A program made the translations under genes and the position numbers. Positions 1 through 64,000 of a DNA stretch of 64,000 bases are shown piece after piece. The notes beneath the pieces were generated by a model that saw only the letters and a program-made list of their open reading frames with translations, had not been told where the DNA came from and did not search any database. The DNA is taken from positions 673,001 through 737,000 of the forward strand of contig NZ_CP048117.1 in assembly GCF_000469135.2 (NCBI RefSeq), written 5' to 3'. Each line of letters opens with the position of its first letter. Positions within the stretch are counted from its first letter, which is position 1. This stretch comes from Bacillus sp. SB49. Lineage in GTDB: Bacteria; Bacillota; Bacilli; Bacillales; Halobacillaceae.

Positions 1-664
1 GAATATTCATATAGGCAGGAGCATTGACTGCTTGATCTTCTGCGCCTGATGGAACGTAAATGTCTCCGGTTACGCTCGCTCCACCATTAAAGGACACGGT
101 GTTTGCCGCTTCTGAATTCGTTCCGATATTCCCTTCAACAAGAGCTCCGCCGGATAAGGTAATCGTTTCTTCTGTGAAGACGGCCATCGCGTTCGGTACG
201 GTCATGCCGCCTTTTTCCTGCCATTGGATGTGAACCGACTGGGTGACTGTCCTCGTCCGCGCCCCAATCCTCCCTGTCGATGTGATTTGGTAACTTCCAG
301 GGTTATTTTCCTGGTCCCTGGTTATCGTGACTTCCGCTTCCGGCTGTTTCCCAAAAGCAGGTGTGAACGATTGAATGTCGACGGTCCCCAGCATCTTCTT
401 TTCTAATACTTCGTAGAAAGAACGTTCGTCATCAGCGTCAGCGTACGATAAATCGACGGCTTCCTCCATATCTTGCAGCCGCTGGACCGCTCCTGCTTCC
501 GCGATGTAATAAACAGACTGCTGGTCCCGCTCCGTCGAGCTGATCTTGGTGTTGCCTGCAACAAGGCCGAGCAGACTCAAACCAAGGATCGAAAGGATCA
601 TCAGAACCATCAGGACAAACACGAAGATCATTCCTTGTTCATTGGTAAATCGTTTTCCATTCAT
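1..664 (-). CDS. PilX-like pilus assembly protein (partial, C-terminus outside window)
   Basis: The frame starts at ATG 664, behind a GAGT ribosome binding site, and stays open to the window edge (about 221 residues seen). A short basic start (MNGKRFTNEQG) is followed by one hydrophobic segment (about residues 12-35) and then a polar region. This is the layout of PilX N-terminal proteins, minor components of type IV pilus-like systems. The later part contains Gly/Ala/Asn-rich stretches such as TLSGGALVEGNIG, which suggest a beta-helical surface domain. It lies 5 bases after the preceding prepilin gene and is clearly in the same operon. Function is inferred from layout and neighbours. Confidence 0.65.
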   Translation of the reverse strand, partial: MNGKRFTNEQGMIFVFVLMVLMILSILGLSLLGLVAGNTKISSTERDQQSVYYIAEAGAVQRLQDMEEAVDLSYADADDERSFYEVLEKKMLGTVDIQSFTPAFGKQPEAEVTITRDQENNPGSYQITSTGRIGARTRTVTQSVHIQWQEKGGMTVPNAMAVFTEETITLSGGALVEGNIGTNSEAANTVSFNGGASVTGDIYVPSGAEDQAVNAPAYMNI

Positions 665-669
665 AATGG

Positions 670-1092
670 TTACTCCCTTATATACAGAGCGGTTGTCAAA
701 GAGGTCGTTTTCCCTTGTCCGTTGGATGTGCTCTCGATCGTGATACGGATCTGGTCTCCGTTTTTCTCCAGTTTGAAAGAGTCGATGTTCTGTGCCAGGA
801 GGGAATCATCCTGTAACATTTCGGAACCGTTCAGTTCAAAAGTGGACGAATCCGTCTTCAAGCGCTCGTCCGTTATGCTTACCTCGTTGGTTTTACGAAC
901 CGCCTTGGTAATGGCATTCATCGCATAGCGTACATCTGCTTCATGATCGATCTGTTTTGTCTGCACCTCATATTGATGTTGGCTTGTGAAGAAGATGTTA
1001 CTGATCAAGAGGAGGAGGATGCCTGCCAGACTCAAGGCTGCAAGCAGTTCTACAAGCGTGACACCGTCTTCTTTCCGAAAAAAGGACTTCAT
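670..1092 (-). CDS. prepilin-type N-terminal cleavage/methylation protein
   Basis: This 140-residue protein begins MKSFFRKEDGVTLVELLAAL. That is a class III prepilin signal: a short basic leader, cleavage after Gly10, Glu at mature position 5, then a hydrophobic helix. ATG 1092 is preferred over the in-frame ATG 1107 because GGAG lies about 9 bases upstream and the start overlaps the stop of the upstream gene as ATGA. It is probably a minor pseudopilin of a ComG or type IV pilus-like machine. No prepilin peptidase or assembly ATPase is in the window. Confidence 0.8.
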   Translation of the reverse strand: MKSFFRKEDGVTLVELLAALSLAGILLLLISNIFFTSQHQYEVQTKQIDHEADVRYAMNAITKAVRKTNEVSITDERLKTDSSTFELNGSEMLQDDSLLAQNIDSFKLEKNGDQIRITIESTSNGQGKTTSLTTALYIRE

Positions 1093-1520
1093 GCCTCTGT
1101 CTCCCATCGGTAGATCGTCTCCATCTGCGCTTCCAAATCCTGCTTGTCGGAATTCTGGAACACCTTCACGATTATGGTGGACAGCCCGCCATCCGGTTTC
1201 GTCAAAGTCAGCTCTATGTAATAACCGTCAGCGGCTTCTTCCATTTGAAGTGTCTTTTCTGTTTCCGCCATGCGCTTCATAGGGGCGAGCGCCGTTTCTA
1301 CCTGTTGGAAAGGAATAGATGTACTTAAGTGATAAACATCTTCCATCTTCTTCTGTGCTATATAAGTCGCATCTAGCATGTTTGATGATACGGAAGAGGA
1401 CCGTTGAGATTGGGTGAACAAAGGGAAAGCAACAATTAATACGATGAATAGGATGGTCATAGAGACGACGATTTCAAGAAGGGTGACACCACGTTCTGAT
1501 TGGAGTGCTTTCCACTTCAT
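1089..1520 (-). CDS. prepilin-type N-terminal cleavage/methylation protein
   Basis: First gene of the three-gene pilin-like operon, 143 residues. It starts MKWKALQSERGVTLLEIVVS, a type IV prepilin signal with cleavage after Gly11 and the conserved Glu5. A hydrophobic helix runs to about residue 37 and a globular tail follows. An AGGAGG site precedes ATG 1520. The next gene overlaps its stop by 4 bases, so the two are translationally coupled. Minor pseudopilins of this size build the tip of DNA-uptake or secretion pseudopili; which one applies here cannot be decided. Confidence 0.8.
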   Translation of the reverse strand: MKWKALQSERGVTLLEIVVSMTILFIVLIVAFPLFTQSQRSSSVSSNMLDATYIAQKKMEDVYHLSTSIPFQQVETALAPMKRMAETEKTLQMEEAADGYYIELTLTKPDGGLSTIIVKVFQNSDKQDLEAQMETIYRWETEA

Positions 1521-1691
1521 TTACCCGGCCTCCTTTTTGATTAGACTTTTAAGAGTATAGTACCATATTTTTGTTTGGGTGAGTGGTTTTAATCTGTTTC
1601 ATTGGATCTTTAGATTCAGGTATATAGTCTTTGTTCTGCATGTATAATATCGAGAACAGCAGCGGAGATTAACAGGAGGAGGTGATGAGCG

Positions 1692-1829
1692 GTGTCGGAG
1701 GAACACAAATCTGTAACAAGCTCCGGAACGGACATCGAGAAAGTCAAACGTCTTAATGCGGAATCCGGGCGGTCCTACAATGAAGTGAAACAGCTGCTTG
1801 CAGAGCGGATGCAGTCGGAAAAAGAGTGA
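1692..1829 (+). CDS. small protein with a gamma-SASP-like repeat (hypothetical)
   Basis: A 45-residue frame starts at GTG 1692, about 10 bases after a very strong AGGAGGTGAT site, and ends just before a terminator hairpin. This makes it a real gene despite its size. The segment SGTDIEKVKRLNAESG resembles the TNAQEVKKQNAQS-type unit of gamma-type small acid-soluble spore proteins, but the rest (YNEVKQLLAERM) is helical and unlike them. I can support expression, not function. An alternative ATG at 1685 is in another frame. Confidence 0.55.
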   Translation: MSEEHKSVTSSGTDIEKVKRLNAESGRSYNEVKQLLAERMQSEKE

Positions 1830-1832
1830 AAT

Positions 1833-1858
1833 CCCTGTCGTTGTGACGGGGTTTTTTT
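1833..1858 (+). terminator. rho-independent terminator
   Basis: CCCTGTC (1833-1839) pairs with GACGGGG (1845-1851) and is followed by seven T. It closes the small gene at 1692-1829. Confidence 0.85.
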
Positions 1859-1912
1859 ATGGGAGGATTCACAACGTACCTTTTGTGGTACTTATCTTTC
1901 AGAGGTGATGAG

Positions 1913-3442
1913 ATGAAGACGAGGTGGATTTTCGGAAATCAGCTGTGTCATCAGCTGCCTTTATTGAACGAAGCGGACAAGCAAAACGACGTCATTCTGA
2001 TGGTTGAAGCGAAATCGCGTTCCCTTTGGCAGTCCTACCACAAACAGAAGCTCGTCCTGATCTTCTCCGGCATGCGCCACTTCGCAGAAGAGTTGGAGGA
2101 AAAAGGCTTCACCGTCGATTACCGCAAAGCGGAATCTTTTACGGAAGCTTGGGAAAGCCACCAGGAGCGCTACCACCCGGATGAAGTACACGTAACAACC
2201 GTAACCGATCACAGGATGAAGCGGGCGCTGAAGAAATGGGAAAACAATCTAAACGGCGAGGTAGCGGTTCATTACCATTCCGAGAAGCCGCTGTTCCTGC
2301 TCTCAGAAGAGGAAGCAGTCGACCGGCTGAAAGGGGAAGGGCCGTGGAAGCAGGACGCTTTCTATAGAAGGTTAAGAAAAGAAAGAGACATATTGATGGA
2401 AGATGGGAATCCTGTCGGCGGCAGGTGGTCGTTTGACCAGGATAATCGGAAGCCTGCAGATGAAGATACGGATTTTGTAAAACCAAGGACCTTTCGTCCG
2501 GATGACATCACGAAACAGGTGATAAAGGAAGTGGAACGGGATTTTGGTGATAACCCCGGGAATCTCGATGCATTTCCATGGCCGGTGACGCGTAAGGAGG
2601 CGTTGAAGAAGCTGAATCAATTCATCGATGAGCGGCTCCCGACATTCGGAACGTATCAGGATGCCATGCTGGTGGATGATCCGTTCATGTCCCATTCACT
2701 GCTTTCTTCTTCTATTAATATAGGGTTTCTGAATCCTGAGGAAGTAATTGAAAAGGCAGAAGCTGCCTATGCTGCAGGGGAAGCACCGCTGAACGCCGTG
2801 GAGGGCTTCATCCGACAGATACTAGGATGGCGGGAATATATGCGTGCTGTGTACGTAAAGAAAATGCCCGGCTACGCTTCTGTAAACGAACTCGGTCACG
2901 AGGCTGAACTACCGGCATTTTTTTATACAGGAAAGCCGAAAATGAAATGCATGGAACAAGCGATCCGTCCTGTGATCGATGTAGGTTACGGCCATCATAT
3001 CCAACGGTTGATGATCATCGGGAATTTCTCCAATTTGTTCGGTATCTCTCCGCAGGCGGTATCGGATTGGTTCAATGAAATGTATGTCGATGCCTATGAC
3101 TGGGTTGTCCTTCCGAATGTGCTCGGCATGGCTCTTTATGCTGATGGAGGATTGCTGTCGACGAAGCCGTATGTCTCTTCAGGGTCTTACATTAAGAAAA
3201 TGAGTAATTACTGTAAGCATTGCGAGTTTAACGTCAAGCATCAAACAGAAGATGATGCCTGTCCGTTCAACGCGATGTATTGGGACTTCCTGGACAGGCA
3301 TGCCGATAAGCTGCAGGATAATCCAAGAATGAAATTGATCTACAGTCAATGGCAGAAGCGGGAGGAAGAGAAGAAAAAAGAAATCAAGAAGAAAGCAGCG
3401 TCCCTTAAGCAGCAGCTGACGAAAGGGACACTTGAGGCATAA
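1913..3442 (+). CDS. FeS-type cryptochrome/photolyase (PhrB/CryB-like, probable (6-4) photolyase)
   Basis: This 509-residue flavoprotein has an N-terminal photolyase-related domain (start MKTRWIFGNQL) and a C-terminal FAD-binding helical domain. Four cysteines are visible at 346, 434, 437 and 450. In Agrobacterium PhrB the [4Fe-4S] ligands are C350, C438, C441 and C454, so the spacing here is identical with a constant offset of 4. This places it in the FeS-BCP class, whose characterised members repair (6-4) photoproducts. ATG 1913 was chosen over an earlier in-frame ATG at 1859 because AGAGGTGATGAG lies directly upstream. The C-terminus ends in a Lys/Glu-rich helix (residues about 480-505). 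It converges on metE and shares a hairpin with it. Confidence 0.9.
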   Translation: MKTRWIFGNQLCHQLPLLNEADKQNDVILMVEAKSRSLWQSYHKQKLVLIFSGMRHFAEELEEKGFTVDYRKAESFTEAWESHQERYHPDEVHVTTVTDHRMKRALKKWENNLNGEVAVHYHSEKPLFLLSEEEAVDRLKGEGPWKQDAFYRRLRKERDILMEDGNPVGGRWSFDQDNRKPADEDTDFVKPRTFRPDDITKQVIKEVERDFGDNPGNLDAFPWPVTRKEALKKLNQFIDERLPTFGTYQDAMLVDDPFMSHSLLSSSINIGFLNPEEVIEKAEAAYAAGEAPLNAVEGFIRQILGWREYMRAVYVKKMPGYASVNELGHEAELPAFFYTGKPKMKCMEQAIRPVIDVGYGHHIQRLMIIGNFSNLFGISPQAVSDWFNEMYVDAYDWVVLPNVLGMALYADGGLLSTKPYVSSGSYIKKMSNYCKHCEFNVKHQTEDDACPFNAMYWDFLDRHADKLQDNPRMKLIYSQWQKREEEKKKEIKKKAASLKQQLTKGTLEA

Positions 3443-3482
3443 CCAAACGGCACACCGATGGAAGGTGTGCCGTTTGGTTTCT
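3441..3482. terminator. long hairpin between photolyase and metE
   Basis: A perfect 16-bp stem (3441-3456 with 3464-3479, loop of 7) lies between two convergent genes. The plus side is followed by a T-rich run and should stop photolyase transcription. The minus side lacks a T-run, so termination of metE there is less certain. Confidence 0.8.
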
Positions 3483-3488
3483 TCTATA

Positions 3489-5789
3489 TTATTGGTGAAT
3501 GGTTGTCTTTTGCTGCTCGCGTATGTTTTGAGCAGCTTGCTGCATGTGATGAAGGGAAGCAAGTGTTTCCTTGATCCCGCGTGTCTTTAATCCGCAGTCG
3601 GGATTGATCCAGAACTGGCGTGGATCGAGCACTTTCAGAGCACGACGGATGCTTTGTTCCATTTCTTCCACACTTGGAATCCGCGGGCTGTGAATGTCGT
3701 AAACGCCGAGTCCGATACCTTTATCGTATGCGAACGTTTCGAAAGCTTCAATCAGTTCCCCATGGCTGCGGGCAGTTTCAATGGAAATGACGTCCGCATC
3801 CAGTTTGTCAATCGTGGCAATGATTCTGCCGAATTCCGAATAACACATGTGCGTATGGATTTGCGTTTCATCTGCCGCTGCAGCGGTCGCAAGTAAAAAG
3901 GCGCGGACAGATTGATCAAGGTACGTCGCTTGTTTATTGGATTTCAGCGGCAGCCCTTCACGTAGTGCCGGCTCGTCTACTTGAATCATTCCAATGCCTG
4001 CGTCTTCTAAAGCACGGATTTCCTTTTGGAGAGCAAGAGCAATTTGTTCCGTAACCTCTGCAAAAGGGATATCCTCCCGCACGAATGACCAATTCAGGAT
4101 GGTAATCGGCCCAGTCAGCATCCCTTTGACCGGTTTGTTGGTCAATGACTGTGCATAAGCGCTCTCTTTCACCGTCATAGGAGCTGGTAGAGATACATCT
4201 CCGAATATAATGGGAGGCTTCACACAGCGGGAGCCGTAGGACTGCACCCAGGCGTATTCCGTAAAAGCGAAACCGTTCAGCTTCTCACCGAAATATTCTA
4301 CCATGTCATTCCGCTCGAATTCGCCGTGAACAAGGACGTCGAGGCCGACCTCTTCCTGGTTGGCGATCCATTCGGCCGTCCTTTCCTTTACGAATGCATC
4401 GTATGTTTCTTCGCTCCATGCACCTTTTCGGAAGTTGGCGCGGGCCTTTCTGATTTCTGTCGTCTGGGGCAGGCTGCCGATCGTCGTTGTCGGGAGCAGA
4501 GGCAGAGCGAACTTTTCCTCCTGTACCTTCTTTCGATTGGAAAATTCGGAGGCACGGGACGGATGTTTGTCTTTCCAACGTTTTACTTCCTGCTGTACGT
4601 TCTCGTTCGAGCGGCCTTCGGAATTCGCAAAGGACCTCCAGTTTCGGGAATGTTTCTCCACCTCCGGCAGGATGATTGCTTTTCCTTGATTGACGCCCTT
4701 CGTCAGAAGAACCGTTTCTTCCAGTTTCTGATCAGCGAAGGCAAGGACCTGTTTCAGGTCAGATGCCAGCTTCGTTTCCGATTCGGTCGTCACCGGCACG
4801 TGAAGCAGGCTGGTGGAAGGCTGGAGAATCAAGCGGTCTTCCGGCACGATCTTTCTGACAGCATCCGTGATCTGCCATGTGTGTTTCCAATCGTTTCGCC
4901 AGATGTTTCGGCCGTTAATCACTCCCGCCGCCAATACTTTATCGTTCGGAAAGCCGTGTTCAGCGAGCTGGGACAGGGTTTGGCCGTTATCATCCACGAA
5001 ATCAAGGCCGATGCCATCTACAGGAAGTTGAATGACGGAATCATAAGCTTCCACTGCTTCAAAGTATGTTTGAAGCAAAAGCTTGATGCCGCTCACTTCT
5101 TTAGAAATGGTGTCATAAACCGATTGAACGAAGCGGAGGTCTTCTTCCGATAAGTCAGTAACAAGAATCGGCTCATCGATTTGAACCCAAGCTGCTCCTT
5201 CTGCGGCCAATTCTTGAAGCACTTGTATGTAGAGCGGTACCAGTGCCTGCAGCACTTGTTCGAACGGCTGCTTATCAAAACCCTTGGCAAGCTTCAAGTA
5301 GGTCACAGGCCCTAGCAGCACCGGTTTTCCATCAATGCCGAGCTGCTCCTTCGCCTCTTTATAATAGCGGAGCGGCCTGTTCTCCAGAAGCACCGGTTTT
5401 GTATCCTTTTCAATTTCCGGGACGATATAGTGATAGTTGGTATTAAACCATTTTGTCATGGAGGAGGCTACCGCTGATTCTGTGCCACGGGCGATGTTGA
5501 AATACGTTTCCAGTGAAGTGGGTTCCGTATCCTGAAAACGCTCGGGAATGATCCCGAACATGATGGATGTATCCAGAACGTGGTCGTAATAGCTGAAGTC
5601 ACCGACCGGAATCAAATCGAGCCCTGCTTCTTTTTGTTTCTTCCAATCCTTGTGTCGGAGGGCAGTCAGTTCTTCCACAAGCTCCTGCTCTGTCGTATCT
5701 TTCTTCCAATAGCGCTCCAGAGCTTTCTTCCATTCCCGTTTCTCCCCGATACGCGGGTACCCAATTGCTGAACTTCGTGCTTGTTTCAT
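3489..5789 (-). CDS. metE: cobalamin-independent methionine synthase MetE
   Basis: This 766-residue enzyme moves the methyl group from 5-methyltetrahydropteroyltri-L-glutamate to homocysteine without B12. The start region (SSAIGYPRIGEKREWKKALE) is the family signature. The two-barrel length is normal. The C-terminal zinc ligands are visible in THMCYSEF and in PDCGLKTR. ATG 5789 follows an AGGAGG site at good spacing. The gene has a roughly 500-base leader on its own strand holding a SAM-I riboswitch and a cobalamin riboswitch, each with its own terminator. It should therefore be expressed only when both S-adenosylmethionine and B12 coenzyme are scarce. B12 control implies that a MetH enzyme exists elsewhere in the genome. 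Confidence 0.97.
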   Translation of the reverse strand: MKQARSSAIGYPRIGEKREWKKALERYWKKDTTEQELVEELTALRHKDWKKQKEAGLDLIPVGDFSYYDHVLDTSIMFGIIPERFQDTEPTSLETYFNIARGTESAVASSMTKWFNTNYHYIVPEIEKDTKPVLLENRPLRYYKEAKEQLGIDGKPVLLGPVTYLKLAKGFDKQPFEQVLQALVPLYIQVLQELAAEGAAWVQIDEPILVTDLSEEDLRFVQSVYDTISKEVSGIKLLLQTYFEAVEAYDSVIQLPVDGIGLDFVDDNGQTLSQLAEHGFPNDKVLAAGVINGRNIWRNDWKHTWQITDAVRKIVPEDRLILQPSTSLLHVPVTTESETKLASDLKQVLAFADQKLEETVLLTKGVNQGKAIILPEVEKHSRNWRSFANSEGRSNENVQQEVKRWKDKHPSRASEFSNRKKVQEEKFALPLLPTTTIGSLPQTTEIRKARANFRKGAWSEETYDAFVKERTAEWIANQEEVGLDVLVHGEFERNDMVEYFGEKLNGFAFTEYAWVQSYGSRCVKPPIIFGDVSLPAPMTVKESAYAQSLTNKPVKGMLTGPITILNWSFVREDIPFAEVTEQIALALQKEIRALEDAGIGMIQVDEPALREGLPLKSNKQATYLDQSVRAFLLATAAAADETQIHTHMCYSEFGRIIATIDKLDADVISIETARSHGELIEAFETFAYDKGIGLGVYDIHSPRIPSVEEMEQSIRRALKVLDPRQFWINPDCGLKTRGIKETLASLHHMQQAAQNIREQQKTTIHQ

Positions 5790-5823
5790 TTCCCATTCCT
5801 CCTGCAGTTGTTTTTCAATCCAA

Positions 5824-5854
5824 TAAAAAAATCTCTCTTACCTACAAAGAGAGA
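5824..5854 (-). terminator. expression-platform terminator of the metE cobalamin riboswitch
   Basis: On the minus strand TCTCTCTT (5854-5847) pairs with AAGAGAGA (5839-5832) and is followed by T residues. It lies 35 bases before the metE start and directly after the cobalamin aptamer. It is the natural off-switch when adenosylcobalamin is bound. Confidence 0.85.
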
Positions 5855-5929
5855 CGACGGAGTGACATGGGAAGGATACGTCGAAAAAAGGGTAGACGAA
5901 TCCCGTTGTCAACACCTGCCTATTCCTCG

Positions 5930-6110
5930 TAGGACCTAGTGCGGGTTCCAGAGGCAGGTCTCCTGACTTATGATCACGGCGGGCTGCGCCTTCCCATCGA
6001 CTATGATAGTGGCTGCTGCAGCTCCGCTCCCAATTACAGTGGCGGGACCGTGCCGGATTTTCACCGGTCTTCCCTTTTAAGCCGGGGGACACCCCGGCAC
6101 CTGTGGAACA
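5930..6110 (-). ncRNA. cobalamin (AdoCbl) riboswitch upstream of metE
   Basis: Read on the minus strand, the region holds the conserved parts of the B12 aptamer: the GGTGAAAATCCGGCACGGTCCCGCCACTG-type core around 6000-6065, and the B12 box with its CAGGAGACCTGCC core near 5953-5966. A terminator follows at 5824-5854. It sits downstream of a complete S-box with its own terminator, so metE mRNA must pass two ligand-gated terminators. The ends given are approximate. Confidence 0.93.
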
Positions 6111-6127
6111 GATTATTCAGTTGAATA

Positions 6128-6160
6128 ATAAAAAAAGAACCTCTTGTATGAGAGGTTCTG
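6128..6160 (-). terminator. expression-platform terminator of the metE S-box
   Basis: On the minus strand AGAACCTCT and AGAGGTTCT form a 9-bp stem followed by seven T. The 3' strand of the aptamer P1 helix (GAGAGGT, about 6168-6175) can instead pair with ACCTCTC of the terminator's 5' arm. This gives the expected antiterminator. Confidence 0.88.
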
Positions 6161-6167
6161 ATTGTAC

Positions 6168-6282
6168 GGACCTCTCTTATCTTTCAGAGCATCTGCTCTG
6201 CTGGAATTAGCACCACAATCATATCGATCGGTTGCCGGGTTTCGTAGGGCCAGTCCCTCCACCACTCTGAATAAGAGATTGC
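6168..6282 (-). ncRNA. SAM-I (S-box) riboswitch upstream of metE
   Basis: Read on the minus strand, it shows the S-box order. A CTCTTAT P1 strand and CAGAGTGGTGGAGGGACTGG come first, then CCCTACGAAACCCGGCAACC, then GTGGTGCTAATTCC, and finally GAAAGATAAGAG closing P1. SAM binding stabilises P1 and frees the terminator at 6128-6160. It is the first of two riboswitches in the metE leader. Confidence 0.95.
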
Positions 6283-6301
6283 TATTGGATTGATTACAAG
6301 C

Positions 6302-6330
6302 ATACTAGCATGAGAAAAATAGGGTGTCAA
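6302..6330 (-). promoter_or_regulatory. sigma-A promoter of metE leader
   Basis: On the minus strand TTGACA (6330-6325) and TAGTAT (6307-6302) are separated by 17 bases. Transcription would start around 6295, just before the S-box. Confidence 0.75.
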
Positions 6331-6446
6331 TCCGCTCTTCTACAATTTTTTCTAGAAAAAGGATAGAGAGGGGCGAGTATCAACGGGTGAAAAAAATCTA
6401 TCAAAAAGGTAGAATGTAGGGTATTACTACTCGGGAGCTGGTTATT

Positions 6447-7940
6447 TTGTTGCGTGTCGTCTGGTTCAAGCGGGACCTTCGTCTCCATGATCATGCACCA
6501 TTATATAATGCGGTACAGTCGGGAGACATGGTGCTTCCGCTTTACGTTGCAGAACCTTCCATCTGGCAGGGGCAGGAGCTGTCTGCCCGCCATTATCAGT
6601 TTGTGAAAGAGAGCCTCCATGATCTGCAGAAGGAGTTAAAGCAGAGAGGCGGTCGGTTATTCGTCGCTGTCGGGGAGATGGAAACAGTGCTGGAAGAGAT
6701 ATACGAGACATATGGCCCGTTTTCTCTTCATGCGCATGAAGAAAATGGAACACCGGTCACGTTTTCAAGGGATCAGAGAGTAAGGTCGTGGATGAAGCAA
6801 AAGGGGTTAACCATGAAAGAAGATCAACCATTCGGAGTCTTCCGTGGCTTGAACTCAAGGGACGGATTTTCTGAGCGCTGGGAACAGTTCATGAAGCATC
6901 CGGTCTTTCCTGTACCGGAAAAAATCCCGTGCGTCCCGGAAAAGGAATCCGTGTTGACGTTGAATCTGGACCAATTGGACTCGCTGTATGTCGGCGGTTC
7001 GACGCTTGATAAAGGACAGAAGGGAGGAGTGGAAGAAGCACATCGGACGTTGGACAGCTTTTTAAGGGTACGCTTCCATTCCTATTCTTATCACATATCG
7101 AAACCACTGAAATCAGCACGATCTGGAAGTCGTCTGTCTCCATATCTTGCCTGGGGAAACATATCCCTCCGCTTCGTTGTCCAGCAGACTTGGATGAAGA
7201 TCAGGGCATGCAGCGATGCGGGAGAAAGAAAGCAGCTGGAGAATTTCTTGTCCCGTCTTTACTGGCACTGCCATTTCATCCAGCGTTTGGAGGATGAGCC
7301 CGAAATCGCGGAAGAGTCGATGAATCCTGCTTTTGATCAAGTGTACGAGGAATGGAATGAAGAAGCATTCCGCCGCTGGTATCAAGGAAGTACCGGATTC
7401 CCGATGATCGATGCCGCCATGCGTGCCCTTCATGAGACTGGCTGGATCAATTTTCGTTCCAGGGCGATGGTCGTTTCCTTTGCCTGTCATACATTAAGAC
7501 TGGATTGGCGAAAACCAGCCCGTGCACTGGCGGGGTTGTTCCTCGATTATGAACCGGGAATCCATTACAGCCAAATGCAGATGCAGGCTGGTACAACAGG
7601 TTTCCATACCATCCGAGTCTATAATCCTGTCAAACAGGGACTCGACCACGACCCGGGCGGGGCTTTTATCCGGACTTATATTCCGGAGCTTCGCGGCATT
7701 CCTGCGTCTTTCATTCACGAGCCATGGAAGCTTCCTTCGTTTGCCTCCTTGGAATATCCGGCTCCCATGATCGATATCCAAGCAGCAACGAAGAAAGCAC
7801 GGGATACCTTATGGGCTGTGAAGGAGTCGCAAACAGCTGAAGACGAGGCTGGTAAACAGCTTAGGAAACATGGATCTCGAAAGGGTGTAAGGAACAGAGA
7901 GACGGTGGATTCGGAGCAGCTTTCCTTTGATTTATTCTAA
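6447..7940 (+). CDS. deoxyribodipyrimidine photolyase / cryptochrome family protein (atypical FAD loop)
   Basis: This 497-residue protein has the photolyase start [18 protein letters not shown], an N-terminal antenna domain, and a C-terminal FAD domain ([16 protein letters not shown], then [24 protein letters not shown]). In classical CPD photolyases the next segment reads NNGGWQWAASTG. Here it is [16 protein letters not shown], typical of a separate bacterial subgroup, so the substrate is uncertain. Both TTG 6447 and TTG 6450 are possible starts; GGGAG at 6433-6437 favours 6447. The tail (about residues 445-490) is Lys/Arg/Glu rich. It is independent of the FeS photolyase at 1913-3442. Confidence 0.85.
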
Positions 7941-7971
7941 GTGGCCTTTTAAGAAAGCGGCCGCTTTTTTG
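7940..7971 (+). terminator. rho-independent terminator
   Basis: AGTGGCC (7940-7946) pairs with GGCCGCT (7959-7965) and runs into six T. Confidence 0.7.
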
Positions 7972-7994
7972 TTCAAAAATTTTCCTAAGGAAGC

Positions 7995-8055
7995 TTTTCA
8001 ACGGTGGGAATTACTGCTACAATTAACGAAGTTAATTAAGAATGATTATCATTAT
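7995..8055 (+). promoter_or_regulatory. promoter with Fur box for siderophore uptake operon
   Basis: TTTTCA (7995-8000) and TACAAT (8018-8023), 17 bases apart, form a sigma-A promoter. Just downstream, AATGATTATCATTAT (8041-8055) matches the core of the Fur consensus (AATGATAATCATTAT) at 14 of 15 positions. Iron-bound Fur should block this promoter. Confidence 0.85.
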
Positions 8056-8082
8056 AGATGTTGGAAGTTGGAGGTAGTCAAA

Positions 8083-9018
8083 GTGAAAGCAACGAAGTTT
8101 TGGTTAGTTACTATTTTTTGTATCGCCGGTTTTGTTCTTGCTGGATGCGGCGCTGAATCCGCAAATCAGGAAGATCAAGGAGATTCGAAGGAAGGCACAA
8201 GAACGATTGAACATCAGCTGGGAAAGACGGAGATAGAAGGAACTCCAGAGCGTGTAGTTGCTCTCGAATTTTCCTTTGTCGACAGCTTATGGGAGCTTGG
8301 TATGACACCGGTTGGAATCGCTCATGAGAACGATGACGATGTGGAAGGTTTGCTTGGTGAGAAAATCGACTATACGTCTGTCGGAACTAGACAGCAGCCA
8401 AGTTTGGAAGTGATCGCTTCGCTGCAGCCGGACTTGATTATCGCCGATGAGAATCGTCACTCCGCGATATACGATCAGCTGCAGGAAATTGCACCGACGA
8501 TTGTGTTAAAGAGCAGGAACTCTACATATGAAGAGAATCTGGAATCGTTCTCAACAATCGGTAAAGCTGTAGGCAAAGAGAAGGAAGCAGAGGAACGTCT
8601 CGAGGAGCATAAGAAGACGATTGAGAGCTATAAATCAGAAGTCGATCCGGACGAAGACAGGGAAATTATGCTCGGCGTCTTCCGTTCTGATTCTTTGAGT
8701 GCGCACGGGGCGGAATCCTTTGACGGCCAGCTCTTGAGTCAGGTCGGTATTCCGAACGCCATCAAAGATGCCAAGGAACCGACAGTGAAAATCACCCTGG
8801 AACAGATGGTGGAATGGGACCCGGATGTCATCTTCCTGGTGGAAGCAGATGAAGCGCTTCTGGAAGAGTGGAAGCAGAACCCGCTATGGAACAACATTAC
8901 GGCCGTGAAGAACGGAGAAATCTACGAAGTCGATCGTGCTTTATGGACGCGCTATCGAGGCTTAAAGTCAGCGGAACGTATTGTAGATGAAGCGACGGAA
9001 ATCCTGTATGACAAATAG
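8083..9018 (+). CDS. iron-siderophore ABC transporter substrate-binding lipoprotein
   Basis: This 311-residue periplasmic-binding protein of the iron(III)-siderophore class (YfiY/FeuA-like) starts MKATKFWLVTIFCIAGFVLAGC, with the lipidated Cys at 22. The family pattern PERVVALEFSFVDSLWELGMTPVG follows, then LEVIASLQPDLIIAD. GTG 8083 was chosen because GGAGG is 8 bases upstream and the Fur box lies before it. Two FecCD permeases follow in the same operon. The ligand is probably a hydroxamate or catecholate siderophore; which one cannot be told from sequence alone. Confidence 0.9.
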   Translation: MKATKFWLVTIFCIAGFVLAGCGAESANQEDQGDSKEGTRTIEHQLGKTEIEGTPERVVALEFSFVDSLWELGMTPVGIAHENDDDVEGLLGEKIDYTSVGTRQQPSLEVIASLQPDLIIADENRHSAIYDQLQEIAPTIVLKSRNSTYEENLESFSTIGKAVGKEKEAEERLEEHKKTIESYKSEVDPDEDREIMLGVFRSDSLSAHGAESFDGQLLSQVGIPNAIKDAKEPTVKITLEQMVEWDPDVIFLVEADEALLEEWKQNPLWNNITAVKNGEIYEVDRALWTRYRGLKSAERIVDEATEILYDK

Positions 9019-9030
9019 GCAGCGGGAGGA

Positions 9031-9058
9031 AAGCCAGATGTTGTGTCTGGCTTTTTTC
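9031..9058 (+). terminator. terminator-like hairpin inside the uptake operon
   Basis: AAGCCAGA (9031-9038) pairs with TCTGGCTT (9046-9053) and is followed by T residues. Between binding protein and permease it probably causes partial termination, giving more lipoprotein than permease. Confidence 0.75.
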
Positions 9059-9083
9059 TTTGTATAGATTGGAGGAATGGAAG

Positions 9084-10100
9084 ATGGAAGGTATCCATGA
9101 CCGCCCGTCCGGAAAGAGAGTCAGCCTGACGGTAGGGCTATTGCTTGTCCTTTTGATTGGAGGAGTAGCGCTCAGTTTATTCACTGGACTTACGAAAATT
9201 GATGCCGGAACGATAATAAAGCAATGGTGGCAGGGGGAGGAAACGAAAGAGCTGCTCGTTTTCCAGACGCTCAGGTTTCCGAGAGCGGTACTCAGCGTCG
9301 TGCTCGGAGCGAACCTGGCTGTAGCAGGTGTCATTATGCAGGCGATTACGAGAAATCCGCTGGCATCTCCACAAGTGTTCGGTGTAAACGCCGGAGCATC
9401 GCTTGTCGTTGTGGCCTCCATCGTTTTCCTTCCGTCGATCGGAAGCACAAACCTCGTTTATTTTGCTTTCGCAGGTGCCTTGTTCGGGGGTTTCGTCGTC
9501 TTTTCCTTTTCTTCTTCCCGGGGGATGACCAATGTCAAGATTGCTCTTGTAGGTATGGCTGTTCACCTGCTGTTCTCTTCCATGACAAAAGGATTGATTA
9601 TTTTCAATGAAGAGATATCCGATGTACTCTCCTGGCTGTCCGGTTCCATCAGCGGAGCATCCTGGGGAGACGTCCGCGTGATCCTGCCATGGTCGATCAT
9701 CGGTCTTGTCGCAGCGTTTCTTCTGTCACGCTCCCTGTCGATCTTTCAACTTGGAGAAGAAGTGGCAATCGGGCTGGGACAAGGAATGAAACGGATTAGA
9801 ATCACAGCGAGTATCGCCGTCATCCTGCTCGCAGGATCTGCGGTAGCGGTGGCAGGCGCAATCGGATTCATCGGACTGATGGTTCCCCACATTACCAGGA
9901 AGCTGGTTGGCGAGGACCATCGGATTTTAATACCGGTTTCCGCGCTTGCCGGAGCGGTGCTGCTTTTGTATGCGGATGTCGTCTCACGGTACGTCGCGTA
10001 TCCTTATGAATCACCCGTAGGGATTGTAACAGCGCTGATCGGAACTCCGTTCTTCCTGTATCTCGCAAGAAACAACGCCGGGAAAGGAGAGGAACAATGA
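9084..10100 (+). CDS. FecCD-family iron-siderophore permease
   Basis: This 338-residue membrane protein of the BtuC/FecCD type has about nine to ten hydrophobic segments. The signatures RFPRAVLSVVLGANLAVAGV and ITRNPLASPQVFGVNAGA are visible near the N-terminus, and GAIGFIGLMVPHITRKLVGE, the helix that contacts the ATPase, near the C-terminus. ATG 9084 follows GGAGG by 8 bases. It overlaps the next permease by 4 bases (ATGA), so the two probably form a heterodimeric channel. Confidence 0.93.
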   Translation: MEGIHDRPSGKRVSLTVGLLLVLLIGGVALSLFTGLTKIDAGTIIKQWWQGEETKELLVFQTLRFPRAVLSVVLGANLAVAGVIMQAITRNPLASPQVFGVNAGASLVVVASIVFLPSIGSTNLVYFAFAGALFGGFVVFSFSSSRGMTNVKIALVGMAVHLLFSSMTKGLIIFNEEISDVLSWLSGSISGASWGDVRVILPWSIIGLVAAFLLSRSLSIFQLGEEVAIGLGQGMKRIRITASIAVILLAGSAVAVAGAIGFIGLMVPHITRKLVGEDHRILIPVSALAGAVLLLYADVVSRYVAYPYESPVGIVTALIGTPFFLYLARNNAGKGEEQ

Positions 10101-11104
10101 ATAGGAAACAACAAAGAAGTCGGGATTATAAGTCGAAGGCGATACTTGTCTTTCTTACCATCCTTCTAGCAGGGATTGCCTTCTTATCTCTTGGATTCGG
10201 AACGGTATATGTTACACCCGGAGAAACGTTGGCCATTTGGACAGAAGAGAATCAACAGCTCTCCTTTTTGATTAATAATCTTCGCATGCCTCGGACGGTT
10301 ATCGCTGTTTTGGGAGGTGCAGGACTTGCTGTTTCCGGAGCAATTCTCCAAGGAGTGATCCGCAACCCGCTCATCTCGCCGGACGTCGTCGGATTGACAA
10401 ATGGTGCCGGTTTATTCGCTGTCATTGTTCTTATACTGCTCCCACAGGCACCGATCGGTCTCCTGCCGGCAGCCGCTTTTTTCGGAGCTGCGCTCGTTGC
10501 CGTCCTGCTTGTAGCGTTAGCGAGGAAATCGGGGATGAACCCAGCAACGCTTGCATTGATTGGAATAGGTCTGGGTGCGGGATTCCAGGCATTGACAGAG
10601 TATATTCTGACAAAATACCCGATGGAAGCGAATGAATCCCTTGTGTGGCTGGCCGGGAGTTTATGGGGGAAAGGGTGGGATGATGTATATGGTCTCCTTC
10701 CCTGGATGACCGTCCTGCTGCCAACCTGTCTCCTTCTTTATCGCAGGCTCGATATTCTCAGCCTGAACGAAGAAGCGTCTATCGGTTTGGGTATGAACGT
10801 CCGATCTACGCGTTTATTATTGTTAACACTTGCAGTGGCATTGGCAGGGGCGGCCGTTGCAACGATCGGCGCCATCGGTTTTATCGGTCTGGTCGCTCCC
10901 CATATGGCACGAGGGATCTTCGGATCAAGACACCAATATCTTCTTCCCGGATCCATGATACTAGGCTCGCTCCTTTTGGTTGTCGCAGATACGGCAGGCA
11001 GGACCATACGTCCGCCGATTGAAATTCCTGCTGGTATTTTGACGGCAATTATCGGTGTCCCATATTTCTTATATCTCATTCGCAGAGAGTTGAAGGAAAG
11101 TTGA
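10097..11104 (+). CDS. FecCD-family iron-siderophore permease
   Basis: This 335-residue second permease shows NLRMPRTVIAVLGGAGLAVS, VIRNPLISPDVVGLTNGA and GAIGFIGLVAPHMARGIFG, the same signatures as its partner. It overlaps the upstream permease by 4 bases. No ATP-binding gene follows. In B. subtilis the YfiYZ-YfhA and FeuABC systems borrow the distant ATPase YusV, and the same arrangement is likely here. Confidence 0.93.
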   Translation: MNRKQQRSRDYKSKAILVFLTILLAGIAFLSLGFGTVYVTPGETLAIWTEENQQLSFLINNLRMPRTVIAVLGGAGLAVSGAILQGVIRNPLISPDVVGLTNGAGLFAVIVLILLPQAPIGLLPAAAFFGAALVAVLLVALARKSGMNPATLALIGIGLGAGFQALTEYILTKYPMEANESLVWLAGSLWGKGWDDVYGLLPWMTVLLPTCLLLYRRLDILSLNEEASIGLGMNVRSTRLLLLTLAVALAGAAVATIGAIGFIGLVAPHMARGIFGSRHQYLLPGSMILGSLLLVVADTAGRTIRPPIEIPAGILTAIIGVPYFLYLIRRELKES

Positions 11105-11110
11105 TACAAG

Positions 11111-11153
11111 CAGTCGGAAGAGGAGTGAAAACCTCTTTACCGACTGTTTTTTT
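11111..11153 (+). terminator. rho-independent terminator of siderophore uptake operon
   Basis: A long stem (CAGTCGG-AAGAGG with CCTCTT-CCGACTG) is followed by seven T. Confidence 0.9.
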
Positions 11154-11160
11154 ACAATCA

Positions 11161-11463
11161 TGTAACAGGTGTTTTGACGCAATGTAACGAGCTTATCCTC
11201 CTCTTGTTACATAACATCCACAAACTGACAGCGATGTGTGAACGATTCCCTATAAATTTTTTACAATTATAGATCGCAGGTAATTTTTTCACTTTGTCAT
11301 AAAACCGTTTGCAATTGAAAAGTAAAGGGTTTCATCCTTGGTTTGTCAACGGACATAATCCATACGAACTGTCTTGATTATGGGTTTGCGCAACTATATT
11401 ACAATCCGTAATATGAGGACGTAAAAAAACTTTTTCGAGAATTGTTGAGGAGGGGATGTTCGA
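11161..11463 (+). promoter_or_regulatory. long leader region of the double-GH68 gene with repeated ATGTAAC motif
   Basis: This 300-base gene-free stretch has three copies of ATGTAAC: two direct (about 11159-11166 and 11181-11188) and one inverted inside TTGTTACATAAC (about 11203-11214). Further on, CATAATC and GATTATG form a 7-bp inverted repeat with a 15-base spacer (about 11355-11383). A weak promoter with TTGATT and TATTAC, 17 bases apart, overlaps the second half of that repeat. No sacB-type antiterminator site or riboswitch was recognised. Confidence 0.45.
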
Positions 11464-14040
11464 ATGCATTCACAAGGAAAGACATATTCGAAAGTCGGTG
11501 TGATCTTGACCATGCTTCTCGGTCTGTTCGTGGGGTTACAGACAGAGGTCTCTGCCAAAGAGCAGGATGATACAGCAAACTGGACAAGAGAAATGGCGCA
11601 AAACTATAAGAATACGCCTGAAAATACACCGGAAAATATTGATAACTTCAAGGACGTAGCACCAGATTATTGGATTTGGGATACATGGCCTTTGAGGAAC
11701 CGCGATGGTTCACTGGCTGAAATCGACGGCTACAAAATCATTTTTGCTTTGACGGCTTCGAAAGATTATACATGGAACGGACGTCACGATGTTGCGAAGA
11801 TCCGTTACTTCTACTCTAAAGACGGCAAGGATTGGAAACTTGGCGGCCTTGCTTATGATCCTGACAAAGCATACGGCTCCCGCCAATGGGCTGGATCTGC
11901 AATGATGGAGAAAGACGGCAAGGTCAACTTGTTCTACACAGCAACTGGAAGAAAGTCAGATGAGGAAACTACATATGAGCAGAGGTTGGCTCGTACGACG
12001 TTGACTTTCGACACAGATGAGAACGGGGTGGAAGCGAACCCTTCCGGAAAGCATGAAATTCTTCTGGAAGCAGATGGAAAGTATTATGAAACACAGGAAC
12101 AGAAGACAGGAGATATCATCTACTCTTTCCGTGATCCATGGTTCTTCAAAGATCCGAAATCCGGCAAAGAATATCTGTTGTTCGAAGGAAATTCCGGAGG
12201 TACGGAAAAAGCATGTGAAGCTGGAGATATCGGAAGTACATCCTTCCAGAAGAATCATGATGTTCCGGAAGGTGCGGAAGATTATAATGGGAACGTGGGA
12301 ATCGCCGTTGCTGATGACGGAGATTTAAGTGATTTTGAACTGCTGCCTCCACTGTTGGAAGCAGATTGTGTAAACCAACAGTTGGAAAGACCACACTTAG
12401 TTTATAAAGACGGCAATTATTATTTGTTTACCATCAGTCACAAATTCACCTTCGCTCCTGGACTGGAAGGGCCGGACGGACTTTACGGTTTTGTTAATGA
12501 CTCCCTGCGTGGGGATTACAAACCGCTTAATGACAACGGTTTGGTTGTAGCGAATCCGGAAGATGACCCATTCCAAGCATACTCCTGGGCCGTTCTTCCG
12601 AATGAGAACGTCATTTCATTCGTGAATGAATACAAGGATGAGAACGGAGAAGATCAAGTAGGAGGATCCTTTGCTCCTACATTGCAATTGGATCTGGATG
12701 GTGACGAAACAAAGATCGTTGGCGAATTGGAAGACGGGCAGATCCAGTACCCGGATAACAAAGAGGAAGACGAGAACGAAGAGAAAGAGCAGACACCGGA
12801 ATGGTCTGCTGAAGACGCAGATAAATTCAAGCGTACCAAGGATAACACGGTCGACGAAATCGATTTGAAAGAAATAAAGAAAATCGCTCCGGACCTTCAT
12901 ATTTGGGACACATGGCCGCTGAGAGAACGTGACGGATCCATTGCGAAAATAGATGGAAAGGAAATTATTTTCTCACTGACTGCACCGGCGGATGTCCTTC
13001 CTGGCAAGCGCCATGACATTGCTGAAATCCGTTACTTCTATCGTGAAGATGGAGGAGACTGGGAGCTTGGCGGTAAAGTCTTTGAAGACGGTGAAGCACT
13101 GGGTTCCCGTCAATGGGCCGGCTCTGCTATGGTAGATGACGGAGAGCTTCACATGTTCTATACAGCGACAGGACGCAAAGGCGAAGAGAAATTGTCGTAT
13201 GAGCAAAGACTGGCGACGGCTTCCGCAGATATCAAGTCCAGATATGGAAAGATTTCTTTCGATAACTGGTCCGACCATGAAGTCATTCTCGAGCCGGATG
13301 GCGAAACGTACCAGACGATGGAACAGTCCGAAGAGGGAGACATCGCTTATACTTTCCGTGATCCATGGTTCTTCCAGGATCCTAAGACAGAGGAAGAGTA
13401 TATTCTCTTTGAAGCGAACTCCGGTGGAACTCCTGCAGAGCGCGCTGAGAAAGACGGAAAAGAGCAGTCCGAATCGACTCTTTATAACGGAAGCATCGGA
13501 ATTGCTAAAGCACAAAACGACGAATTAACGGAATTCAAGGCACAGGATCCACTTCTGGAGGCAGAAGAGGTCAACCAGGAGCTGGAACGTCCGCACATCG
13601 TTGTTAAAGGTGGAAAATATTACTTGTTCACAAGCACTCATACGAATAAGTTCGCTCCGGGAATCAGCGGAGAAGATGGCCTGTACGGCTTTTATGCCAA
13701 AGACCTGCAAGGGGATTACGAACCGCTTAATGAAAGTGGACTCGTGTTGACCAACCCGGCAGATGAACCTTACCAGACATACTCCTGGACCGTAATGCCG
13801 GACGGGAAAGTCATCAGCTTCGCAAACTTCGCGGACTTGGACGGCTTGACCATCGATGAAATCGGCAGCCAGTCCGAAGCTTACCAGTTCGATCACTTCG
13901 GCGGGACTTTGGCACCGACCGTAGAGCTGCAGTTGAGTGGTAAGAAGACGAAAATCAAAGACATCCTTGATCCTGGAGTCATCTCGGATGAAAAAGGAAA
14001 TGGGAAGCACAAAGTAAAAGGTCCAAAGCATAACGGATAA
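11464..14040 (+). CDS. secreted protein with two tandem GH68 (levansucrase/inulosucrase) domains
   Basis: This 858-residue protein has a signal peptide (cut near residue 31, VSA-KEQ) and two full GH68 domains, about 38-425 and 446-840. An acidic linker (KEEDENEEKEQ) joins them. Each carries a complete catalytic triad: nucleophile D73 and D481 (WDTWPL), transition-state Asp D224 and D632 (FRDPWFF), and acid/base E308 and E707 (LERPH). Known GH68 enzymes have one such domain of about 400-450 residues and use sucrose to make levan or inulin-type fructans. The ERPH form resembles Gram-negative and haloarchaeal enzymes more than B. subtilis SacB (ERAN). High Asp/Glu content fits function in brine. 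A fructan hydrolase follows. Confidence 0.93.
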   Translation: MHSQGKTYSKVGVILTMLLGLFVGLQTEVSAKEQDDTANWTREMAQNYKNTPENTPENIDNFKDVAPDYWIWDTWPLRNRDGSLAEIDGYKIIFALTASKDYTWNGRHDVAKIRYFYSKDGKDWKLGGLAYDPDKAYGSRQWAGSAMMEKDGKVNLFYTATGRKSDEETTYEQRLARTTLTFDTDENGVEANPSGKHEILLEADGKYYETQEQKTGDIIYSFRDPWFFKDPKSGKEYLLFEGNSGGTEKACEAGDIGSTSFQKNHDVPEGAEDYNGNVGIAVADDGDLSDFELLPPLLEADCVNQQLERPHLVYKDGNYYLFTISHKFTFAPGLEGPDGLYGFVNDSLRGDYKPLNDNGLVVANPEDDPFQAYSWAVLPNENVISFVNEYKDENGEDQVGGSFAPTLQLDLDGDETKIVGELEDGQIQYPDNKEEDENEEKEQTPEWSAEDADKFKRTKDNTVDEIDLKEIKKIAPDLHIWDTWPLRERDGSIAKIDGKEIIFSLTAPADVLPGKRHDIAEIRYFYREDGGDWELGGKVFEDGEALGSRQWAGSAMVDDGELHMFYTATGRKGEEKLSYEQRLATASADIKSRYGKISFDNWSDHEVILEPDGETYQTMEQSEEGDIAYTFRDPWFFQDPKTEEEYILFEANSGGTPAERAEKDGKEQSESTLYNGSIGIAKAQNDELTEFKAQDPLLEAEEVNQELERPHIVVKGGKYYLFTSTHTNKFAPGISGEDGLYGFYAKDLQGDYEPLNESGLVLTNPADEPYQTYSWTVMPDGKVISFANFADLDGLTIDEIGSQSEAYQFDHFGGTLAPTVELQLSGKKTKIKDILDPGVISDEKGNGKHKVKGPKHNG

Positions 14041-14060
14041 CAGTCTGAAAGCATAAATAG

Positions 14061-14092
14061 AGCCTCTTCACTAAGGTGGAGAGGCTTTATTT
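14061..14092 (+). terminator. rho-independent terminator
   Basis: AGCCTCT (14061-14067) pairs with AGAGGCT (14080-14086), followed by TTTATTT. It separates the GH68 gene from the GH32 gene, though read-through is possible. Confidence 0.8.
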
Positions 14093-14127
14093 AAAGTTAC
14101 GTCTGACAATAAGGCAGGAGGTTTAAC

Positions 14128-15729
14128 ATGTCGAAACAAATGCGATTCACCTTACTTGGAGGAATCGTCCTTCTATTGATAGCCCTTCTCATCTATCTCA
14201 TCGCCAACATCTCCTCTGAGGGGAACAAGGATCTATCGGAAAATCAGGAAAATCTAGAAAATCCAGTTGGAAATCAGGAGATACCTGCTGAATATGATCA
14301 ATCATTCCGCCCTCAATTCCATTATACTCCGGCAGAGAACTGGATGAATGACCCGAATGGAATGGTTTATTATGAAGGGGAATACCACCTTTTCTATCAG
14401 TACAATCCGGAAGGGGACCAGTTCGGTAATATGAGCTGGGGCCATGCGACAAGTAAAGACCTTGTCCATTGGAAAGAAGAAGAAGTGGCGATGACGCCTG
14501 ATGAGAATGGAATGATTTTCTCGGGCAGTATTATCGCTGATGAAAACAATAAGAGTGGACTTTTCCCGGATGGAGAAGGCGGTTTAATCGCTTTTTACAC
14601 CAGTGCAGGAGACGTGCAGGATCAACGTATCGCCTACAGTACGGATAAAGGCAGAACATGGACGAAGTACGAGGGGAATCCAGTCGTCCCGAACCCTGAT
14701 ATAGAGGATTTCCGTGATCCGAAGGTCGTTTGGCACGAAGAATCAGAGCAGTATATCATGCTGCTTGCCGCCGGCAAGAAAGTGATGTTCTATGGATCTA
14801 AAAACCTGGTGGACTGGGAGTACCTGAGCGAGTTCGGGAATGTCGGCGCCCAGGACGGTGTCTGGGAAACCCCGGAACTGTTCGAGCTGCCCGTCGACGG
14901 TAACGAAGAGGACACCCGCTGGGTCCTTCAGGTGGATATGAATCCCGGCAGCATCGCCGGTGGATCAGGAGGGCAGTACTTCCTCGGTAACTTTAACGGG
15001 AAAGAGTTCATTCGTCAGGAGAAGACGGACGACATTAACTGGGTTGACTTCGGCAAGGACTTTTACGCTGCCCAAGCCTTTAACGGCATGGACGACCGCA
15101 CCGTTTGGATGGCCTGGATGAGCAACTGGGAGTATGCGGCAGATATTCCGACCGACCCGTGGCGCGGAGCGATGTCCATTCCTCGAGAAGTGACGCTTAC
15201 GAAAGATAAGAATGATGAGGTGCAGCTTGTCCAACAGCCGGCTCCGGAATTGGAGCAGCTGCGCGGGGATCTTTTATACGAAACGACGGATGAGACATTG
15301 GGTGGAGCGAAACCTCTGTCTGATATAGAATCCCAGACGTATGAAATCGTAGCGGAATTTGAAGTCGGGTCTGCTGGAGAGTTTGGATTCCGGGTCCGCA
15401 ACTCGGATGATTTGAAAGAAGGCACTATCGTCGGTTACGATGCGAAAAATGATCTTGTATTCACAGACCGTGCGGATTCAGGGAAAACAGACTTTCATGA
15501 GAACTTCCCCGGGGTGTACCGTGCTCCTTCTTCTGCAGAGGATGGAACAGTGAAGCTTCATTTGTTTGTCGATCGTTCCTCTGTGGAACTATTCGCAAAT
15601 GGCGGACGGCAGGTTATGACGAACCGGATCTTCCCGTTCATGGAAAGCAACGGATTGGAAATGTACAGTAAAGATGGAGAGGTCACCATTAAATCCATGC
15701 AGATTTATGAAATGAATACGATTCACTGA
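14128..15729 (+). CDS. membrane-anchored GH32 fructan hydrolase (levanase/inulinase/invertase type)
   Basis: This 533-residue protein has an uncleaved-looking N-terminal anchor (residues 7-28), a five-blade GH32 catalytic domain, and a GH32C beta-sandwich (about 385-530, with LFVDRSSVELFANGG). Visible active-site motifs are WMNDPNG (nucleophile D75) and FRDPK (D197). The acid/base motif reads WETPELF (E247, T248), where most relatives have WECP. It lies 87 bases after the double GH68 gene. Together they could make fructan from sucrose and later recover fructose at the cell surface. Exo-levanase is my first guess. Confidence 0.9.
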   Translation: MSKQMRFTLLGGIVLLLIALLIYLIANISSEGNKDLSENQENLENPVGNQEIPAEYDQSFRPQFHYTPAENWMNDPNGMVYYEGEYHLFYQYNPEGDQFGNMSWGHATSKDLVHWKEEEVAMTPDENGMIFSGSIIADENNKSGLFPDGEGGLIAFYTSAGDVQDQRIAYSTDKGRTWTKYEGNPVVPNPDIEDFRDPKVVWHEESEQYIMLLAAGKKVMFYGSKNLVDWEYLSEFGNVGAQDGVWETPELFELPVDGNEEDTRWVLQVDMNPGSIAGGSGGQYFLGNFNGKEFIRQEKTDDINWVDFGKDFYAAQAFNGMDDRTVWMAWMSNWEYAADIPTDPWRGAMSIPREVTLTKDKNDEVQLVQQPAPELEQLRGDLLYETTDETLGGAKPLSDIESQTYEIVAEFEVGSAGEFGFRVRNSDDLKEGTIVGYDAKNDLVFTDRADSGKTDFHENFPGVYRAPSSAEDGTVKLHLFVDRSSVELFANGGRQVMTNRIFPFMESNGLEMYSKDGEVTIKSMQIYEMNTIH

Positions 15730-15737
15730 AACAAAAG

Positions 15738-15763
15738 AGCCTGCTCCCTGGAGCAGGCTTTTC
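15738..15763 (+). terminator. rho-independent terminator
   Basis: AGCCTGCTCC pairs with GGAGCAGGCT around a two-base turn, followed by TTTTCT. Confidence 0.9.
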
Positions 15764-15847
15764 TAATGAAAAAGTGGGAGTCTGCTGCATAAAACTTTGT
15801 GCTTCGGGTAATGAAAAGAAGAGTGGTATTTGTGAAGGAGGACGATC

Positions 15848-16312
15848 ATGCAGAAAATGAACAGGGGAATCGTTACAGCCCTTTCAGCTATTGGAATTGC
15901 TCAAGGGTTGAAGATATTGACACATAAGCGCCTGACAGGGAAGTGGGATTGGAAACAGGTCGCTACGACAGGGGGGATGCCGAGTTCCCACTCTGCCGGA
16001 GTGGCGGCACTTGCTTCTTATATCGCATCCAACCGCGGTTCGAGACATACGGAGACGGCGCTCGCGACAATCTTCGGTGTCATCGTCATGTATGATGCTC
16101 AAGGAATCAGGCGTCATACCGGAGAGATTGCCCAGCTTGTCAATGACCTCGAGGATAACGTCGCCCAGCTTTCCGGGGATTTCCCAAGTCTTGAATTCGT
16201 CGAACGGGATAAAGAATTGAAGGAACTCCTCGGTCATCAGCCGGTCGAGGTGCTTGGAGGAGCTGTCCTCGGCATTCTGCTTGGTGTCGCTTCCGCTAAA
16301 ATTGAGGGATAA
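15848..16312 (+). CDS. divergent PAP2 family protein (YuiD-like)
   Basis: This 154-residue membrane protein of the DUF212/YuiD family carries GGMPSSHSAGVAALASY, a relic of the PAP2 phosphatase signature, plus RRHTGEIAQLVNDL. Two or three hydrophobic segments are seen, including the C-terminal GGAVLGILLGVASA. Family members are related to acid phosphatases of lipid phosphates, but their reaction is not established. An AAGGAGG site precedes ATG 15848. Confidence 0.9.
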   Translation: MQKMNRGIVTALSAIGIAQGLKILTHKRLTGKWDWKQVATTGGMPSSHSAGVAALASYIASNRGSRHTETALATIFGVIVMYDAQGIRRHTGEIAQLVNDLEDNVAQLSGDFPSLEFVERDKELKELLGHQPVEVLGGAVLGILLGVASAKIEG

Positions 16313-16340
16313 CAGCACGTATATCGTGCTGTTATTTTTT
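16311..16340. terminator. bidirectional terminator
   Basis: AACAGCACG (16311-16319) pairs with CGTGCTGTT (16325-16333), followed by T. It lies between convergent genes and serves at least the plus strand. Confidence 0.85.
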
Positions 16341-16716
16341 ATGCCTGATTCAGTATGACTCCATTACTGGAACCCACGAGTACTTCTTTTCCTTTTTGAT
16401 TACGATAAACGGACGACATCGCCACTCTTGTCTTTTGGTCAAGCACTTCGACATCTGTCACCATGACTTCGCACGTAATGAGATCTCCTGTGAAAACGGG
16501 CCGCAGAAATTCGCTGTCCATATTCCTCGCTATGTAGTTCAGGTCGCCGCCGATTTCTGTTCCGATGCTGGCAGTCAGTAAACCGTGGACCATCAGCTGT
16601 CCTTGTTCGTTCTCTTCCAGATGATGCCTTCCCTGGTCTTTAGATAATTCACCAAAAGCCAGCACTTCCTCCTTCGTAAAGCTTCTTTCTTTCCTGAATG
16701 TGTCTCCAATCTTCAT
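16339..16716 (-). CDS. MaoC-like hot-dog dehydratase domain protein
   Basis: This 125-residue single hot-dog domain (start MKIGDTFRKERSFTKEEVLAFGELSKD) is of the MaoC / R-specific enoyl-CoA hydratase type. The catalytic Asp/His pair is plausible in SKDQGRHH, followed by the helix VHGLLTASIGTEIGGDL. Members hydrate enoyl-CoA or stabilise acyl-carrier intermediates. It stands alone, so the substrate is unknown. It has a strong GGAGG site upstream. Confidence 0.8.
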   Translation of the reverse strand: MKIGDTFRKERSFTKEEVLAFGELSKDQGRHHLEENEQGQLMVHGLLTASIGTEIGGDLNYIARNMDSEFLRPVFTGDLITCEVMVTDVEVLDQKTRVAMSSVYRNQKGKEVLVGSSNGVILNQA

Positions 16717-16866
16717 AAGACCGCCTCCTTTTCTCTATAGTCTACCATAAAATGAATCACCGTTCAGTTTAAAGAGTGTATTTGACGGAATATTCTTTAC
16801 TTTATTATTAGATACTTCTACACTGATAGGTAGAAAAGTAAATTTTCCCAAATGGAGGATGCTGTT

Positions 16867-19800
16867 ATGCAGACGCTAAATCAGGTGAAAGTCGTGGAGT
16901 ATGAAGATCGTTATGCCGCAGGGATTGCGAAGATGTGGAATGAGAGTAGAGACGAATGGGGAGGAGATTCGGCTGTAACGACGGAAGAAGATGTGATGGA
17001 GAAAGAGGGGAAATCTTCGAACCTCAACCTTTTTCTTGCCGTGATTGAGGAAGAAGTCGTCGGTTACTGCGGACTATCCGAGTACAGAGAAGACAAAGGA
17101 GCGCTCTATATCCCACTCTTGAATGTCCATCCCGATTATCATGGGAAGAAGATCGGTAAGATGCTGCTGAAGAAAGCTATCGACCAAACCGTTGCCTACG
17201 GCTGGCCTCGACTGGACTTATTTACATGGCCCGGAAATACGAAAGCTGTCCCGTTGTACAAGAAGTGCGGTTTCTTTTGGGAGGACAGGGATGATACGAC
17301 TCACTTGATGAACTTCCTCCCGTCCATCCTCCAGTTGGAGATGCTGAAGCCCTTTTTCGAGAAGAACGATTGGTACGAAACGAGCAGTCGTCTCATTGAG
17401 GTAAGACCTGATGGCATCGAAGAGGGAAAACATACGTGCTATGAATATAAGTGGGAAGCAGACGGCTCGTATGTACGGGTCCAATTTGAGCGGACGGGGC
17501 GAAAAATCAGACTGGTGGAAACAGAGCGTTTACTGGTGGAAATGACTGCCTCTGATTTTCGAGTTCTGGAGGGAGGAGACAGTTCGATTACATACCGGAT
17601 TCGGAATTATGATCCGGAGCCTCTCACCGTTCATTTGCGTGGAGCCGGGGATACCTCTGTCCGGCAAGGATGGCAGAAGGATGTACAGGTGAGTGATGAG
17701 TGGAAAGAAACGGTCCCGCTCGACGTCGAGGCGGCCGGTGTTGCTCCCAACCCGTGGCAGGCGCACCCTGTCGCCGGAATGGATATAGAATTAAATGGGT
17801 GTATGACACCGCTTCGGATGGGGTTCTTTCCGGTGAAAGCAGGCCGGGTGCGTGTCCGGACGCTTAAGGACCATTGGCTGCCGGGGGAAGAAGAGACCGT
17901 TTATCTCGATTTAGAGAGTGAATGGAAAGAGCCTTCCCACTGGACAATCCACCTTCCGAACCAGCCGTTGATCGACTGGGAGGAGAAGGTAATCCGCACG
18001 TTTGTGGAAGCGAACGGCCGCTGTTCTGTTCCTGTACCTGTCCGACTTGTAAGAAATGGCTGTCTTGAAGGAAACATCCATGTGACGATGGAAGCTCCTG
18101 ATGGGGAAAGTCTGGAGTTCACTTCCTTTCTCCACGCTTCTTTTCCCGGAAAAGGGGCAAAATTCGGCGGGGAATCGGACACACATATGTATGCCTACAA
18201 CGGCCCTTTTTTCCTTGAAGTGGAAAAGAGGAATCATATTGTAGAAATCGGAAAGACAGGCGCTGTTAATGAGCCGGTCGTCCTGATGACGCCAAAGCTG
18301 GGACTCCCTTACACAGAAGAATTCTCGAAAAAAATGATTCATGATGTCGAGTTCATTGAGCTTCCGGAATGCATCGTCCTGAAAACAACGATGATATCCG
18401 ACAGTATGACAGGGCTGCGGATGAATGTGTACATGCATTTACATGGGGATGGATTGGTGAAAGTCTATCACGAATTAATTAATGAAGGACTGGAAGCCAA
18501 GGAGGCTGTCTCTCTACTCCAGCCTGTGTATCCAAAGTTCGAAGGGTTGGTGATGCCGGTAGCTGATGGTGCCCTAACCGCTGATGATTCTCTCGTGCCT
18601 TTCGTCGATGACCTTCCGATAAAAGATCTTTCTGAGAACTGGTTGTTCACTTCTCCTCGGACAGGAGAAACGACAGGCTATGCCTGGTCCGATGATTGGA
18701 AGGGAAGAAAGGATGATTGGAAATTCAGTTTGGAGTCTTATACGGACGTGCTGCATCCCGGTGAGGCGTGCCGGATCGGACCCCTTCAAATAGGCATTCA
18801 GACAGATCGGGATTGGCTTGAATGGCGCCGGTATTCGGAAGGAAGCACTGGAAAGATCCTGCCGATTGTCCCTTTATTTGATATGAAGGCAGACTCGACA
18901 GCAATGGTAGGAGGAGACGTCGTTTATACATTGCAGTCCCGGATGAACTCTTATTTGGATGGAACGTTCCGAGTGGAGCGACGGCAGGAGATAGCAAGCA
19001 GACCCATAGACAAAGCGGATCAGAGGCACGAGGCTGACCTCTCCTTTCAAACACGTCAGGCGGGCATTTATGAGGTGAAAGGATTCTATCAGGCGTCAGG
19101 CAGGGAGACGGAATTTCATAAAGTGGAACTGGTCAAGGGAGCGAAGCAAGTCGAAGTGTCGGAAAAGGACGGCGTGTGGACTGTACAGAATGGTGTCCTG
19201 GCTTATAAGGCATCTTCTGCTTATTTCCCAGGCATTTTCTCCTTGGTTGTGGATGGACGGGAGTTCCTTCACCACCAATATCCTCAAGCCGAGCCGAAGT
19301 CCTGGTGGAATCCATGGGGAGGGGGACTGCGCTACAGCCTGCGCGGTGTCAATCCTTTCTCAATATTAAAGGAAGAGACAAGGGTCACGCAGGTGAAGAG
19401 GGCAGACCAGGAGGGATCCATTTGGGAAGGGATCTGTTTAAGCACTACGTTCCAGGTGCATAAGGAGCGAAAGGGCACCACCCTTCATCAATATATGCTG
19501 ACACTGCCGGAAGTCCCGGTGGTAGCCGCCTACGCCGATATAGAACAAGACTCTGGTCGGACATTTACGGAAGATGAGCTGACAATGGAATCCTTTTGGA
19601 AACCATCGGACAACCTGGACTCCTGTTATGCTGTCATAGATACGAATGGTCCGCCGCAGACCTTTTATGCAGGCGTCGAGGAATTCGATCTCTCTGTATC
19701 CGATATTGCACGGATCGGTTCGAAAGATACTGGAAATTCGATGACGATGGTTATACCGGAAGATGCGTCAGGGGCGGATATTTATATGAATAAAGAGGTG

Positions 19801-19953
19801 CTTCTATTAGCAGCGAAAAGGAGCTGGAGGGCGGCGGATAAGGGCAGGGTGACCACCGATCCTTCTGTGCTTATGTTTGGGGAGATAGCAGCGAAAGATC
19901 GTTCCTCGTTTCCGAAAATAGCGTTCAGGGACAATGCCGATGCAGATTATTGA
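16867..19953 (+). CDS. giant GNAT acetyltransferase fused to a large beta-rich (sugar-enzyme-like) region
   Basis: This 1028-residue protein has an N-terminal GNAT fold (about 1-145): FLAVIEEEVVGYCGL, then LNVHPDYHGKKIGKMLLKKA (the acetyl-CoA loop), then NTKAVPLYKKCGFFWE. The remaining 880 residues are beta-strand rich and full of Trp, Tyr and charged residues (for example SWWNPWGGGLRYSLRG). They recall mutarotase-like or glycosidase accessory sandwiches, but no catalytic signature is recognised. ATG 16867 was chosen because GGAGG (16854-16858) lies 8 bases upstream. The last 20 bases overlap the amidohydrolase gene, so the two products probably work together. TTGACG at 16782 may be the promoter -35. 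Confidence 0.75.
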   Translation: MQTLNQVKVVEYEDRYAAGIAKMWNESRDEWGGDSAVTTEEDVMEKEGKSSNLNLFLAVIEEEVVGYCGLSEYREDKGALYIPLLNVHPDYHGKKIGKMLLKKAIDQTVAYGWPRLDLFTWPGNTKAVPLYKKCGFFWEDRDDTTHLMNFLPSILQLEMLKPFFEKNDWYETSSRLIEVRPDGIEEGKHTCYEYKWEADGSYVRVQFERTGRKIRLVETERLLVEMTASDFRVLEGGDSSITYRIRNYDPEPLTVHLRGAGDTSVRQGWQKDVQVSDEWKETVPLDVEAAGVAPNPWQAHPVAGMDIELNGCMTPLRMGFFPVKAGRVRVRTLKDHWLPGEEETVYLDLESEWKEPSHWTIHLPNQPLIDWEEKVIRTFVEANGRCSVPVPVRLVRNGCLEGNIHVTMEAPDGESLEFTSFLHASFPGKGAKFGGESDTHMYAYNGPFFLEVEKRNHIVEIGKTGAVNEPVVLMTPKLGLPYTEEFSKKMIHDVEFIELPECIVLKTTMISDSMTGLRMNVYMHLHGDGLVKVYHELINEGLEAKEAVSLLQPVYPKFEGLVMPVADGALTADDSLVPFVDDLPIKDLSENWLFTSPRTGETTGYAWSDDWKGRKDDWKFSLESYTDVLHPGEACRIGPLQIGIQTDRDWLEWRRYSEGSTGKILPIVPLFDMKADSTAMVGGDVVYTLQSRMNSYLDGTFRVERRQEIASRPIDKADQRHEADLSFQTRQAGIYEVKGFYQASGRETEFHKVELVKGAKQVEVSEKDGVWTVQNGVLAYKASSAYFPGIFSLVVDGREFLHHQYPQAEPKSWWNPWGGGLRYSLRGVNPFSILKEETRVTQVKRADQEGSIWEGICLSTTFQVHKERKGTTLHQYMLTLPEVPVVAAYADIEQDSGRTFTEDELTMESFWKPSDNLDSCYAVIDTNGPPQTFYAGVEEFDLSVSDIARIGSKDTGNSMTMVIPEDASGADIYMNKEVLLLAAKRSWRAADKGRVTTDPSVLMFGEIAAKDRSSFPKIAFRDNADADY

Positions 19954-20791
19954 TGCGCATATCCACTTTTCAGCGATCCGGAGCTTTGAACAAACGGCAA
20001 AAGAGCTTTCCCATGTCGATTATTCCGGTCTCGGCCTACAGAAAGAGATGGCAGAAGCCGATGCTCTCTATGCGATAGGTATGGGGGTGACGGAATCAGA
20101 ATCCGGTGGGTTTCCCGATCACAGGACAAAGACGCCGATGTCATTGGATTTGGAACCAGTGCTTCCTCCGAATGTTTTGGAGTGTCCAGGGATAAATCCT
20201 TATCATCTCGATGCGTCCGCTCTTGACCAGTTGGAACAACGTTTGAAAGAACCACGCGTGGTTGGCATAAAAATCTATTTGGGCTATTATCCTTTCTATG
20301 CATACGACGCTGTCTATCAACCTGTGTATGACCTGGCCGCGGCTTATGATGTTCCGGTAGTTTTTCATACAGGAGATACGTATTCAGAGAGAGGATTATT
20401 AAAATACTCACACCCGCTGACTCTTGATGAAACGGCCGTGCAGAGAAGAGATGTCCAGTTCATGATGGCTCACCTTGGTGATCCGTGGGTACTGACCGGG
20501 GCAGAACTGGTTTATAAGAATCCGAATTTGTATGCGGATTTGTCGGGCTGGGTGGTAGGCACGAAAGCGGTACTTGCAGGGAAACAGGTAGATAATTATT
20601 TCGACCACGTCCGTCACGCCCTTACGTACTGTGGTCATTATGAGAAACTGTTGTTCGGATCGGATTGGCCGCTCGCTCCGATGAAGCCGTACGCAGAATT
20701 CATCGGTTCCTTTCTTCCTTCTGCTCATGTAGAAAACGTCTTTTATAATAATGCCATGCGTTTATTTCCTAAATTAAACGGGCAGTTTTGA
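19934..20791 (+). CDS. amidohydrolase-2 family metal-dependent hydrolase
   Basis: This 285-residue TIM-barrel enzyme has the metal-binding start IDAHIHFSA (HxH), a middle His in VVFHTGDTYSERG, another in MMAHLGDPW, and the C-terminal Asp in LLFGSDWPLAP. This is the amidohydrolase-2 layout (decarboxylases, lactonases and related hydrolases). The gene starts inside the preceding GNAT-fusion gene (20-base overlap) without a strong ribosome site of its own, which suggests translational coupling. The substrate is unknown. Confidence 0.88.
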   Translation: MPMQIIDAHIHFSAIRSFEQTAKELSHVDYSGLGLQKEMAEADALYAIGMGVTESESGGFPDHRTKTPMSLDLEPVLPPNVLECPGINPYHLDASALDQLEQRLKEPRVVGIKIYLGYYPFYAYDAVYQPVYDLAAAYDVPVVFHTGDTYSERGLLKYSHPLTLDETAVQRRDVQFMMAHLGDPWVLTGAELVYKNPNLYADLSGWVVGTKAVLAGKQVDNYFDHVRHALTYCGHYEKLLFGSDWPLAPMKPYAEFIGSFLPSAHVENVFYNNAMRLFPKLNGQF

Positions 20792-20809
20792 TTCCGTTGG
20801 AAATATAGG

Positions 20810-20842
20810 AAGCACCTCCATATGCTTGGAGGTGCTTTTTAT
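20810..20842 (+). terminator. rho-independent terminator
   Basis: AAGCACCTCCA pairs with TGGAGGTGCTT and is followed by TTTATT. It ends the GNAT-fusion/amidohydrolase operon. Confidence 0.9.
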
Positions 20843-20924
20843 TGTTTTCTTCTGTAACCGGCATGGGTATATAATATTATTCGGAAGATGCCGATATAGG
20901 AATAAAGACATGGTGGTGAAAAGG

Positions 20925-21740
20925 ATGAAGTGGAACTATTTATGGATCATGTTTGCTTTTTACTTAGTGCTCGGCTGTATCATCGGAGGGCTGTTTGTGC
21001 AGTTTATGCCCAAAGTCATTCCGATTCCACAGGATTTGCAATGGTTCTTCACATTCTCATCCATCACAGCAGGCCTTCTGCTCGGTTTAATCAATTTCTT
21101 TGTATTCTACTTCTTCATTCACTGGTTTTTGAATTACCATAAACGACTTTTCCGATCTATCAAGGAAGGGGATCTGTCCGTACGGTCCCATATGCGTTCC
21201 TCCGGGTCACTGGCGTTATTCACAAACGGGGTGAATGATACGTTGGATACGCTTCAAACGACGCAGCGTTTCGTCACGACCGACGATTTAACAGGACTTC
21301 TGAATCGTTCAGCGCTCCAAAGAGATGTATTGGAGCTTAAGAAAGGAGAACGGATGCACCTGTTCTTTCTTGATTTGGATGACTTCAAACAAATCAACGA
21401 TCGTCATGGTCATTTGGCGGGGGATGCTGCCCTTAAACATTTTGTAGCTGTTCTTCACGAAACTATGGATGAAGCAGGTACACTTTACCGGTACGGCGGA
21501 GATGAATTCATTCTCATTTATGAAGGGAATGCCGATACGAATGACGTTCGCAGCAAGGTCCACCTTGCTTTGGAAGAACCGCTCCTTTTTCATGAACAAG
21601 AACTGCGTATAAACGTCAGTATAGGATTGTGCAGCTTCACTGCAGGCGAGCAGGATCTCTTGTCCGTTATTAATGAAGCAGACAATTTGATGTATGAAGT
21701 AAAGCAAGGAAAAAGTGTACAAAAGATCCTGACTTTATAA
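20925..21740 (+). CDS. membrane-bound diguanylate cyclase (GGDEF)
   Basis: This 271-residue protein has two N-terminal membrane helices (about 4-26 and 43-65), a short HAMP-like linker (RLFRSIKEGDLSVRSHM), and a GGDEF domain (about 105-270) with intact YGGDEF. It should make cyclic di-GMP from two GTP. The inhibitory I-site RxxD, expected just before GGDEF, is replaced by DEAG, so product inhibition at that site is unlikely. ATG 20925 has GGTGGTGA about 8 bases upstream; ATG 20910 is an alternative. No EAL or PilZ gene is nearby. Confidence 0.88.
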   Translation: MKWNYLWIMFAFYLVLGCIIGGLFVQFMPKVIPIPQDLQWFFTFSSITAGLLLGLINFFVFYFFIHWFLNYHKRLFRSIKEGDLSVRSHMRSSGSLALFTNGVNDTLDTLQTTQRFVTTDDLTGLLNRSALQRDVLELKKGERMHLFFLDLDDFKQINDRHGHLAGDAALKHFVAVLHETMDEAGTLYRYGGDEFILIYEGNADTNDVRSKVHLALEEPLLFHEQELRINVSIGLCSFTAGEQDLLSVINEADNLMYEVKQGKSVQKILTL

Positions 21741-21869
21741 CAGGCGTCGGGGGGCTGGTTCTGAAAAAGGACCGGAAAGGATAGATATAAGAAGAGTATG
21801 TCTCGAAACTAATCCGTCAACTTCAATTCTCAGGCTTTTGCTGAGCTGATAGTAAAGGTGTGGAGATAG

Positions 21870-22778
21870 ATGCTATTTATGTTTGATCAAGGTCGTTTTG
21901 TAGAGGAGACACTTCCCACGGTGAATGTCAGGAATAAAGGACTGAATTATGGTTTAGGATGCATTGACGGTATCCGGGCTTTTTGGAATGAGGAGCATCG
22001 GCAGTTGTATGTTTTTCGGTTGGCAGATCATATCGATCGTTTTTACAAATCCGGGAAACTGCTCTTCCTTCCCATTCCATATGCCGTACCAGAAATGATC
22101 GCGATTGTCAGGAAGCTGCTTGTGCTTAATCACGTAAAACAGGATGTTTATATTCGTCCGCTCTGTTTCCACGGGGCGGATATGTTACGTCCGGATATAG
22201 CTGGTGTCAACAACCGAGTGGCTGTGTTCACAAGCTATTTGGAATATGAGCCGAAGCCGGTTTTAAGAGCTTGTGTTTCTTCCTGGAACAGGATTGGAAG
22301 TAATATGATCCCCCCTCAGGCGAAGCCGACGGCCGGATACTTGAATTCAGCCCTTGCTGTCAGTCAAGCGTTGGCAGATGGATATGATGAGGCGATTTTT
22401 TTGACGAAAGACGGAAACGTGAGTGAAGGGGCGACAGAGAATATATTTGTGGTTCAAGGGGACTGTGTATGGACGCCTCCTGTTGCGGATGACATCTTAC
22501 CGGGAATTACACGTGCTACGGTTATGGAGATTTTATGGAAGGAGATGGGGATCAAGGTAAAAGAGCAGAGTTTGGCGAGAGCCGAGCTGTACCGGGCTGA
22601 TGAAGTTTTCTTTACAGGTACAGCCATCGGTATTAAGCCGGTGGTTGAAGTGGATCGACGAAGGGTGGGGACAGGGGAACCCGGTTCCATCACATTGGCC
22701 GTCCAGCGTATGTATGAAGCGGTGGTTCGCAATGACATGCCCGGATACGATCATTATTGTACACCGATTTATCTATAA
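21870..22778 (+). CDS. class IV aminotransferase (branched-chain amino acid type)
   Basis: This 302-residue pyridoxal-phosphate enzyme of the IlvE/DAAT fold shows LNYGLGCIDGIRAFW at the N-terminus, catalytic Lys152 in QAKPTAGYLNS, the PLP-binding GNVSEGATENIF, and LPGITRATVMEI. This pattern best fits branched-chain amino acid transaminases, which exchange Leu, Ile or Val with 2-oxoglutarate. No biosynthetic ilv genes and no T-box leader are present, so it may act on another amino acid. GGAG precedes ATG 21870. Confidence 0.85.
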   Translation: MLFMFDQGRFVEETLPTVNVRNKGLNYGLGCIDGIRAFWNEEHRQLYVFRLADHIDRFYKSGKLLFLPIPYAVPEMIAIVRKLLVLNHVKQDVYIRPLCFHGADMLRPDIAGVNNRVAVFTSYLEYEPKPVLRACVSSWNRIGSNMIPPQAKPTAGYLNSALAVSQALADGYDEAIFLTKDGNVSEGATENIFVVQGDCVWTPPVADDILPGITRATVMEILWKEMGIKVKEQSLARAELYRADEVFFTGTAIGIKPVVEVDRRRVGTGEPGSITLAVQRMYEAVVRNDMPGYDHYCTPIYL

Positions 22779-22815
22779 GAACCCCGGCTTTTTGGAAAAA
22801 GTCAGGGGGATTTGG

Positions 22816-22835
22816 TGTACAATAAAGGTTGTACA
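22816..22835 (+). promoter_or_regulatory. inverted repeat (possible operator) before nucleoside hydrolase gene
   Basis: TGTACAA and TTGTACA form a perfect 7-bp inverted repeat with a 6-base spacer (TAAAGG), 27 bases before the start codon. No regulator gene is adjacent. It could also form a small RNA hairpin. Confidence 0.45.
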
Positions 22836-22861
22836 TAGAAGAAAACCTTGGGGGACTGTTC

Positions 22862-23809
22862 ATGAGAAAAGTAATTATTGATACAGACACAGCCGGAGAC
22901 GACACGATTGCTATTCTTACGGCTCTTCACAATTTTCAAGTGGAAGGGGTCACCATTACAGGAGGAAATGTAGACTTCGATCAGGAAGTGGAAAATGCGT
23001 TGTATACGATCGAGGTGTCCGGAGGCGGACGCTATGTTCCTGTTTATAAGGGATGCGAGAGGCCGCTTTTAATGAACGGGGAGGCTGGTCACCGCACCGT
23101 AGAGGATGTACATGGCGAAGATGGAATGGGCGGGGCGCACTTTCCGAAAGCGGAGCAGCGGCCGGAGGAAGGACATGCCGTCGATTTCATTATTGAGCGG
23201 GTGAAGCGTTCCCCCGGCGAGATTGAACTGCTTGCGATTGCGCCGTTAACGAATATTGCGTTGGCGATCAAGAAGGATCCGAGCATTATTAAAGCGATCC
23301 CGCACTTGTACATAATGGGAGGAACAAATAATTCTCTTGGGAATATTACAGCAGCAGCAGAATATAATTTTTGGGTGGACCCTGAAGCTGCGCGCATTGT
23401 TCTTCACTCAGGCATACCCATTACAATGGTCGGCTGGGATATGTGCTTGGAGTATTCTATCATGGATGATTCCGATCATGAGGAGATAGCGGCGCTTGGT
23501 ACGAAGGGGGCGGACTTCTTCGTGCAGATAAACGAAGTCGTCAAGAAATTCAATAAAGAAGTGCACCGATTAACAGGAACGACTCATCCGGATACGTTGC
23601 TTATGGCGGTTGCAGCCGACGAAGAATTGATGACGAAGTCGCATAAATATTATGTGGATATAGAAACAAAAGGAGAGCTCACGAGGGGATACAGCCTTGT
23701 CGATATTAACAATCGTTCCGGAAAGGCACCGAACGTGCGTGTCTGTGAGCAGGTAGACAGGAAAAGGTTTAAAAAGCAGCTGTTGGATGTGTTGAGAGCC
23801 ATCGATTAA
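22862..23809 (+). CDS. nucleoside hydrolase (inosine-uridine preferring type)
   Basis: This 315-residue enzyme begins MRKVIIDTDTAGDDTIAIL, carrying the calcium-binding Asp cluster (DTDxxxDD) that defines the family. GEIELLAIAPLTNIALAI and LYIMGGTNN follow, and AAEYNFWVDPEAARIVL is the second family motif. It splits purine or pyrimidine ribonucleosides into base and ribose. ATG 22862 follows GGGGG by 7 bases. It is monocistronic, between two hairpins. Confidence 0.92.
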   Translation: MRKVIIDTDTAGDDTIAILTALHNFQVEGVTITGGNVDFDQEVENALYTIEVSGGGRYVPVYKGCERPLLMNGEAGHRTVEDVHGEDGMGGAHFPKAEQRPEEGHAVDFIIERVKRSPGEIELLAIAPLTNIALAIKKDPSIIKAIPHLYIMGGTNNSLGNITAAAEYNFWVDPEAARIVLHSGIPITMVGWDMCLEYSIMDDSDHEEIAALGTKGADFFVQINEVVKKFNKEVHRLTGTTHPDTLLMAVAADEELMTKSHKYYVDIETKGELTRGYSLVDINNRSGKAPNVRVCEQVDRKRFKKQLLDVLRAID

Positions 23810-23812
23810 AAT

Positions 23813-23837
23813 GACCGTTTGTTACGGTCTTTTTTTA
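23813..23837 (+). terminator. rho-independent terminator
   Basis: GACCGT pairs with ACGGTC around TTGTT, followed by eight T. Confidence 0.88.
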
Positions 23838-23888
23838 TTGACTTTGCCTTCAAATACGATTAAATTTATATAGACCGTTCGTCATAAT
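23838..23888 (+). promoter_or_regulatory. promoter with LmrA/YxaF-like operator
   Basis: TTGACT (23838-23843) and TAAATT (23861-23866) are 17 bases apart. Overlapping the start point is TATAGACCGTTCGTCATAAT (23869-23888). Its left half, ATAGACC, matches the half-site of the B. subtilis LmrA/YxaF box; the right half is imperfect. This suggests self-repression by the TetR protein encoded next. Confidence 0.7.
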
Positions 23889-23907
23889 TATTGAGGGAGG
23901 AGTAAGA

Positions 23908-24492
23908 ATGAGCAAGCATGCAGATACGAAAGAAATCATTCTGAATACATCATCCAACCTTTTCCATATACAAGGATATAACGGTACAGGTTTGAGTCAG
24001 ATCATAAAAGAAAGTGGGGCTCCAAGAGGTTCTTTGTACTACCATTTCCCTGGTGGGAAGGAAGAAATCGCATTGGAAGCCATTGCCCGGATGCGGACTG
24101 CGGTCGCGGAAGACTTGGAGAAGAGCCTCAGGCCTGGAATGGATGTCGGCGAAGCTTTGAAGCAGCACATACTGGACATCGCCGACATGTTCGAAAGAGG
24201 GGAACCTGGAGAGGGCGTTCCCATCGGCCTGATTGCCTCAGAGACTTCTATTTGCAATGAGAACCTAAGGCTCGCATGCAAGCAGACCTATCAACATTGG
24301 AATCGTTTCTATGTGCAGGCTTTGGAAGCGTCGGGTTACAGTAAAGAGCGTGCGGAAGACTTGGGAATAAGCATCCACGCAATGATTGAGGGTGCGTTTA
24401 TTTTGGCGAAGACGATGGTTAACGGAGAACCGCTCCGAGCAATCGCCAGACAAATGCCGTATTTGTTGAGTAAAGAAAAAGAGGAGAGATAA
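23908..24492 (+). CDS. TetR/AcrR family regulator (LmrA/YxaF-like)
   Basis: This 194-residue repressor has a standard N-terminal helix-turn-helix (TSSNLFHIQGYNGTGLSQII, then APRGSLYYHFPGGKEEIA, the recognition helix). Its C-terminal ligand domain is of the LmrA/YxaF type (GVPIGLIASETS). It precedes a 14-helix MFS exporter by 3 bases, like the lmrA-lmrB pair of B. subtilis. A drug or flavonoid-like ligand would release it from the operator at 23869-23888. Confidence 0.88.
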   Translation: MSKHADTKEIILNTSSNLFHIQGYNGTGLSQIIKESGAPRGSLYYHFPGGKEEIALEAIARMRTAVAEDLEKSLRPGMDVGEALKQHILDIADMFERGEPGEGVPIGLIASETSICNENLRLACKQTYQHWNRFYVQALEASGYSKERAEDLGISIHAMIEGAFILAKTMVNGEPLRAIARQMPYLLSKEKEER

Positions 24493-24495
24493 GCA

Positions 24496-25935
24496 ATGCA
24501 GATGGATGCAGCAGCATCGGAAGAAATGAATACATCAAAACAGGCCATAAAGCCGATGCCGATCATTATTTCACTAGTGGTCGCAGGCTTTGTGGGGCTG
24601 TTCAGTGAAACGGCGCTTAACATGGCGCTCAATAGTTTAATTACCACATTCGGGATCCAGGAAACGACCGTCCATTGGTTAACGACTGGATACCTGTTGA
24701 CACTAGGAATTCTTGTTCCTATATCAGGTTTGATCCTGCAATGGTTTACGACGAGACAGCTTTTCACAGCATCTCTTATCCTGTCGATTATAGGAACATT
24801 AATTGCGGCACTGGCCCCGGTATTCGGAGTTCTTATGATCGCACGGGTTGTTCAGGCAGCTGGAACGGCGTTGCTGCTTCCGCTTATGTTCAACACGATC
24901 CTTGTCATCATTCCACCGAAGAATCGCGGAAAAGTTATGGGAGTCATCGGGTTGGTGATCATGTTTGCGCCTGCTGTCGGTCCGACGTTATCCGGACTGA
25001 TTCTTAACAATTTCACGTGGCATTGGATTTTCTGGTTCTCCCTTCCGCTATTAATCGCAGCGCTCTTGTTCGGTTTTGTTTATATGCAGAACGTGACAGA
25101 ACCAACGAAGCCAAAAATTGACGCTCTGTCCATCGTTTATTCTACATTCGGATTCGGCGGAATCGTCTATGGCTTCAGCAGCACGAGCGAAGGATGGGGA
25201 CATTTGGTCGTTGTCCTGCCGCTCATCGTCGGAGCGATCGGGCTTGCATTCTTCATTCATCGTCAACTGAAACTGGAACAACCGATCCTTGATTTGCGTG
25301 CGTTCCGTTATCCGATGTTCACCGTCGGTTTGATTATTATTGTCATTACAATGATGGTCATTCTATCATCTATGATTCTTCTTCCGTTGTATTTGCAGAC
25401 TTCCCTTGCATTGACGACGTTTGCGGCAGGGCTGCTTCTGCTTCCTGGGGGAATTATCAATGGTTTGATTTCTCCGATCATGGGTGGATTATTCGACCGG
25501 TTCGGTCCTAAGTTCCTTGTCATTCCAGGGTTCGTCATCATTCTCGCAGCAATGCTTGGGTTTACGACTGTCGATATGGAAACGACATCCGCTTGGATTA
25601 TCGGCCTCCATATCGTCATGATGATTGGTGTCTCCATGGTTATGATGCCGGCTCAGACCAATGGTTTGAACCAGCTGCCGGCTGATTTATACCCGGATGG
25701 AACAGCTATCATGAATACGCTCCAGCAGGTTTCCGGTGCGATTGGAACAGCGGTTGCTATTTCTATTCTATCATCCGGAACCGCCCGTTTTATGAATACG
25801 GTCGACAATCCGGCTGATCCGATGAACCAGGTCCTTGGTTTCACCTCAGGGGTTCAAGGTGCTTTCTGGTTCGGTACGATTATTGCAGGGGTAGGTTTGA
25901 TTCTTTCCTTCTTCATTAAACGTGTCAAAGTATAA
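24496..25935 (+). CDS. DHA2-family multidrug MFS transporter (LmrB/EmrB type)
   Basis: This 479-residue proton-driven exporter has 14 predicted membrane helices. The motif LTTGYLLTLGILVPISGLIL in helix 2 and MIARVVQAAGTALLLPLMFN in helix 4 (motif B/C region) are typical of DHA2 drug pumps, as is NRGKVMGVIGLVIMFAPAVG in helix 5. It is co-transcribed with the TetR gene. Expected substrates are lipophilic antibiotics such as lincomycin-like drugs; this is inferred from the LmrB resemblance only. Confidence 0.9.
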   Translation: MQMDAAASEEMNTSKQAIKPMPIIISLVVAGFVGLFSETALNMALNSLITTFGIQETTVHWLTTGYLLTLGILVPISGLILQWFTTRQLFTASLILSIIGTLIAALAPVFGVLMIARVVQAAGTALLLPLMFNTILVIIPPKNRGKVMGVIGLVIMFAPAVGPTLSGLILNNFTWHWIFWFSLPLLIAALLFGFVYMQNVTEPTKPKIDALSIVYSTFGFGGIVYGFSSTSEGWGHLVVVLPLIVGAIGLAFFIHRQLKLEQPILDLRAFRYPMFTVGLIIIVITMMVILSSMILLPLYLQTSLALTTFAAGLLLLPGGIINGLISPIMGGLFDRFGPKFLVIPGFVIILAAMLGFTTVDMETTSAWIIGLHIVMMIGVSMVMMPAQTNGLNQLPADLYPDGTAIMNTLQQVSGAIGTAVAISILSSGTARFMNTVDNPADPMNQVLGFTSGVQGAFWFGTIIAGVGLILSFFIKRVKV

Positions 25936-25937
25936 TG

Positions 25938-25975
25938 AAAAAAATCCATACGCCGCCCGGGCGTATGGATTTTTT
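25938..25975. terminator. bidirectional terminator
   Basis: AAAAAATCCATACGCC pairs with GGCGTATGGATTTTTT. T-runs occur on both strands, so it serves the MFS gene and the convergent amidotransferase gene. Confidence 0.92.
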
Positions 25976-25982
25976 CGTTTAT

Positions 25983-26726
25983 TTACGGTGTCGGTTGTTT
26001 AGTGAGGGAGGCTTGGTTTACAAAATGATCGAATAGTCGCTGCATCCGCTCGTGTTTTTTTGTCATCATTTCCGGGTGCCATTGTACACCGATGACAAAA
26101 GCGGTGGTGTCTTCCATTTCAATTGCTTCGATAACGCCATCCGCCGCATAAGCGGTTGCTTTAAATCCCGGCGCCACCGTTTTGATCGCTTGATGATGGA
26201 AGGAGTTCGTCAACGTCGTTGTACCGAAGTGTTCACGCATAAAGCTCTCCGGCTCTGTTTGTATTGTATGCGTCGCTTGTGCGGGCGTATGGACCTGGTC
26301 GTGTTTGAGAATATTTCCCTTCATATAGGAGGTATCCTGATACATACTTCCTCCATACACAGCGTTTAAAAGCTGCACGCCTCTGCAGATGGCAAATACA
26401 GGTTTACCCTGCCGGATCATTTCTACTGCCAGCACTCCCTCTGAATGGTCCCGCTCAGGGAAGGGAGATCCCTGCTTCGGTAACGGCTCTTCCTGATAAA
26501 GAAGAGACTGGACATCGTGTCCCCCGGAAAGGATAAGGCCGTCCATTGCCTGCGCCTGTGCTTTAACCGCTTCGTCATCTTCCAGCACGGGAAGGATGAA
26601 TGGAATACCTTCTGCGCGGAGGACAGACTGGACGTAATCGTTGTTAACATAGGCGCGGTCATAGCCTGGAAACCGCCCGCCCTGGTCGATTATAATACTT
26701 CCTGATATGCCTATGAGTGGTCTCAT
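25983..26726 (-). CDS. class I glutamine amidotransferase-like gamma-glutamyl hydrolase (PuuD-like)
   Basis: This 247-residue peptidase C26 enzyme has nucleophile Cys114 in FAICRGVQLLNA, and His217 and Glu219 in GVQWHPEM complete the triad. The N-terminal LILSGGHDVQSLLY is the oxyanion/ligand loop. PuuD cleaves gamma-glutamyl-GABA to glutamate and GABA; relatives cleave other gamma-glutamyl amides. It is divergent from a peptide ABC importer, so imported gamma-glutamyl peptides are a sensible substrate. That is an inference. Confidence 0.85.
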   Translation of the reverse strand: MRPLIGISGSIIIDQGGRFPGYDRAYVNNDYVQSVLRAEGIPFILPVLEDDEAVKAQAQAMDGLILSGGHDVQSLLYQEEPLPKQGSPFPERDHSEGVLAVEMIRQGKPVFAICRGVQLLNAVYGGSMYQDTSYMKGNILKHDQVHTPAQATHTIQTEPESFMREHFGTTTLTNSFHHQAIKTVAPGFKATAYAADGVIEAIEMEDTTAFVIGVQWHPEMMTKKHERMQRLFDHFVNQASLTKQPTP

Positions 26727-26771
26727 TTGTAATTTTTTCTCCTTTGTCTTCCTATTTATATAAAATTTTCT

Positions 26772-26827
26772 TTGACATAAAGATTTTTCTGTACTAAAAT
26801 CCTAGTATTCTGGTATGGATTCCATAC
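26772..26827 (+). promoter_or_regulatory. consensus promoter with perfect palindromic operator for peptide ABC operon
   Basis: TTGACA (26772-26777) and TAAAAT (26795-26800) lie 17 bases apart, a near-ideal sigma-A promoter. GTATGGA-T-TCCATAC (26813-26827) is a perfect palindrome placed just after the start point, as expected for a repressor site. No regulator gene is next to it, so the repressor must be encoded elsewhere. Confidence 0.8.
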
Positions 26828-26893
26828 TATCGAATTATACGGAAGATGTTAGTAGGAATTCAAGAGAAAAAACGGAGAAAAGGGGAAAAGAAA

Positions 26894-28489
26894 TTGAAAT
26901 TATCACGTTTTTTACCGGTTCTCTCCCTTCTCCTTGTCCTTGTTATCGCCGGATGCGGTAACGGAGAAGGAGACGGGAATGGAACAGCAGACAGCAGTAA
27001 AAAAGCGGAGGCGCCTTCTAAGGAAGAAGGTTTGACCATTGCCGTAGACGGCAACTTCACGAGCATGGATCCGCATGATACGAACGACAACCAGTCCTAT
27101 TCGGCGCAGTCCGCTGTGTACGAAGGGTTGCTCGGGTTCGATGAAGATTTGAACATCGTGCCGGTATTAGCAGAAAGCTATGAAGCAAATGAGAACTCTA
27201 CGGAGTTTACCTTCCAACTGAAAGAAGGCATCACTTTCCATGACGGTACGCCTTTCAATGCGGAAGCGGTCAAAGCGAATATCGACCGGCTTGCCGACCC
27301 TGACAGTCAGTTGCGGAGAAGCTCTCTATTCGAGCTTGTCGACAGCACAGAAGTTCTCGGAGAATACGAAGTGAAAGTTACATTGAAAGAGCCGTTTGGC
27401 GCCATGCCGAACAACTTCGCCCATCCGGCTGCAGCAATGATCAGTCCGGAATCGATTTCAGAAAGCGAAGAGGAGATTGCCCGCAATCCTGTAGGAACAG
27501 GCCCGTTCCAATTCAAAGAATGGAAGAGCGGGGATCACCTGACTGTAGAGAAGTTTGATGATTACCGGGATCCGGAAGTTCCCAAAGTGGACCAGCTTGT
27601 ATTCAAACCGGTTCCTGAAAGCGGCTCTCGTTCCGCAATGCTTCAGACAGGCGAAGCGGATTTCGTCTTCCCTGTTTCTACAAGCCAGGTGGATACATTA
27701 GAGAATCAAGCAGGTGTAACGGTGGAGAACAAGCCGTCTCTTGTCGTTAAGTATTTCTCTATGAATACCATGAAGAAACCGTTTGACGATCCAAAAGTTC
27801 GTCAAGCCATCAACTATGCAATCGACAAAGAAGCGTATGTCAATGTCATCTATGACGGCTATGCGACTGTTGCCGAGTCTTCCATTGCACCTGATACACA
27901 ACACTACTCTGGTCAGGAAGTCTATGAATATGATCCGGAGAAAGCGAAAGAGCTGCTTGCAGAAGCCGGTTATCCGGACGGATTTGAAACGACGATCTGG
28001 GGCGGTACAAGTTCTGACAAGACGAAGATGATGCAGTTCTATAAACAGCAGTTGAGCCAAGTCGGTATTAAGCTGAACGTCGTCCCTATGGAAGGCGGTA
28101 CACTTGGAGACAACATCTGGGGTGTCGAGAAGCCGGAAGATACGGAACTCGAGCTTTACAACGGAGGATGGTCTCCTTCAACAGCCGATGCAGATTGGGG
28201 ACTTCGTCCGTTATTCAGCTCAGAATCTTTCCCGCCGGAGTCTTATAACACTTCCTATTATAAGAACGATCAGGTAGACGAGCTGTTGCAGAAGGCATTA
28301 AATACAGCCGATGATGATAAGCGTGCAGAGTATTATGCAGAGGCGCAGGAAATGATCTGGAACGATGCACCTTGGGTATTCCTTGCGGTTCCTGACCTGC
28401 TCTATGCTCATCAGGATTACGTGAAGGGGATTACTATGTTATCTTCCGGAGTCCTGGACTTGAAAAACGCTGAAATCGTATCAGAATAA
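26894..28489 (+). CDS. peptide/glutathione-type ABC transporter substrate-binding lipoprotein
   Basis: This 531-residue SBP_bac_5 family protein (DppA/GsiB type) starts at TTG 26894, behind AGGGGAAAAG, which gives a clean lipoprotein signal (MKLSRFLPVLSLLLVLVIAGC, Cys at 21). After it comes an acidic linker and the domain-wide pattern LTIAVDGNFTSMDPHDTND, NPVGTGPFQFKEWKSGDHL, and FDDPKVRQAINYAIDKEAYV. It captures a di- or oligopeptide or glutathione outside the cell and feeds the two permeases encoded next. Confidence 0.92.
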   Translation: MKLSRFLPVLSLLLVLVIAGCGNGEGDGNGTADSSKKAEAPSKEEGLTIAVDGNFTSMDPHDTNDNQSYSAQSAVYEGLLGFDEDLNIVPVLAESYEANENSTEFTFQLKEGITFHDGTPFNAEAVKANIDRLADPDSQLRRSSLFELVDSTEVLGEYEVKVTLKEPFGAMPNNFAHPAAAMISPESISESEEEIARNPVGTGPFQFKEWKSGDHLTVEKFDDYRDPEVPKVDQLVFKPVPESGSRSAMLQTGEADFVFPVSTSQVDTLENQAGVTVENKPSLVVKYFSMNTMKKPFDDPKVRQAINYAIDKEAYVNVIYDGYATVAESSIAPDTQHYSGQEVYEYDPEKAKELLAEAGYPDGFETTIWGGTSSDKTKMMQFYKQQLSQVGIKLNVVPMEGGTLGDNIWGVEKPEDTELELYNGGWSPSTADADWGLRPLFSSESFPPESYNTSYYKNDQVDELLQKALNTADDDKRAEYYAEAQEMIWNDAPWVFLAVPDLLYAHQDYVKGITMLSSGVLDLKNAEIVSE

Positions 28490-28568
28490 CTTCCAGAGGT
28501 TGAGCGCGGACAGCGCTCAGCCTCTTTACTGATTAAGAGAAGGAAACGAAAAATGAAGGAGGGAGAAT

Positions 28569-29498
28569 ATGCTTAAATACAGTATCAAGCGGATTCTCAG
28601 TATGATTCCGCTGCTTTTCATCATTTCCGTCATTGCATTTCTGTTCGTGCATTTGATACCGGGGGATCCCGCCAGATTGATAGCCGGAGCGGACGCCACT
28701 TTGGAAGAAATCGAGAATATCCGTGTGAAATATGGTCTTGATGCGCCCCTTTATCAACAATATTTGAACTATATGGCAAATCTGTTCCAAGGAGATTTAG
28801 GCACCTCGATCGTCAGCGGTGAACCTGTTCTGGATATGCTGAAGGAGCGTTTTGGTCCAACACTTACTCTTACGCTTGCCAGCATGTTCTGGGCGCTCTT
28901 ATTCGGCCTTCTTATTGGAGTAGTTTCAGCAGTCAAACGTAATCGCTGGCAGGATCATCTCACCATGTTCCTTGCCGTTTCCGGTGTATCCATCCCTTCC
29001 TTTTGGCTGGGACTTATGTTGATCCAAGTCTTCTCTGTCCAGCTCGGATGGTTTCCGACAGGCGGCATCGGAGGGTTGGAATCTTACATTCTTCCATCGA
29101 TTACACTCGGAGCAGGGGTGGCGGCCATTATCGCCAGGTTTACGCGGTCCTCGCTGATGGATGTTTTAAAAGAAGACTATATCCGTACCGGCCGTTCCAA
29201 AGGACTGTCAGAGTTCAAAGTCATTAATGGGCATGCACTTAGAAACGCCTTAATTCCCGTAGTGACCATGTCTGGACTCCAATTCGGATTCCTGCTCAGT
29301 GGATCCATTATAACCGAGACGATCTTCAGCTGGCCGGGGCTTGGAAGACTTCTGATCAACTCTATTACTGCTAGAGATTACCCGGTCATTCAATCGGAAA
29401 TTCTATTATTCTCTCTTGAATTTCTATTGATCAACCTGCTTGTAGATCTCTTGTACGGTTTCTTGAATCCGAAAATTCGTTATGAGGAGGGGTCGTAA
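28569..29498 (+). CDS. ABC peptide permease (DppB/GsiC type)
   Basis: This 309-residue permease has six membrane helices. An N-terminal TM with [22 protein letters not shown] is typical of DppB/OppB proteins, and the ATPase-contact loop is [35 protein letters not shown] precedes ATG 28569. Its stop overlaps the start of the next permease as TAATG. Confidence 0.93.
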
Positions 29499-30376
29499 TG
29501 GTGGAATCAGCAGAACAACAGCAGACGGAGCAAAGAGTGACGCCCTTCCGGCAGTTTTGGAAATCATTTAAGAAACAGAAGGTTTCCTTTTTTGCGGGAA
29601 TCTTCCTTTTATTCCTGTTTCTTATTGCGATCTTAGGACCGTATATTGCTCCATATGAACCCAATGAACCGGATTATAATCAACTGTTGTCTTCTCCGTC
29701 CATGGATCACCTTGCTGGAACGGACGATTTCGGTCGAGACATTTTCAGCCGGATTCTTCATGGAGCGAGAATATCATTAGCCGTCGGACTGTCTTCTGTT
29801 TTAATTGGTGCAGTTGTCGGTACCGCTCTCGGTATCATCAGCGGCTATTTCGGTAAGTGGATCGATAATGCCATTATGCGCATTATGGATGTCCTGCTCG
29901 CTTTTCCGGGGATGCTGCTTGCCATTGGAATTATCGCTATTCTCGGACCGGGGCTGTTTAATGTCGTCATGGCTGTAGCCATTTTCAGTGTGCCGGTCTT
30001 TGCGAGGATCATCCGGAGCACCACGCTCTCTATTAAATCGACGCTTTACGTAGAGGCGACGCAGTCTATCGGTGCATCCAGCTGGAGGATCATTTGGAAG
30101 CATATTTTCCCGGGGACTGTCTCGACGCTGATTGTATATTTCACGATGCGGATCGGTTCAGCAATCTTGATCGCTGCGGGGCTGAGTTTTCTCGGTCTTG
30201 GGGCTGATCCTTCCACACCGGAGTGGGGAGCCATGCTTAGTGACGGGCGTAACTATCTGAATGATGCTCCGCATGTCACGTTCTTTCCGGGGCTTGCAAT
30301 TTTCTTGACCGTTCTTGCTTTCAATCTTTTAGGAGATGGATTACGGGATGCGCTCGACCCGAAAATCCGTGATTAA
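29498..30376 (+). CDS. ABC peptide permease (DppC/GsiD type)
   Basis: This 292-residue partner permease has a cytoplasmic N-terminus (FRQFWKSFKKQKVSFFAGIF), then five or six helices, DHLAGTDDFGRDIFSRILHG, and the EAA loop YVEATQSIGASSWRIIWKHIFP. It overlaps the upstream permease by one base and is followed 13 bases later by the ATPase gene. Confidence 0.93.
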   Translation: MVESAEQQQTEQRVTPFRQFWKSFKKQKVSFFAGIFLLFLFLIAILGPYIAPYEPNEPDYNQLLSSPSMDHLAGTDDFGRDIFSRILHGARISLAVGLSSVLIGAVVGTALGIISGYFGKWIDNAIMRIMDVLLAFPGMLLAIGIIAILGPGLFNVVMAVAIFSVPVFARIIRSTTLSIKSTLYVEATQSIGASSWRIIWKHIFPGTVSTLIVYFTMRIGSAILIAAGLSFLGLGADPSTPEWGAMLSDGRNYLNDAPHVTFFPGLAIFLTVLAFNLLGDGLRDALDPKIRD

Positions 30377-30389
30377 GGAGGAAGACGAA

Positions 30390-31361
30390 ATGACAGAGCC
30401 AATTTTAACTATTAATCAGCTGCACACAAGCTTCCGGGTGGACGGAAAGATGATTCCAGCTGTAGAAGGAATCGATCTTACGCTGTATCCGGGGGAAATC
30501 GTCGGCCTTGTCGGGGAGTCCGGGAGCGGTAAGAGTGTGACCTCCTTATCCATTATGCAGCTGCTGGAAGATACACCGGGGGAGATTGTCGGCGGTGAAG
30601 TACTCTTTGACGGGAAGGATGTAGCGAAAGCATCCACCAGGGAGAAACGTAAATTGCGTGGAAACCGTATGTCGATGATTTTTCAAGAGCCGATGACTTC
30701 CTTGAATCCTGTTGTGAAAATAGGCAAGCAATTAGTGGAAGCGATTCTGGAACACCAGTCTCTCACGAAGCAGGAGGCGAAGCGTCATGCTGTTTCTATG
30801 CTGGGACAGGTCGGTATTCCGAGAGCAGCGGAAATCATGAAGGAGTTTCCCCATCAACTCTCAGGAGGAATGCGTCAGCGCGTAATGATTGCCATGGCTA
30901 TGTCGTGTGACCCGGATTTGCTGATTGCGGATGAACCGACGACGGCGCTCGATGTAACGATTCAAGCTCAAATTCTCGATGTGATGAGGAACATGAGAAA
31001 AGAGCACGATACGTCTATCTTGTTCATTACGCATGATCTTGGTGTCATTGCGGAAATGTGTGACAGAGTTGCCGTCATGTATGCAGGAAGAATCGTAGAA
31101 CAGGGAAACGTCATCGACATTTTTGAAAATCCTAAGCATCCGTACACACAAGGATTACTCGGGTCGATTCCGAAGCTTGGGGAAAGAAAAGATCGGCTGG
31201 ATTCTATCCAGGGTCAGGTTCCTACTGTAGAGGACCGGCCTGAGGGATGTAAATTCGCTAACCGCTGTCCGTTCGCCTTTGAACGGTGCTGGAAAGAAGA
31301 GCCGCCTCTGTTCAACGGAGAGAATCGCTGCTGGCTTCATGAGGAGGAGGTGTCATCATGA
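30390..31361 (+). CDS. peptide ABC transporter ATPase (DppD/OppD type)
   Basis: This 323-residue nucleotide-binding protein has Walker A in [11 protein letters not shown], signature [11 protein letters not shown], and Walker B in [13 protein letters not shown]. The C-terminal oligopeptide domain carries [14 protein letters not shown], the cysteine cluster that binds an iron-sulphur centre in characterised Dpp ATPases. ATG 30390, behind AAGGAGG, was chosen over an earlier in-frame ATG at 30336. It overlaps the next ATPase gene by 4 bases. Confidence 0.94.
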
Positions 31362-32329
31362 ATCAATCCTTACTGCAGGTAGAAGGACTGAAAAAGCATT
31401 TCGTAAGCCAGAAAGGTTTCAGGAAGCAATCCCGTCAAGTGGTAAAAGCGGTGGACGGAGTCTCTTTCGATATTAAAAAAGGGGAGACATTCGGTCTTGT
31501 CGGCGAATCCGGCTGTGGCAAATCGACGACCGGACGAATGATTATGCAGATGCTCACCCCGACGGAGGGCACGGTCACCTTTGATGGACAGCGGATGGAC
31601 CAGCTTTCGGGTGGCGAACTGAAACAGGCGCGCAAAGACTTTCAAATGATATTTCAAGACCCCTATGCCTCGTTGAACCCAAGAATGACGGTAAGGGAAA
31701 TTATTGGTGAGCCATTGATCGTTCACCAGCTCGCTAAGGGACCGGCCATCGATGCGAGAGTAAACGAATTGTTGGACACGGTCGGCTTGTCCAGGAAATT
31801 CGCCGATCGTTATCCGCACGAGTTCAGTGGGGGACAGCGACAGCGGATTGGAATCGCACGGGCTCTGGCCGTCAATCCGAAGCTCATTATTGCGGATGAA
31901 CCGGTTTCTGCACTCGATGTGTCCATTCAATCGCAAGTGTTGAACCTGATGAAGGATTTACAGCAGGAACTGGATTTGACTTATTTGTTCATCGCTCATG
32001 ATTTAAGCGTTGTGGATTTCATTTCCGATCGGATCGGCGTCATGTATTTAGGGAAACTGGTGGAGGTAGGAGAGCGGGATGCGGTCATCCAAAACCCGCA
32101 GCACCCCTACACGAAGGCGCTGCTGTCTGCCGTACCGGTACCGGATCCGAAAGCGAAACGGGAACGGATCGTTCTGGAGGGAGACCTCCCGAGTCCATCC
32201 AATCCACCTTCCGGATGTCCTTTCCATACGAGGTGTCCATTTGCCTTTGATCGCTGTAAGGCAGAGGTTCCGGAGCTTCAGACGTCTGGAACTGGTCAAA
32301 CGGCTGCTTGTCACTTGTTGGATCAATGA
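31358..32329 (+). CDS. peptide ABC transporter ATPase (DppF/OppF type)
   Basis: This 323-residue second ATPase has [27 protein letters not shown] and [13 protein letters not shown], and the C-terminal cysteine set [14 protein letters not shown]. It pairs with the DppD-like protein as a heterodimer under the two permeases. Its ATG overlaps the upstream stop (ATGA), and the operon ends right after it. Confidence 0.94.
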
Positions 32330-32343
32330 TACAAAAACAAAAA

Positions 32344-32377
32344 GATCGCCTGGAGAATATCCAGGCGGTCTTTTTTG
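32344..32377 (+). terminator. rho-independent terminator of peptide ABC operon
   Basis: GATCGCCTGGA (32344-32354) pairs with TCCAGGCGGTC (32360-32370), followed by six T. Confidence 0.92.
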
Positions 32378-32405
32378 TGTGTTTTATCTGTTTAGAAATC
32401 ATGGT

Positions 32406-32957
32406 TTACTTCAGAATCTGTTTGAACGTTTCGTTCCATAGATCCGCTTGATAGAGTGCCTGCTTGTCTGTGGTGATCTCGCCGGGCTTGTTTGCTTCTC
32501 CGATTAGATAGGAAGCAAAGGGGAGACCGACAAAATCAAAGATATGTTGGAACTGTTGGATCATTGGAAGACCTTTCGTGCGAGGAGAATCCCCTCCGAC
32601 AGCGACGACGTATGCCTGTTTCTCAGCCATTTTTGTCCGGAAATCACGGAAAGCCGGATCTCTCATCGTCTGCGACCAACGATCAATGAAGAGCTTCATG
32701 GCAGCGGTCATACTGTACCAATAAATGGGGGTGGCGAAGAGTAGAATGTCTGCTTCCATGACACGTCTCATCAGTCCATCATAATCATCTTGTACAGATG
32801 GAAATCCCTCTGCAGCGTGACGTCCGTCTATGACCGGCAGAATATGGTGGGCGTCTACTTCCATCCGGTCCACCTTCATACCGGCAATGATGCGTTCTGT
32901 TAAATACCTGGTATTTCCTTCCCTGCGTCCTCCACCGTATATAACGGCAAGTTTCAT
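32406..32957 (-). CDS. NADPH-dependent FMN reductase / flavodoxin-fold oxidoreductase
   Basis: This 183-residue flavodoxin-like protein has the FMN phosphate loop IYGGGRREGNTRYL at the N-terminus and the flavin ring-binding segment ILLFATPIYWYSMTAAMKLFIDR. Members reduce flavins, quinones, chromate or azo dyes with NAD(P)H. It is divergent from a LysR gene about 110 bases away, which probably controls it. Start ATG 32957 has GGAGGG upstream. Confidence 0.88.
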   Translation of the reverse strand: MKLAVIYGGGRREGNTRYLTERIIAGMKVDRMEVDAHHILPVIDGRHAAEGFPSVQDDYDGLMRRVMEADILLFATPIYWYSMTAAMKLFIDRWSQTMRDPAFRDFRTKMAEKQAYVVAVGGDSPRTKGLPMIQQFQHIFDFVGLPFASYLIGEANKPGEITTDKQALYQADLWNETFKQILK

Positions 32958-33067
32958 GATACTTCCCTCCTTGTATATTCCGTTTCCAGTGTATAATGAA
33001 TGTGTTGAACATAAAAACGGATTATTATGATTGAAACGATCGGAATTTATGATTAAGGAGAATGATG

Positions 33068-33961
33068 ATGGATTTCAAGCAGTTGCGGACATTTATAACA
33101 GCGGCTGAGATGCTGAATTTTACAAAGACGGCGAAGCAGCTTAATTTTGCTCAATCAAGTGTAACGGCACAGATAAAAGCATTGGAAGAGGAGCTGGGTC
33201 AGCCTTTGTTTGAGCGTTTGGGAAGAAGACTATTCCTGACAGACGCAGGGCATCGGTTCAAGGAATACGCGGATCAGCTTGTCCGAATATATGCAGAAGC
33301 AAAGGCTGTTGTGGGTGATGAGCATAAATTACAGAGGACGCTCGTCATAGGTGCACAGGAAAGTCAGTGCACCTATCGCCTGCCTCCCGTGCTGTCTGCC
33401 TTCAGAAAACACTTCCCTGAAGTGAAGGTAATATTCAAGCCGGCCCACTCCGAAGCGCGAGTGAGGGAAGAAATAAGGAACGGGACGCTGGATGTGGCTG
33501 TTCTGTTAGATCAAGAAAAATCAGCAGATCACTTAGTGACCGAAGCCCTTCGGGAGGAAAAGCTGATGGTGGTGGCTGCTGCAGATCATCCTTTGTCTGT
33601 GAAAAAGAAGGTAGGAGTGGATGAATTAGCAGACGAAACATTTCTGTTGACCGAGTCAGGCTGCTCTTACCGGGAGCTGTTGGAACACTCGTTTCACCAA
33701 GACGGATATTCTTTGTCCAACCTGTTGGAGTTTGGGAGCATAGAAGCCATCAAGCAGTGTGCCGTTGCGGGCTTGGGGCTGGCTGCACTTCCAGAAATGG
33801 TAGTAGAGAAAGAGATCAGGGAGGGACGGTTGGTCGAACTTCCCTGGACAAAGGACATGCCTCCCCTATACACGCAGATAGCATGGCATAAAGAGAAGTG
33901 GATGTCAGTTCCGTTAAGCGGTTTTATTGATTTAACGAGAAAAATCTATTGTACTTCCTGA
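33068..33961 (+). CDS. LysR family transcriptional regulator
   Basis: This 297-residue regulator has an N-terminal winged helix (MDFKQLRTFITAAEMLNFTKTA, then LNFAQSSVTAQIKALEEELG) and a periplasmic-binding-like effector domain from about residue 90. Three ATG codons lie in a row (33062, 33065, 33068). The AAGGAG site ending at 33060 gives the best spacing to 33068. The divergent FMN reductase gene is the most likely target, together with its own promoter. Confidence 0.9.
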   Translation: MDFKQLRTFITAAEMLNFTKTAKQLNFAQSSVTAQIKALEEELGQPLFERLGRRLFLTDAGHRFKEYADQLVRIYAEAKAVVGDEHKLQRTLVIGAQESQCTYRLPPVLSAFRKHFPEVKVIFKPAHSEARVREEIRNGTLDVAVLLDQEKSADHLVTEALREEKLMVVAAADHPLSVKKKVGVDELADETFLLTESGCSYRELLEHSFHQDGYSLSNLLEFGSIEAIKQCAVAGLGLAALPEMVVEKEIREGRLVELPWTKDMPPLYTQIAWHKEKWMSVPLSGFIDLTRKIYCTS

Positions 33962-34051
33962 GCACATTCAACGGCAGAGACGGATGCATTATTTTGGATA
34001 TATTTTCTTGTGGGTGATATGGTGGTTTAAAATGGAAGGGAGTAGATGGTA

Positions 34052-34894
34052 ATGAGTAATGGCTTTCCTGAAATAACACTGAATGATGGAATGAAAGTGC
34101 CGGCACTTGGTTTCGGTACATATGAACTGAACGGCAATAAGGGAGCGGAAGCAATCGGGAGCGCCATTCATGCAGGCTATCGGATGCTCGACAGTGCGTA
34201 CAATTATGAAAATGAAGGAACTGTAGGAGAAGCTGTCCGACGCTCTTCTGTATCGCGGGATCAGCTTTTGATTTCTTCCAAGCTTCCAGGCAGATACCAC
34301 GAGTATGACAAAGCACTCACGACAATCCAGGAATCCCTCTACCGCGCGGGGTTGGATTATTATGACTTTTATTTGATTCACTGGCCGAACCCGAAGCAGG
34401 ACATGTATGTAGAAGCTTGGCAGGCGTTGATTGATGCAAAGAGATGGGGGCTTGTCCGCTCCATCGGTGTTTGTAACTTCCTGCCCGAACATTTGGAACG
34501 TCTGAAGAAGGAAACGGGAGTGCTTCCTAGTATCAATCAGGTGGAACTTCATCCTTTCTTTAATCAGGAAGAACAAAGGGCATTCCATGAAGAGCATACG
34601 ATTGCGACTCAATCCTGGAGTCCGCTTGCAAGAGCCGGAAAAGTGATGGAGGAAGAAACGTTACAGGAAATCGCCTCCCATTATAACAAATCGGTGACGC
34701 AGGTCGTCCTCCGCTGGCATTACCAGTTAGGGGCCATAGCGATTCCACGTTCAACTTCACCGACCCGTCAACGGGAAAACTGTGCAATCTTCGACTTTTC
34801 TCTGACGGATACGGAAATGAATAAGATTTCCTCCTTGTCCGTTCCGGATGGTCGAATGAACGACCAGGATCCTGCTGTCTATGAAGAGTTTTAA
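34052..34894 (+). CDS. aldo/keto reductase
   Basis: This 280-residue TIM-barrel NADPH oxidoreductase has the catalytic tetrad visible as Asp and Tyr in MLDSAYNYENE, Lys in LLISSKLPGR, and His in FYLIHWPNP. The cofactor-binding end reads AIAIPRSTSPTRQRENCAIFDF. GGAAGGGAG lies 9 bases before ATG 34052, which is preferred over ATG 34046. The natural carbonyl substrate cannot be inferred. Confidence 0.92.
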   Translation: MSNGFPEITLNDGMKVPALGFGTYELNGNKGAEAIGSAIHAGYRMLDSAYNYENEGTVGEAVRRSSVSRDQLLISSKLPGRYHEYDKALTTIQESLYRAGLDYYDFYLIHWPNPKQDMYVEAWQALIDAKRWGLVRSIGVCNFLPEHLERLKKETGVLPSINQVELHPFFNQEEQRAFHEEHTIATQSWSPLARAGKVMEEETLQEIASHYNKSVTQVVLRWHYQLGAIAIPRSTSPTRQRENCAIFDFSLTDTEMNKISSLSVPDGRMNDQDPAVYEEF

Positions 34895-34902
34895 GGAAAC
34901 AG

Positions 34903-34930
34903 GCGCACCTCCAAGGGTGCGCTTTTTTTA
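34903..34930 (+). terminator. rho-independent terminator
   Basis: GCGCACC pairs with GGTGCGC, followed by seven T. Confidence 0.88.
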
Positions 34931-34996
34931 TTGGGGTATGTTAGGATGGGCATACGAATGATAAGTAACGTAGGACACACTTATAAAGGAGATAAC

Positions 34997-36436
34997 ATGA
35001 CACATTCCGATAAAGCAGGTTGGAATCTTTTTAACAGCTACTCAAAACTTCCCGGGGTGTTCTATGCCCGGCAGGCCCCGACACCGGTGGCGGACCCGAA
35101 GTTGGTCCTATACAATGAACCGCTGGGAGGAATTCTTGGACTGCATGATATACATGCAGAGCAGCTGTCAGGTAATGAGATACCTGAGGGTGCTCAACCT
35201 ATAGCCCAAGCTTATGCCGGTCATCAATTCGGTCATTTTACCATGCTCGGTGACGGACGGGCCGTCCTTTTAGGGGAGCAGATGACTCCGGGTGGAGAGC
35301 GATGCGATATTCAATTGAAGGGGGCCGGTCCGACTCCTTATTCCCGGAGAGGAGACGGACGGGCGTCGCTTGGACCAATGCTCAGGGAATATGTGATCAG
35401 TGAAGCGATGCATGGACTGGGAGTGCCTACGAACCGCAGCCTGGCTGTTGTTACGACTGGTGAAACGGTGCAGAGGGAGACAGAATGGCCCGGAGCTGTA
35501 CTTACAAGAGTAGCAGCCAGCCATCTGCGCGTGGGTACATTCCAGTATGCAGCAAAACAAGGAGATGCCGAACATCTTCGAGTGCTTGTACAGTATGCGA
35601 CGGAGCGCCATTTTCCAGAGTTGGAAGCAGGAGATTACCTCGGTTTCTATAGAGAGGTGGTCCGGAGACAGGCGCAGCTGATTGCCCAGTGGCAGCTCGT
35701 CGGTTTCGTGCACGGCGTCATGAATACGGATAATATGACAATCAGTGGAGAGACAATGGATTATGGTCCATGTGCGTTTCTCGATATTTATAATCCGGAT
35801 ACCGTTTTCAGTTCGATTGATACAAGCGGCCGGTATGCCTATAAGAATCAACCGGCTATCGCGATGTGGAACCTGGCCCGTTTCGCAGAGACATTGATTC
35901 CTCTCCTTGACGAAAAGCAGGAAGCAGCAGTCGAAGAGCTCCAGGAGATCCTCAGTGGTTTTGGCTCGCTGTTTAAGGAGCATTGGCTCAATGGAATGCG
36001 CTCCAAGCTTGGACTGACTGAGAATCAGCAGCAGGATGAGCCTTTAATTGAGGACCTGCTTGATATTATGGAGAAGAATAAAGCCGATTACACGGAAACG
36101 TTCCGCTTATTAACACAGGATAGGATGGAGGAGTCCTCTTTGAGTGACACCACTGCTTTCACGCAGTGGTATAAACAGTGGCAGGCTCGCCTGGACAGCC
36201 AGGCAGCATCCAAGACGGAAGCATATGAAACGATGAAGCGGACAAATCCCGCTCTTATTCCGCGTAACCACCTTGTAGAAGAAGCGTTGGCTGCGGCCGT
36301 ATCGGAAGAGGACTACGGTCCGGTAAAGAAACTCATCCGTCTCCTTTCTGATCCCTACGCTTATTCAGAGGAACAAATCGAATACGCTGTGATCCCTGTC
36401 CCGCCCGGACCCTATCAGACCTTTTGTGGGACGTAA
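34997..36436 (+). CDS. selO: protein adenylyltransferase SelO (YdiU family)
   Basis: This 479-residue pseudokinase-fold enzyme moves AMP onto protein Ser, Thr or Tyr. Seen in order: [43 protein letters not shown] (nucleotide loop), [40 protein letters not shown] (metal-binding Asn/Asp), and the C-terminal end YQTFCGT. In mammalian SelO the third residue from the end is selenocysteine; this bacterial form has Cys there. ATG 34997 follows AAAGGAGAT. SelO acts in the oxidative stress response in other organisms. Confidence 0.95.
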
Positions 36437-36452
36437 ATAGGTATCTATTGCA

Positions 36453-36490
36453 AGAAGCATGTAGTTAATTACATGCTTCTTTTTTTTTAC
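36453..36490 (+). terminator. rho-independent terminator
   Basis: AGAAGCATGTA pairs with TACATGCTTCT around a short AT loop, then nine or more T. Confidence 0.92.
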
Positions 36491-36576
36491 GATGTTTTAA
36501 CAGACGGTTATTTTTCTATTTACAATCAAACCCTAGTATGGGGGATGGGAAAACAATACATATGGAGGGTTGTACT

Positions 36577-38091
36577 ATGGGTAACAAGCAAGTGCATAAA
36601 TGGATGATGGCAGCTGCGGTGTCGGCTATGGTTTTTGGTTCGTCCGCCAACTACATAAACGCTGAGGAACAGAAGGTTGAAAAGCCTAAGAATATCATTA
36701 TGATGATTGGTGACGGAATGGGTACTTCGTATACTACCGCCCATCGGTATATGAAAGATAATCCAGAGACGATGGAAGTCGAAAGTAATCTCTTCGATCC
36801 ATATCTAGTTGGAATGCATGATGTATCGTCATTGGACAAGTACTACGATGGAGGCGCAGAAGATGAAAAAGAAAGCATTACCGATTCTGCCGCAGCCGGT
36901 ACGGCTATGTCTTCCGGTGTGAAAACCTATCACGGTGCCATCGGCGTTGACTTGGAGCATAAGGAGACCAAAACGGTGTTGGAGGAAGCAAAGGAGCTTG
37001 GTAAATCCACTGGACTTGTAGCGACGGCTCAAATTAACCATGCGACACCGGCTGCTTATGCCGCACACAACGTTTCCCGGGAAAATTATAATGAAATTGC
37101 TGATGATTATTATGATGAAAAAATAAATGGTGAACATAAAGTCGATGTCCTGCTCGGCGGGGGAACAGACTTCTTTGCTCGGGAAGACCGTAATCTGACA
37201 GAGGAATTCAAAAAGGATGGATACGATTATGCAACCACAGCTGATGAGCTGGCAGCTGCGGATGGAGACCAACTTCTAGGCCTGTTCGCACCAGTTGGGT
37301 TGGATTATGCCATCGACCGGCCTAAAGAACAACCTTCGTTGGCTGAAATGACGACGAAAGCGTTGGATACTTTGGGTAAAAACGACGAAGGGTTTTTCCT
37401 GATGGTGGAGGGAAGCCAAGTAGACTGGGCAGGTCATGATAATGATATTGTAGCGGCTATGAGTGAAGTGGAAGACTTTGAAAAGGCTCATAAGAAAGCA
37501 ATTGAGTTCGCTCAGAAAGATGGGGAAACGCTTGTCATTACGACCGCCGACCATTCTACAGGAGGCATGACAGTAGGGGCAGGTGGTCCTTACAACTGGG
37601 ATGCAGAACCTGTCAAAGCGGCGAAACATACGCCTGACTATATGGCTCGCCAAATCGTGGAAGATGGAGCAGACGTGGAGAAGACCCTGCAGGATAATAT
37701 CGGGTTTGATGTGACAGAAGAAGAAATCGCATCTGTTGAGAAAGCGATAGAGTCCGCATCCGGCGATGATCGAGTGACGGAAGTAGACAACAGTATTGAA
37801 GCTATCTTCAACGAAAGATCTGGAACTGGATGGACGACGGATGGCCATACAGGAGAAGACATTCCTGTTTATGCCTATGGACCCGGTGCAGATTTGTTCA
37901 CCGGTCAAATAGATAACACAGATCATGCCAAAAACATTTTCCAGCTCATGGATAAGTCCTCTGAAGCAGAAGAAGGCGGAGAGCTTGCGGATACAAGTGC
38001 AGCTTATCCGGCGGGGATAGTGCTCGGTGCCGTAATAGCCGGTGCCGGTGGAATCCTGTTGTTTCGCAGACGTCAAATGAATAAAGCATGA
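36577..38091 (+). CDS. secreted alkaline phosphatase with variant cell-wall sorting tail
   Basis: This 504-residue metallo-phosphatase has a signal peptide (cut near residue 29, INA-EEQ) and the metal/nucleophile motifs NIIMMIGDGMG, ITDSAAAGTAMSSG (Ser nucleophile), TTADHSTGGM and TDGHTGEDIPVYA. It releases phosphate from monoesters outside the cell. The C-terminus reads LADTSAAY, then a hydrophobic helix, then FRRRQMNKA. This is the layout of a sortase signal, with LADTS in place of LPXTG (compare LPDTS in Bacillus). ATG 36577 follows GGAGG by 8 bases. Confidence 0.92.
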   Translation: MGNKQVHKWMMAAAVSAMVFGSSANYINAEEQKVEKPKNIIMMIGDGMGTSYTTAHRYMKDNPETMEVESNLFDPYLVGMHDVSSLDKYYDGGAEDEKESITDSAAAGTAMSSGVKTYHGAIGVDLEHKETKTVLEEAKELGKSTGLVATAQINHATPAAYAAHNVSRENYNEIADDYYDEKINGEHKVDVLLGGGTDFFAREDRNLTEEFKKDGYDYATTADELAAADGDQLLGLFAPVGLDYAIDRPKEQPSLAEMTTKALDTLGKNDEGFFLMVEGSQVDWAGHDNDIVAAMSEVEDFEKAHKKAIEFAQKDGETLVITTADHSTGGMTVGAGGPYNWDAEPVKAAKHTPDYMARQIVEDGADVEKTLQDNIGFDVTEEEIASVEKAIESASGDDRVTEVDNSIEAIFNERSGTGWTTDGHTGEDIPVYAYGPGADLFTGQIDNTDHAKNIFQLMDKSSEAEEGGELADTSAAYPAGIVLGAVIAGAGGILLFRRRQMNKA

Positions 38092-38094
38092 ATC

Positions 38095-38126
38095 AAAAAA
38101 GCCAGCCTCCCGGGCTGGCTTTTTTG
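38095..38126. terminator. bidirectional terminator
   Basis: AAAAAAGCCAGC pairs with GCTGGCTTTTTT between two convergent transcripts. Confidence 0.92.
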
Positions 38127-38133
38127 CAGCATC

Positions 38134-39669
38134 TTAGTAATTTTCCCATGCTTCCTGATACAGCTGAATCAGGTTTGGACGATTGAGACTGTTGACGGGG
38201 ATATCGAATGTCTTTCCCTTCTCTTCAATGACTTCGTCCGTGTCATTACCAAACTCAAATAGAGAAGGGGCGACTTCCTCATTGAGAAATTTTAAATCAA
38301 GTCCATCGAAACCCAACTTGTCAATGGATATAGGCTCTCGGGAGGCCAGAGTGAATCCCCAGTTTCCGAAGCTTGGAACGTCTAGATGATAATTGGCGGT
38401 TTCAAGGCCTGTGGCTTGTACCGTTTTGTTAATGGTCCAGTACACTTTGGTCGCAAAAACCGGACTCGTTGATTGAATACTCACTTTCCCGCCTGGTGAC
38501 AAGTGGTTCCGTACAAGGGAGTAGAACTCCTTCGTATACAGCTTGTTGAGGCCTTCATCGTTGGGATCCGGCAGATCGCCAAGGATAACATCATAAAGCT
38601 CCTTAGAATCGCGCAAGTATTGGAAGGCATCTTCATGAATGACCTGAACACGGCTATCTTTCAAGGAACCTTCATTCAGTCGGAGCAGCTCATGGTTGGT
38701 GTTGGCAAGGTCCGTCATGGCAGGGTCGAGGTCGACCAGGGTAATCTGTTCCACGTCTTCATGCTTCAATACTTCCCGGACAGCAAGACCATCGCCTCCA
38801 CCGAGAATCAGAACCGAGCGCGTTTGATCGGCAAGCGCCATCGGAATGTGGACGAGCGCTTCGTGGTAACGGAACTCGTCACTTTCTGCGAACTGCAGCT
38901 GTCCGTTCAAGAACAGCCGTACATCTCCCGGTTCCTTGGTCAAAATGATCTTCTGATACTTTGTTTCTTCTGTGTAAACGATCGGGTCTGCGTAAGATTT
39001 CTGCTCAAAGACACTGGCATACTTCTCTCCAAATAAGAATCCCGCGACAAGCAGAAGGAGAATGAGGAAGCCGGCCGCTTGGTGGACTTTGGGCCTGGAC
39101 ATCTCTTTTCGGAACCTTAATGTGATGAACAGAGCGACAATCGCATTGATCATGGCAATGAAAAAGGCAGTATTGATCAGACCGAGCAGAGGACGCAGGA
39201 CGAGAGCGAATCCTACGGACCCGATCAGACTGCCGGCATAATCAAAAAACAGCACCCTCGCTGTGCTTTTACTTATATCTTCACGGATTTCCTGAACCCT
39301 TCGTATCAGGATCGGGAGCTCCAGACCTGTCAGAAACCCGGTCAAAGATATGACGGTGTACAAGTAGATCTGGGCAACGCCGTCATCGAAGTAAGCAGTG
39401 AAAAAAAACAATCCAAAGACGGAAAAGCCCCCGACGAGAGCGATCAAGTACTCTGCCTGAACGAAGCGGGTGACGAGCCAGTTCTTCAGTTTTTCACTCA
39501 GGGCTGCTCCGATTCCCATGGCCATCATGAACAGCCCGATGGTTATACAGTAATAAAGAACGCTGTCCCCGAATAAGTAGCTGCCTGCAGCACCATAAAG
39601 AACTTGGAAGACGATTCCGCAGATTGAAACGATTCCTGATGACAGATAAAGATACTTTTGTGCGTTCAC
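38134..39669 (-). CDS. membrane-bound spermidine-synthase-like aminopropyltransferase
   Basis: This 511-residue protein has about six or seven N-terminal membrane helices (residues 1-215) and a cytosolic SpeE-like domain (about 225-505). The SAM-fold loop is SVLILGGGDGLAVREVLKHE, and the acidic loop is DVILGDLPDPNDEGLNKLYTKEFY. Ordinary SpeE is soluble and about 280 residues. GTG 39669 has AAGGAGG upstream. It is the last gene of a four-gene minus-strand operon with DUF350 and DUF4247 proteins, a combination known from PspA-associated envelope loci. Whether it makes a polyamine or modifies a membrane component is open. Confidence 0.85.
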   Translation of the reverse strand: MNAQKYLYLSSGIVSICGIVFQVLYGAAGSYLFGDSVLYYCITIGLFMMAMGIGAALSEKLKNWLVTRFVQAEYLIALVGGFSVFGLFFFTAYFDDGVAQIYLYTVISLTGFLTGLELPILIRRVQEIREDISKSTARVLFFDYAGSLIGSVGFALVLRPLLGLINTAFFIAMINAIVALFITLRFRKEMSRPKVHQAAGFLILLLLVAGFLFGEKYASVFEQKSYADPIVYTEETKYQKIILTKEPGDVRLFLNGQLQFAESDEFRYHEALVHIPMALADQTRSVLILGGGDGLAVREVLKHEDVEQITLVDLDPAMTDLANTNHELLRLNEGSLKDSRVQVIHEDAFQYLRDSKELYDVILGDLPDPNDEGLNKLYTKEFYSLVRNHLSPGGKVSIQSTSPVFATKVYWTINKTVQATGLETANYHLDVPSFGNWGFTLASREPISIDKLGFDGLDLKFLNEEVAPSLFEFGNDTDEVIEEKGKTFDIPVNSLNRPNLIQLYQEAWENY

Positions 39670-39691
39670 GGTTGGTCCTCCTTTATTCTTC

Positions 39692-40114
39692 TTATGTAAT
39701 GCTTCCTGCTACGGCAAAACCGATGAAGATACTGACAGATGCCGCTACAAGGCCGACAGCGATGTTGTTTTTCTTTATTTCCTCTTCCGCTTTGAACGGA
39801 GTGATCCACTCGAACAAATAGTAGCCGGCAATCATCAATAGAAAGCCGATGAAGATCCAGATAGAGGCGCTCCAAATACTTAAATTGTGGGCAATAGAAG
39901 ATTCTGTAATGATACCTAGACCGATCAACTTCCCGGCGAACTGAGAAGCGACAGCGACGTTGCCCTTCAGCAGCTCTTCTTTATCGTTATAAGGGGTGAA
40001 TTTTTCAAAGATGGCCATACAAATTCCTGCCAGGACAAGCATGACGATCCAATACAGCAAGGTCAATAGAAGGTCATAAACATTCAGTACTTCCGAAATA
40101 TCGAATTCAAACAT
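39692..40114 (-). CDS. DUF350 membrane protein
   Basis: This 140-residue protein has four hydrophobic helices arranged as two similar halves. Each half starts with a charged repeat: KGNVAVASQFAGKLIGLGII near residue 50 and KNNIAVGLVAASVSIFIGFA near the end. That is the DUF350 pattern (YjfL family). The function is unknown. It lies 22 bases before the speE-like gene and is part of its operon. Confidence 0.85.
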   Translation of the reverse strand: MFEFDISEVLNVYDLLLTLLYWIVMLVLAGICMAIFEKFTPYNDKEELLKGNVAVASQFAGKLIGLGIITESSIAHNLSIWSASIWIFIGFLLMIAGYYLFEWITPFKAEEEIKKNNIAVGLVAASVSIFIGFAVAGSIT

Positions 40115-40137
40115 GGTTTTTCGCTCCTGTTCTTTTG

Positions 40138-40686
40138 TTATTTTCCTGCTCCGGGGCCGCCGCCGCGGACACCGGAGGATGTGCTGGATGACTGGCGTAC
40201 GGATGGACTGCTCCCGGCATTTTTCACATAACTTCCGCCGCTGCCGCCGATATACCCTGTATAAAAGAAGCCGCCGCGGTTATCGAGGTCCATAGCATAA
40301 ACCTCTTCTGCTTCCTCTTCTATGCCGTAGTCCGAAAAGAAATCACTATCATAATTGTTCCGGACGAATTCTTTATCCGATACTTCGATGATGGTATCTT
40401 CTTCTTTCTGGGTGTCCTGATAGACCTGCACGAGGTAATCGTCGTAGAGCATTAAATCACGACCGTCTTTGGAGGCTTTATGTACGGCCTCTTCAGAGTC
40501 GGTGATGCCGGCCGCCACTTTCTCCGGCTTCTGATCATAAGCGCGGAAGATTTCCGATTTGTTGCCCACATCATCGTATACGATATCCTCCATTGGGTAT
40601 TGATCCCCGACTGCATCCACTACGTTGGAGCATGCCGTCAAACACAGCAGGCCGAGCAGAATAACCGGGATGGATTTGAGTTTCAT
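40138..40686 (-). CDS. DUF4247 lipoprotein
   Basis: This 182-residue predicted lipoprotein begins MKLKSIPVILLGLLCLTACSN (Cys at 19), followed by a mixed alpha/beta domain and a Ser/Gly-rich tail (SSTSSGVRGGGPGAGK). The region VRNNYDSDFFSDYG, then FFYTGYIGGSGGSYV, matches what I know of DUF4247. ATG 40686 has GGAG 9 bases upstream; ATG 40695 sits directly on that site and is less likely. It is anchored outside the membrane, next to the DUF350 protein. Confidence 0.8.
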   Translation of the reverse strand: MKLKSIPVILLGLLCLTACSNVVDAVGDQYPMEDIVYDDVGNKSEIFRAYDQKPEKVAAGITDSEEAVHKASKDGRDLMLYDDYLVQVYQDTQKEEDTIIEVSDKEFVRNNYDSDFFSDYGIEEEAEEVYAMDLDNRGGFFYTGYIGGSGGSYVKNAGSSPSVRQSSSTSSGVRGGGPGAGK

Positions 40687-40703
40687 ACTCTTCATCTCCT
40701 GTT

Positions 40704-41339
40704 TTATTCATTTTCTAGAGGGCGTAGCATTAAGGAATTCAAGCGCCAGTGTGTTTCCTTCATACTGGACTGCCAATGTGGAGGGTAGTCTCCCTGCACC
40801 TCGAAGCGATCGGTATATGTCCGGTCTTCATCATCCGTGATGACCCGTTCCAATTCGAAGGAGAAGGTTACCCACACATCATATTGGAAGGTCGCCCATT
40901 CCACCCCGTGATCGGTTTCGGTGCTGAGCGGGCTCACCGGCTGTTCATCCAAATAAGATTGAAATTGCTTGTTCCGTACGGTGTAATGGACATCTGTGAT
41001 GTGCTCCGGATCGACTTCTTTGTTCATATAAACGTCACGAAGAGCGGTTTCATAAACCCGTTCATACAAAAAATAGGCATCCAAAGCACCCCAATTTTGA
41101 TTGTCGATCTCGTTTAACGCAGCTATCGTATGAGTGAGAAAAGCAACTTCAGTAGGCTCATAGTCTTCATCTGTGATGTAGGTATCCATTGATACAGTCA
41201 GGTTGTCGGGTTTCTCTGAATCTCCTTCTCCATAGACATCAATTTCTCCCGGCATGAACATACCAATGAGCACGAGCAGTGCGAATATGGAGCCGATGAC
41301 GATTCCTGATATTTTTAGTATTTTTATGAAGGTTTTCAT
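40704..41339 (-). CDS. hypothetical membrane-anchored protein, first gene of speE-like operon
   Basis: This 211-residue protein has one N-terminal membrane helix (about 9-30) and a soluble acidic domain. I do not recognise the family. The domain has an NTF2-like feel: a helix pair (EVAFLTHTIAALNEIDNQNWGALDAY) is followed by strands ending WRLNSLMLRPLENE, but no motif confirms this. AGGAGGTGAT precedes ATG 41339, so it is well translated. The DUF4247 gene starts 17 bases after its stop. Confidence 0.75.
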   Translation of the reverse strand: MKTFIKILKISGIVIGSIFALLVLIGMFMPGEIDVYGEGDSEKPDNLTVSMDTYITDEDYEPTEVAFLTHTIAALNEIDNQNWGALDAYFLYERVYETALRDVYMNKEVDPEHITDVHYTVRNKQFQSYLDEQPVSPLSTETDHGVEWATFQYDVWVTFSFELERVITDDEDRTYTDRFEVQGDYPPHWQSSMKETHWRLNSLMLRPLENE

Positions 41340-41410
41340 TGTCTATCACCTCCTCAGAAAGGGAACGGAACGTGAGTGTTAAGGCAATTTCATCCATTTT
41401 AACCACTCTC

Positions 41411-41439
41411 ATTATACGTTCCTATGAATCTAGAAACAA
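41411..41439 (-). promoter_or_regulatory. sigma-A promoter of the DUF4247-DUF350-speE-like operon
   Basis: On the minus strand TTGTTT (41439-41434) and TATAAT (41416-41411) are 17 bases apart, about 70 bases before the first gene. Confidence 0.6.
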
Positions 41440-41495
41440 CAAAATTCGAGGATATTCGGAACATTCAAGTTGCAGCGTAAGAATAAAATTCAGCG

Positions 41496-41524
41496 TTGAC
41501 ATTTTTTATTTGCGTTGTTAGAGT
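41496..41524 (+). promoter_or_regulatory. sigma-A promoter of mmuP-mmuM leader
   Basis: TTGACA (41496-41501) and TAGAGT (41519-41524) are 17 bases apart, just before the S-box. Confidence 0.75.
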
Positions 41525-41539
41525 ATTTAAAAAATACAT

Positions 41540-41655
41540 ATTTCTTATCCAGAGAGGTGGAGGGACTGGCCCTTTGAAGCCTCAGCAACAGGTCTGAATG
41601 CAGACACTGTGCTAATTCCAGCGGGTGTTGAATAACCCTGATAGATAGGAGCTTC
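41540..41655 (+). ncRNA. SAM-I (S-box) riboswitch upstream of mmuP
   Basis: The order is classical: TTATCCAGAGAGGTGGAGGG, then CCCTTTGAAGCCTCAGCAAC, then GTGCTAATTCC, and finally CCCTGATAGATAGGAG. A terminator follows at 41672-41700. SAM should turn off S-methylmethionine uptake and use, so methionine salvage runs only when SAM is low. Confidence 0.95.
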
Positions 41656-41671
41656 CTTTTATTTGTCGGTA

Positions 41672-41700
41672 AACGCACCCGCTCCAGGGTGCGTTTTTTT
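41672..41700 (+). terminator. expression-platform terminator of mmuP S-box
   Basis: ACGCACCC pairs with GGGTGCGT and is followed by seven T, 40 bases before mmuP. Confidence 0.9.
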
Positions 41701-41740
41701 ATGTATTTTTAGATGAAGAGAAAGTGGAGGGGAAGAGAAA

Positions 41741-43147
41741 ATGGAACAGAACTTCAAAAGAGAAATGAAAACACGCCACCTTGTGATGCTGTCACTCGGT
41801 GGAGTCATCGGAACCGGGCTGTTCCTCAGTTCCGGATACACCATCCAGCAGGCAGGACCATTCGGGACGGTGCTTGCCTATTTGATTGGTGCGTTGGTCG
41901 TTTACTTAGTGATGCTCTGTCTTGGTGAGTTGTCTGTACATATGCCGGAGACTGGTGCGTTTCACAGTTATGCCGCGAAGTATATCGGTCCGGGAACGGG
42001 GTTTACGGTTGCCTGGCTTTACTGGCTCACCTGGACAGTGGCGCTGGGATCGGAATTCACAGCTGCCGGACTGATGATGCAGCGGTGGTTCCCGGATATA
42101 AGTGTATGGATATGGAGCGCTTTATTCGCGATTTTGATCTTCGGATTGAATGCATTCACCGTGAAGTTTTTTGCAGAATCAGAGTTTTGGTTTTCTTCTG
42201 TCAAAGTCATCGCTATTTTTCTATTTATTCTACTTGGTCTGGCTGGAATTTTCGGTATTGTGCCGCTTGCAGATTCTGAACCAGCTCCGTTCTTTTCTAA
42301 TTTCACAGAAGCCGGTTTGTTTCCGAATGGGGCTTTCGCCATCTTAATGACGATGCTGGCGGTCAACTTCGCATTCTCCGGTACAGAGTTGATCGGTATT
42401 GCGGCGGGAGAAACGGTCGATCCCGCGAAAACAATCCCGAAAGCCATCCGGACGACGCTCGTACGGCTCATTCTTTTCTTTGTAGGAACAATTATTGTGC
42501 TTTCCGCGCTGCTTCCGAGTTCGGAAGCCGGAGTCATTGAGAGTCCTTTCGTTGCCGTTTTGGAAAGAGTCGGTGTTCCATTTGCCGCAGATATCATGAA
42601 CTTTGTCATCATCACGGCTATTTTGTCTGCAGCGAATTCAGGGTTATATGCCTCCTCCCGTATGCTGTGGTCTCTCGCGGATCGGAAGACGATCTCTCCG
42701 AAATTCGCGAAAATGACGAAGAAAGGCATTCCGCTGAACGCCATCTTATTCAGCATGCTTGGTGGGGGACTGGCTCTGTTGTCCAGCATCATTGCGCCCG
42801 ATACCGTCTATATCGTGCTGGTATCGATTTCAGGACTTGCAGTCGTTATCGTATGGATGAGCATCAGTCTTGCTCAATTTAATTTCCGGCGGGCTTATGT
42901 GAAAGCTGGGAACAAGGTGGAGGACCTGGGATACCGGGCGCCGCTTTATCCATTGGTGCCGATCGCATCGTTCCTGCTCTGTCTTGCCGCCTGCATCGGA
43001 ATCGCCTTTGATCCGACACAGCGGATCGCCCTGTATTGTGGAATTCCATTCATCATCCTTTGTTATGCAGGGTATTATCTGTCACAATCCAAGAAGAAAC
43101 GGAGAGTAGAACATGTCGAACAAAATCAACAAGCGCAATCCTATTAA
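41741..43147 (+). CDS. mmuP: amino acid permease, probable S-methylmethionine transporter
   Basis: This 468-residue APC-superfamily permease has 12 helices. The AAT-family signature is [21 protein letters not shown] in helix 1, with [17 protein letters not shown] in helix 3. Its S-box and its overlap by 35 bases with a homocysteine methyltransferase gene support S-methylmethionine as substrate. On sequence alone it could carry another amino acid. GGAGGGGAAG precedes ATG 41741. Confidence 0.85.
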
Positions 43148-44063
43148 ACAACTATTGGAAACAAAAAAAACGATTATTCTCGATGGGGCGTTGGCGACAG
43201 AATTGGAGACATACGGCTTCGACCTTGATGATCCACTTTGGTCCGCCCGTGTGCTGCTTGAGAATCCGGATGCTATCCGTAAGGTTCATGCCGATTATTT
43301 CCGTAATGGTGCGGATATTGCCATCACCGCTAGTTATCAAGCAACCATTGATGGGTTTAAGCAGCGGGGGATCGACGAAGATAAGGCGCGCACATTAATT
43401 AAAGATACCGTTCGCCTGGCACAGGAAGCACGCTCGGATGTCTGGAGGGAAGCGGATGACAGAGCTTATCCTGTCGTTGCAGGTTCGGTTGGCCCTTATG
43501 GCGCCTACCTTGCTGACGGCTCAGAATATATCGGGAACTATGGTGTCACGGATGAGCAGCTGAAAGAATTTCACCGTCCCAGAATAGAAGCGCTCATCGA
43601 AGCGGGTGCCGACGTGCTTGCCTTTGAAACGATTCCTTCCCTCCAGGAGGCGAAAGTACTGACGGAATTATTGGGCGAGTATCCGGGCGCCAGTGCGTGG
43701 CTTTCCTTTTCCTTGAAGAATGGCAGCCAAATCAGCGATGGAACGGAATGGAGACGTTGTATAGATGTGATCGAAGGGAGGGAGCAGGTGGTAGCAGTCG
43801 GAGTGAACTGTGCTCCGATTCCTGATGCGACAGAGGCAGTCGGCCATATCCGCGCTCTTACAGATAAGCCGATTATTTTATACCCGAATTCGGGAGAAAC
43901 ATACGATCCCGACACGAATGACTGGTACGGAGAACGTTCCTGTCAACGTTTCGATGAGCAGTCCGATCGGTGGGTGGAAGCCGGGGCAACGATCATAGGA
44001 GGCTGTTGTCGTACGACTCCTGATCATATTCAATCGCTGGCAAGGCGCTGGCAGAATAGGTAA
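43113..44063 (+). CDS. mmuM: homocysteine S-methyltransferase
   Basis: This 316-residue zinc enzyme moves a methyl group from S-methylmethionine (or SAM) to homocysteine, giving methionine. Visible: [25 protein letters not shown] at the N-terminus, the first zinc Cys in VGVNCAPI, and the CC pair in [11 protein letters not shown] near the C-terminus. It starts inside mmuP (35-base overlap), with a GGAGAG site within the permease gene. The length is typical. Confidence 0.94.
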
Positions 44064-44070
44064 AAAGAGA

Positions 44071-44101
44071 AAGGCCTTTCTGATTGGGAAGGTCTTTTTT
44101 T
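44071..44101 (+). terminator. rho-independent terminator of mmuP-mmuM
   Basis: AAGGCCTTTC pairs with GGGAAGGTCTT (with G-T pairs), followed by six or more T. Confidence 0.75.
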
Positions 44102-44211
44102 ATGTGTAAAAAGCCCTAGACAAGCAGATGAATTTTTATGCAATAATCACTAAATTCAGAAAATTATGTGGAAACTTTGTGAATTTTAAGATAACATGTT
44201 GTTAGAAGTAA

Positions 44212-44223
44212 ATTGTATACAAT
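44212..44223 (+). promoter_or_regulatory. GntR-type operator before the GABA operon
   Basis: ATTGTATACAAT is a perfect 12-bp palindrome, and a half-site ATACAAT is repeated 7 bases later (44230-44236). It lies 27 bases before the gntR start, the place for self-control. GTATAC-type palindromes are common sites of FadR-group GntR proteins. Confidence 0.65.
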
Positions 44224-44249
44224 CTTCGAATACAATGGTGGGATGCAAA

Positions 44250-44900
44250 ATGAGTAGTAGTGAAGAGAGAGCATATGAAAAGGTGAAACGTGCCATTATG
44301 CTGAAACGGCTTGTTCCGGGACAGCGAATTACGGAAGATTGGGTAAGTAAAGAGTTAAATATGAGCAGAACTCCGATAAGAGCTGCTTTCAAGCGATTGG
44401 AAAGTGAGAAATTGATAGAACTGGTTCCCAATAAGGGGGCGATTGTTTACAAACCGTCCAACAAAGAGCTTCGGGACGTTTTTGAACTGAGAATTGTTTT
44501 AGAAACTTATGCAGCGAGACTTGCGGTTCCTAAGCTGGATGATGCTCATCTGGAACAGCTTGAAATTCTACTTTCCGATGAACTGGAAACCTACAAGTCC
44601 AAGAATTTCGAGGAATTCCTTCGGGTCAATGGTTTGATCCATACGTTCTTATCCGAGGTATCCGGCAATGAATTCCTTCTACAGGAAGTCGACAAGTTGA
44701 ATCAGTGGTCGGACTGTTATTTAATCCTCCGAGATGAATTTTACTCGACACCAATGAATGAGGTTAAATCGATTCCCGAACATCGGGTGATATTCGAACA
44801 TTTGCAGGAGAGGGATTCTGAAGCAGCGGAGACAGCAATTCGTAACCATTTGCTCTCGACACTGAGTGATTTGTCTGAACGAACATCGGTTTTCTATTAA
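44250..44900 (+). CDS. GntR family regulator (FadR/FCD subgroup)
   Basis: This 216-residue regulator has an N-terminal winged helix (ERAYEKVKRAIMLKRLVPGQRI, then MSRTPIRAAFKRLESEKLIE) and an all-helical FCD ligand domain (LRDVFELRIVLETYAARLA, with a later His in PEHRVIFEHLQ). ATG 44250 was chosen because GGTGGGAT precedes it and the palindrome at 44212-44223 then lies outside the gene. The gabT gene follows 19 bases after the stop. It probably controls the operon in response to GABA or a product. It is not the MocR-type GabR of B. subtilis. Confidence 0.85.
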   Translation: MSSSEERAYEKVKRAIMLKRLVPGQRITEDWVSKELNMSRTPIRAAFKRLESEKLIELVPNKGAIVYKPSNKELRDVFELRIVLETYAARLAVPKLDDAHLEQLEILLSDELETYKSKNFEEFLRVNGLIHTFLSEVSGNEFLLQEVDKLNQWSDCYLILRDEFYSTPMNEVKSIPEHRVIFEHLQERDSEAAETAIRNHLLSTLSDLSERTSVFY

Positions 44901-44919
44901 TTAAAAGGAGTGGTTAAAC

Positions 44920-46278
44920 ATGTCTAAGCACGTATCTATCCAAACAAACATCCCAGGTCCAAAAGCGAGCGAGCTGCTGGAACGCCGTCATCAAGTAATT
45001 CCTGATTCAGTAAGCTACGGCATTCCAACATTTGCACAGAAAGCGGAAGGAGCCAAAATCACGGATGTGGACGGTAATACATTCATCGACTTTGCAGGTG
45101 CGATCGGTACGATCAACGTCGGCCACTGTCACCCGAAAGTAAAAGAGGCACTCCATGATCAAATTGAAAAATTCATTCATACCGGATTCAATGTAATGAT
45201 GTATGAACCGTACGTCGCTCTTGCTGAAAAATTGACACAGCTTGCTCCTGGATCTCATAAGAAGAAGGTGCTTTTGCAGAACAGTGGTGCAGAAGCTGTA
45301 GAAAATGCCGTTAAGATTGCTCGGAAATATACTGGCAGACAAGCCATCGTCACATTTGCCAATGCGTTCCACGGGCGTACGCTGATGACGATGTCCATGA
45401 CGAGCAAAGTAAAGCCGTATAAATATGAATTCGGTCCATTCGCACCGGAAGTGTACAAGGCTCCTTTCCCGTACAGTTACCGCCGTCCTGAGGGAATGTC
45501 AGAAGAGGCTTATATCGATTTCATGATCGAACAGTTCCATGATTTCTTCCTGAAAGAAGTCGCACCGGAAACAATCGCTGCTGTATTTATGGAACCTGTC
45601 CAGGGAGAAGGCGGCTTTATCGTACCGGCGAAGCGTTTCGTCCATGCGGTCAAGCAGCTTTGTGAGGAGCACGGTATTTTGTTCGTAGCAGATGAGATCC
45701 AGACGGGATTCGGAAGAACGGGCAGTTATTTTGCTTCTGAGCATTTTGGTATTACTCCGGACTTGATCACGGTTTCGAAATCATTGGGTGCCGGTATGCC
45801 GATCAGTGGAGTCATTGGACGTCAGGAAGTCATGGATGCTGCCGGTCCGGGAGAACTTGGAGGTACGTACAGTGGTAACCCGGTTGCCTGTCAAGCAGCC
45901 CTTGCGGCGATTGATGTCATTGAAGAAGAGGGCTTGAACGAGCGTGCTGTCGAAATTGGTGCAACGGTTAAAGACAGGTTCACCAAGCTTGCAGAAGAAT
46001 TTGACTGCATCGGTGATATCCGCGGTCTTGGAGCTATGGTGGCTGTAGAGATTGTCAAAGACCGTACGTCGAAAACACCGGATAAAGCACTTGCGTCTGA
46101 AATTATTTCAAAAGCTCAACACAGCGGTTTGCTGGTACTTGGTGCAGGAGTCTATGGAAATGTCGTCCGCTTCCTGATGCCGCTCGTCATTACGAATGAA
46201 GAATTGAACGAAGGGTTGGATATCCTGCGTGACGCAATGGAGTCCGTGTTGGAAAAGAAGACGGAATTTTCGGTATAA
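44920..46278 (+). CDS. gabT: 4-aminobutyrate--2-oxoglutarate transaminase
   Basis: This 452-residue class III PLP aminotransferase converts GABA and 2-oxoglutarate to succinate semialdehyde and glutamate. Visible: INVGHCHPKVKEAL, QNSGAEAVENAVKIAR (phosphate loop), the Asp in LFVADEIQTGFGRTG, and the catalytic Lys in TVSKSLGAGMPISG. AAAAGGAG precedes ATG 44920. A permease and gabD follow, confirming GABA breakdown. Confidence 0.95.
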   Translation: MSKHVSIQTNIPGPKASELLERRHQVIPDSVSYGIPTFAQKAEGAKITDVDGNTFIDFAGAIGTINVGHCHPKVKEALHDQIEKFIHTGFNVMMYEPYVALAEKLTQLAPGSHKKKVLLQNSGAEAVENAVKIARKYTGRQAIVTFANAFHGRTLMTMSMTSKVKPYKYEFGPFAPEVYKAPFPYSYRRPEGMSEEAYIDFMIEQFHDFFLKEVAPETIAAVFMEPVQGEGGFIVPAKRFVHAVKQLCEEHGILFVADEIQTGFGRTGSYFASEHFGITPDLITVSKSLGAGMPISGVIGRQEVMDAAGPGELGGTYSGNPVACQAALAAIDVIEEEGLNERAVEIGATVKDRFTKLAEEFDCIGDIRGLGAMVAVEIVKDRTSKTPDKALASEIISKAQHSGLLVLGAGVYGNVVRFLMPLVITNEELNEGLDILRDAMESVLEKKTEFSV

Positions 46279-46296
46279 AAAAAGGGGGGATGCTTA

Positions 46297-47688
46297 ATGG
46301 AAGATAAGAAATTAAAGAAGGTATTATCGTCCTTTGATCTGTTGTTTCTGGCTCTCGGTGCGATGCTCGGCTGGGGATGGGTCGTTCTTTCAGGTACGTG
46401 GATCACGTCGGCAGGTTCGGTAGGGGCGGTCATTGCCTTTATCATTGGTGGATTCCTGGTCATCTGTGTCGGCTTGAATTATGCGGAATTAGCTTCGGCG
46501 ATGCCTAAAGTAGGCGGCGAGCACGAATACGTCCACAGGGCACTTGGCAAGAAAGCATCGTTCGTTGCTTCGTGGGCAATTACGCTCGGATATATTTCGG
46601 TAGCGACTTTTGAAGCAGTTGCACTACCGACCGTTATCGACTACCTGCTTCCTGACTACCAGGCCGGCTATCTATGGACGATTGCCGGTTGGGACGTGCA
46701 CCTGAACTGGGTACTCATCGGTTCACTAGGAGCCGTCATTATCACAGCAATCAACTTTATAGGTCTAAAGCAGGCAGCGGTTCTGCAGACGGTGTTTACC
46801 TTAATGATTGTTGCTGTCGGACTTGTGCTGATTTTCGGATCCGCTGCCTACGGAGAACCTTCCAACCTTTCGCCTTTATTTGAAGGTGGAGCGGGTGGCA
46901 TTATGACTGTGCTCGTCATGGTTCCTTTCTTATTTGTCGGTTTTGATGTCATTCCTCAAGTAGCAGAAGAAGCGAACCTCCCCAGACGGAAAATCGGTTC
47001 CTTCCTTATTATATCTGTCATTGCAGCCATTGTATTTTATTTGGCGATCGCACTCGGTGTAGGCCTTGCGCTGAGTCCGGAAGAACTTGCCGTTTCAGAA
47101 CTTGCTTCTGCCGATTCTATGGCAGCTTTGTTCGGATCTGAACGTTTCGCCCAAATCTTGATTCTCGGTGGTGTAGCAGGTATTGTCACGAGCTGGAACT
47201 CCTTTGTCATCGGCGGCAGCCGGGTTCTTTATGCGATGGCTGAATCAGGAATGATACCACAATGGTTCGGCAAACTGCACCCTAAATATAAAACACCTTC
47301 CAACGCCGTTCTGTTCATCGGTATTCTATCTGCGCTTGCTCCACTCCTTGGGCGATCTGCCCTGGTCTGGATTGTCGATGCCGGTGGCCTTGGCATTGTT
47401 GTCGCCTACTTCCTTGTCGCTATGTCCTTTATTCTATTAAGGAAGAAAGAACCGAAAATGGAGCGTCCGTTCCGCGCTGGTAAATCTCCGGTGTTCGGGT
47501 ATTTAGCTTTAATACTTAGTCTTGGTTTCATCGTCTTGTACCTGCCTGGAATGCCTGCTGCTCTTATCTGGCCGTATGAGTGGATCATGGTCGGCGGCTG
47601 GGCGCTTATCGGTGCGTACTTCTTCATTCAGATGAATCGTGGGACTTACGAAAAGAAAAATGCTACTATTCAGAAGAAAGCACTTTAG
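46297..47688 (+). CDS. APC family amino acid permease (probable GABA uptake)
   Basis: This 463-residue transporter has 12 predicted helices. Helix 1 carries LGAMLGWGWVVLSGTWITSAG, and a charged loop reads PKVGGEHEYVHRALGKKASF. It belongs to the APC group but is not close to GabP of B. subtilis in its signatures. Placement between gabT and gabD argues that it brings in GABA or a related amine. AGGGGGG precedes ATG 46297. Confidence 0.85.
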   Translation: MEDKKLKKVLSSFDLLFLALGAMLGWGWVVLSGTWITSAGSVGAVIAFIIGGFLVICVGLNYAELASAMPKVGGEHEYVHRALGKKASFVASWAITLGYISVATFEAVALPTVIDYLLPDYQAGYLWTIAGWDVHLNWVLIGSLGAVIITAINFIGLKQAAVLQTVFTLMIVAVGLVLIFGSAAYGEPSNLSPLFEGGAGGIMTVLVMVPFLFVGFDVIPQVAEEANLPRRKIGSFLIISVIAAIVFYLAIALGVGLALSPEELAVSELASADSMAALFGSERFAQILILGGVAGIVTSWNSFVIGGSRVLYAMAESGMIPQWFGKLHPKYKTPSNAVLFIGILSALAPLLGRSALVWIVDAGGLGIVVAYFLVAMSFILLRKKEPKMERPFRAGKSPVFGYLALILSLGFIVLYLPGMPAALIWPYEWIMVGGWALIGAYFFIQMNRGTYEKKNATIQKKAL

Positions 47689-47703
47689 AAAGGGGTATTC
47701 CAG

Positions 47704-49116
47704 TTGAATCTTATTGTGAACGGGAAAGAATGGACCTCAGAGAAGATGATAGAAGTAACGAATCCTTACACACTGGAAGTGATCGATCACGTTCCGGATG
47801 CGGGAGAGAAAGAAGCGCAGGAGGCGGTGGATGCCGCCCATGCTGCTTTTCTTAAATGGAAGAAGACGACCGCCTATGAGCGTGCTGAATTTTTGATGCG
47901 CTGGCATCAACTGATAGAAGCTCATAAAGAAGAGTTAGCGGAAATCATGACGAAAGAGCAGGGAAAGCCGCTGAAGGAAGCAGCCGGTGAAATCGGTTAT
48001 GCGAACAGCTTCCTTGCCTGGTATGCAGAAGAAGGGAAGCGTATCTACGGTGAAACGATTCCCGCTTCGAGCAGGGACAAGCGCATTCTTGTCCAAAAAC
48101 AGCCTGTCGGAGTCATGGCAGCCATTACACCATGGAACTTCCCGGCAGCTATGATTACAAGAAAAGTGGCGCCGGCAATCGCTGCAGGCTGTACCGTCCT
48201 GATCAAACCGGCAGAGCAGACGCCTCTGACTGCGATTCGTCTGGTGGAGCTGGCTCAGGAAGCGGGAGCGCCGGAAGGAATTATTAATATCCTTACAGGA
48301 GATGCTGCAACCATCAGCGATGTATGGTTATCTGATTCCCGCGTACGTAAACTTTCTTTCACAGGCTCGACAGAGGTTGGAAAGCTCTTGATGCGTAAGT
48401 CGGCGGATACGATGAAGCGTATCTCACTGGAGCTCGGCGGTCAGGCTCCATTCGTCGTTCTTGCGGATGCGGATCTGGATAAGGCAGTGGAAGGCGCAGT
48501 GGCATCAAAATTCAGAAATGCTGGACAAACTTGTGTCTGTTCCAACCGTTTCTATGTGCATGAATCTGTATTGGATGAATTTACAGAGAAATTGAAAACC
48601 GCTGTTGAGCAGCTGAATGTGGGAGATGGCCTCGACCCTGATACGGACATCGGTCCGCTTATTGATAAAGACGGTTTTGATAAGGTCAATAAGCACATCC
48701 AGAATGCTCTGGATAATGGAGCAACGCTTGTAACAGGCGGATCTTCGCAATCGGATAAGGGGTATTTCGTTGAACCGACCGTGCTTGTTCATACGACGGA
48801 TGACATGATCTGTATGAAGGAGGAAACGTTCGGGCCTGTGCTTCCGATCGCTTCTTTCTCTGATGAAGAAGATGCGATTCGCCGTGCAAACGAGTCTCCA
48901 TTCGGTTTGGCCGGATATCTGTACACAGAGAATTTCTCCAAAGCGATGCGTCTTTCTGAGGAATTGGACTATGGTATTGTCGGGTTAAATGATGGACTTC
49001 CATCTACGGCTCAAGCACCGTTCGGCGGATTTAAGGAAAGCGGACTCGGTCGAGAAGGCGGTCACTTCGGTATTGAAGAATACTTAGAAACGAAATATAT
49101 CTCTATCGGACTATGA
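47704..49116 (+). CDS. gabD: NAD(P)-dependent succinate-semialdehyde dehydrogenase
   Basis: This 470-residue aldehyde dehydrogenase has GVMAAITPWNFPAAMITRK, the catalytic Glu in SLELGGQAPFVV, and the catalytic Cys in NAGQTCVCSNRFYVHESV. The end reads GFKESGLGREGGHFGIEEYLETKYI, as in GabD. It oxidises succinate semialdehyde from GabT to succinate for the citric acid cycle. The start is TTG 47704, behind GAAAGGGG. Confidence 0.95.
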   Translation: MNLIVNGKEWTSEKMIEVTNPYTLEVIDHVPDAGEKEAQEAVDAAHAAFLKWKKTTAYERAEFLMRWHQLIEAHKEELAEIMTKEQGKPLKEAAGEIGYANSFLAWYAEEGKRIYGETIPASSRDKRILVQKQPVGVMAAITPWNFPAAMITRKVAPAIAAGCTVLIKPAEQTPLTAIRLVELAQEAGAPEGIINILTGDAATISDVWLSDSRVRKLSFTGSTEVGKLLMRKSADTMKRISLELGGQAPFVVLADADLDKAVEGAVASKFRNAGQTCVCSNRFYVHESVLDEFTEKLKTAVEQLNVGDGLDPDTDIGPLIDKDGFDKVNKHIQNALDNGATLVTGGSSQSDKGYFVEPTVLVHTTDDMICMKEETFGPVLPIASFSDEEDAIRRANESPFGLAGYLYTENFSKAMRLSEELDYGIVGLNDGLPSTAQAPFGGFKESGLGREGGHFGIEEYLETKYISIGL

Positions 49117-49120
49117 TAAA

Positions 49121-49148
49121 AAGCCGTCCCTGCTAAGGGGCGGTTTTA
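49121..49148 (+). terminator. rho-independent terminator of GABA operon
   Basis: AGCCGTCCC pairs with GGGGCGGTT, followed by TTTATC. Confidence 0.8.
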
Positions 49149-49197
49149 TCATTTGCGGGTTTTATTTTTTTCTTCGGCTGTTATCCAATTAATACCT

Positions 49198-49226
49198 TTG
49201 ACAATGGAATTCTTTCTGCCTATAAT
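49198..49226 (+). promoter_or_regulatory. perfect consensus sigma-A promoter
   Basis: TTGACA (49198-49203) and TATAAT (49221-49226) are exactly 17 bases apart, before the MarR gene at 49279. Confidence 0.88.
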
Positions 49227-49278
49227 TATGTTTTTGAAAAATAACGTCCACCGTACGTGAGAAAGGTAAAAAGCCCCC

Positions 49279-49707
49279 ATGAAACGTAGCTTTCAGAACC
49301 ACATCAGTATAAAACTCCATCAAACCGATTTAAAATTGACAAGCTTCATAAAAGCGAAGCTCGCCCCTTACAACCTGGCGCCGGAGCAGAATTTGATCAT
49401 GATGCTTCTTTGGGAGGAAGACGGGTTGACCCAGAATCAGATCGCCAATTACTTAGGTAAGGATAAGGCTAACATTGCCAGAATGGCCTCCAGTCTGGAG
49501 AAGAAAGGCTATATTGAACGATGCTTTCGGATTGACGACATGCGTTCTCTGGAGCTGCACTTGACGGAAAGCGGGCGGATGCTTGAAGCGAAAGTCACAG
49601 CAGTTACCGATGAAATTAACGAGGTTGTCAATCAGACGATGACAGAAGCAGAGATGAATGAACTGGACAGGCTCCTCCTCAAGATGCAGCAGAGCATAGA
49701 CGAGTGA
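49279..49707 (+). CDS. MarR family transcriptional regulator
   Basis: This 142-residue winged-helix protein shows LAPEQNLIMMLLWEEDGLTQNQIANYLGKDKANIARMASSLEKKGYIERCFRID in pieces that match the MarR recognition helix and wing, with DDMRSLELHLTESG as the wing turn. No target is adjacent downstream in the same unit; the next gene has its own promoter. The ribosome site (AAAGG) is rather distant from ATG 49279. Confidence 0.9.
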   Translation: MKRSFQNHISIKLHQTDLKLTSFIKAKLAPYNLAPEQNLIMMLLWEEDGLTQNQIANYLGKDKANIARMASSLEKKGYIERCFRIDDMRSLELHLTESGRMLEAKVTAVTDEINEVVNQTMTEAEMNELDRLLLKMQQSIDE

Positions 49708-49730
49708 GGAAGCAGCTTCTTTTCGAAGGA

Positions 49731-49754
49731 ACGGCCATCCGGTCGTTTTTTTTT
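49731..49754 (+). terminator. rho-independent terminator
   Basis: ACGGCC pairs with GGTCGT around ATCC (one G-T pair), followed by nine T. Confidence 0.8.
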
Positions 49755-49790
49755 GCATAAAAATAGTTGGATCAGTGGACGATAAAATCA

Positions 49791-49846
49791 TTGACGTAAA
49801 TAGTTCATGGGTGTAAACTATTTTTTTAGTTTATAGGTGTGAACTA
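49791..49846 (+). promoter_or_regulatory. promoter with two MarR-type operators
   Basis: TTGACG (49791-49796) and TAAACT (49814-49819), 17 bases apart, form the promoter. Two similar dyads overlap it: 49800-49821 (ATAGTT...AACTAT) and 49827-49846 (TAGTTTA...TGAACTA). Their centres are 26 bases apart. Both share the centre GGGTGT or AGGTGT. The layout indicates repression by the MarR protein encoded next. Confidence 0.8.
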
Positions 49847-49867
49847 TTTTATGGAGGGAGTACACAC

Positions 49868-50308
49868 ATGCCTGATTCGAGGAAAGTCATCGACTTATTC
49901 ATAGAAGTGTATTTCGGTGCGAGTGAACATTTGAGAAAGCTGGAGGAGAGCGGACCTTTGAAGAATGTATCCTCCCAACAACTGCAAACGTTAAAAATCA
50001 TCAAAGTGGAAGCGGCTCTTACGCCAGGGAGGCTGAGCAACATACAAGGTGTCCATAAAAGTGCGATCTCGAACCGGATAAAGAAGTTGATGGAGAAGGA
50101 ACTGATTCAATGGAGTGAAACGAAGGAAGATAAGCGCTCCAAACTCGTACAACTTACGAAAAAAGGGGAAGAGATTGTAGACCGTGCAGATGAACTGATT
50201 TATGACAGCTTTTCGTTTCTTTTTGAGGGGGTGAAGGATGAAGACGTCACCACTTTCATCCATTTGTTCGAGCATGTCAAAAAGAAGTTAAAAGAGCGGG
50301 AAGAATAA
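49868..50308 (+). CDS. MarR family repressor of the YhgE-like gene
   Basis: This 146-residue MarR protein has LQTLKIIKVEAALTPGRLSNIQGVHKSAISNRIKKLMEKELIQ, seen in parts as helix-turn-helix and recognition helix, followed by the wing ETKEDKRSKLVQLTKKG. It starts 8 bases after GGAGGGAG. It is 25 bases before the large yhgE-like membrane gene and is expected to repress both through the twin operators upstream. Confidence 0.9.
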   Translation: MPDSRKVIDLFIEVYFGASEHLRKLEESGPLKNVSSQQLQTLKIIKVEAALTPGRLSNIQGVHKSAISNRIKKLMEKELIQWSETKEDKRSKLVQLTKKGEEIVDRADELIYDSFSFLFEGVKDEDVTTFIHLFEHVKKKLKEREE

Positions 50309-50333
50309 CGGAAATGAGAATAGGAGCATCCTT

Positions 50334-52562
50334 ATGAAGAACATATGGCGCATTTTCAGCCGAGATTGGAAAAATATATCGAAGAACTGGGTCGCGATGA
50401 TCCTGATCGGCGGCTTAATCGTTCTACCGTCTTTATATGCCTGGTTTAACATTAAAGCATCCTGGGACCCATACAGCCAGACGGACCAGCTGCCTGTCGG
50501 AATCGTCAATGAGGATACCGGAGCTACTGTCCGGGATACCGATATTGACGTTGGTCAGGAAGTAGTGGATAACCTGAAGGATAACGACAGCATGGACTGG
50601 CATTTTGATGACAGAGAAGAGGCGATGGACAGTCTGGAGTACGGCGATTATTATGCGGTTATCGTCATCCCCGAGAATTTCTCTGAGAAGCTTGGAACGG
50701 TTATCAGTGACAGCCCTGAGAAATCGGAAGTCGAATATTACGTCAATGAGAAAGTAAACGCCATCGCACCGAAAATTACGGAAAAAGGTGCCAGCGTCAT
50801 CGTCGAAGAAGTGAAAAGTAATTTTATATCGGAAGTGAACGGCACGATTGCAGAGCTGTTCAACGATTTAGGAGTAGAGCTTGAGAAGGACCTTCCGGAT
50901 ATTGAACGCTTTGAAGAATATGTGTTTAAACTGGAAGAGAATTTACCGGAAATCCATGATATGATCAGCAGTTCCTATGAAGATTCGAAGAGTGCGGTGG
51001 ACGTCATTAATGACGTGCAGGCTCTGCTTCCGGAAGCCACGAAAGTGACGAAAGACGGTATTTCCACCATTGATGAAACGACAGGATTCATAGATGATGC
51101 AGAGGCACGACTAAATGAACTGGCACCACAAGTACAAGAGGATCTCGAAGCTGCCCAGCAGACAGCAGAGGATGTAAATGCGTTTCTTACTGATGTGCGC
51201 TCCATTGATTTTGATTTGGATACGGTCAACGCCATCAAGGATCGAATCGGTGAACAGACGGATGCATCCGTGGAACGTCTGAATGAGGTAGAGCAGCTTC
51301 TGAAGCAAGTGAAAGCTCAGCAGGAGGAGCAGCAGCAAAATGCCGAGGCGGACTCCGGGGACAATTCAGAAGATGGAGAAGAACAGCCTCCTGCTCCACA
51401 GGTTTCCACAGAAACAATCGATCAGGCGCTTGCCACAATAGAAACGATTCGTGGAGACTTGGAGACGGTCCAGGCGGACAGCGGCAAGATCGAACAGCAG
51501 CTGGGTGAGAAGCAGGAAGAAATCGATGCTGTGCTTGCCGACCTGCAGGAGAAATCCCAAAATACCGCGGACCGGATTGATGCTTTTGTGAAAGAATATA
51601 ATGATTCGATTGAACCGAAAGTATTGTCGGAAATAGATAAGGCGAAGAATACGCTTGCTAATGCGAGAAGTATTCTGGCTGACGCCCAATCGACTATTCC
51701 GGAGATTGAAAAAATACTGAACAGTACCGAAGGAAACATTGCCGAAGGTCAGGATATCCTTGAATATATGCTGAATGAGTATCCTTACGTCAACGACAAA
51801 GTGAATGAAATGGCGGATCGAATCCGTGATATTCAAGGGGAAACGGACATTAATGAGATCATCGAGCTTCTGAAAAATGATCCGGAGGCCGAACAGAGCT
51901 TTTTCGAGGAGCCGGTCGTATTGAGTAAGAACGCCTTGTTCCCGATTGCCAACTACGGTACGGGGATGACGCCTTTCTATACCGTGTTGTCCTTGTGGGT
52001 CGGAGCATTGCTGTTGGTATCCTTGTTATCGACGGATCCTCATCACGGCGAAGAATACCGAAAGTACCAGCAGTACTTTGGGAAGCTTGCTACCTTTGTG
52101 AGCATCGGATTTCTGCAGACGCTTGTCGTAACGCTTGGTAACATTTACATCCTGAATGTAGATATAGCTGCAGAGCTTCCGTTCATCTTGTTTGGATTCG
52201 CAACGAGTTTTGTCTTTATGACCATTGTGTTTACACTGGTATCCGTTCTTGGGGACGTTGGGAAAGCAGCAGCGATCGTATGTCTCGTTCTGCAGATTGC
52301 AGGTTCAGGCGGGACGTATCCAGTCGCCTTACTTCCGGAATTCTTCCAGAATATCCATCCGTTTCTTCCGTTTTCCTACGCGATCGACCTGATGAGGGAA
52401 GCGGTAGGCGGTATCGTACCAGCCCGGGTGAAGACAGACTTTATCTTTCTGTCTATCTTCGGCGCAGCATTCCTGCTTATCGGTACGTTCCTGAAAGGGC
52501 CGCTCCATAAGCGTACGCGGAGTCTGATGAAGAAATCACGGGAATCAGGATTGTTCCATTAA
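50334..52562 (+). CDS. YhgE/Pip-domain membrane protein
   Basis: This 742-residue protein has one N-terminal membrane helix (about 20-38, WVAMILIGGLIVLPSLYAWFN) and then the Pip motif NIKASWDPYSQTDQLPVGIVNED. A long extracellular coiled-coil region (about 185-510, Gln/Glu rich with EEQQQNAEADSGDNSEDGEE) follows, and then about five C-terminal helices (530-725). This is the YhgE/phage-infection-protein layout, related to the ABC-2 type exporter fold and to YueB, the SPP1 phage receptor. Its transport role is unknown. Confidence 0.9.
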   Translation: MKNIWRIFSRDWKNISKNWVAMILIGGLIVLPSLYAWFNIKASWDPYSQTDQLPVGIVNEDTGATVRDTDIDVGQEVVDNLKDNDSMDWHFDDREEAMDSLEYGDYYAVIVIPENFSEKLGTVISDSPEKSEVEYYVNEKVNAIAPKITEKGASVIVEEVKSNFISEVNGTIAELFNDLGVELEKDLPDIERFEEYVFKLEENLPEIHDMISSSYEDSKSAVDVINDVQALLPEATKVTKDGISTIDETTGFIDDAEARLNELAPQVQEDLEAAQQTAEDVNAFLTDVRSIDFDLDTVNAIKDRIGEQTDASVERLNEVEQLLKQVKAQQEEQQQNAEADSGDNSEDGEEQPPAPQVSTETIDQALATIETIRGDLETVQADSGKIEQQLGEKQEEIDAVLADLQEKSQNTADRIDAFVKEYNDSIEPKVLSEIDKAKNTLANARSILADAQSTIPEIEKILNSTEGNIAEGQDILEYMLNEYPYVNDKVNEMADRIRDIQGETDINEIIELLKNDPEAEQSFFEEPVVLSKNALFPIANYGTGMTPFYTVLSLWVGALLLVSLLSTDPHHGEEYRKYQQYFGKLATFVSIGFLQTLVVTLGNIYILNVDIAAELPFILFGFATSFVFMTIVFTLVSVLGDVGKAAAIVCLVLQIAGSGGTYPVALLPEFFQNIHPFLPFSYAIDLMREAVGGIVPARVKTDFIFLSIFGAAFLLIGTFLKGPLHKRTRSLMKKSRESGLFH

Positions 52563-52585
52563 AGAGATAACCACAATAGGAAGAA

Positions 52586-52623
52586 AAAGACGGATGATCT
52601 GAAACGGGTCTTCCGTCTTTTTT
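52586..52623 (+). terminator. rho-independent terminator
   Basis: AAAGACGGA pairs with TTCCGTCTTT across a loop of about 16 bases, ending in six T. Confidence 0.8.
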
Positions 52624-52716
52624 GATGCATGGGGGGTGGAAGGCAAACAGATGATTTTTCATTTCCATCCGCATTTGCGAGAATAGAAGATGCAACAGGA
52701 AAAGGAGGAAACGACA

Positions 52717-53817
52717 TTGAGTAATACGAATGTATCTGTTAAACCTTTATTCGAAACTTTCCATAGTGACAAAATACAATTAAAAAACCGCACGGTGATG
52801 GCGCCGATGACGCGCGGCTTCTCCCCGGGAGGCATTCCTGGCGAAGACGTGGCTGCCTATTACCGCCGCCGCGCTGAAGGGGATGTTGGTCTTATCATCA
52901 CCGAAGGAGTCGGAATCAATCATCCGTCTTCTGTTTCCGGTGACAGCATCCCGCTCTTCCACGGAGACGCGTTGGACGGCTGGGCTAAAGTCGTAAAAGA
53001 AGTGCATGAAGCGGGAGGGAAAATTGCTCCACAGCTGTGGCACGTCGGAATGACACGAAAACCTGGAGAACTGCCGAACAAAGAAGCCGCACCAATCGGA
53101 CCGTCTGGTTTGACCCTTGATGGGGTGCAAGTATCCGAACCGCTTACGGTCGAAGAAATCGAGGGGCTGGTTCAGTCATACGCGCAGGCTGCTGCCGATG
53201 CGAAGCGTATCGGTTTTGATGCCATCGAGCTTCACGGAGCACATGGATACTTGATCGACCAATTCTTCTATGAGCATACGAACAAGCGCACCGACCGTTA
53301 CGGTGGTGATTTGGTCGGCCGTACGCAATTTGCAGTCGAAGTCATTGAGGCATGCCGTAAAGCCGTCGGCCCGGATTTCCCTATTATCTTCCGTTTCAGT
53401 CAGTGGAAAATGAATGACTATCAAGCAAAACTTGCAGCAACGTCAGAGGAATTAAATCAATTCCTTCAGCCGCTTTCTGACGCTGGAGTCGACATCTTCC
53501 ACTGCTCTACCCGTCGATTCTGGGAACCGGAATTTGAAGGCTCTGAAATGAACCTTGCCGGATGGACGAAGAAACTGACCGGAAAACCTGCTATTTCTGT
53601 CGGTTCTGTCGGATTGGACGGAACATTTACAAGTTTTCAGGCGGCAAATACGACGAGTCTGGACGGTCTCATTGAAAAACTGGACCAGGACGAATTCGAT
53701 TTGATTGCCATCGGTCGTTCTCTGCTTCAAGATCCGGAATGGGTTAAGAAAGTAGAGGAAGGCAGAGTAAATGATCTGCTTCCATTTGATAAAGACGCGT
53801 TAACGAAGTTATATTAA
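52717..53817 (+). CDS. old yellow enzyme family NADH:flavin oxidoreductase
   Basis: This 366-residue FMN TIM barrel has KNRTVMAPMTRGFSPGG at the N-terminus, QLWHVGMTRKPG, and the substrate-binding pair in ELHGAHGYLIDQFFYEHTNKRTDRYGG. The phosphate-binding FDLIAIGRSLLQDPEWV is near the end. It should reduce activated alkenes or nitro compounds with NAD(P)H. Start TTG 52717 was chosen because AAAGGAGGAA lies just upstream; an ATG at 52690 lacks such a site. Confidence 0.92.
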   Translation: MSNTNVSVKPLFETFHSDKIQLKNRTVMAPMTRGFSPGGIPGEDVAAYYRRRAEGDVGLIITEGVGINHPSSVSGDSIPLFHGDALDGWAKVVKEVHEAGGKIAPQLWHVGMTRKPGELPNKEAAPIGPSGLTLDGVQVSEPLTVEEIEGLVQSYAQAAADAKRIGFDAIELHGAHGYLIDQFFYEHTNKRTDRYGGDLVGRTQFAVEVIEACRKAVGPDFPIIFRFSQWKMNDYQAKLAATSEELNQFLQPLSDAGVDIFHCSTRRFWEPEFEGSEMNLAGWTKKLTGKPAISVGSVGLDGTFTSFQAANTTSLDGLIEKLDQDEFDLIAIGRSLLQDPEWVKKVEEGRVNDLLPFDKDALTKLY

Positions 53818-53825
53818 TAGCGGAA

Positions 53826-53858
53826 AGAGGACTCCTGCAAAAGGAGTCCTCTTTTTTT
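53826..53858 (+). terminator. rho-independent terminator
   Basis: AGAGGACTCCT pairs with AGGAGTCCTCT, followed by seven T. Confidence 0.93.
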
Positions 53859-53898
53859 GTTTTTGGGAGAGGGGCTTTGGAGTTGCTGTGAACCTGAT

Positions 53899-54372
53899 TC
53901 AGTCATCAAGCAGGTCTTTATTTTTATTATAGGACCGTTTAAGAGAGATGTAGTCAAAGAGCAGATAGAACAGGAAGCCGAGGAAGACGGGACCGGCTAT
54001 GTCGAGAATTTCCATGCCCGTAGACGGTATTCCATTGTTGATCAAAAGCACGATCATGAATATGGCCGCGAAGAAAAGGGCTCTTTTCCTATTCAGGCGG
54101 CGTTGTGCACGATAGGTTTTCTCTTCAGAGATGTCGGTATGCTCTATCCCTTTAAATACATAACGAAAATAGGTGTATGCCATCACGAATACAGGAGTAA
54201 GCAGGACGGAAATTTCATTAAAAGATTGGGAATTCCACCATATGTTGTTCATAAGTGTAAGTGGCAGAAGGAGAAGTACAGTCAAAAAAGCCGCTTCTGC
54301 CATAAAGTAAACGATTTGTGAACGTTTGTATTCATCCTTCGGTAAGAAATAGTTGAGAAATGACTGGACCAT
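53899..54372 (-). CDS. hypothetical four-helix membrane protein
   Basis: This 157-residue protein has four hydrophobic segments (about 20-40, 50-70, 98-115 and 122-145) and a basic middle (RAQRRLNRKRALFF). I do not recognise the family. It begins on the last base of the XRE regulator's stop (TAATG), so the two are translated together. Pairs of a short XRE protein and a small membrane protein are common in Firmicutes, where the membrane protein may control the regulator. Confidence 0.7.
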   Translation of the reverse strand: MVQSFLNYFLPKDEYKRSQIVYFMAEAAFLTVLLLLPLTLMNNIWWNSQSFNEISVLLTPVFVMAYTYFRYVFKGIEHTDISEEKTYRAQRRLNRKRALFFAAIFMIVLLINNGIPSTGMEILDIAGPVFLGFLFYLLFDYISLKRSYNKNKDLLDD

Positions 54373-54563
54373 TATGATTCCTCCCAGAATAAATCATCTA
54401 ATGTTTTATCAAGTTCTTTGGCAATCGCGATACAGAGCTGAAGGCTGGGGTTATAGGTGCCTTTCTCAATCAGGCCGATTGTCTGTCTTGTCGCTTGGAC
54501 ACGTTTGGCAAGCTGGGCTTGAGTCAAATCCTTTTCTAGACGTGCCAGTTTGATTTTGTTCAC
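54372..54563 (-). CDS. short XRE-family HTH regulator
   Basis: This 63-residue protein is little more than a Cro/C1-type helix-turn-helix (LARLEKDLTQAQLAKRVQATRQTIGLIEKG, read in pieces) with the family tail IAKELDKTLDDLFWEE. GTG 54563 was chosen because GGTGAT lies 6 bases upstream; an in-frame TTG at 54578 is the alternative. It is divergent from the MerR gene and coupled to a membrane protein gene. Confidence 0.85.
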   Translation of the reverse strand: MNKIKLARLEKDLTQAQLAKRVQATRQTIGLIEKGTYNPSLQLCIAIAKELDKTLDDLFWEES

Positions 54564-54681
54564 TTTCGTATCACCCAATCATGTTAAATATATATTGCTT
54601 ATGTAAATTATATATTACATTCAGCAATTGATTTCTGCAAGGGTATAAGGAATAATAAAAGAAAAAATGGATGGGATGTTT

Positions 54682-55521
54682 ATGAGAAGAAAGTTCCGTA
54701 TAGGAGAGATTGCCGGCCTCTTCCAGTTACCTGCATCAACGCTGCGTTATTACGATGAAATCGGCATTTTCAAGCCGAAATACACGGATGACTCAAGCAG
54801 ATATCGTTATTATACCGTCGATCAGTTTCCGGTATTGGATACCATCATCTTTATGAAAAAGAATGGATTTACTATGAAGGATATTCAGGAGCAGCTGAAA
54901 GAGAGGACTCCTGAAAATACGAAAGAACGGTTGGAGCGGAAGCTGGATGAAGTGAGAATGGAAAAGCTGCGGCTATCGATAGTAGAAGAAAAGATTAAGA
55001 ATAAAATTTCGACCATAGAACAGGGCCTTACATTAATGTCGCAGCCCTCTATGACCTATCAATGGTTTCCTGAACGGCCCGTTTCCTATATATATAATGA
55101 TGAGCCGATTGATTTGAAGGAGGCTTCCGACGACATCTACGTGAAAGATTTGGAATATCATTCCTTGTCAGGGATCATGTATGACGGATTCTTCACGGGG
55201 GACTTCGGCACGATTGCAGATATGGATAGTCTGGATGGTGAGGGACCGGTAAAGTATCGCTCAGTCTTTGAACTCCTGCACAAGGATAAGGAAAAACCGG
55301 AGTCATCCTTTTTAGCAGAAGGGATGTATGCGTGTTATCCCCATAAAGGGAAGTATGAAGCAATAAAGCAAAGTTATCGGTTTATGTTGGAGCAGCTGAA
55401 AATAGAAGGCTGTGAAATAATAGGAAACGCTGTGGAAATCAGCCTGCTTGATGAATCGGTGATCCGCAATGAGAAGGATTATATGACATGGATCCAAATA
55501 CCTGTCCGTAAAAATGATTGA
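54682..55521 (+). CDS. MerR family multidrug-response regulator (BmrR/BltR-like)
   Basis: This protein of about 279 residues has an N-terminal MerR winged helix (FRIGEIAGLFQLPASTLRYYDEIGIF), a dimer coiled coil (about 80-120), and a C-terminal GyrI-like effector domain (about 130-279). ATG 54682 has a partial GGATGGGA site; ATG 54667 is also in frame and cannot be excluded. Its stop codon overlaps the -35 box of a MerR-type promoter for the MATE pump that follows. Confidence 0.9.
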   Translation: MRRKFRIGEIAGLFQLPASTLRYYDEIGIFKPKYTDDSSRYRYYTVDQFPVLDTIIFMKKNGFTMKDIQEQLKERTPENTKERLERKLDEVRMEKLRLSIVEEKIKNKISTIEQGLTLMSQPSMTYQWFPERPVSYIYNDEPIDLKEASDDIYVKDLEYHSLSGIMYDGFFTGDFGTIADMDSLDGEGPVKYRSVFELLHKDKEKPESSFLAEGMYACYPHKGKYEAIKQSYRFMLEQLKIEGCEIIGNAVEISLLDESVIRNEKDYMTWIQIPVRKND

Positions 55522-55548
55522 CCTTGAAGTAACTTGAAGGTTTATACT
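55518..55548 (+). promoter_or_regulatory. MerR-type promoter (19-bp spacer) with dyad operator
   Basis: TTGACC (55518-55523) and TATACT (55543-55548) are 19 bases apart, the overlong spacing of MerR-activated promoters. The spacer is filled by a dyad (55521-55541) with outer arms ACCTT/AAGGT and inner arms AAGT/ACTT. It should be switched on by the MerR protein encoded directly upstream. Confidence 0.85.
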
Positions 55549-55580
55549 TTCTCTTGTAAACAGATACGGGAGGAACCATG

Positions 55581-56921
55581 ATGACAAATACACACAGCAT
55601 TTTGCAGCATCAACCAGTAAAAAAAGTATTCTTCCAGTATTTCTTTCCCTCTTTGTTCGGAATGATGCTGATGTCCATCAATATCCTGATCGACGGAATT
55701 TTCGTCGGTAACGGGGTCGGTGCGGAAGGTCTTGCCGGCGTCAATTTAGCCATGCCGGTTTTCTCGCTTATTTTTTCCATTGCTTTATGGATCGGTATCG
55801 GTGGCGGAACGCTGTATTCCATCCGGATCGGGGAACGTCAGATGGAACAGGCGCGGAGTGTTTTTTCCCTGTCTCTTATAACGACGATCCTCATCCTTGC
55901 TCTCATCGGTACGGTCGGATATTTTCAAGTGGAAGCGGCAGCCCGAATGTTAGGGGCGAACGCAGAGACGCTCTCACATACAGTGGAGTACTTACAGGTC
56001 CTTTTCTCCCTTGGGTGGCTTATTGCCCTGCAGCAGCTGCTTAGTATATTCGTTAGAAACGATGGAGGCCCTGTGCTTTCGATGGTTGCACTTGGGATAA
56101 CAGCAGTCACCAATATCGGTTTGAATTATTATATGATTTTCATATTGGGTCTGGGCGTGTTTGGTGCTGCCTTGGCCACCATTCTTGCGAGTGTTCTCGG
56201 TATTTTTGTTTTACTCATCCATTTCTTTCGCAGTGACACAAAACTCCGACCTTTTGCTTTCCAGTGGAGCTGGTCTGGTCTGGGTGCGATTTTCTCGATC
56301 GGATTTCCAAGCTTCCTTGCAGAGGCGGGGGCGCTTGTCTTTGTTGCAGCGTATAACCTGGCAATCGTAAGCATGCTCGGAACGGATGGAGTCGCCGCTT
56401 TCTCCGTTATCAATTATTTGCACGGCTTCATGTTCCTGTCGTTCTTCGGAATCGAATCGGCGCTTCAACCGATGATCAGTTATTATCACGGCGCTAAAGA
56501 GAGAGGCCGGATTCGGGAGAGTGTGAAGATTGGGGAGGTTACTGCTTTGGTAATGGGCGTCGTACTGCTTGTTGTCGGACTTCTCGCAGCGCCGCTTCTC
56601 GTATCGTTGTTCGGTCTTGAGTCTCAACACGTCCGCTCGCTCGCCGTAGACGGGATTCGATTGTTCTTTATTGCTTATTTATTCCTTGGCTTCAACTTTG
56701 TTTATATGACCTATTTTCAATCGATCGGACAGATCCGCTCTTCCACCATCATCATTCTGCTCAGAAGCTTTGTACTTCTGCTTCTGTTCTTATGGATTCT
56801 GCCGCTGTTCCTCGGGCCAGCCGGCGTTTGGCTGTCTTTGCCGATGGCGGAGATGGTTGTTGCATTCTTGTTGGTTATTTATGTGAGAAGACGCGTAGTA
56901 AATCACATAGGCGGTGCTTAA
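55581..56921 (+). CDS. MATE family multidrug efflux transporter
   Basis: This 446-residue antiporter has 12 helices in two halves. Visible: FFQYFFPSLFGMMLMSINILIDGIFVGNGVGAEGLAGVNLA (helices 1-2, read in pieces) and NIGLNYYMIFILGLGVFGAALATILA. It is close to MepA-type pumps that export cationic drugs with Na+ or H+. ATG 55581 gives 7-base spacing from GGGAGG; ATG 55578 is the alternative. A MerR-type promoter precedes it. Confidence 0.92.
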   Translation: MTNTHSILQHQPVKKVFFQYFFPSLFGMMLMSINILIDGIFVGNGVGAEGLAGVNLAMPVFSLIFSIALWIGIGGGTLYSIRIGERQMEQARSVFSLSLITTILILALIGTVGYFQVEAAARMLGANAETLSHTVEYLQVLFSLGWLIALQQLLSIFVRNDGGPVLSMVALGITAVTNIGLNYYMIFILGLGVFGAALATILASVLGIFVLLIHFFRSDTKLRPFAFQWSWSGLGAIFSIGFPSFLAEAGALVFVAAYNLAIVSMLGTDGVAAFSVINYLHGFMFLSFFGIESALQPMISYYHGAKERGRIRESVKIGEVTALVMGVVLLVVGLLAAPLLVSLFGLESQHVRSLAVDGIRLFFIAYLFLGFNFVYMTYFQSIGQIRSSTIIILLRSFVLLLLFLWILPLFLGPAGVWLSLPMAEMVVAFLLVIYVRRRVVNHIGGA

Positions 56922-57016
56922 ACAGGTTGATCGTCTTGGGTAATATTTACAAATTTAATTCTAGGATATATGATGAAACTCGGAATCTATCGATAAGAGA
57001 ATAGAGGAGAGTGACT

Positions 57017-57316
57017 ATGAGAAAGCGTATAGTGATTCTGACTGTTTTCGCTGCTTTATTGGTATTCGCCGGATGTAATGTTTTCGGGCCTTACAATCTT
57101 TACTATGAATGGAATGAAGAAGGGGTTCTGGCGGATTACTTGGAAGAAAGCGATCAGTTTCAATCAGAAGACATTGATTCTATTAACTACTTAGGATCGG
57201 ACACGTTCGAGATTACGACCGGAGACGAAGGTTATATCGTGAAACGGGTTTACACCTCCATGATGAATGGACATTGGGACGTGTTTCAAGCGTCCGGATC
57301 TGAAGCCGATTTCTAA
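57017..57316 (+). CDS. small lipoprotein (hypothetical)
   Basis: This 99-residue predicted lipoprotein starts MRKRIVILTVFAALLVFAGCN (Cys at 20), followed by an acidic domain (EWNEEGVLADYLEESDQFQSED). No family was recognised. ATG 57017 has AGAGGAGAG upstream; GTG 57011 is possible but lies on that site. It stands alone between the MATE and GNAT genes. Confidence 0.75.
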   Translation: MRKRIVILTVFAALLVFAGCNVFGPYNLYYEWNEEGVLADYLEESDQFQSEDIDSINYLGSDTFEITTGDEGYIVKRVYTSMMNGHWDVFQASGSEADF

Positions 57317-57412
57317 TACGAACGTAGAACAAGAGTTAGGGAAGGGGGAAACGATGCGCAGAGAACCGACGTTTCTAAAGGAGTAGAACAGAAGCGAAGG
57401 GAGAGAAAGAGA

Positions 57413-57946
57413 TTGATAGAAGAATGGTACACCGAACGATTACATCTGCGTCCATGTAAAGAAGCAGATGCGCCGTACCTATTCGCTGTATGGTCCGATC
57501 CGGAGGTTGCGGAATTTATGAATATCGAACCATTCTCCAGCCGGGATCAAGCCGTCCGTATGATCGCTTTTATGAATGCACTGGCTGAAAAGGGAGAAGC
57601 CATTCGTTATTCCCTCGAGACTAAAAACGCAGGACGTATCATCGGGTCCTGTGGTTATAATGCGGTGAACGATAGTGCCGGAACAGTAGAAATCGGGTAT
57701 GAGATCGCCAAGGCTTACTGGCGGCAGGGCTATGGTACAGAAGTAGTTTCCACTCTTGTAGATCATGCGTTTCATCGCTGGGGGATGGAGCAGGTGGAAG
57801 CCAAAGTACATCCTCAGAATGAACCATCGACCCGCTTGTTGGAGAAGCTTGGCTTTATCTTTTCAGGCACATTATGGGAGGAAGATGAAGCCACTGGCGG
57901 GAAGGAAGAAATGCTTCGTTACGTTAAAAGGAAGTTCCATGACTGA
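57413..57946 (+). CDS. GNAT family N-acetyltransferase (RimJ/RimL type)
   Basis: This 177-residue acetyltransferase starts at TTG 57413, behind GGGAGAG. Visible: the substrate strand TERLHLRPCKEADAPYLFAVW, the acetyl-CoA loop IGYEIAKAYWRQGYGTEVVSTLVDHAF, and NEPSTRLLEKLGFIFSG. This is the pattern of RimJ/RimL enzymes that acetylate protein N-termini or small amines. The substrate is unknown. Confidence 0.9.
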   Translation: MIEEWYTERLHLRPCKEADAPYLFAVWSDPEVAEFMNIEPFSSRDQAVRMIAFMNALAEKGEAIRYSLETKNAGRIIGSCGYNAVNDSAGTVEIGYEIAKAYWRQGYGTEVVSTLVDHAFHRWGMEQVEAKVHPQNEPSTRLLEKLGFIFSGTLWEEDEATGGKEEMLRYVKRKFHD

Positions 57947-57955
57947 GCAGAAATA

Positions 57956-57982
57956 AAAAGCAGGCCGGCGGCCTGCTTTTTT
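57956..57982 (+). terminator. rho-independent terminator
   Basis: AGCAGGCC pairs with GGCCTGCT around GGC, with an A-run before and a T-run after, so it may work in both directions. Confidence 0.9.
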
Positions 57983-58132
57983 GTTGAAAAAAATTGTTCA
58001 GCCTTGAATCCCGCTCTGTCCATCATTTTCGTGTGAAAGAAAAGGGCGCCTGCTTTTTTTAATGTCGTTCCTTTGCTATGATCATAGAGATTCTGTGTGA
58101 TTATTCAGAAAAAATAAAAAGGAGTGAATGAC

Positions 58133-58678
58133 ATGGCAAGAGCAAAACGGAAAGGATTGACTCTGGTTTACACCGGAGATGGAAAAGGAAAGACAACAGC
58201 TGCCGTCGGACTGACGGTGAGAGCGGTCGGGCAGGGAATGAACGTAAAAATCCTCCAATTCATCAAATCGAAGAAACGGAGCTATGGAGAAATGAAGGCG
58301 CTTGAGAAGCTGGGTGTGGAAATGGTGCAGCTCGGAGAGGGGTTCACCTGGCTGAAAACTCCGGATGTACATAGGGAAGCGTTGAAGTCCGGGTGGGCGG
58401 AAGCGAAACAAACTGTCATGTCCGGCGAGTATGACGTGGTCGTCCTTGATGAAATAAACAATGCCCTGGCGATCGACACATTCCCGGTCGATGATGTACT
58501 GCCATTGGAGGAAGTGCAGGAGCTGATCCGCCATAAACCGGAGCACGTTCATCTTGTCCTTACAGGGAGAAGTGCCAAGGAGGAAATTAAGGAGCTGGCC
58601 GATCTTGTTTCCAATGTGCACGTCGAGAAGCATTACTACGATGAAGGAGTGCCGGCGGTGCGCGGCATTGAATATTGA
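58133..58678 (+). CDS. cobO: cob(I)yrinic acid a,c-diamide adenosyltransferase (CobO/BtuR)
   Basis: This 181-residue P-loop enzyme puts the 5'-deoxyadenosyl group on corrinoids. Visible: VYTGDGKGKTTAAVGLTVRA (P-loop), ILQFIKSKKRSYGEM, VVVLDEINNALAI (Walker B) and HLVLTGRSA. ATG 58133 is 8 bases after AAGGAG; an earlier in-frame GTG at 58124 lies on that site. Its stop overlaps the start of cbiA (TGATG). No riboswitch is seen upstream. Confidence 0.95.
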   Translation: MARAKRKGLTLVYTGDGKGKTTAAVGLTVRAVGQGMNVKILQFIKSKKRSYGEMKALEKLGVEMVQLGEGFTWLKTPDVHREALKSGWAEAKQTVMSGEYDVVVLDEINNALAIDTFPVDDVLPLEEVQELIRHKPEHVHLVLTGRSAKEEIKELADLVSNVHVEKHYYDEGVPAVRGIEY

Positions 58679-60033
58679 TGAGAAAACGCTTGGTGATAGC
58701 CGGCGCAGCCAGCGGTGCCGGTAAAACGACGATTACACTCGGGTTAATGGCGGCATGGAAGCAGCAGGGATGGAACGTACAGGGATTCAAGTGCGGACCG
58801 GATTATATCGATCCCAGTCTTCATAAAGCGGTAACGGGGCGGCCGGCGCGGAACCTGGATAGTTGGATGCTTCCGGATGACGTGTTGGCGGAAGTGTTTC
58901 AAAAAGGAAGTGACACGGCAGATATCTCGATTGTCGAAGGAGTCATGGGACTGTACGACGGTAAGTACGCGACATCCAATCAAGGGTCGACCGCGGAAAT
59001 CAGTCAGAAAATTGATGCACCTATCATTCTTGTCGTTGACTGCAGTAAGATGGCAAGAAGCGCCGCAGCCATCGTGAAAGGATACCAGTTATTTGATGAC
59101 ACGACGGACATTGCCGGTGTCATTGCAAGCAAAGTCGGAAGCGAAGGGCACTATCGGATTATCAAAGAAGCGGTAGAGCAGGCGTGTGGCATCCCGGTGT
59201 GCGGGTATCTGCCTCGAATGGAAGATTTAGAGATGCCGGAACGACACCTTGGGTTGATCCCAGCCATTGAAAGGGGAGAGCTTGATGACCTTTTTAACAA
59301 GATGGGAAGAGCCGTCATGGAAACCGTAGATATGGAGCGACTGCTGCAGATAAGTGAGAGTAAGCCTTGGATGGAGGTTCCCCCTTCGCCGTTATTTCAA
59401 CAGCAGGCTTCTTCTTCTCTTAAGATAGCGATTGCGGAGGATAAGGCGTTCAACTTCTATTACCCGGAAAATCTCGAACTTTTGGAGGCGCGCGGTGTAG
59501 AAGTGCTTCGTTTTTCTCCGTTAGCTGGAGAGAAAATTCCTAAAGTGGCGGACGGCGTTTATCTGGGCGGCGGCTTTCCTGAACTTTATGCCGAACGACT
59601 CTCGGAACAGAAAGACATGAGAAAAGCGTTCCTGGCTCGCGTCGAAGAAGGGCTTCCTGTCCTAGCGGAATGTGGGGGATTCATGTTTTTAACAAAGGCC
59701 ATCGACGGACATGCCATGGTTGGGGCTATTTCCGGGGACATGCATATGCAGGAAAAGCTGGCTGCTGTCGGATACAGGGAAATCCATGGAGGACCCGGGA
59801 ATTTTCTTCTTCCTGAAGGGGAAACTGCAAGAGGTCACGAGTTCCACTATTCTGTATATCGCCCGGATGAGGAGCATACGCCGGCCTACTTCGTTAAAGG
59901 AACATTCGGAGAAGGGACAGAAGGAGTCATTCATAAGAATATTGTCGCCGGGTACACGCATATACACTTTGCATCGAACCCATCCGTTGTGGATGCTTTC
60001 CTGAATAAATGCAGGGAGGTTCGCAATTCATGA
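58678..60033 (+). CDS. cbiA: cobyrinate a,c-diamide synthase (CbiA/CobB)
   Basis: This 451-residue enzyme amidates the a and c side chains of the corrin ring with glutamine and ATP. It has an N-terminal ATP domain (IAGAASGAGKTTITLGLMAA), the corrin-site stretch GPDYIDPSLHKAVTGRPARNLD, and a C-terminal amidotransferase with the Cys in VLAECGGFMFLT. The start overlaps cobO, and the stop overlaps cbiP (ATGA). All three are translated as one unit. Confidence 0.95.
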   Translation: MRKRLVIAGAASGAGKTTITLGLMAAWKQQGWNVQGFKCGPDYIDPSLHKAVTGRPARNLDSWMLPDDVLAEVFQKGSDTADISIVEGVMGLYDGKYATSNQGSTAEISQKIDAPIILVVDCSKMARSAAAIVKGYQLFDDTTDIAGVIASKVGSEGHYRIIKEAVEQACGIPVCGYLPRMEDLEMPERHLGLIPAIERGELDDLFNKMGRAVMETVDMERLLQISESKPWMEVPPSPLFQQQASSSLKIAIAEDKAFNFYYPENLELLEARGVEVLRFSPLAGEKIPKVADGVYLGGGFPELYAERLSEQKDMRKAFLARVEEGLPVLAECGGFMFLTKAIDGHAMVGAISGDMHMQEKLAAVGYREIHGGPGNFLLPEGETARGHEFHYSVYRPDEEHTPAYFVKGTFGEGTEGVIHKNIVAGYTHIHFASNPSVVDAFLNKCREVRNS

Positions 60034-61505
60034 AGGCCGTACCAATTATGATCCAGGGCACACACTCAGATGCGGGGAAAAGTATGATGGTTACGGCTTT
60101 GTGCAGGATTTTTGCACGAAAAGGATATGCTGTCGCCCCGTTCAAGTCGCAGAATATGGCGCTCAACTCCTATATCACTATAGATGGCAGAGAAATCGGA
60201 CGCGCGCAGGGGGTGCAGGCGGAAGCAGCCGGTGTCGAGGCAGAGACGATGATGAACCCTGTATTGATCAAGCCGACGAAGGATGATGAATCCCAAATTG
60301 TCGTCCATGGGAAGCCGCTCCGGAATATGAAAGCATCCGAGTACCGGAAGGAATATTACGAGACTGCCAAACAGGTAATACGAGAAGCTTATCAATCTTT
60401 AGCCGGTCGTTTTGAAAGAATCGTAATCGAAGGTGCCGGAAGCCCGGCAGAAGTGAATTTAAACGACCGTGAACTTGTCAATATGAGTATCGCAAGAATG
60501 GCGGATGCTCCGGTCATCCTTGTAGGGGATATCGACAGAGGAGGCGTATTTGCAAGCCTTGTCGGAACCCTGCAGCTGCTTGATCCGGTTGATAGAAAGA
60601 GAGTGTGCGGTGTAATCATCAATAAATTCCGCGGAGATGTGTCTCTGCTTCAGCCCGGTTTGGATTGGTTTGAAGCGTATGCAGGTATCCCGGTTCTGGG
60701 TGTCGTTCCGTTCATGGAAGATGCTGCGATGGATGCGGAAGATTCCTTAAGTCTCAATCAATACAGCCGTTTCCCCGACGATGCCAAGGATTTGGATATC
60801 GCTGTCATTCATCTTCCGCGCATTTCTAATTTTACAGACATCGATCCGTTTCGGTTTGAAACGGACTGCCACGTACGGCTTGTTCAGAAGCCGGAAGAAT
60901 TGGGAAAACCCGATTTGATCATTCTTCCCGGAACGAAAAATACGCTGGAAGACTGTCAGTTCATGAAGGAGCTGGGGTTGGACCACGCTGTCAGAAGGCT
61001 TCACCTTCAAGGAACCATCATCTTCGGGATTTGCGGCGGCTATCAAATGATGGGGGAGAAGATCCATGATCCTCAAAAAGTAGAATCTGAAGCCATCGAA
61101 GTGGAAGGGATCGGGATTTTTCCACTAAAGACGACAATGCTTACAGAGAAACGGACGGTTCGCTCAAGCATGAAGGTTCATTTCTCGGGAGAAGAGCTGG
61201 ATATTCAAGGCTATGAAGTCCATATGGGCCGGACGGAGCGGACGGGGGATGTCGATTCCTTCCTTGATGGTTCCGTAAGCGACGGAGCATATGGGACGTA
61301 TTTTCACGGTGTGTTCCATAACGACAAGTTCCGCCATCTGTTTCTCAACCAGCTCAGGAAACGAAAAGGATTGCAGGAGGCGGAAGCGCACGTGTTGTAT
61401 GAACAACTCCGGTTGGAAGCTTATGATCGTTTAGCAGCGCACGTCACAGGTTTTTTAGACGTAGATAGACTGGAAGACATAATGGAGCAGTACCAGCGTA
61501 GATAG
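60030..61505 (+). CDS. cbiP: cobyric acid synthase (CbiP/CobQ)
   Basis: This 491-residue glutamine-dependent enzyme amidates the b, d, e and g positions of adenosylcobyrinic acid diamide. Visible: IMIQGTHSDAGKSMMVTALC, FKSQNMALNSYITIDGREIGRAQ, VIEGAGSPAEVNLNDRELVNM, and the amidotransferase Cys in IIFGICGGYQMMG. ATG 60030 has GGGAGG upstream. It ends the cobO-cbiA-cbiP unit. The next gene has its own promoter and riboswitch. Confidence 0.95.
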   Translation: MKAVPIMIQGTHSDAGKSMMVTALCRIFARKGYAVAPFKSQNMALNSYITIDGREIGRAQGVQAEAAGVEAETMMNPVLIKPTKDDESQIVVHGKPLRNMKASEYRKEYYETAKQVIREAYQSLAGRFERIVIEGAGSPAEVNLNDRELVNMSIARMADAPVILVGDIDRGGVFASLVGTLQLLDPVDRKRVCGVIINKFRGDVSLLQPGLDWFEAYAGIPVLGVVPFMEDAAMDAEDSLSLNQYSRFPDDAKDLDIAVIHLPRISNFTDIDPFRFETDCHVRLVQKPEELGKPDLIILPGTKNTLEDCQFMKELGLDHAVRRLHLQGTIIFGICGGYQMMGEKIHDPQKVESEAIEVEGIGIFPLKTTMLTEKRTVRSSMKVHFSGEELDIQGYEVHMGRTERTGDVDSFLDGSVSDGAYGTYFHGVFHNDKFRHLFLNQLRKRKGLQEAEAHVLYEQLRLEAYDRLAAHVTGFLDVDRLEDIMEQYQRR

Positions 61506-61542
61506 GAGCAGAAGCAGGGCCCCTATGAAGGTTATGACAAGA

Positions 61543-61571
61543 TTTACTTTTTTCCGACGGGATTCTATAAT
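61543..61571 (+). promoter_or_regulatory. sigma-A promoter of btuFCD leader
   Basis: TTTACT (61543-61548) and TATAAT (61566-61571) are 17 bases apart. The cobalamin aptamer starts about 30 bases later. Confidence 0.7.
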
Positions 61572-61601
61572 AGAATCATCACAAAAATTCGAATATTCCG
61601 C

Positions 61602-61770
61602 GATCAGGTCCTACATGCTGTAGGTGAAAAGGGAAATCGGTGTAAATCCGATGCGGTCCCGCCACTGTAACGTTGAGGAAAGCTGCGTGCCACTGTTTGT
61701 ACGGGAAGGGCAGCTTGACGATGAAACGGAGCCAGGAGACCTGCCTGACGTGTTCGAGAAGAGACTTTCG
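61602..61770 (+). ncRNA. cobalamin riboswitch upstream of btuFCD
   Basis: The aptamer core GATGCGGTCCCGCCACTG and the preceding GGTGTAAATCCGATG lie at about 61635-61670. The B12 box GCCAGGAGACCTGCC lies at 61731-61745. A terminator follows at 61848-61877. Adenosylcobalamin should reduce expression of the uptake operon. Ends are approximate. Confidence 0.94.
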
Positions 61771-61847
61771 GGTTAAAGGTCTGCTTCGAACGAGCGTGAT
61801 GTGTGCGTTTATTTATCAGCGTGTATCATTCCGCCTCCTTCGACGAC

Positions 61848-61877
61848 CGCCTTTTTCTTAGAGAATGGCGTTTTTTT
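61848..61877 (+). terminator. expression-platform terminator of btuF riboswitch
   Basis: CGCC (61848-61851) with GGCG (61867-61870), plus an inner TTCT/AGAA pair, form a stem before seven T. It lies 30 bases before btuF. Confidence 0.7.
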
Positions 61878-61906
61878 GTGAGCAAAAATAGGGAGGGGAA
61901 AGATAC

Positions 61907-62890
61907 ATGAAAAGAACACACTGGTTCATGCCGTTTGTTATGGGTATGCTTCTGATGTTTGCTGTCGGTTGCAGTGATGATTCCAATGAAACGGAGCAGG
62001 GCGCAGATGCTGGTGCGGAGGAAACGACTGATCAGCAGGGAAATTCTGCCGAATTCCCGGTCACGGTCACAGACGGAAGTGGAGAGGAAGTTACCATCGA
62101 AGAGGAGCCGGAGACGATCGTATCCTTAATACCGAGCAACACAGAAATTACATTTGCGCTCGGTCAGGGCGATAAGTTGATTGGTGTCGATACATACAGC
62201 AACTATCCGGAGGAAGCAAATGATATAGAAAAAATTGGAGCTCAGGAAATGGATGTGGAGAAGATTTTATCTTTAGATCCGGATCTTGCGCTGGTGACAG
62301 ATTTCCACCAGGAGAATAATCGCGATATTCTAGATAAATTCGAAGAATCCGGTATCGACGTTGTTGTTGTCGACAGTGCGGAGTCTTTTGATGCTGTATA
62401 TGACCATATCGAACTGCTTGGTGATGTGGAAGGGGCATCCGAAGAAGCGGATGAGCTTGTAGGCGACATGCAGTCCAGCTTGGAAAAGATCAAAGAGAAG
62501 GCAGAAGCTGTCGAGGAAAAGAAACGGGTTTGGGTGGAGGTCGCTCCTAGTCCTGATATTTATACAACCGGTACAGGAACCTTCATGAATGAGATGCTGG
62601 AGGCGATCCATGCCGAAAATACGGCTGCCGACCAGGAAGGTTGGGTGAAGATGACGGAAGAGGAAGCCGTCCAGAAGAATCCTGATGTCATCATCACCAC
62701 TTACGGCTACTATGTCGATAATCCTGAGGAGCAGGTGCTTGACCGAGCGGGATGGGCGGAAGTTCCTGCCGTGAAGCAGGAACAGGTCTTCGATGTGAAT
62801 AACGATACGGTGACGCGTCCGGGACCGCGTTTGATCGATGGAGTAGAGACGCTTGGAAAGCTCATTTATCCAGAAGTATTTACTGAATAA
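61907..62890 (+). CDS. btuF: cobalamin ABC transporter substrate-binding lipoprotein
   Basis: This 327-residue BtuF-type binding protein has a lipoprotein signal ending FAVGC (Cys22), an acidic linker (SDDSNETEQGADAGAEETTD), and the pattern PETIVSLIPSNTEITFALGQGDKLIGVDTYSNYP, read in pieces. A helix spine follows at about 180-210. The riboswitch and the B12 synthesis genes beside it point to cobalamin or cobinamide as ligand. It overlaps the permease gene by 38 bases. Confidence 0.92.
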   Translation: MKRTHWFMPFVMGMLLMFAVGCSDDSNETEQGADAGAEETTDQQGNSAEFPVTVTDGSGEEVTIEEEPETIVSLIPSNTEITFALGQGDKLIGVDTYSNYPEEANDIEKIGAQEMDVEKILSLDPDLALVTDFHQENNRDILDKFEESGIDVVVVDSAESFDAVYDHIELLGDVEGASEEADELVGDMQSSLEKIKEKAEAVEEKKRVWVEVAPSPDIYTTGTGTFMNEMLEAIHAENTAADQEGWVKMTEEEAVQKNPDVIITTYGYYVDNPEEQVLDRAGWAEVPAVKQEQVFDVNNDTVTRPGPRLIDGVETLGKLIYPEVFTE

Positions 62891-63923
62891 GATCGGGTGG
62901 ATGTACATCTTGTTGGGAGGGTTCGTACTTGGTGCGACCCTTCTTGGCGTTTTAAACAGCAGTGTCGATTTCCCGATCCCGGTTGTCCTCGATCTTCTGC
63001 TTAATAAAACGCTCGGGATTACTTTGCGGGAAGAGACAGTCGAGAAATCCACCGAACTGATCATTTGGGAAATACGGTTTCCACGGGTACTGCTGGCGCT
63101 TCTCGTAGGTGCTTCCCTTTCCATTGCAGGTGCTGCTTTCCAAGGATTGTTGAGGAACCCGCTGGCTGATCCGTACACAATCGGCGTTTCGTCCGGTTCC
63201 GCCCTCGGTGCTGTATGCGTGCTGTATTTCCAAATTACGATTTCGTTTCTAGGCGAATTCACGCTGCCGGTTGTAGCGATTATCTCCGGATTCATCACGA
63301 TGCTTATCGTCTTCGGGGTGACCCACCTGGCCAATCGAACGCTTGCGATCGAGACGATCATTCTGGCTGGTATTATCGTTAGTTCTTTCATCAGTGCGGT
63401 CATTTCCTTAATCATTGCCTTGAGTTCAAGAGAAGATATGCGGCAGATTCTTTATTGGCTGATGGGGAATGTCGGGATGCGGGGATGGAGTCATGTCCAA
63501 TTGCTTCTTCCGTTTTTCGTCGTTGGGGTCCTGCTTCTCCTGTTCAAAACGCGCGAATTAAATGCGATGGCGCTTGGTGAGGAGTCTGCCGAACACTTGG
63601 GAGTGCACGTGAATCGAGGGAAAGTGATGGTCATCGTCGGCGCATCGCTGTTGACAGGGGCTGCCGTCGCCGTATCCGGACAAATAGGATTCGTCGGACT
63701 GGTCATCCCTCATTTCATCCGAATGCTTGTTGGGCCCAACCACCGCCATGTCCTGCCGTTATCCACGCTTGCCGGCGGTGGTTACCTGATTCTCGCCGAC
63801 TTATTTGCACGGACGATTGTGGCACCGGAAGAATTGCCGATTGGTGTCATCACCGCCCTGATCGGCGCACCGATCTTTGCTTTACTTATGATCAGAGAGC
63901 GATTCAGGAGGAACGAATCATGA
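62853..63923 (+). CDS. btuC: cobalamin ABC transporter permease
   Basis: This permease of the BtuC/FecCD family has up to 356 residues and about ten helices. Visible: IRFPRVLLALLVGASLSIAGAAFQGLLRNPLADPYTIGVSSGS (in pieces), and GQIGFVGLVIPHFIRMLVGPNHR, the ATPase-contact segment. Start TTG 62853, with GGAGTAGAG upstream, is inside btuF; a later start at ATG 62901 would lose 16 residues and lacks a clear site. The ATPase gene overlaps its stop. Confidence 0.92.
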   Translation: MESSFIQKYLLNKIGWMYILLGGFVLGATLLGVLNSSVDFPIPVVLDLLLNKTLGITLREETVEKSTELIIWEIRFPRVLLALLVGASLSIAGAAFQGLLRNPLADPYTIGVSSGSALGAVCVLYFQITISFLGEFTLPVVAIISGFITMLIVFGVTHLANRTLAIETIILAGIIVSSFISAVISLIIALSSREDMRQILYWLMGNVGMRGWSHVQLLLPFFVVGVLLLLFKTRELNAMALGEESAEHLGVHVNRGKVMVIVGASLLTGAAVAVSGQIGFVGLVIPHFIRMLVGPNHRHVLPLSTLAGGGYLILADLFARTIVAPEELPIGVITALIGAPIFALLMIRERFRRNES

Positions 63924-64000
63924 TAATGATGAAAGGTGTATCAGGAGGATATCAAAGCAAACGGATTGTCCATGATATTGATTTGTCGATTGAAACCGGC
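63920..64000 (+). CDS. btuD: cobalamin ABC transporter ATPase (partial)
   Basis: Only 27 residues are inside the window: MIMMKGVSGGYQSKRIVHDI and onward to LSIETG, the usual start of an ABC ATPase before the Walker A loop. ATG 63920 overlaps the btuC stop (ATGA), and AGGAGG lies upstream. Position in the operon makes it the energising subunit of BtuFCD. Confidence 0.88.
   Translation, partial: MIMMKGVSGGYQSKRIVHDIDLSIETG

Follow-up and report, generated by a model that had tools for sequence, protein, structure and literature searches.

The DNA analysed here, which we call the window, is a stretch of 64,000 nucleotides from Bacillus sp. SB49. Its minus strand carries metE, encoding cobalamin-independent methionine synthase, behind a leader in which the following elements were recognised.

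6302..6330, minus strand: promoter of the sigma-A type, TTGACA-17-TAGTAT, the -10 box being preceded by TG (sequence pattern)
6174..6277, minus strand: SAM-I (S-box) aptamer (RF00162, model positions 1-108, the whole model)
6170..6176, minus strand: antiterminator 1 strand GAGAGGT, overlapping aptamer helix P1 on its 3' side (best fold)
6150..6156, minus strand: antiterminator 1 partner ACCTCTC, which shares bases with the 5' arm of terminator 1 (best fold)
6130..6159, minus strand: terminator 1, stem-loop 6159-6136 plus T-run (9 pairs)
5936..6119, minus strand: cobalamin aptamer (RF00174, model positions 1-189, the whole model)
5919..5933, minus strand: P13 hairpin CCTA-N7-TAGG with L13 CGAGGAA (consensus fold; role by analogy with the available part of PMC10653944)
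5915..5921, minus strand: predicted antiterminator 2 strand AGGCAGG (fold prediction)
5824..5855, minus strand: terminator 2, stem-loop 5855-5831 plus T-run (9 pairs, 3 of them G-C)
5798..5803, minus strand: Shine-Dalgarno-like AGGAGG (read from the sequence)
3489..5789, minus strand: metE (TIGR01371)

The metE leader of the window

A preliminary description, made from the sequence of the window, had read this leader as a promoter, a complete S-box with its own terminator and antiterminator pairing, and a complete B12 aptamer with a second terminator. All these parts were recovered at the minus-strand positions it had given. Its anatomy could have failed against Rfam covariance models, and both aptamers scored far above the cut-off: 93.7 bits for SAM-I (gathering score 44.4; E 3.3e-21) and 121 bits for cobalamin (gathering score 31.5; E 7.8e-30). 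The metE reading frame (5789-3489) scored 1096 bits with TIGR01371, for which the cut-off is 929.95. The aptamers are 54 nt apart, and the tandem fits the rules of the survey in PMC9481103, with a gap of at most 300 nt and no open reading frame between the aptamers; metE follows downstream. A divergent photolyase-like gene (below curated cut-offs) starts on the other strand at 6447.

Both strands of 5750-6450 held three promoter-like sites, against 1.0 (sd 1.0) in shuffles, and three terminator-like sites against 0.7 (sd 1.0), one of the three lying opposite metE's strand. Taken by itself the terminator count is only modestly above chance; stronger evidence for the two terminators (-11.8 kcal/mol for terminator 1 and -10.2 kcal/mol for terminator 2 in the window) comes from their conservation across the tandem leaders described below.

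The window holds a second riboswitch of each class. A SAM-I riboswitch at 41542-41651 (plus strand, 86.4 bits) stands before genes for an S-methylmethionine permease and a homocysteine S-methyltransferase of the mmuP-mmuM type (41741-44063). A cobalamin riboswitch at 61589-61762 (plus strand, 108.6 bits) lies just downstream of cobB and cobQ (58675-61505) and before BtuF/BtuC-like ABC transporter genes (61907-63923; below curated cut-offs). At 11464-14040 (plus strand) there is an 858-residue protein with a signal-like start and two similar halves, which by eye has the look of a two-domain levansucrase or inulosucrase.

Distribution of the tandem

How common this arrangement is at metE in the window's family is beyond what a single sequence could tell. 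Calling metE by a TIGR01371 match over the cut-off, we found the gene in 16 of 44 genomes of the family, and at 16/16 of these loci SAM-I followed by cobalamin stood upstream. The comparison of spacing that the preliminary description had proposed gives a narrow range over the 16 family loci, from 52 to 77 nt between the two aptamers. Outside the family set the tandem was also present at four loci of named records (L023, L024, L027 and L028), which brings the distinct SAM-first loci to 20, from 20 genomes.

The named records also show what else can precede metE. From 80 such loci found, 53 were run through Rfam, and five of them carried the tandem, one (Thalassobacillus, L020) being a repeat of a family locus, L111. 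A cobalamin aptamer alone, no more than some 340 nt from the metE match, was present at 17/53; two loci, both from Sporolactobacillus, had just a SAM aptamer directly upstream; and at four the SAM aptamer lay some 2 kb upstream of metE, with a bifunctional homocysteine methyltransferase/MTHFR-like gene (named by eye) in between at one of them, L029. Rfam found neither aptamer before metE at the remaining 25, one of which (L050) had just 139 nt of upstream DNA.

In a MetE tree built by a quick method from 66 rows (L019 and L020 omitted as repeats of L105 and L111, L071 and L072 as distant), the 16 family leaders fall on one clade (SH-aLRT 99). We considered several independent origins of the tandem and set the idea aside: the tree needs three label changes, but its starred branches force only one, and a single origin with losses is a possible fit too.

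Spacing in Bacillus clausii, which we take to belong to Shouchella, can be approached through its nearest relative here, Shouchella shacheensis (L028), where the spacer is 307 nt against 54 nt in the window. Part of that spacer looks like a repeat, with two copies that resemble each other and start TCTAGCTC. In one family genome (G011) metE was matched as two overlapping pieces (L114 and L117), perhaps reflecting a frameshift in the gene or the assembly. Among the matches listed for relatives there are also close same-strand pairs of one class, SAM-SAM at G004:C20:411950-412230 and G033:C1:2704165-2704441 and cobalamin-cobalamin at G039:C34:25605-26107.

The SAM half

All 20 tandem leaders have TTGACA in the 70 nt that precede the SAM aptamer, and in 19/20 terminator 1 folds at -10.6 kcal/mol or lower. 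The antiterminator is plain in the window. When its transcript is folded up to the 3' arm of terminator 1, the best fold contains the antiterminator GAGAGGT:ACCTCTC (-37.1 kcal/mol), and for the whole SAM half the best fold has helix P1 together with terminator 1 (-43.9 kcal/mol). In a simple duplex test this antiterminator exceeded composition at p 0.05 in 12/20 leaders, the window among them (p 0.0498).

The B12 half

Terminator 2 is present at -8.2 kcal/mol or lower in 20/20 tandem leaders. An alignment of 16 leaders reaching to the T-run (row L103 partial) gave a consensus fold with two helices, P13 (CCTA-N7-TAGG) and terminator 2. With the 16 leaders cut at the terminator arm, the consensus fold showed P13 and no antiterminator (-2.3). 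The arms hardly vary in the alignment (some rows are partial), so counting of helix pairs was dropped. The L13 sequence CGAGGAA occurs in 11/16 family leaders, and the candidate antiterminator 2 strand reads AGGGAGG in 13/20 tandem leaders and AGGCAGG in the window.

The available part of PMC10653944 reports a P13/antiterminator/terminator scheme for P. megaterium metE, shown by mutation. We looked for its counterpart by folding every leader RNA as far as the 5' arm of terminator 2 and comparing it with 100 dinucleotide shuffles of the upstream sequence per leader. In 17/20 leaders the 30 nt directly following the aptamer, which include P13 and AGGGAGG, paired with at least five arm bases, against 2.9 expected from shuffles; leader by leader, only 12/20 had an arm pairing that was reached by at most 5 of 100 shuffles. 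The simple duplex test placed antiterminator 2 above composition at p 0.05 in 4/20 leaders. In the window four of seven arm bases were paired, and 9 of its 100 shuffles did at least as well. By analogy the B12 antiterminator would resemble that of P. megaterium metE, but it is weak in the window.

The leaders with fewer than five paired arm bases are the window (4), L100 (0) and L107 (3). They form one clade of the MetE tree (97), and AGGGAGG is missing from all three. For the whole platform of the window, the best fold pairs CCUACGAGGA with UCUUUGUAGG (-32.2 kcal/mol), compared with -31.7 when terminator 2 is forced and -29.0 when terminator 2 and P13 are both forced. The B12 platform of this sublineage might have been rewired, the AGGGAGG:UCUCUCU antiterminator having eroded and been replaced by a pairing of the 5' strand of P13 plus L13 (CCUACGAGGA) with the terminator arm's end and loop (UCUUUGUAGG), in a NOR leader that is otherwise conserved. 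We offer this only tentatively, and rather doubt it, because the best fold of the whole L100 platform has terminator 2 and lacks a pairing of the CCUACGAGGA:UCUUUGUAGG type.

Probable independence of the two switches

One family genome (G018, leader L110) shows what can happen to one half of the tandem. Its SAM aptamer, at 972-1081, scores 63.5 bits, has a broken P1 pair and carries several substitutions that none of the 15 family aptamers aligned with it shares; terminator 1 is down to -3.5 kcal/mol. The cobalamin aptamer reaches 114.4 bits and terminator 2 -10.9 kcal/mol. The SAM half has decayed beside a B12 half that scores as intact, as two separable switches would predict.

This precedent, and the weak B12 antiterminator of the window, raise the question of whether in the window too only one switch still works and the other is a relic. 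Its scores make that very improbable: the SAM aptamer lies inside the range of the other 14 family leaders (84.0-98.7 bits, L110 apart), the cobalamin aptamer inside the family range (103.8-123.2 bits), and both terminators are strong.

The halves could also be coupled. The SAM P1/antiterminator strand (AAGAGAGG) can form a duplex of -7.8 kcal/mol with the 5' arm of terminator 2 (UCUCUCUU) in the window, so that leaders free of SAM would weaken the B12 terminator; TCTCTCT follows the cobalamin aptamer in 18/20 tandem leaders and in 0/17 B12-only metE leaders. This cross-talk is striking by eye, yet in 18/20 leaders the duplex did not exceed composition-matched shuffles (window p 0.29). The two that passed, L110 and L114 (p 0.043 and 0.023), are sisters, and 20 tests lead one to expect one pass by chance. 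The terminator arm, moreover, already has a predicted partner within the B12 platform. As a single family supplies 16 of the 20 leaders, the contrast of 18 with 0 may reflect descent, and CTCTCT is found in L049 and L052, which have no SAM switch. We therefore rejected cross-talk as a candidate and give coupling hardly any credence. Independent switches are supported, at the level of sequence, by the null result for cross-pairing in 18/20 leaders and by a SAM half that can decay alone.

metH and the proposed logic of the leader

A match to metH over the cut-off was present in 28 of the 44 family genomes, and each of the 16 that carry metE was among them. In the window's genome it lies at G000:C1:262680-266102 (1264.9 bits, cut-off 1010.85), in an operon with two PLP-enzyme-like genes and a bifunctional methyltransferase/MTHFR-like gene before it, these three named by resemblance. 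A SAM-I riboswitch (270352-270462) is upstream of the operon, and none of the five cobalamin matches of the genome is located there. From their positions, SAM would thus govern both routes to methionine and B12 the B12-independent route alone, as NOR logic requires. Elsewhere in this genome, two SAM-I riboswitches stand back to back, one on each strand, with 165 nt between them (G000:C1:1698185-1698563).

The best explanation of the leader, to which we give a probability of about 0.9, is that it acts by transcription attenuation with two inputs, as a serial NOR gate in which both ligand responses are predicted; the logic is read from an anatomy of two OFF switches in series. RNA polymerase would start a few bases past the -10 box at 6302. 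With SAM bound, P1 would hold the antiterminator strand, terminator 1 would form and transcription would stop near 6130. At low SAM the antiterminator strand would pair instead with the 5' arm of terminator 1, letting the polymerase enter the cobalamin riboswitch. There, bound adenosylcobalamin would stabilise P13 through a kissing loop, predicted between L5 and L13, with terminator 2 forming and the transcript ending near 5824; at low B12 the P13 region would pair with the 5' arm of terminator 2 and metE would be transcribed. MetE would then be made only if SAM and B12 are both scarce, that is, when the cell needs methionine but its B12-dependent MetH is unable to work.

Known counterparts and significance

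Sudarsan and colleagues are said to have described in 2006 the tandem SAM-I/AdoCbl riboswitch of Bacillus clausii metE. The preliminary description had already noted the same order there and regarded the principle as known, and the literature agrees. According to the available part of PMC2258182, the SAM-I and AdoCbl riboswitches of that leader control termination independently; as far as these sources go (PMC2258182, PMC9481103), it shares with the window the gene, the two classes, their order and, as predicted for the window, the use of OFF switches acting on transcription termination (NOR). The accessible text of Sherlock 2022 (PMC9481103) counts eight SAM-I-first and three AdoCbl-first tandems, names B. 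clausii metE, and explains the NOR logic through metH, as we do; architecture and gene association of its SAM-I/AdoCbl class are identical to those of the window. Its eight SAM-I-first examples compare with our 20 loci, and the two sets may overlap. The survey excluded aptamer gaps above 300 nt, so a locus such as L028 would drop out.

For the second half alone, the cobalamin riboswitch of P. megaterium metE is a similar B12 OFF switch in which, in the part of PMC10653944 available, pairing of the 3' side of P13 with the 5' side of the terminator makes the antiterminator. The P. megaterium metE locus examined here (L052, possibly not the strain of that paper) has no SAM aptamer, unlike the window, whose antiterminator pairing is weakened or shifted by comparison.

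The tandem of the window is therefore real, was well interpreted and is ordinary in kind, its principle having been published. What is new is its distribution: within 44 family genomes it stands at all 16 metE loci over the cut-off, on one MetE clade. Published examples are few (eight SAM-first in the part of PMC9481103 available), and to these our data add conservation inside a family and a relative with a decayed SAM input. The resulting set of gates, closely alike in spacer length, could serve for comparative tests of whether the two switches act independently and why these genomes keep both.
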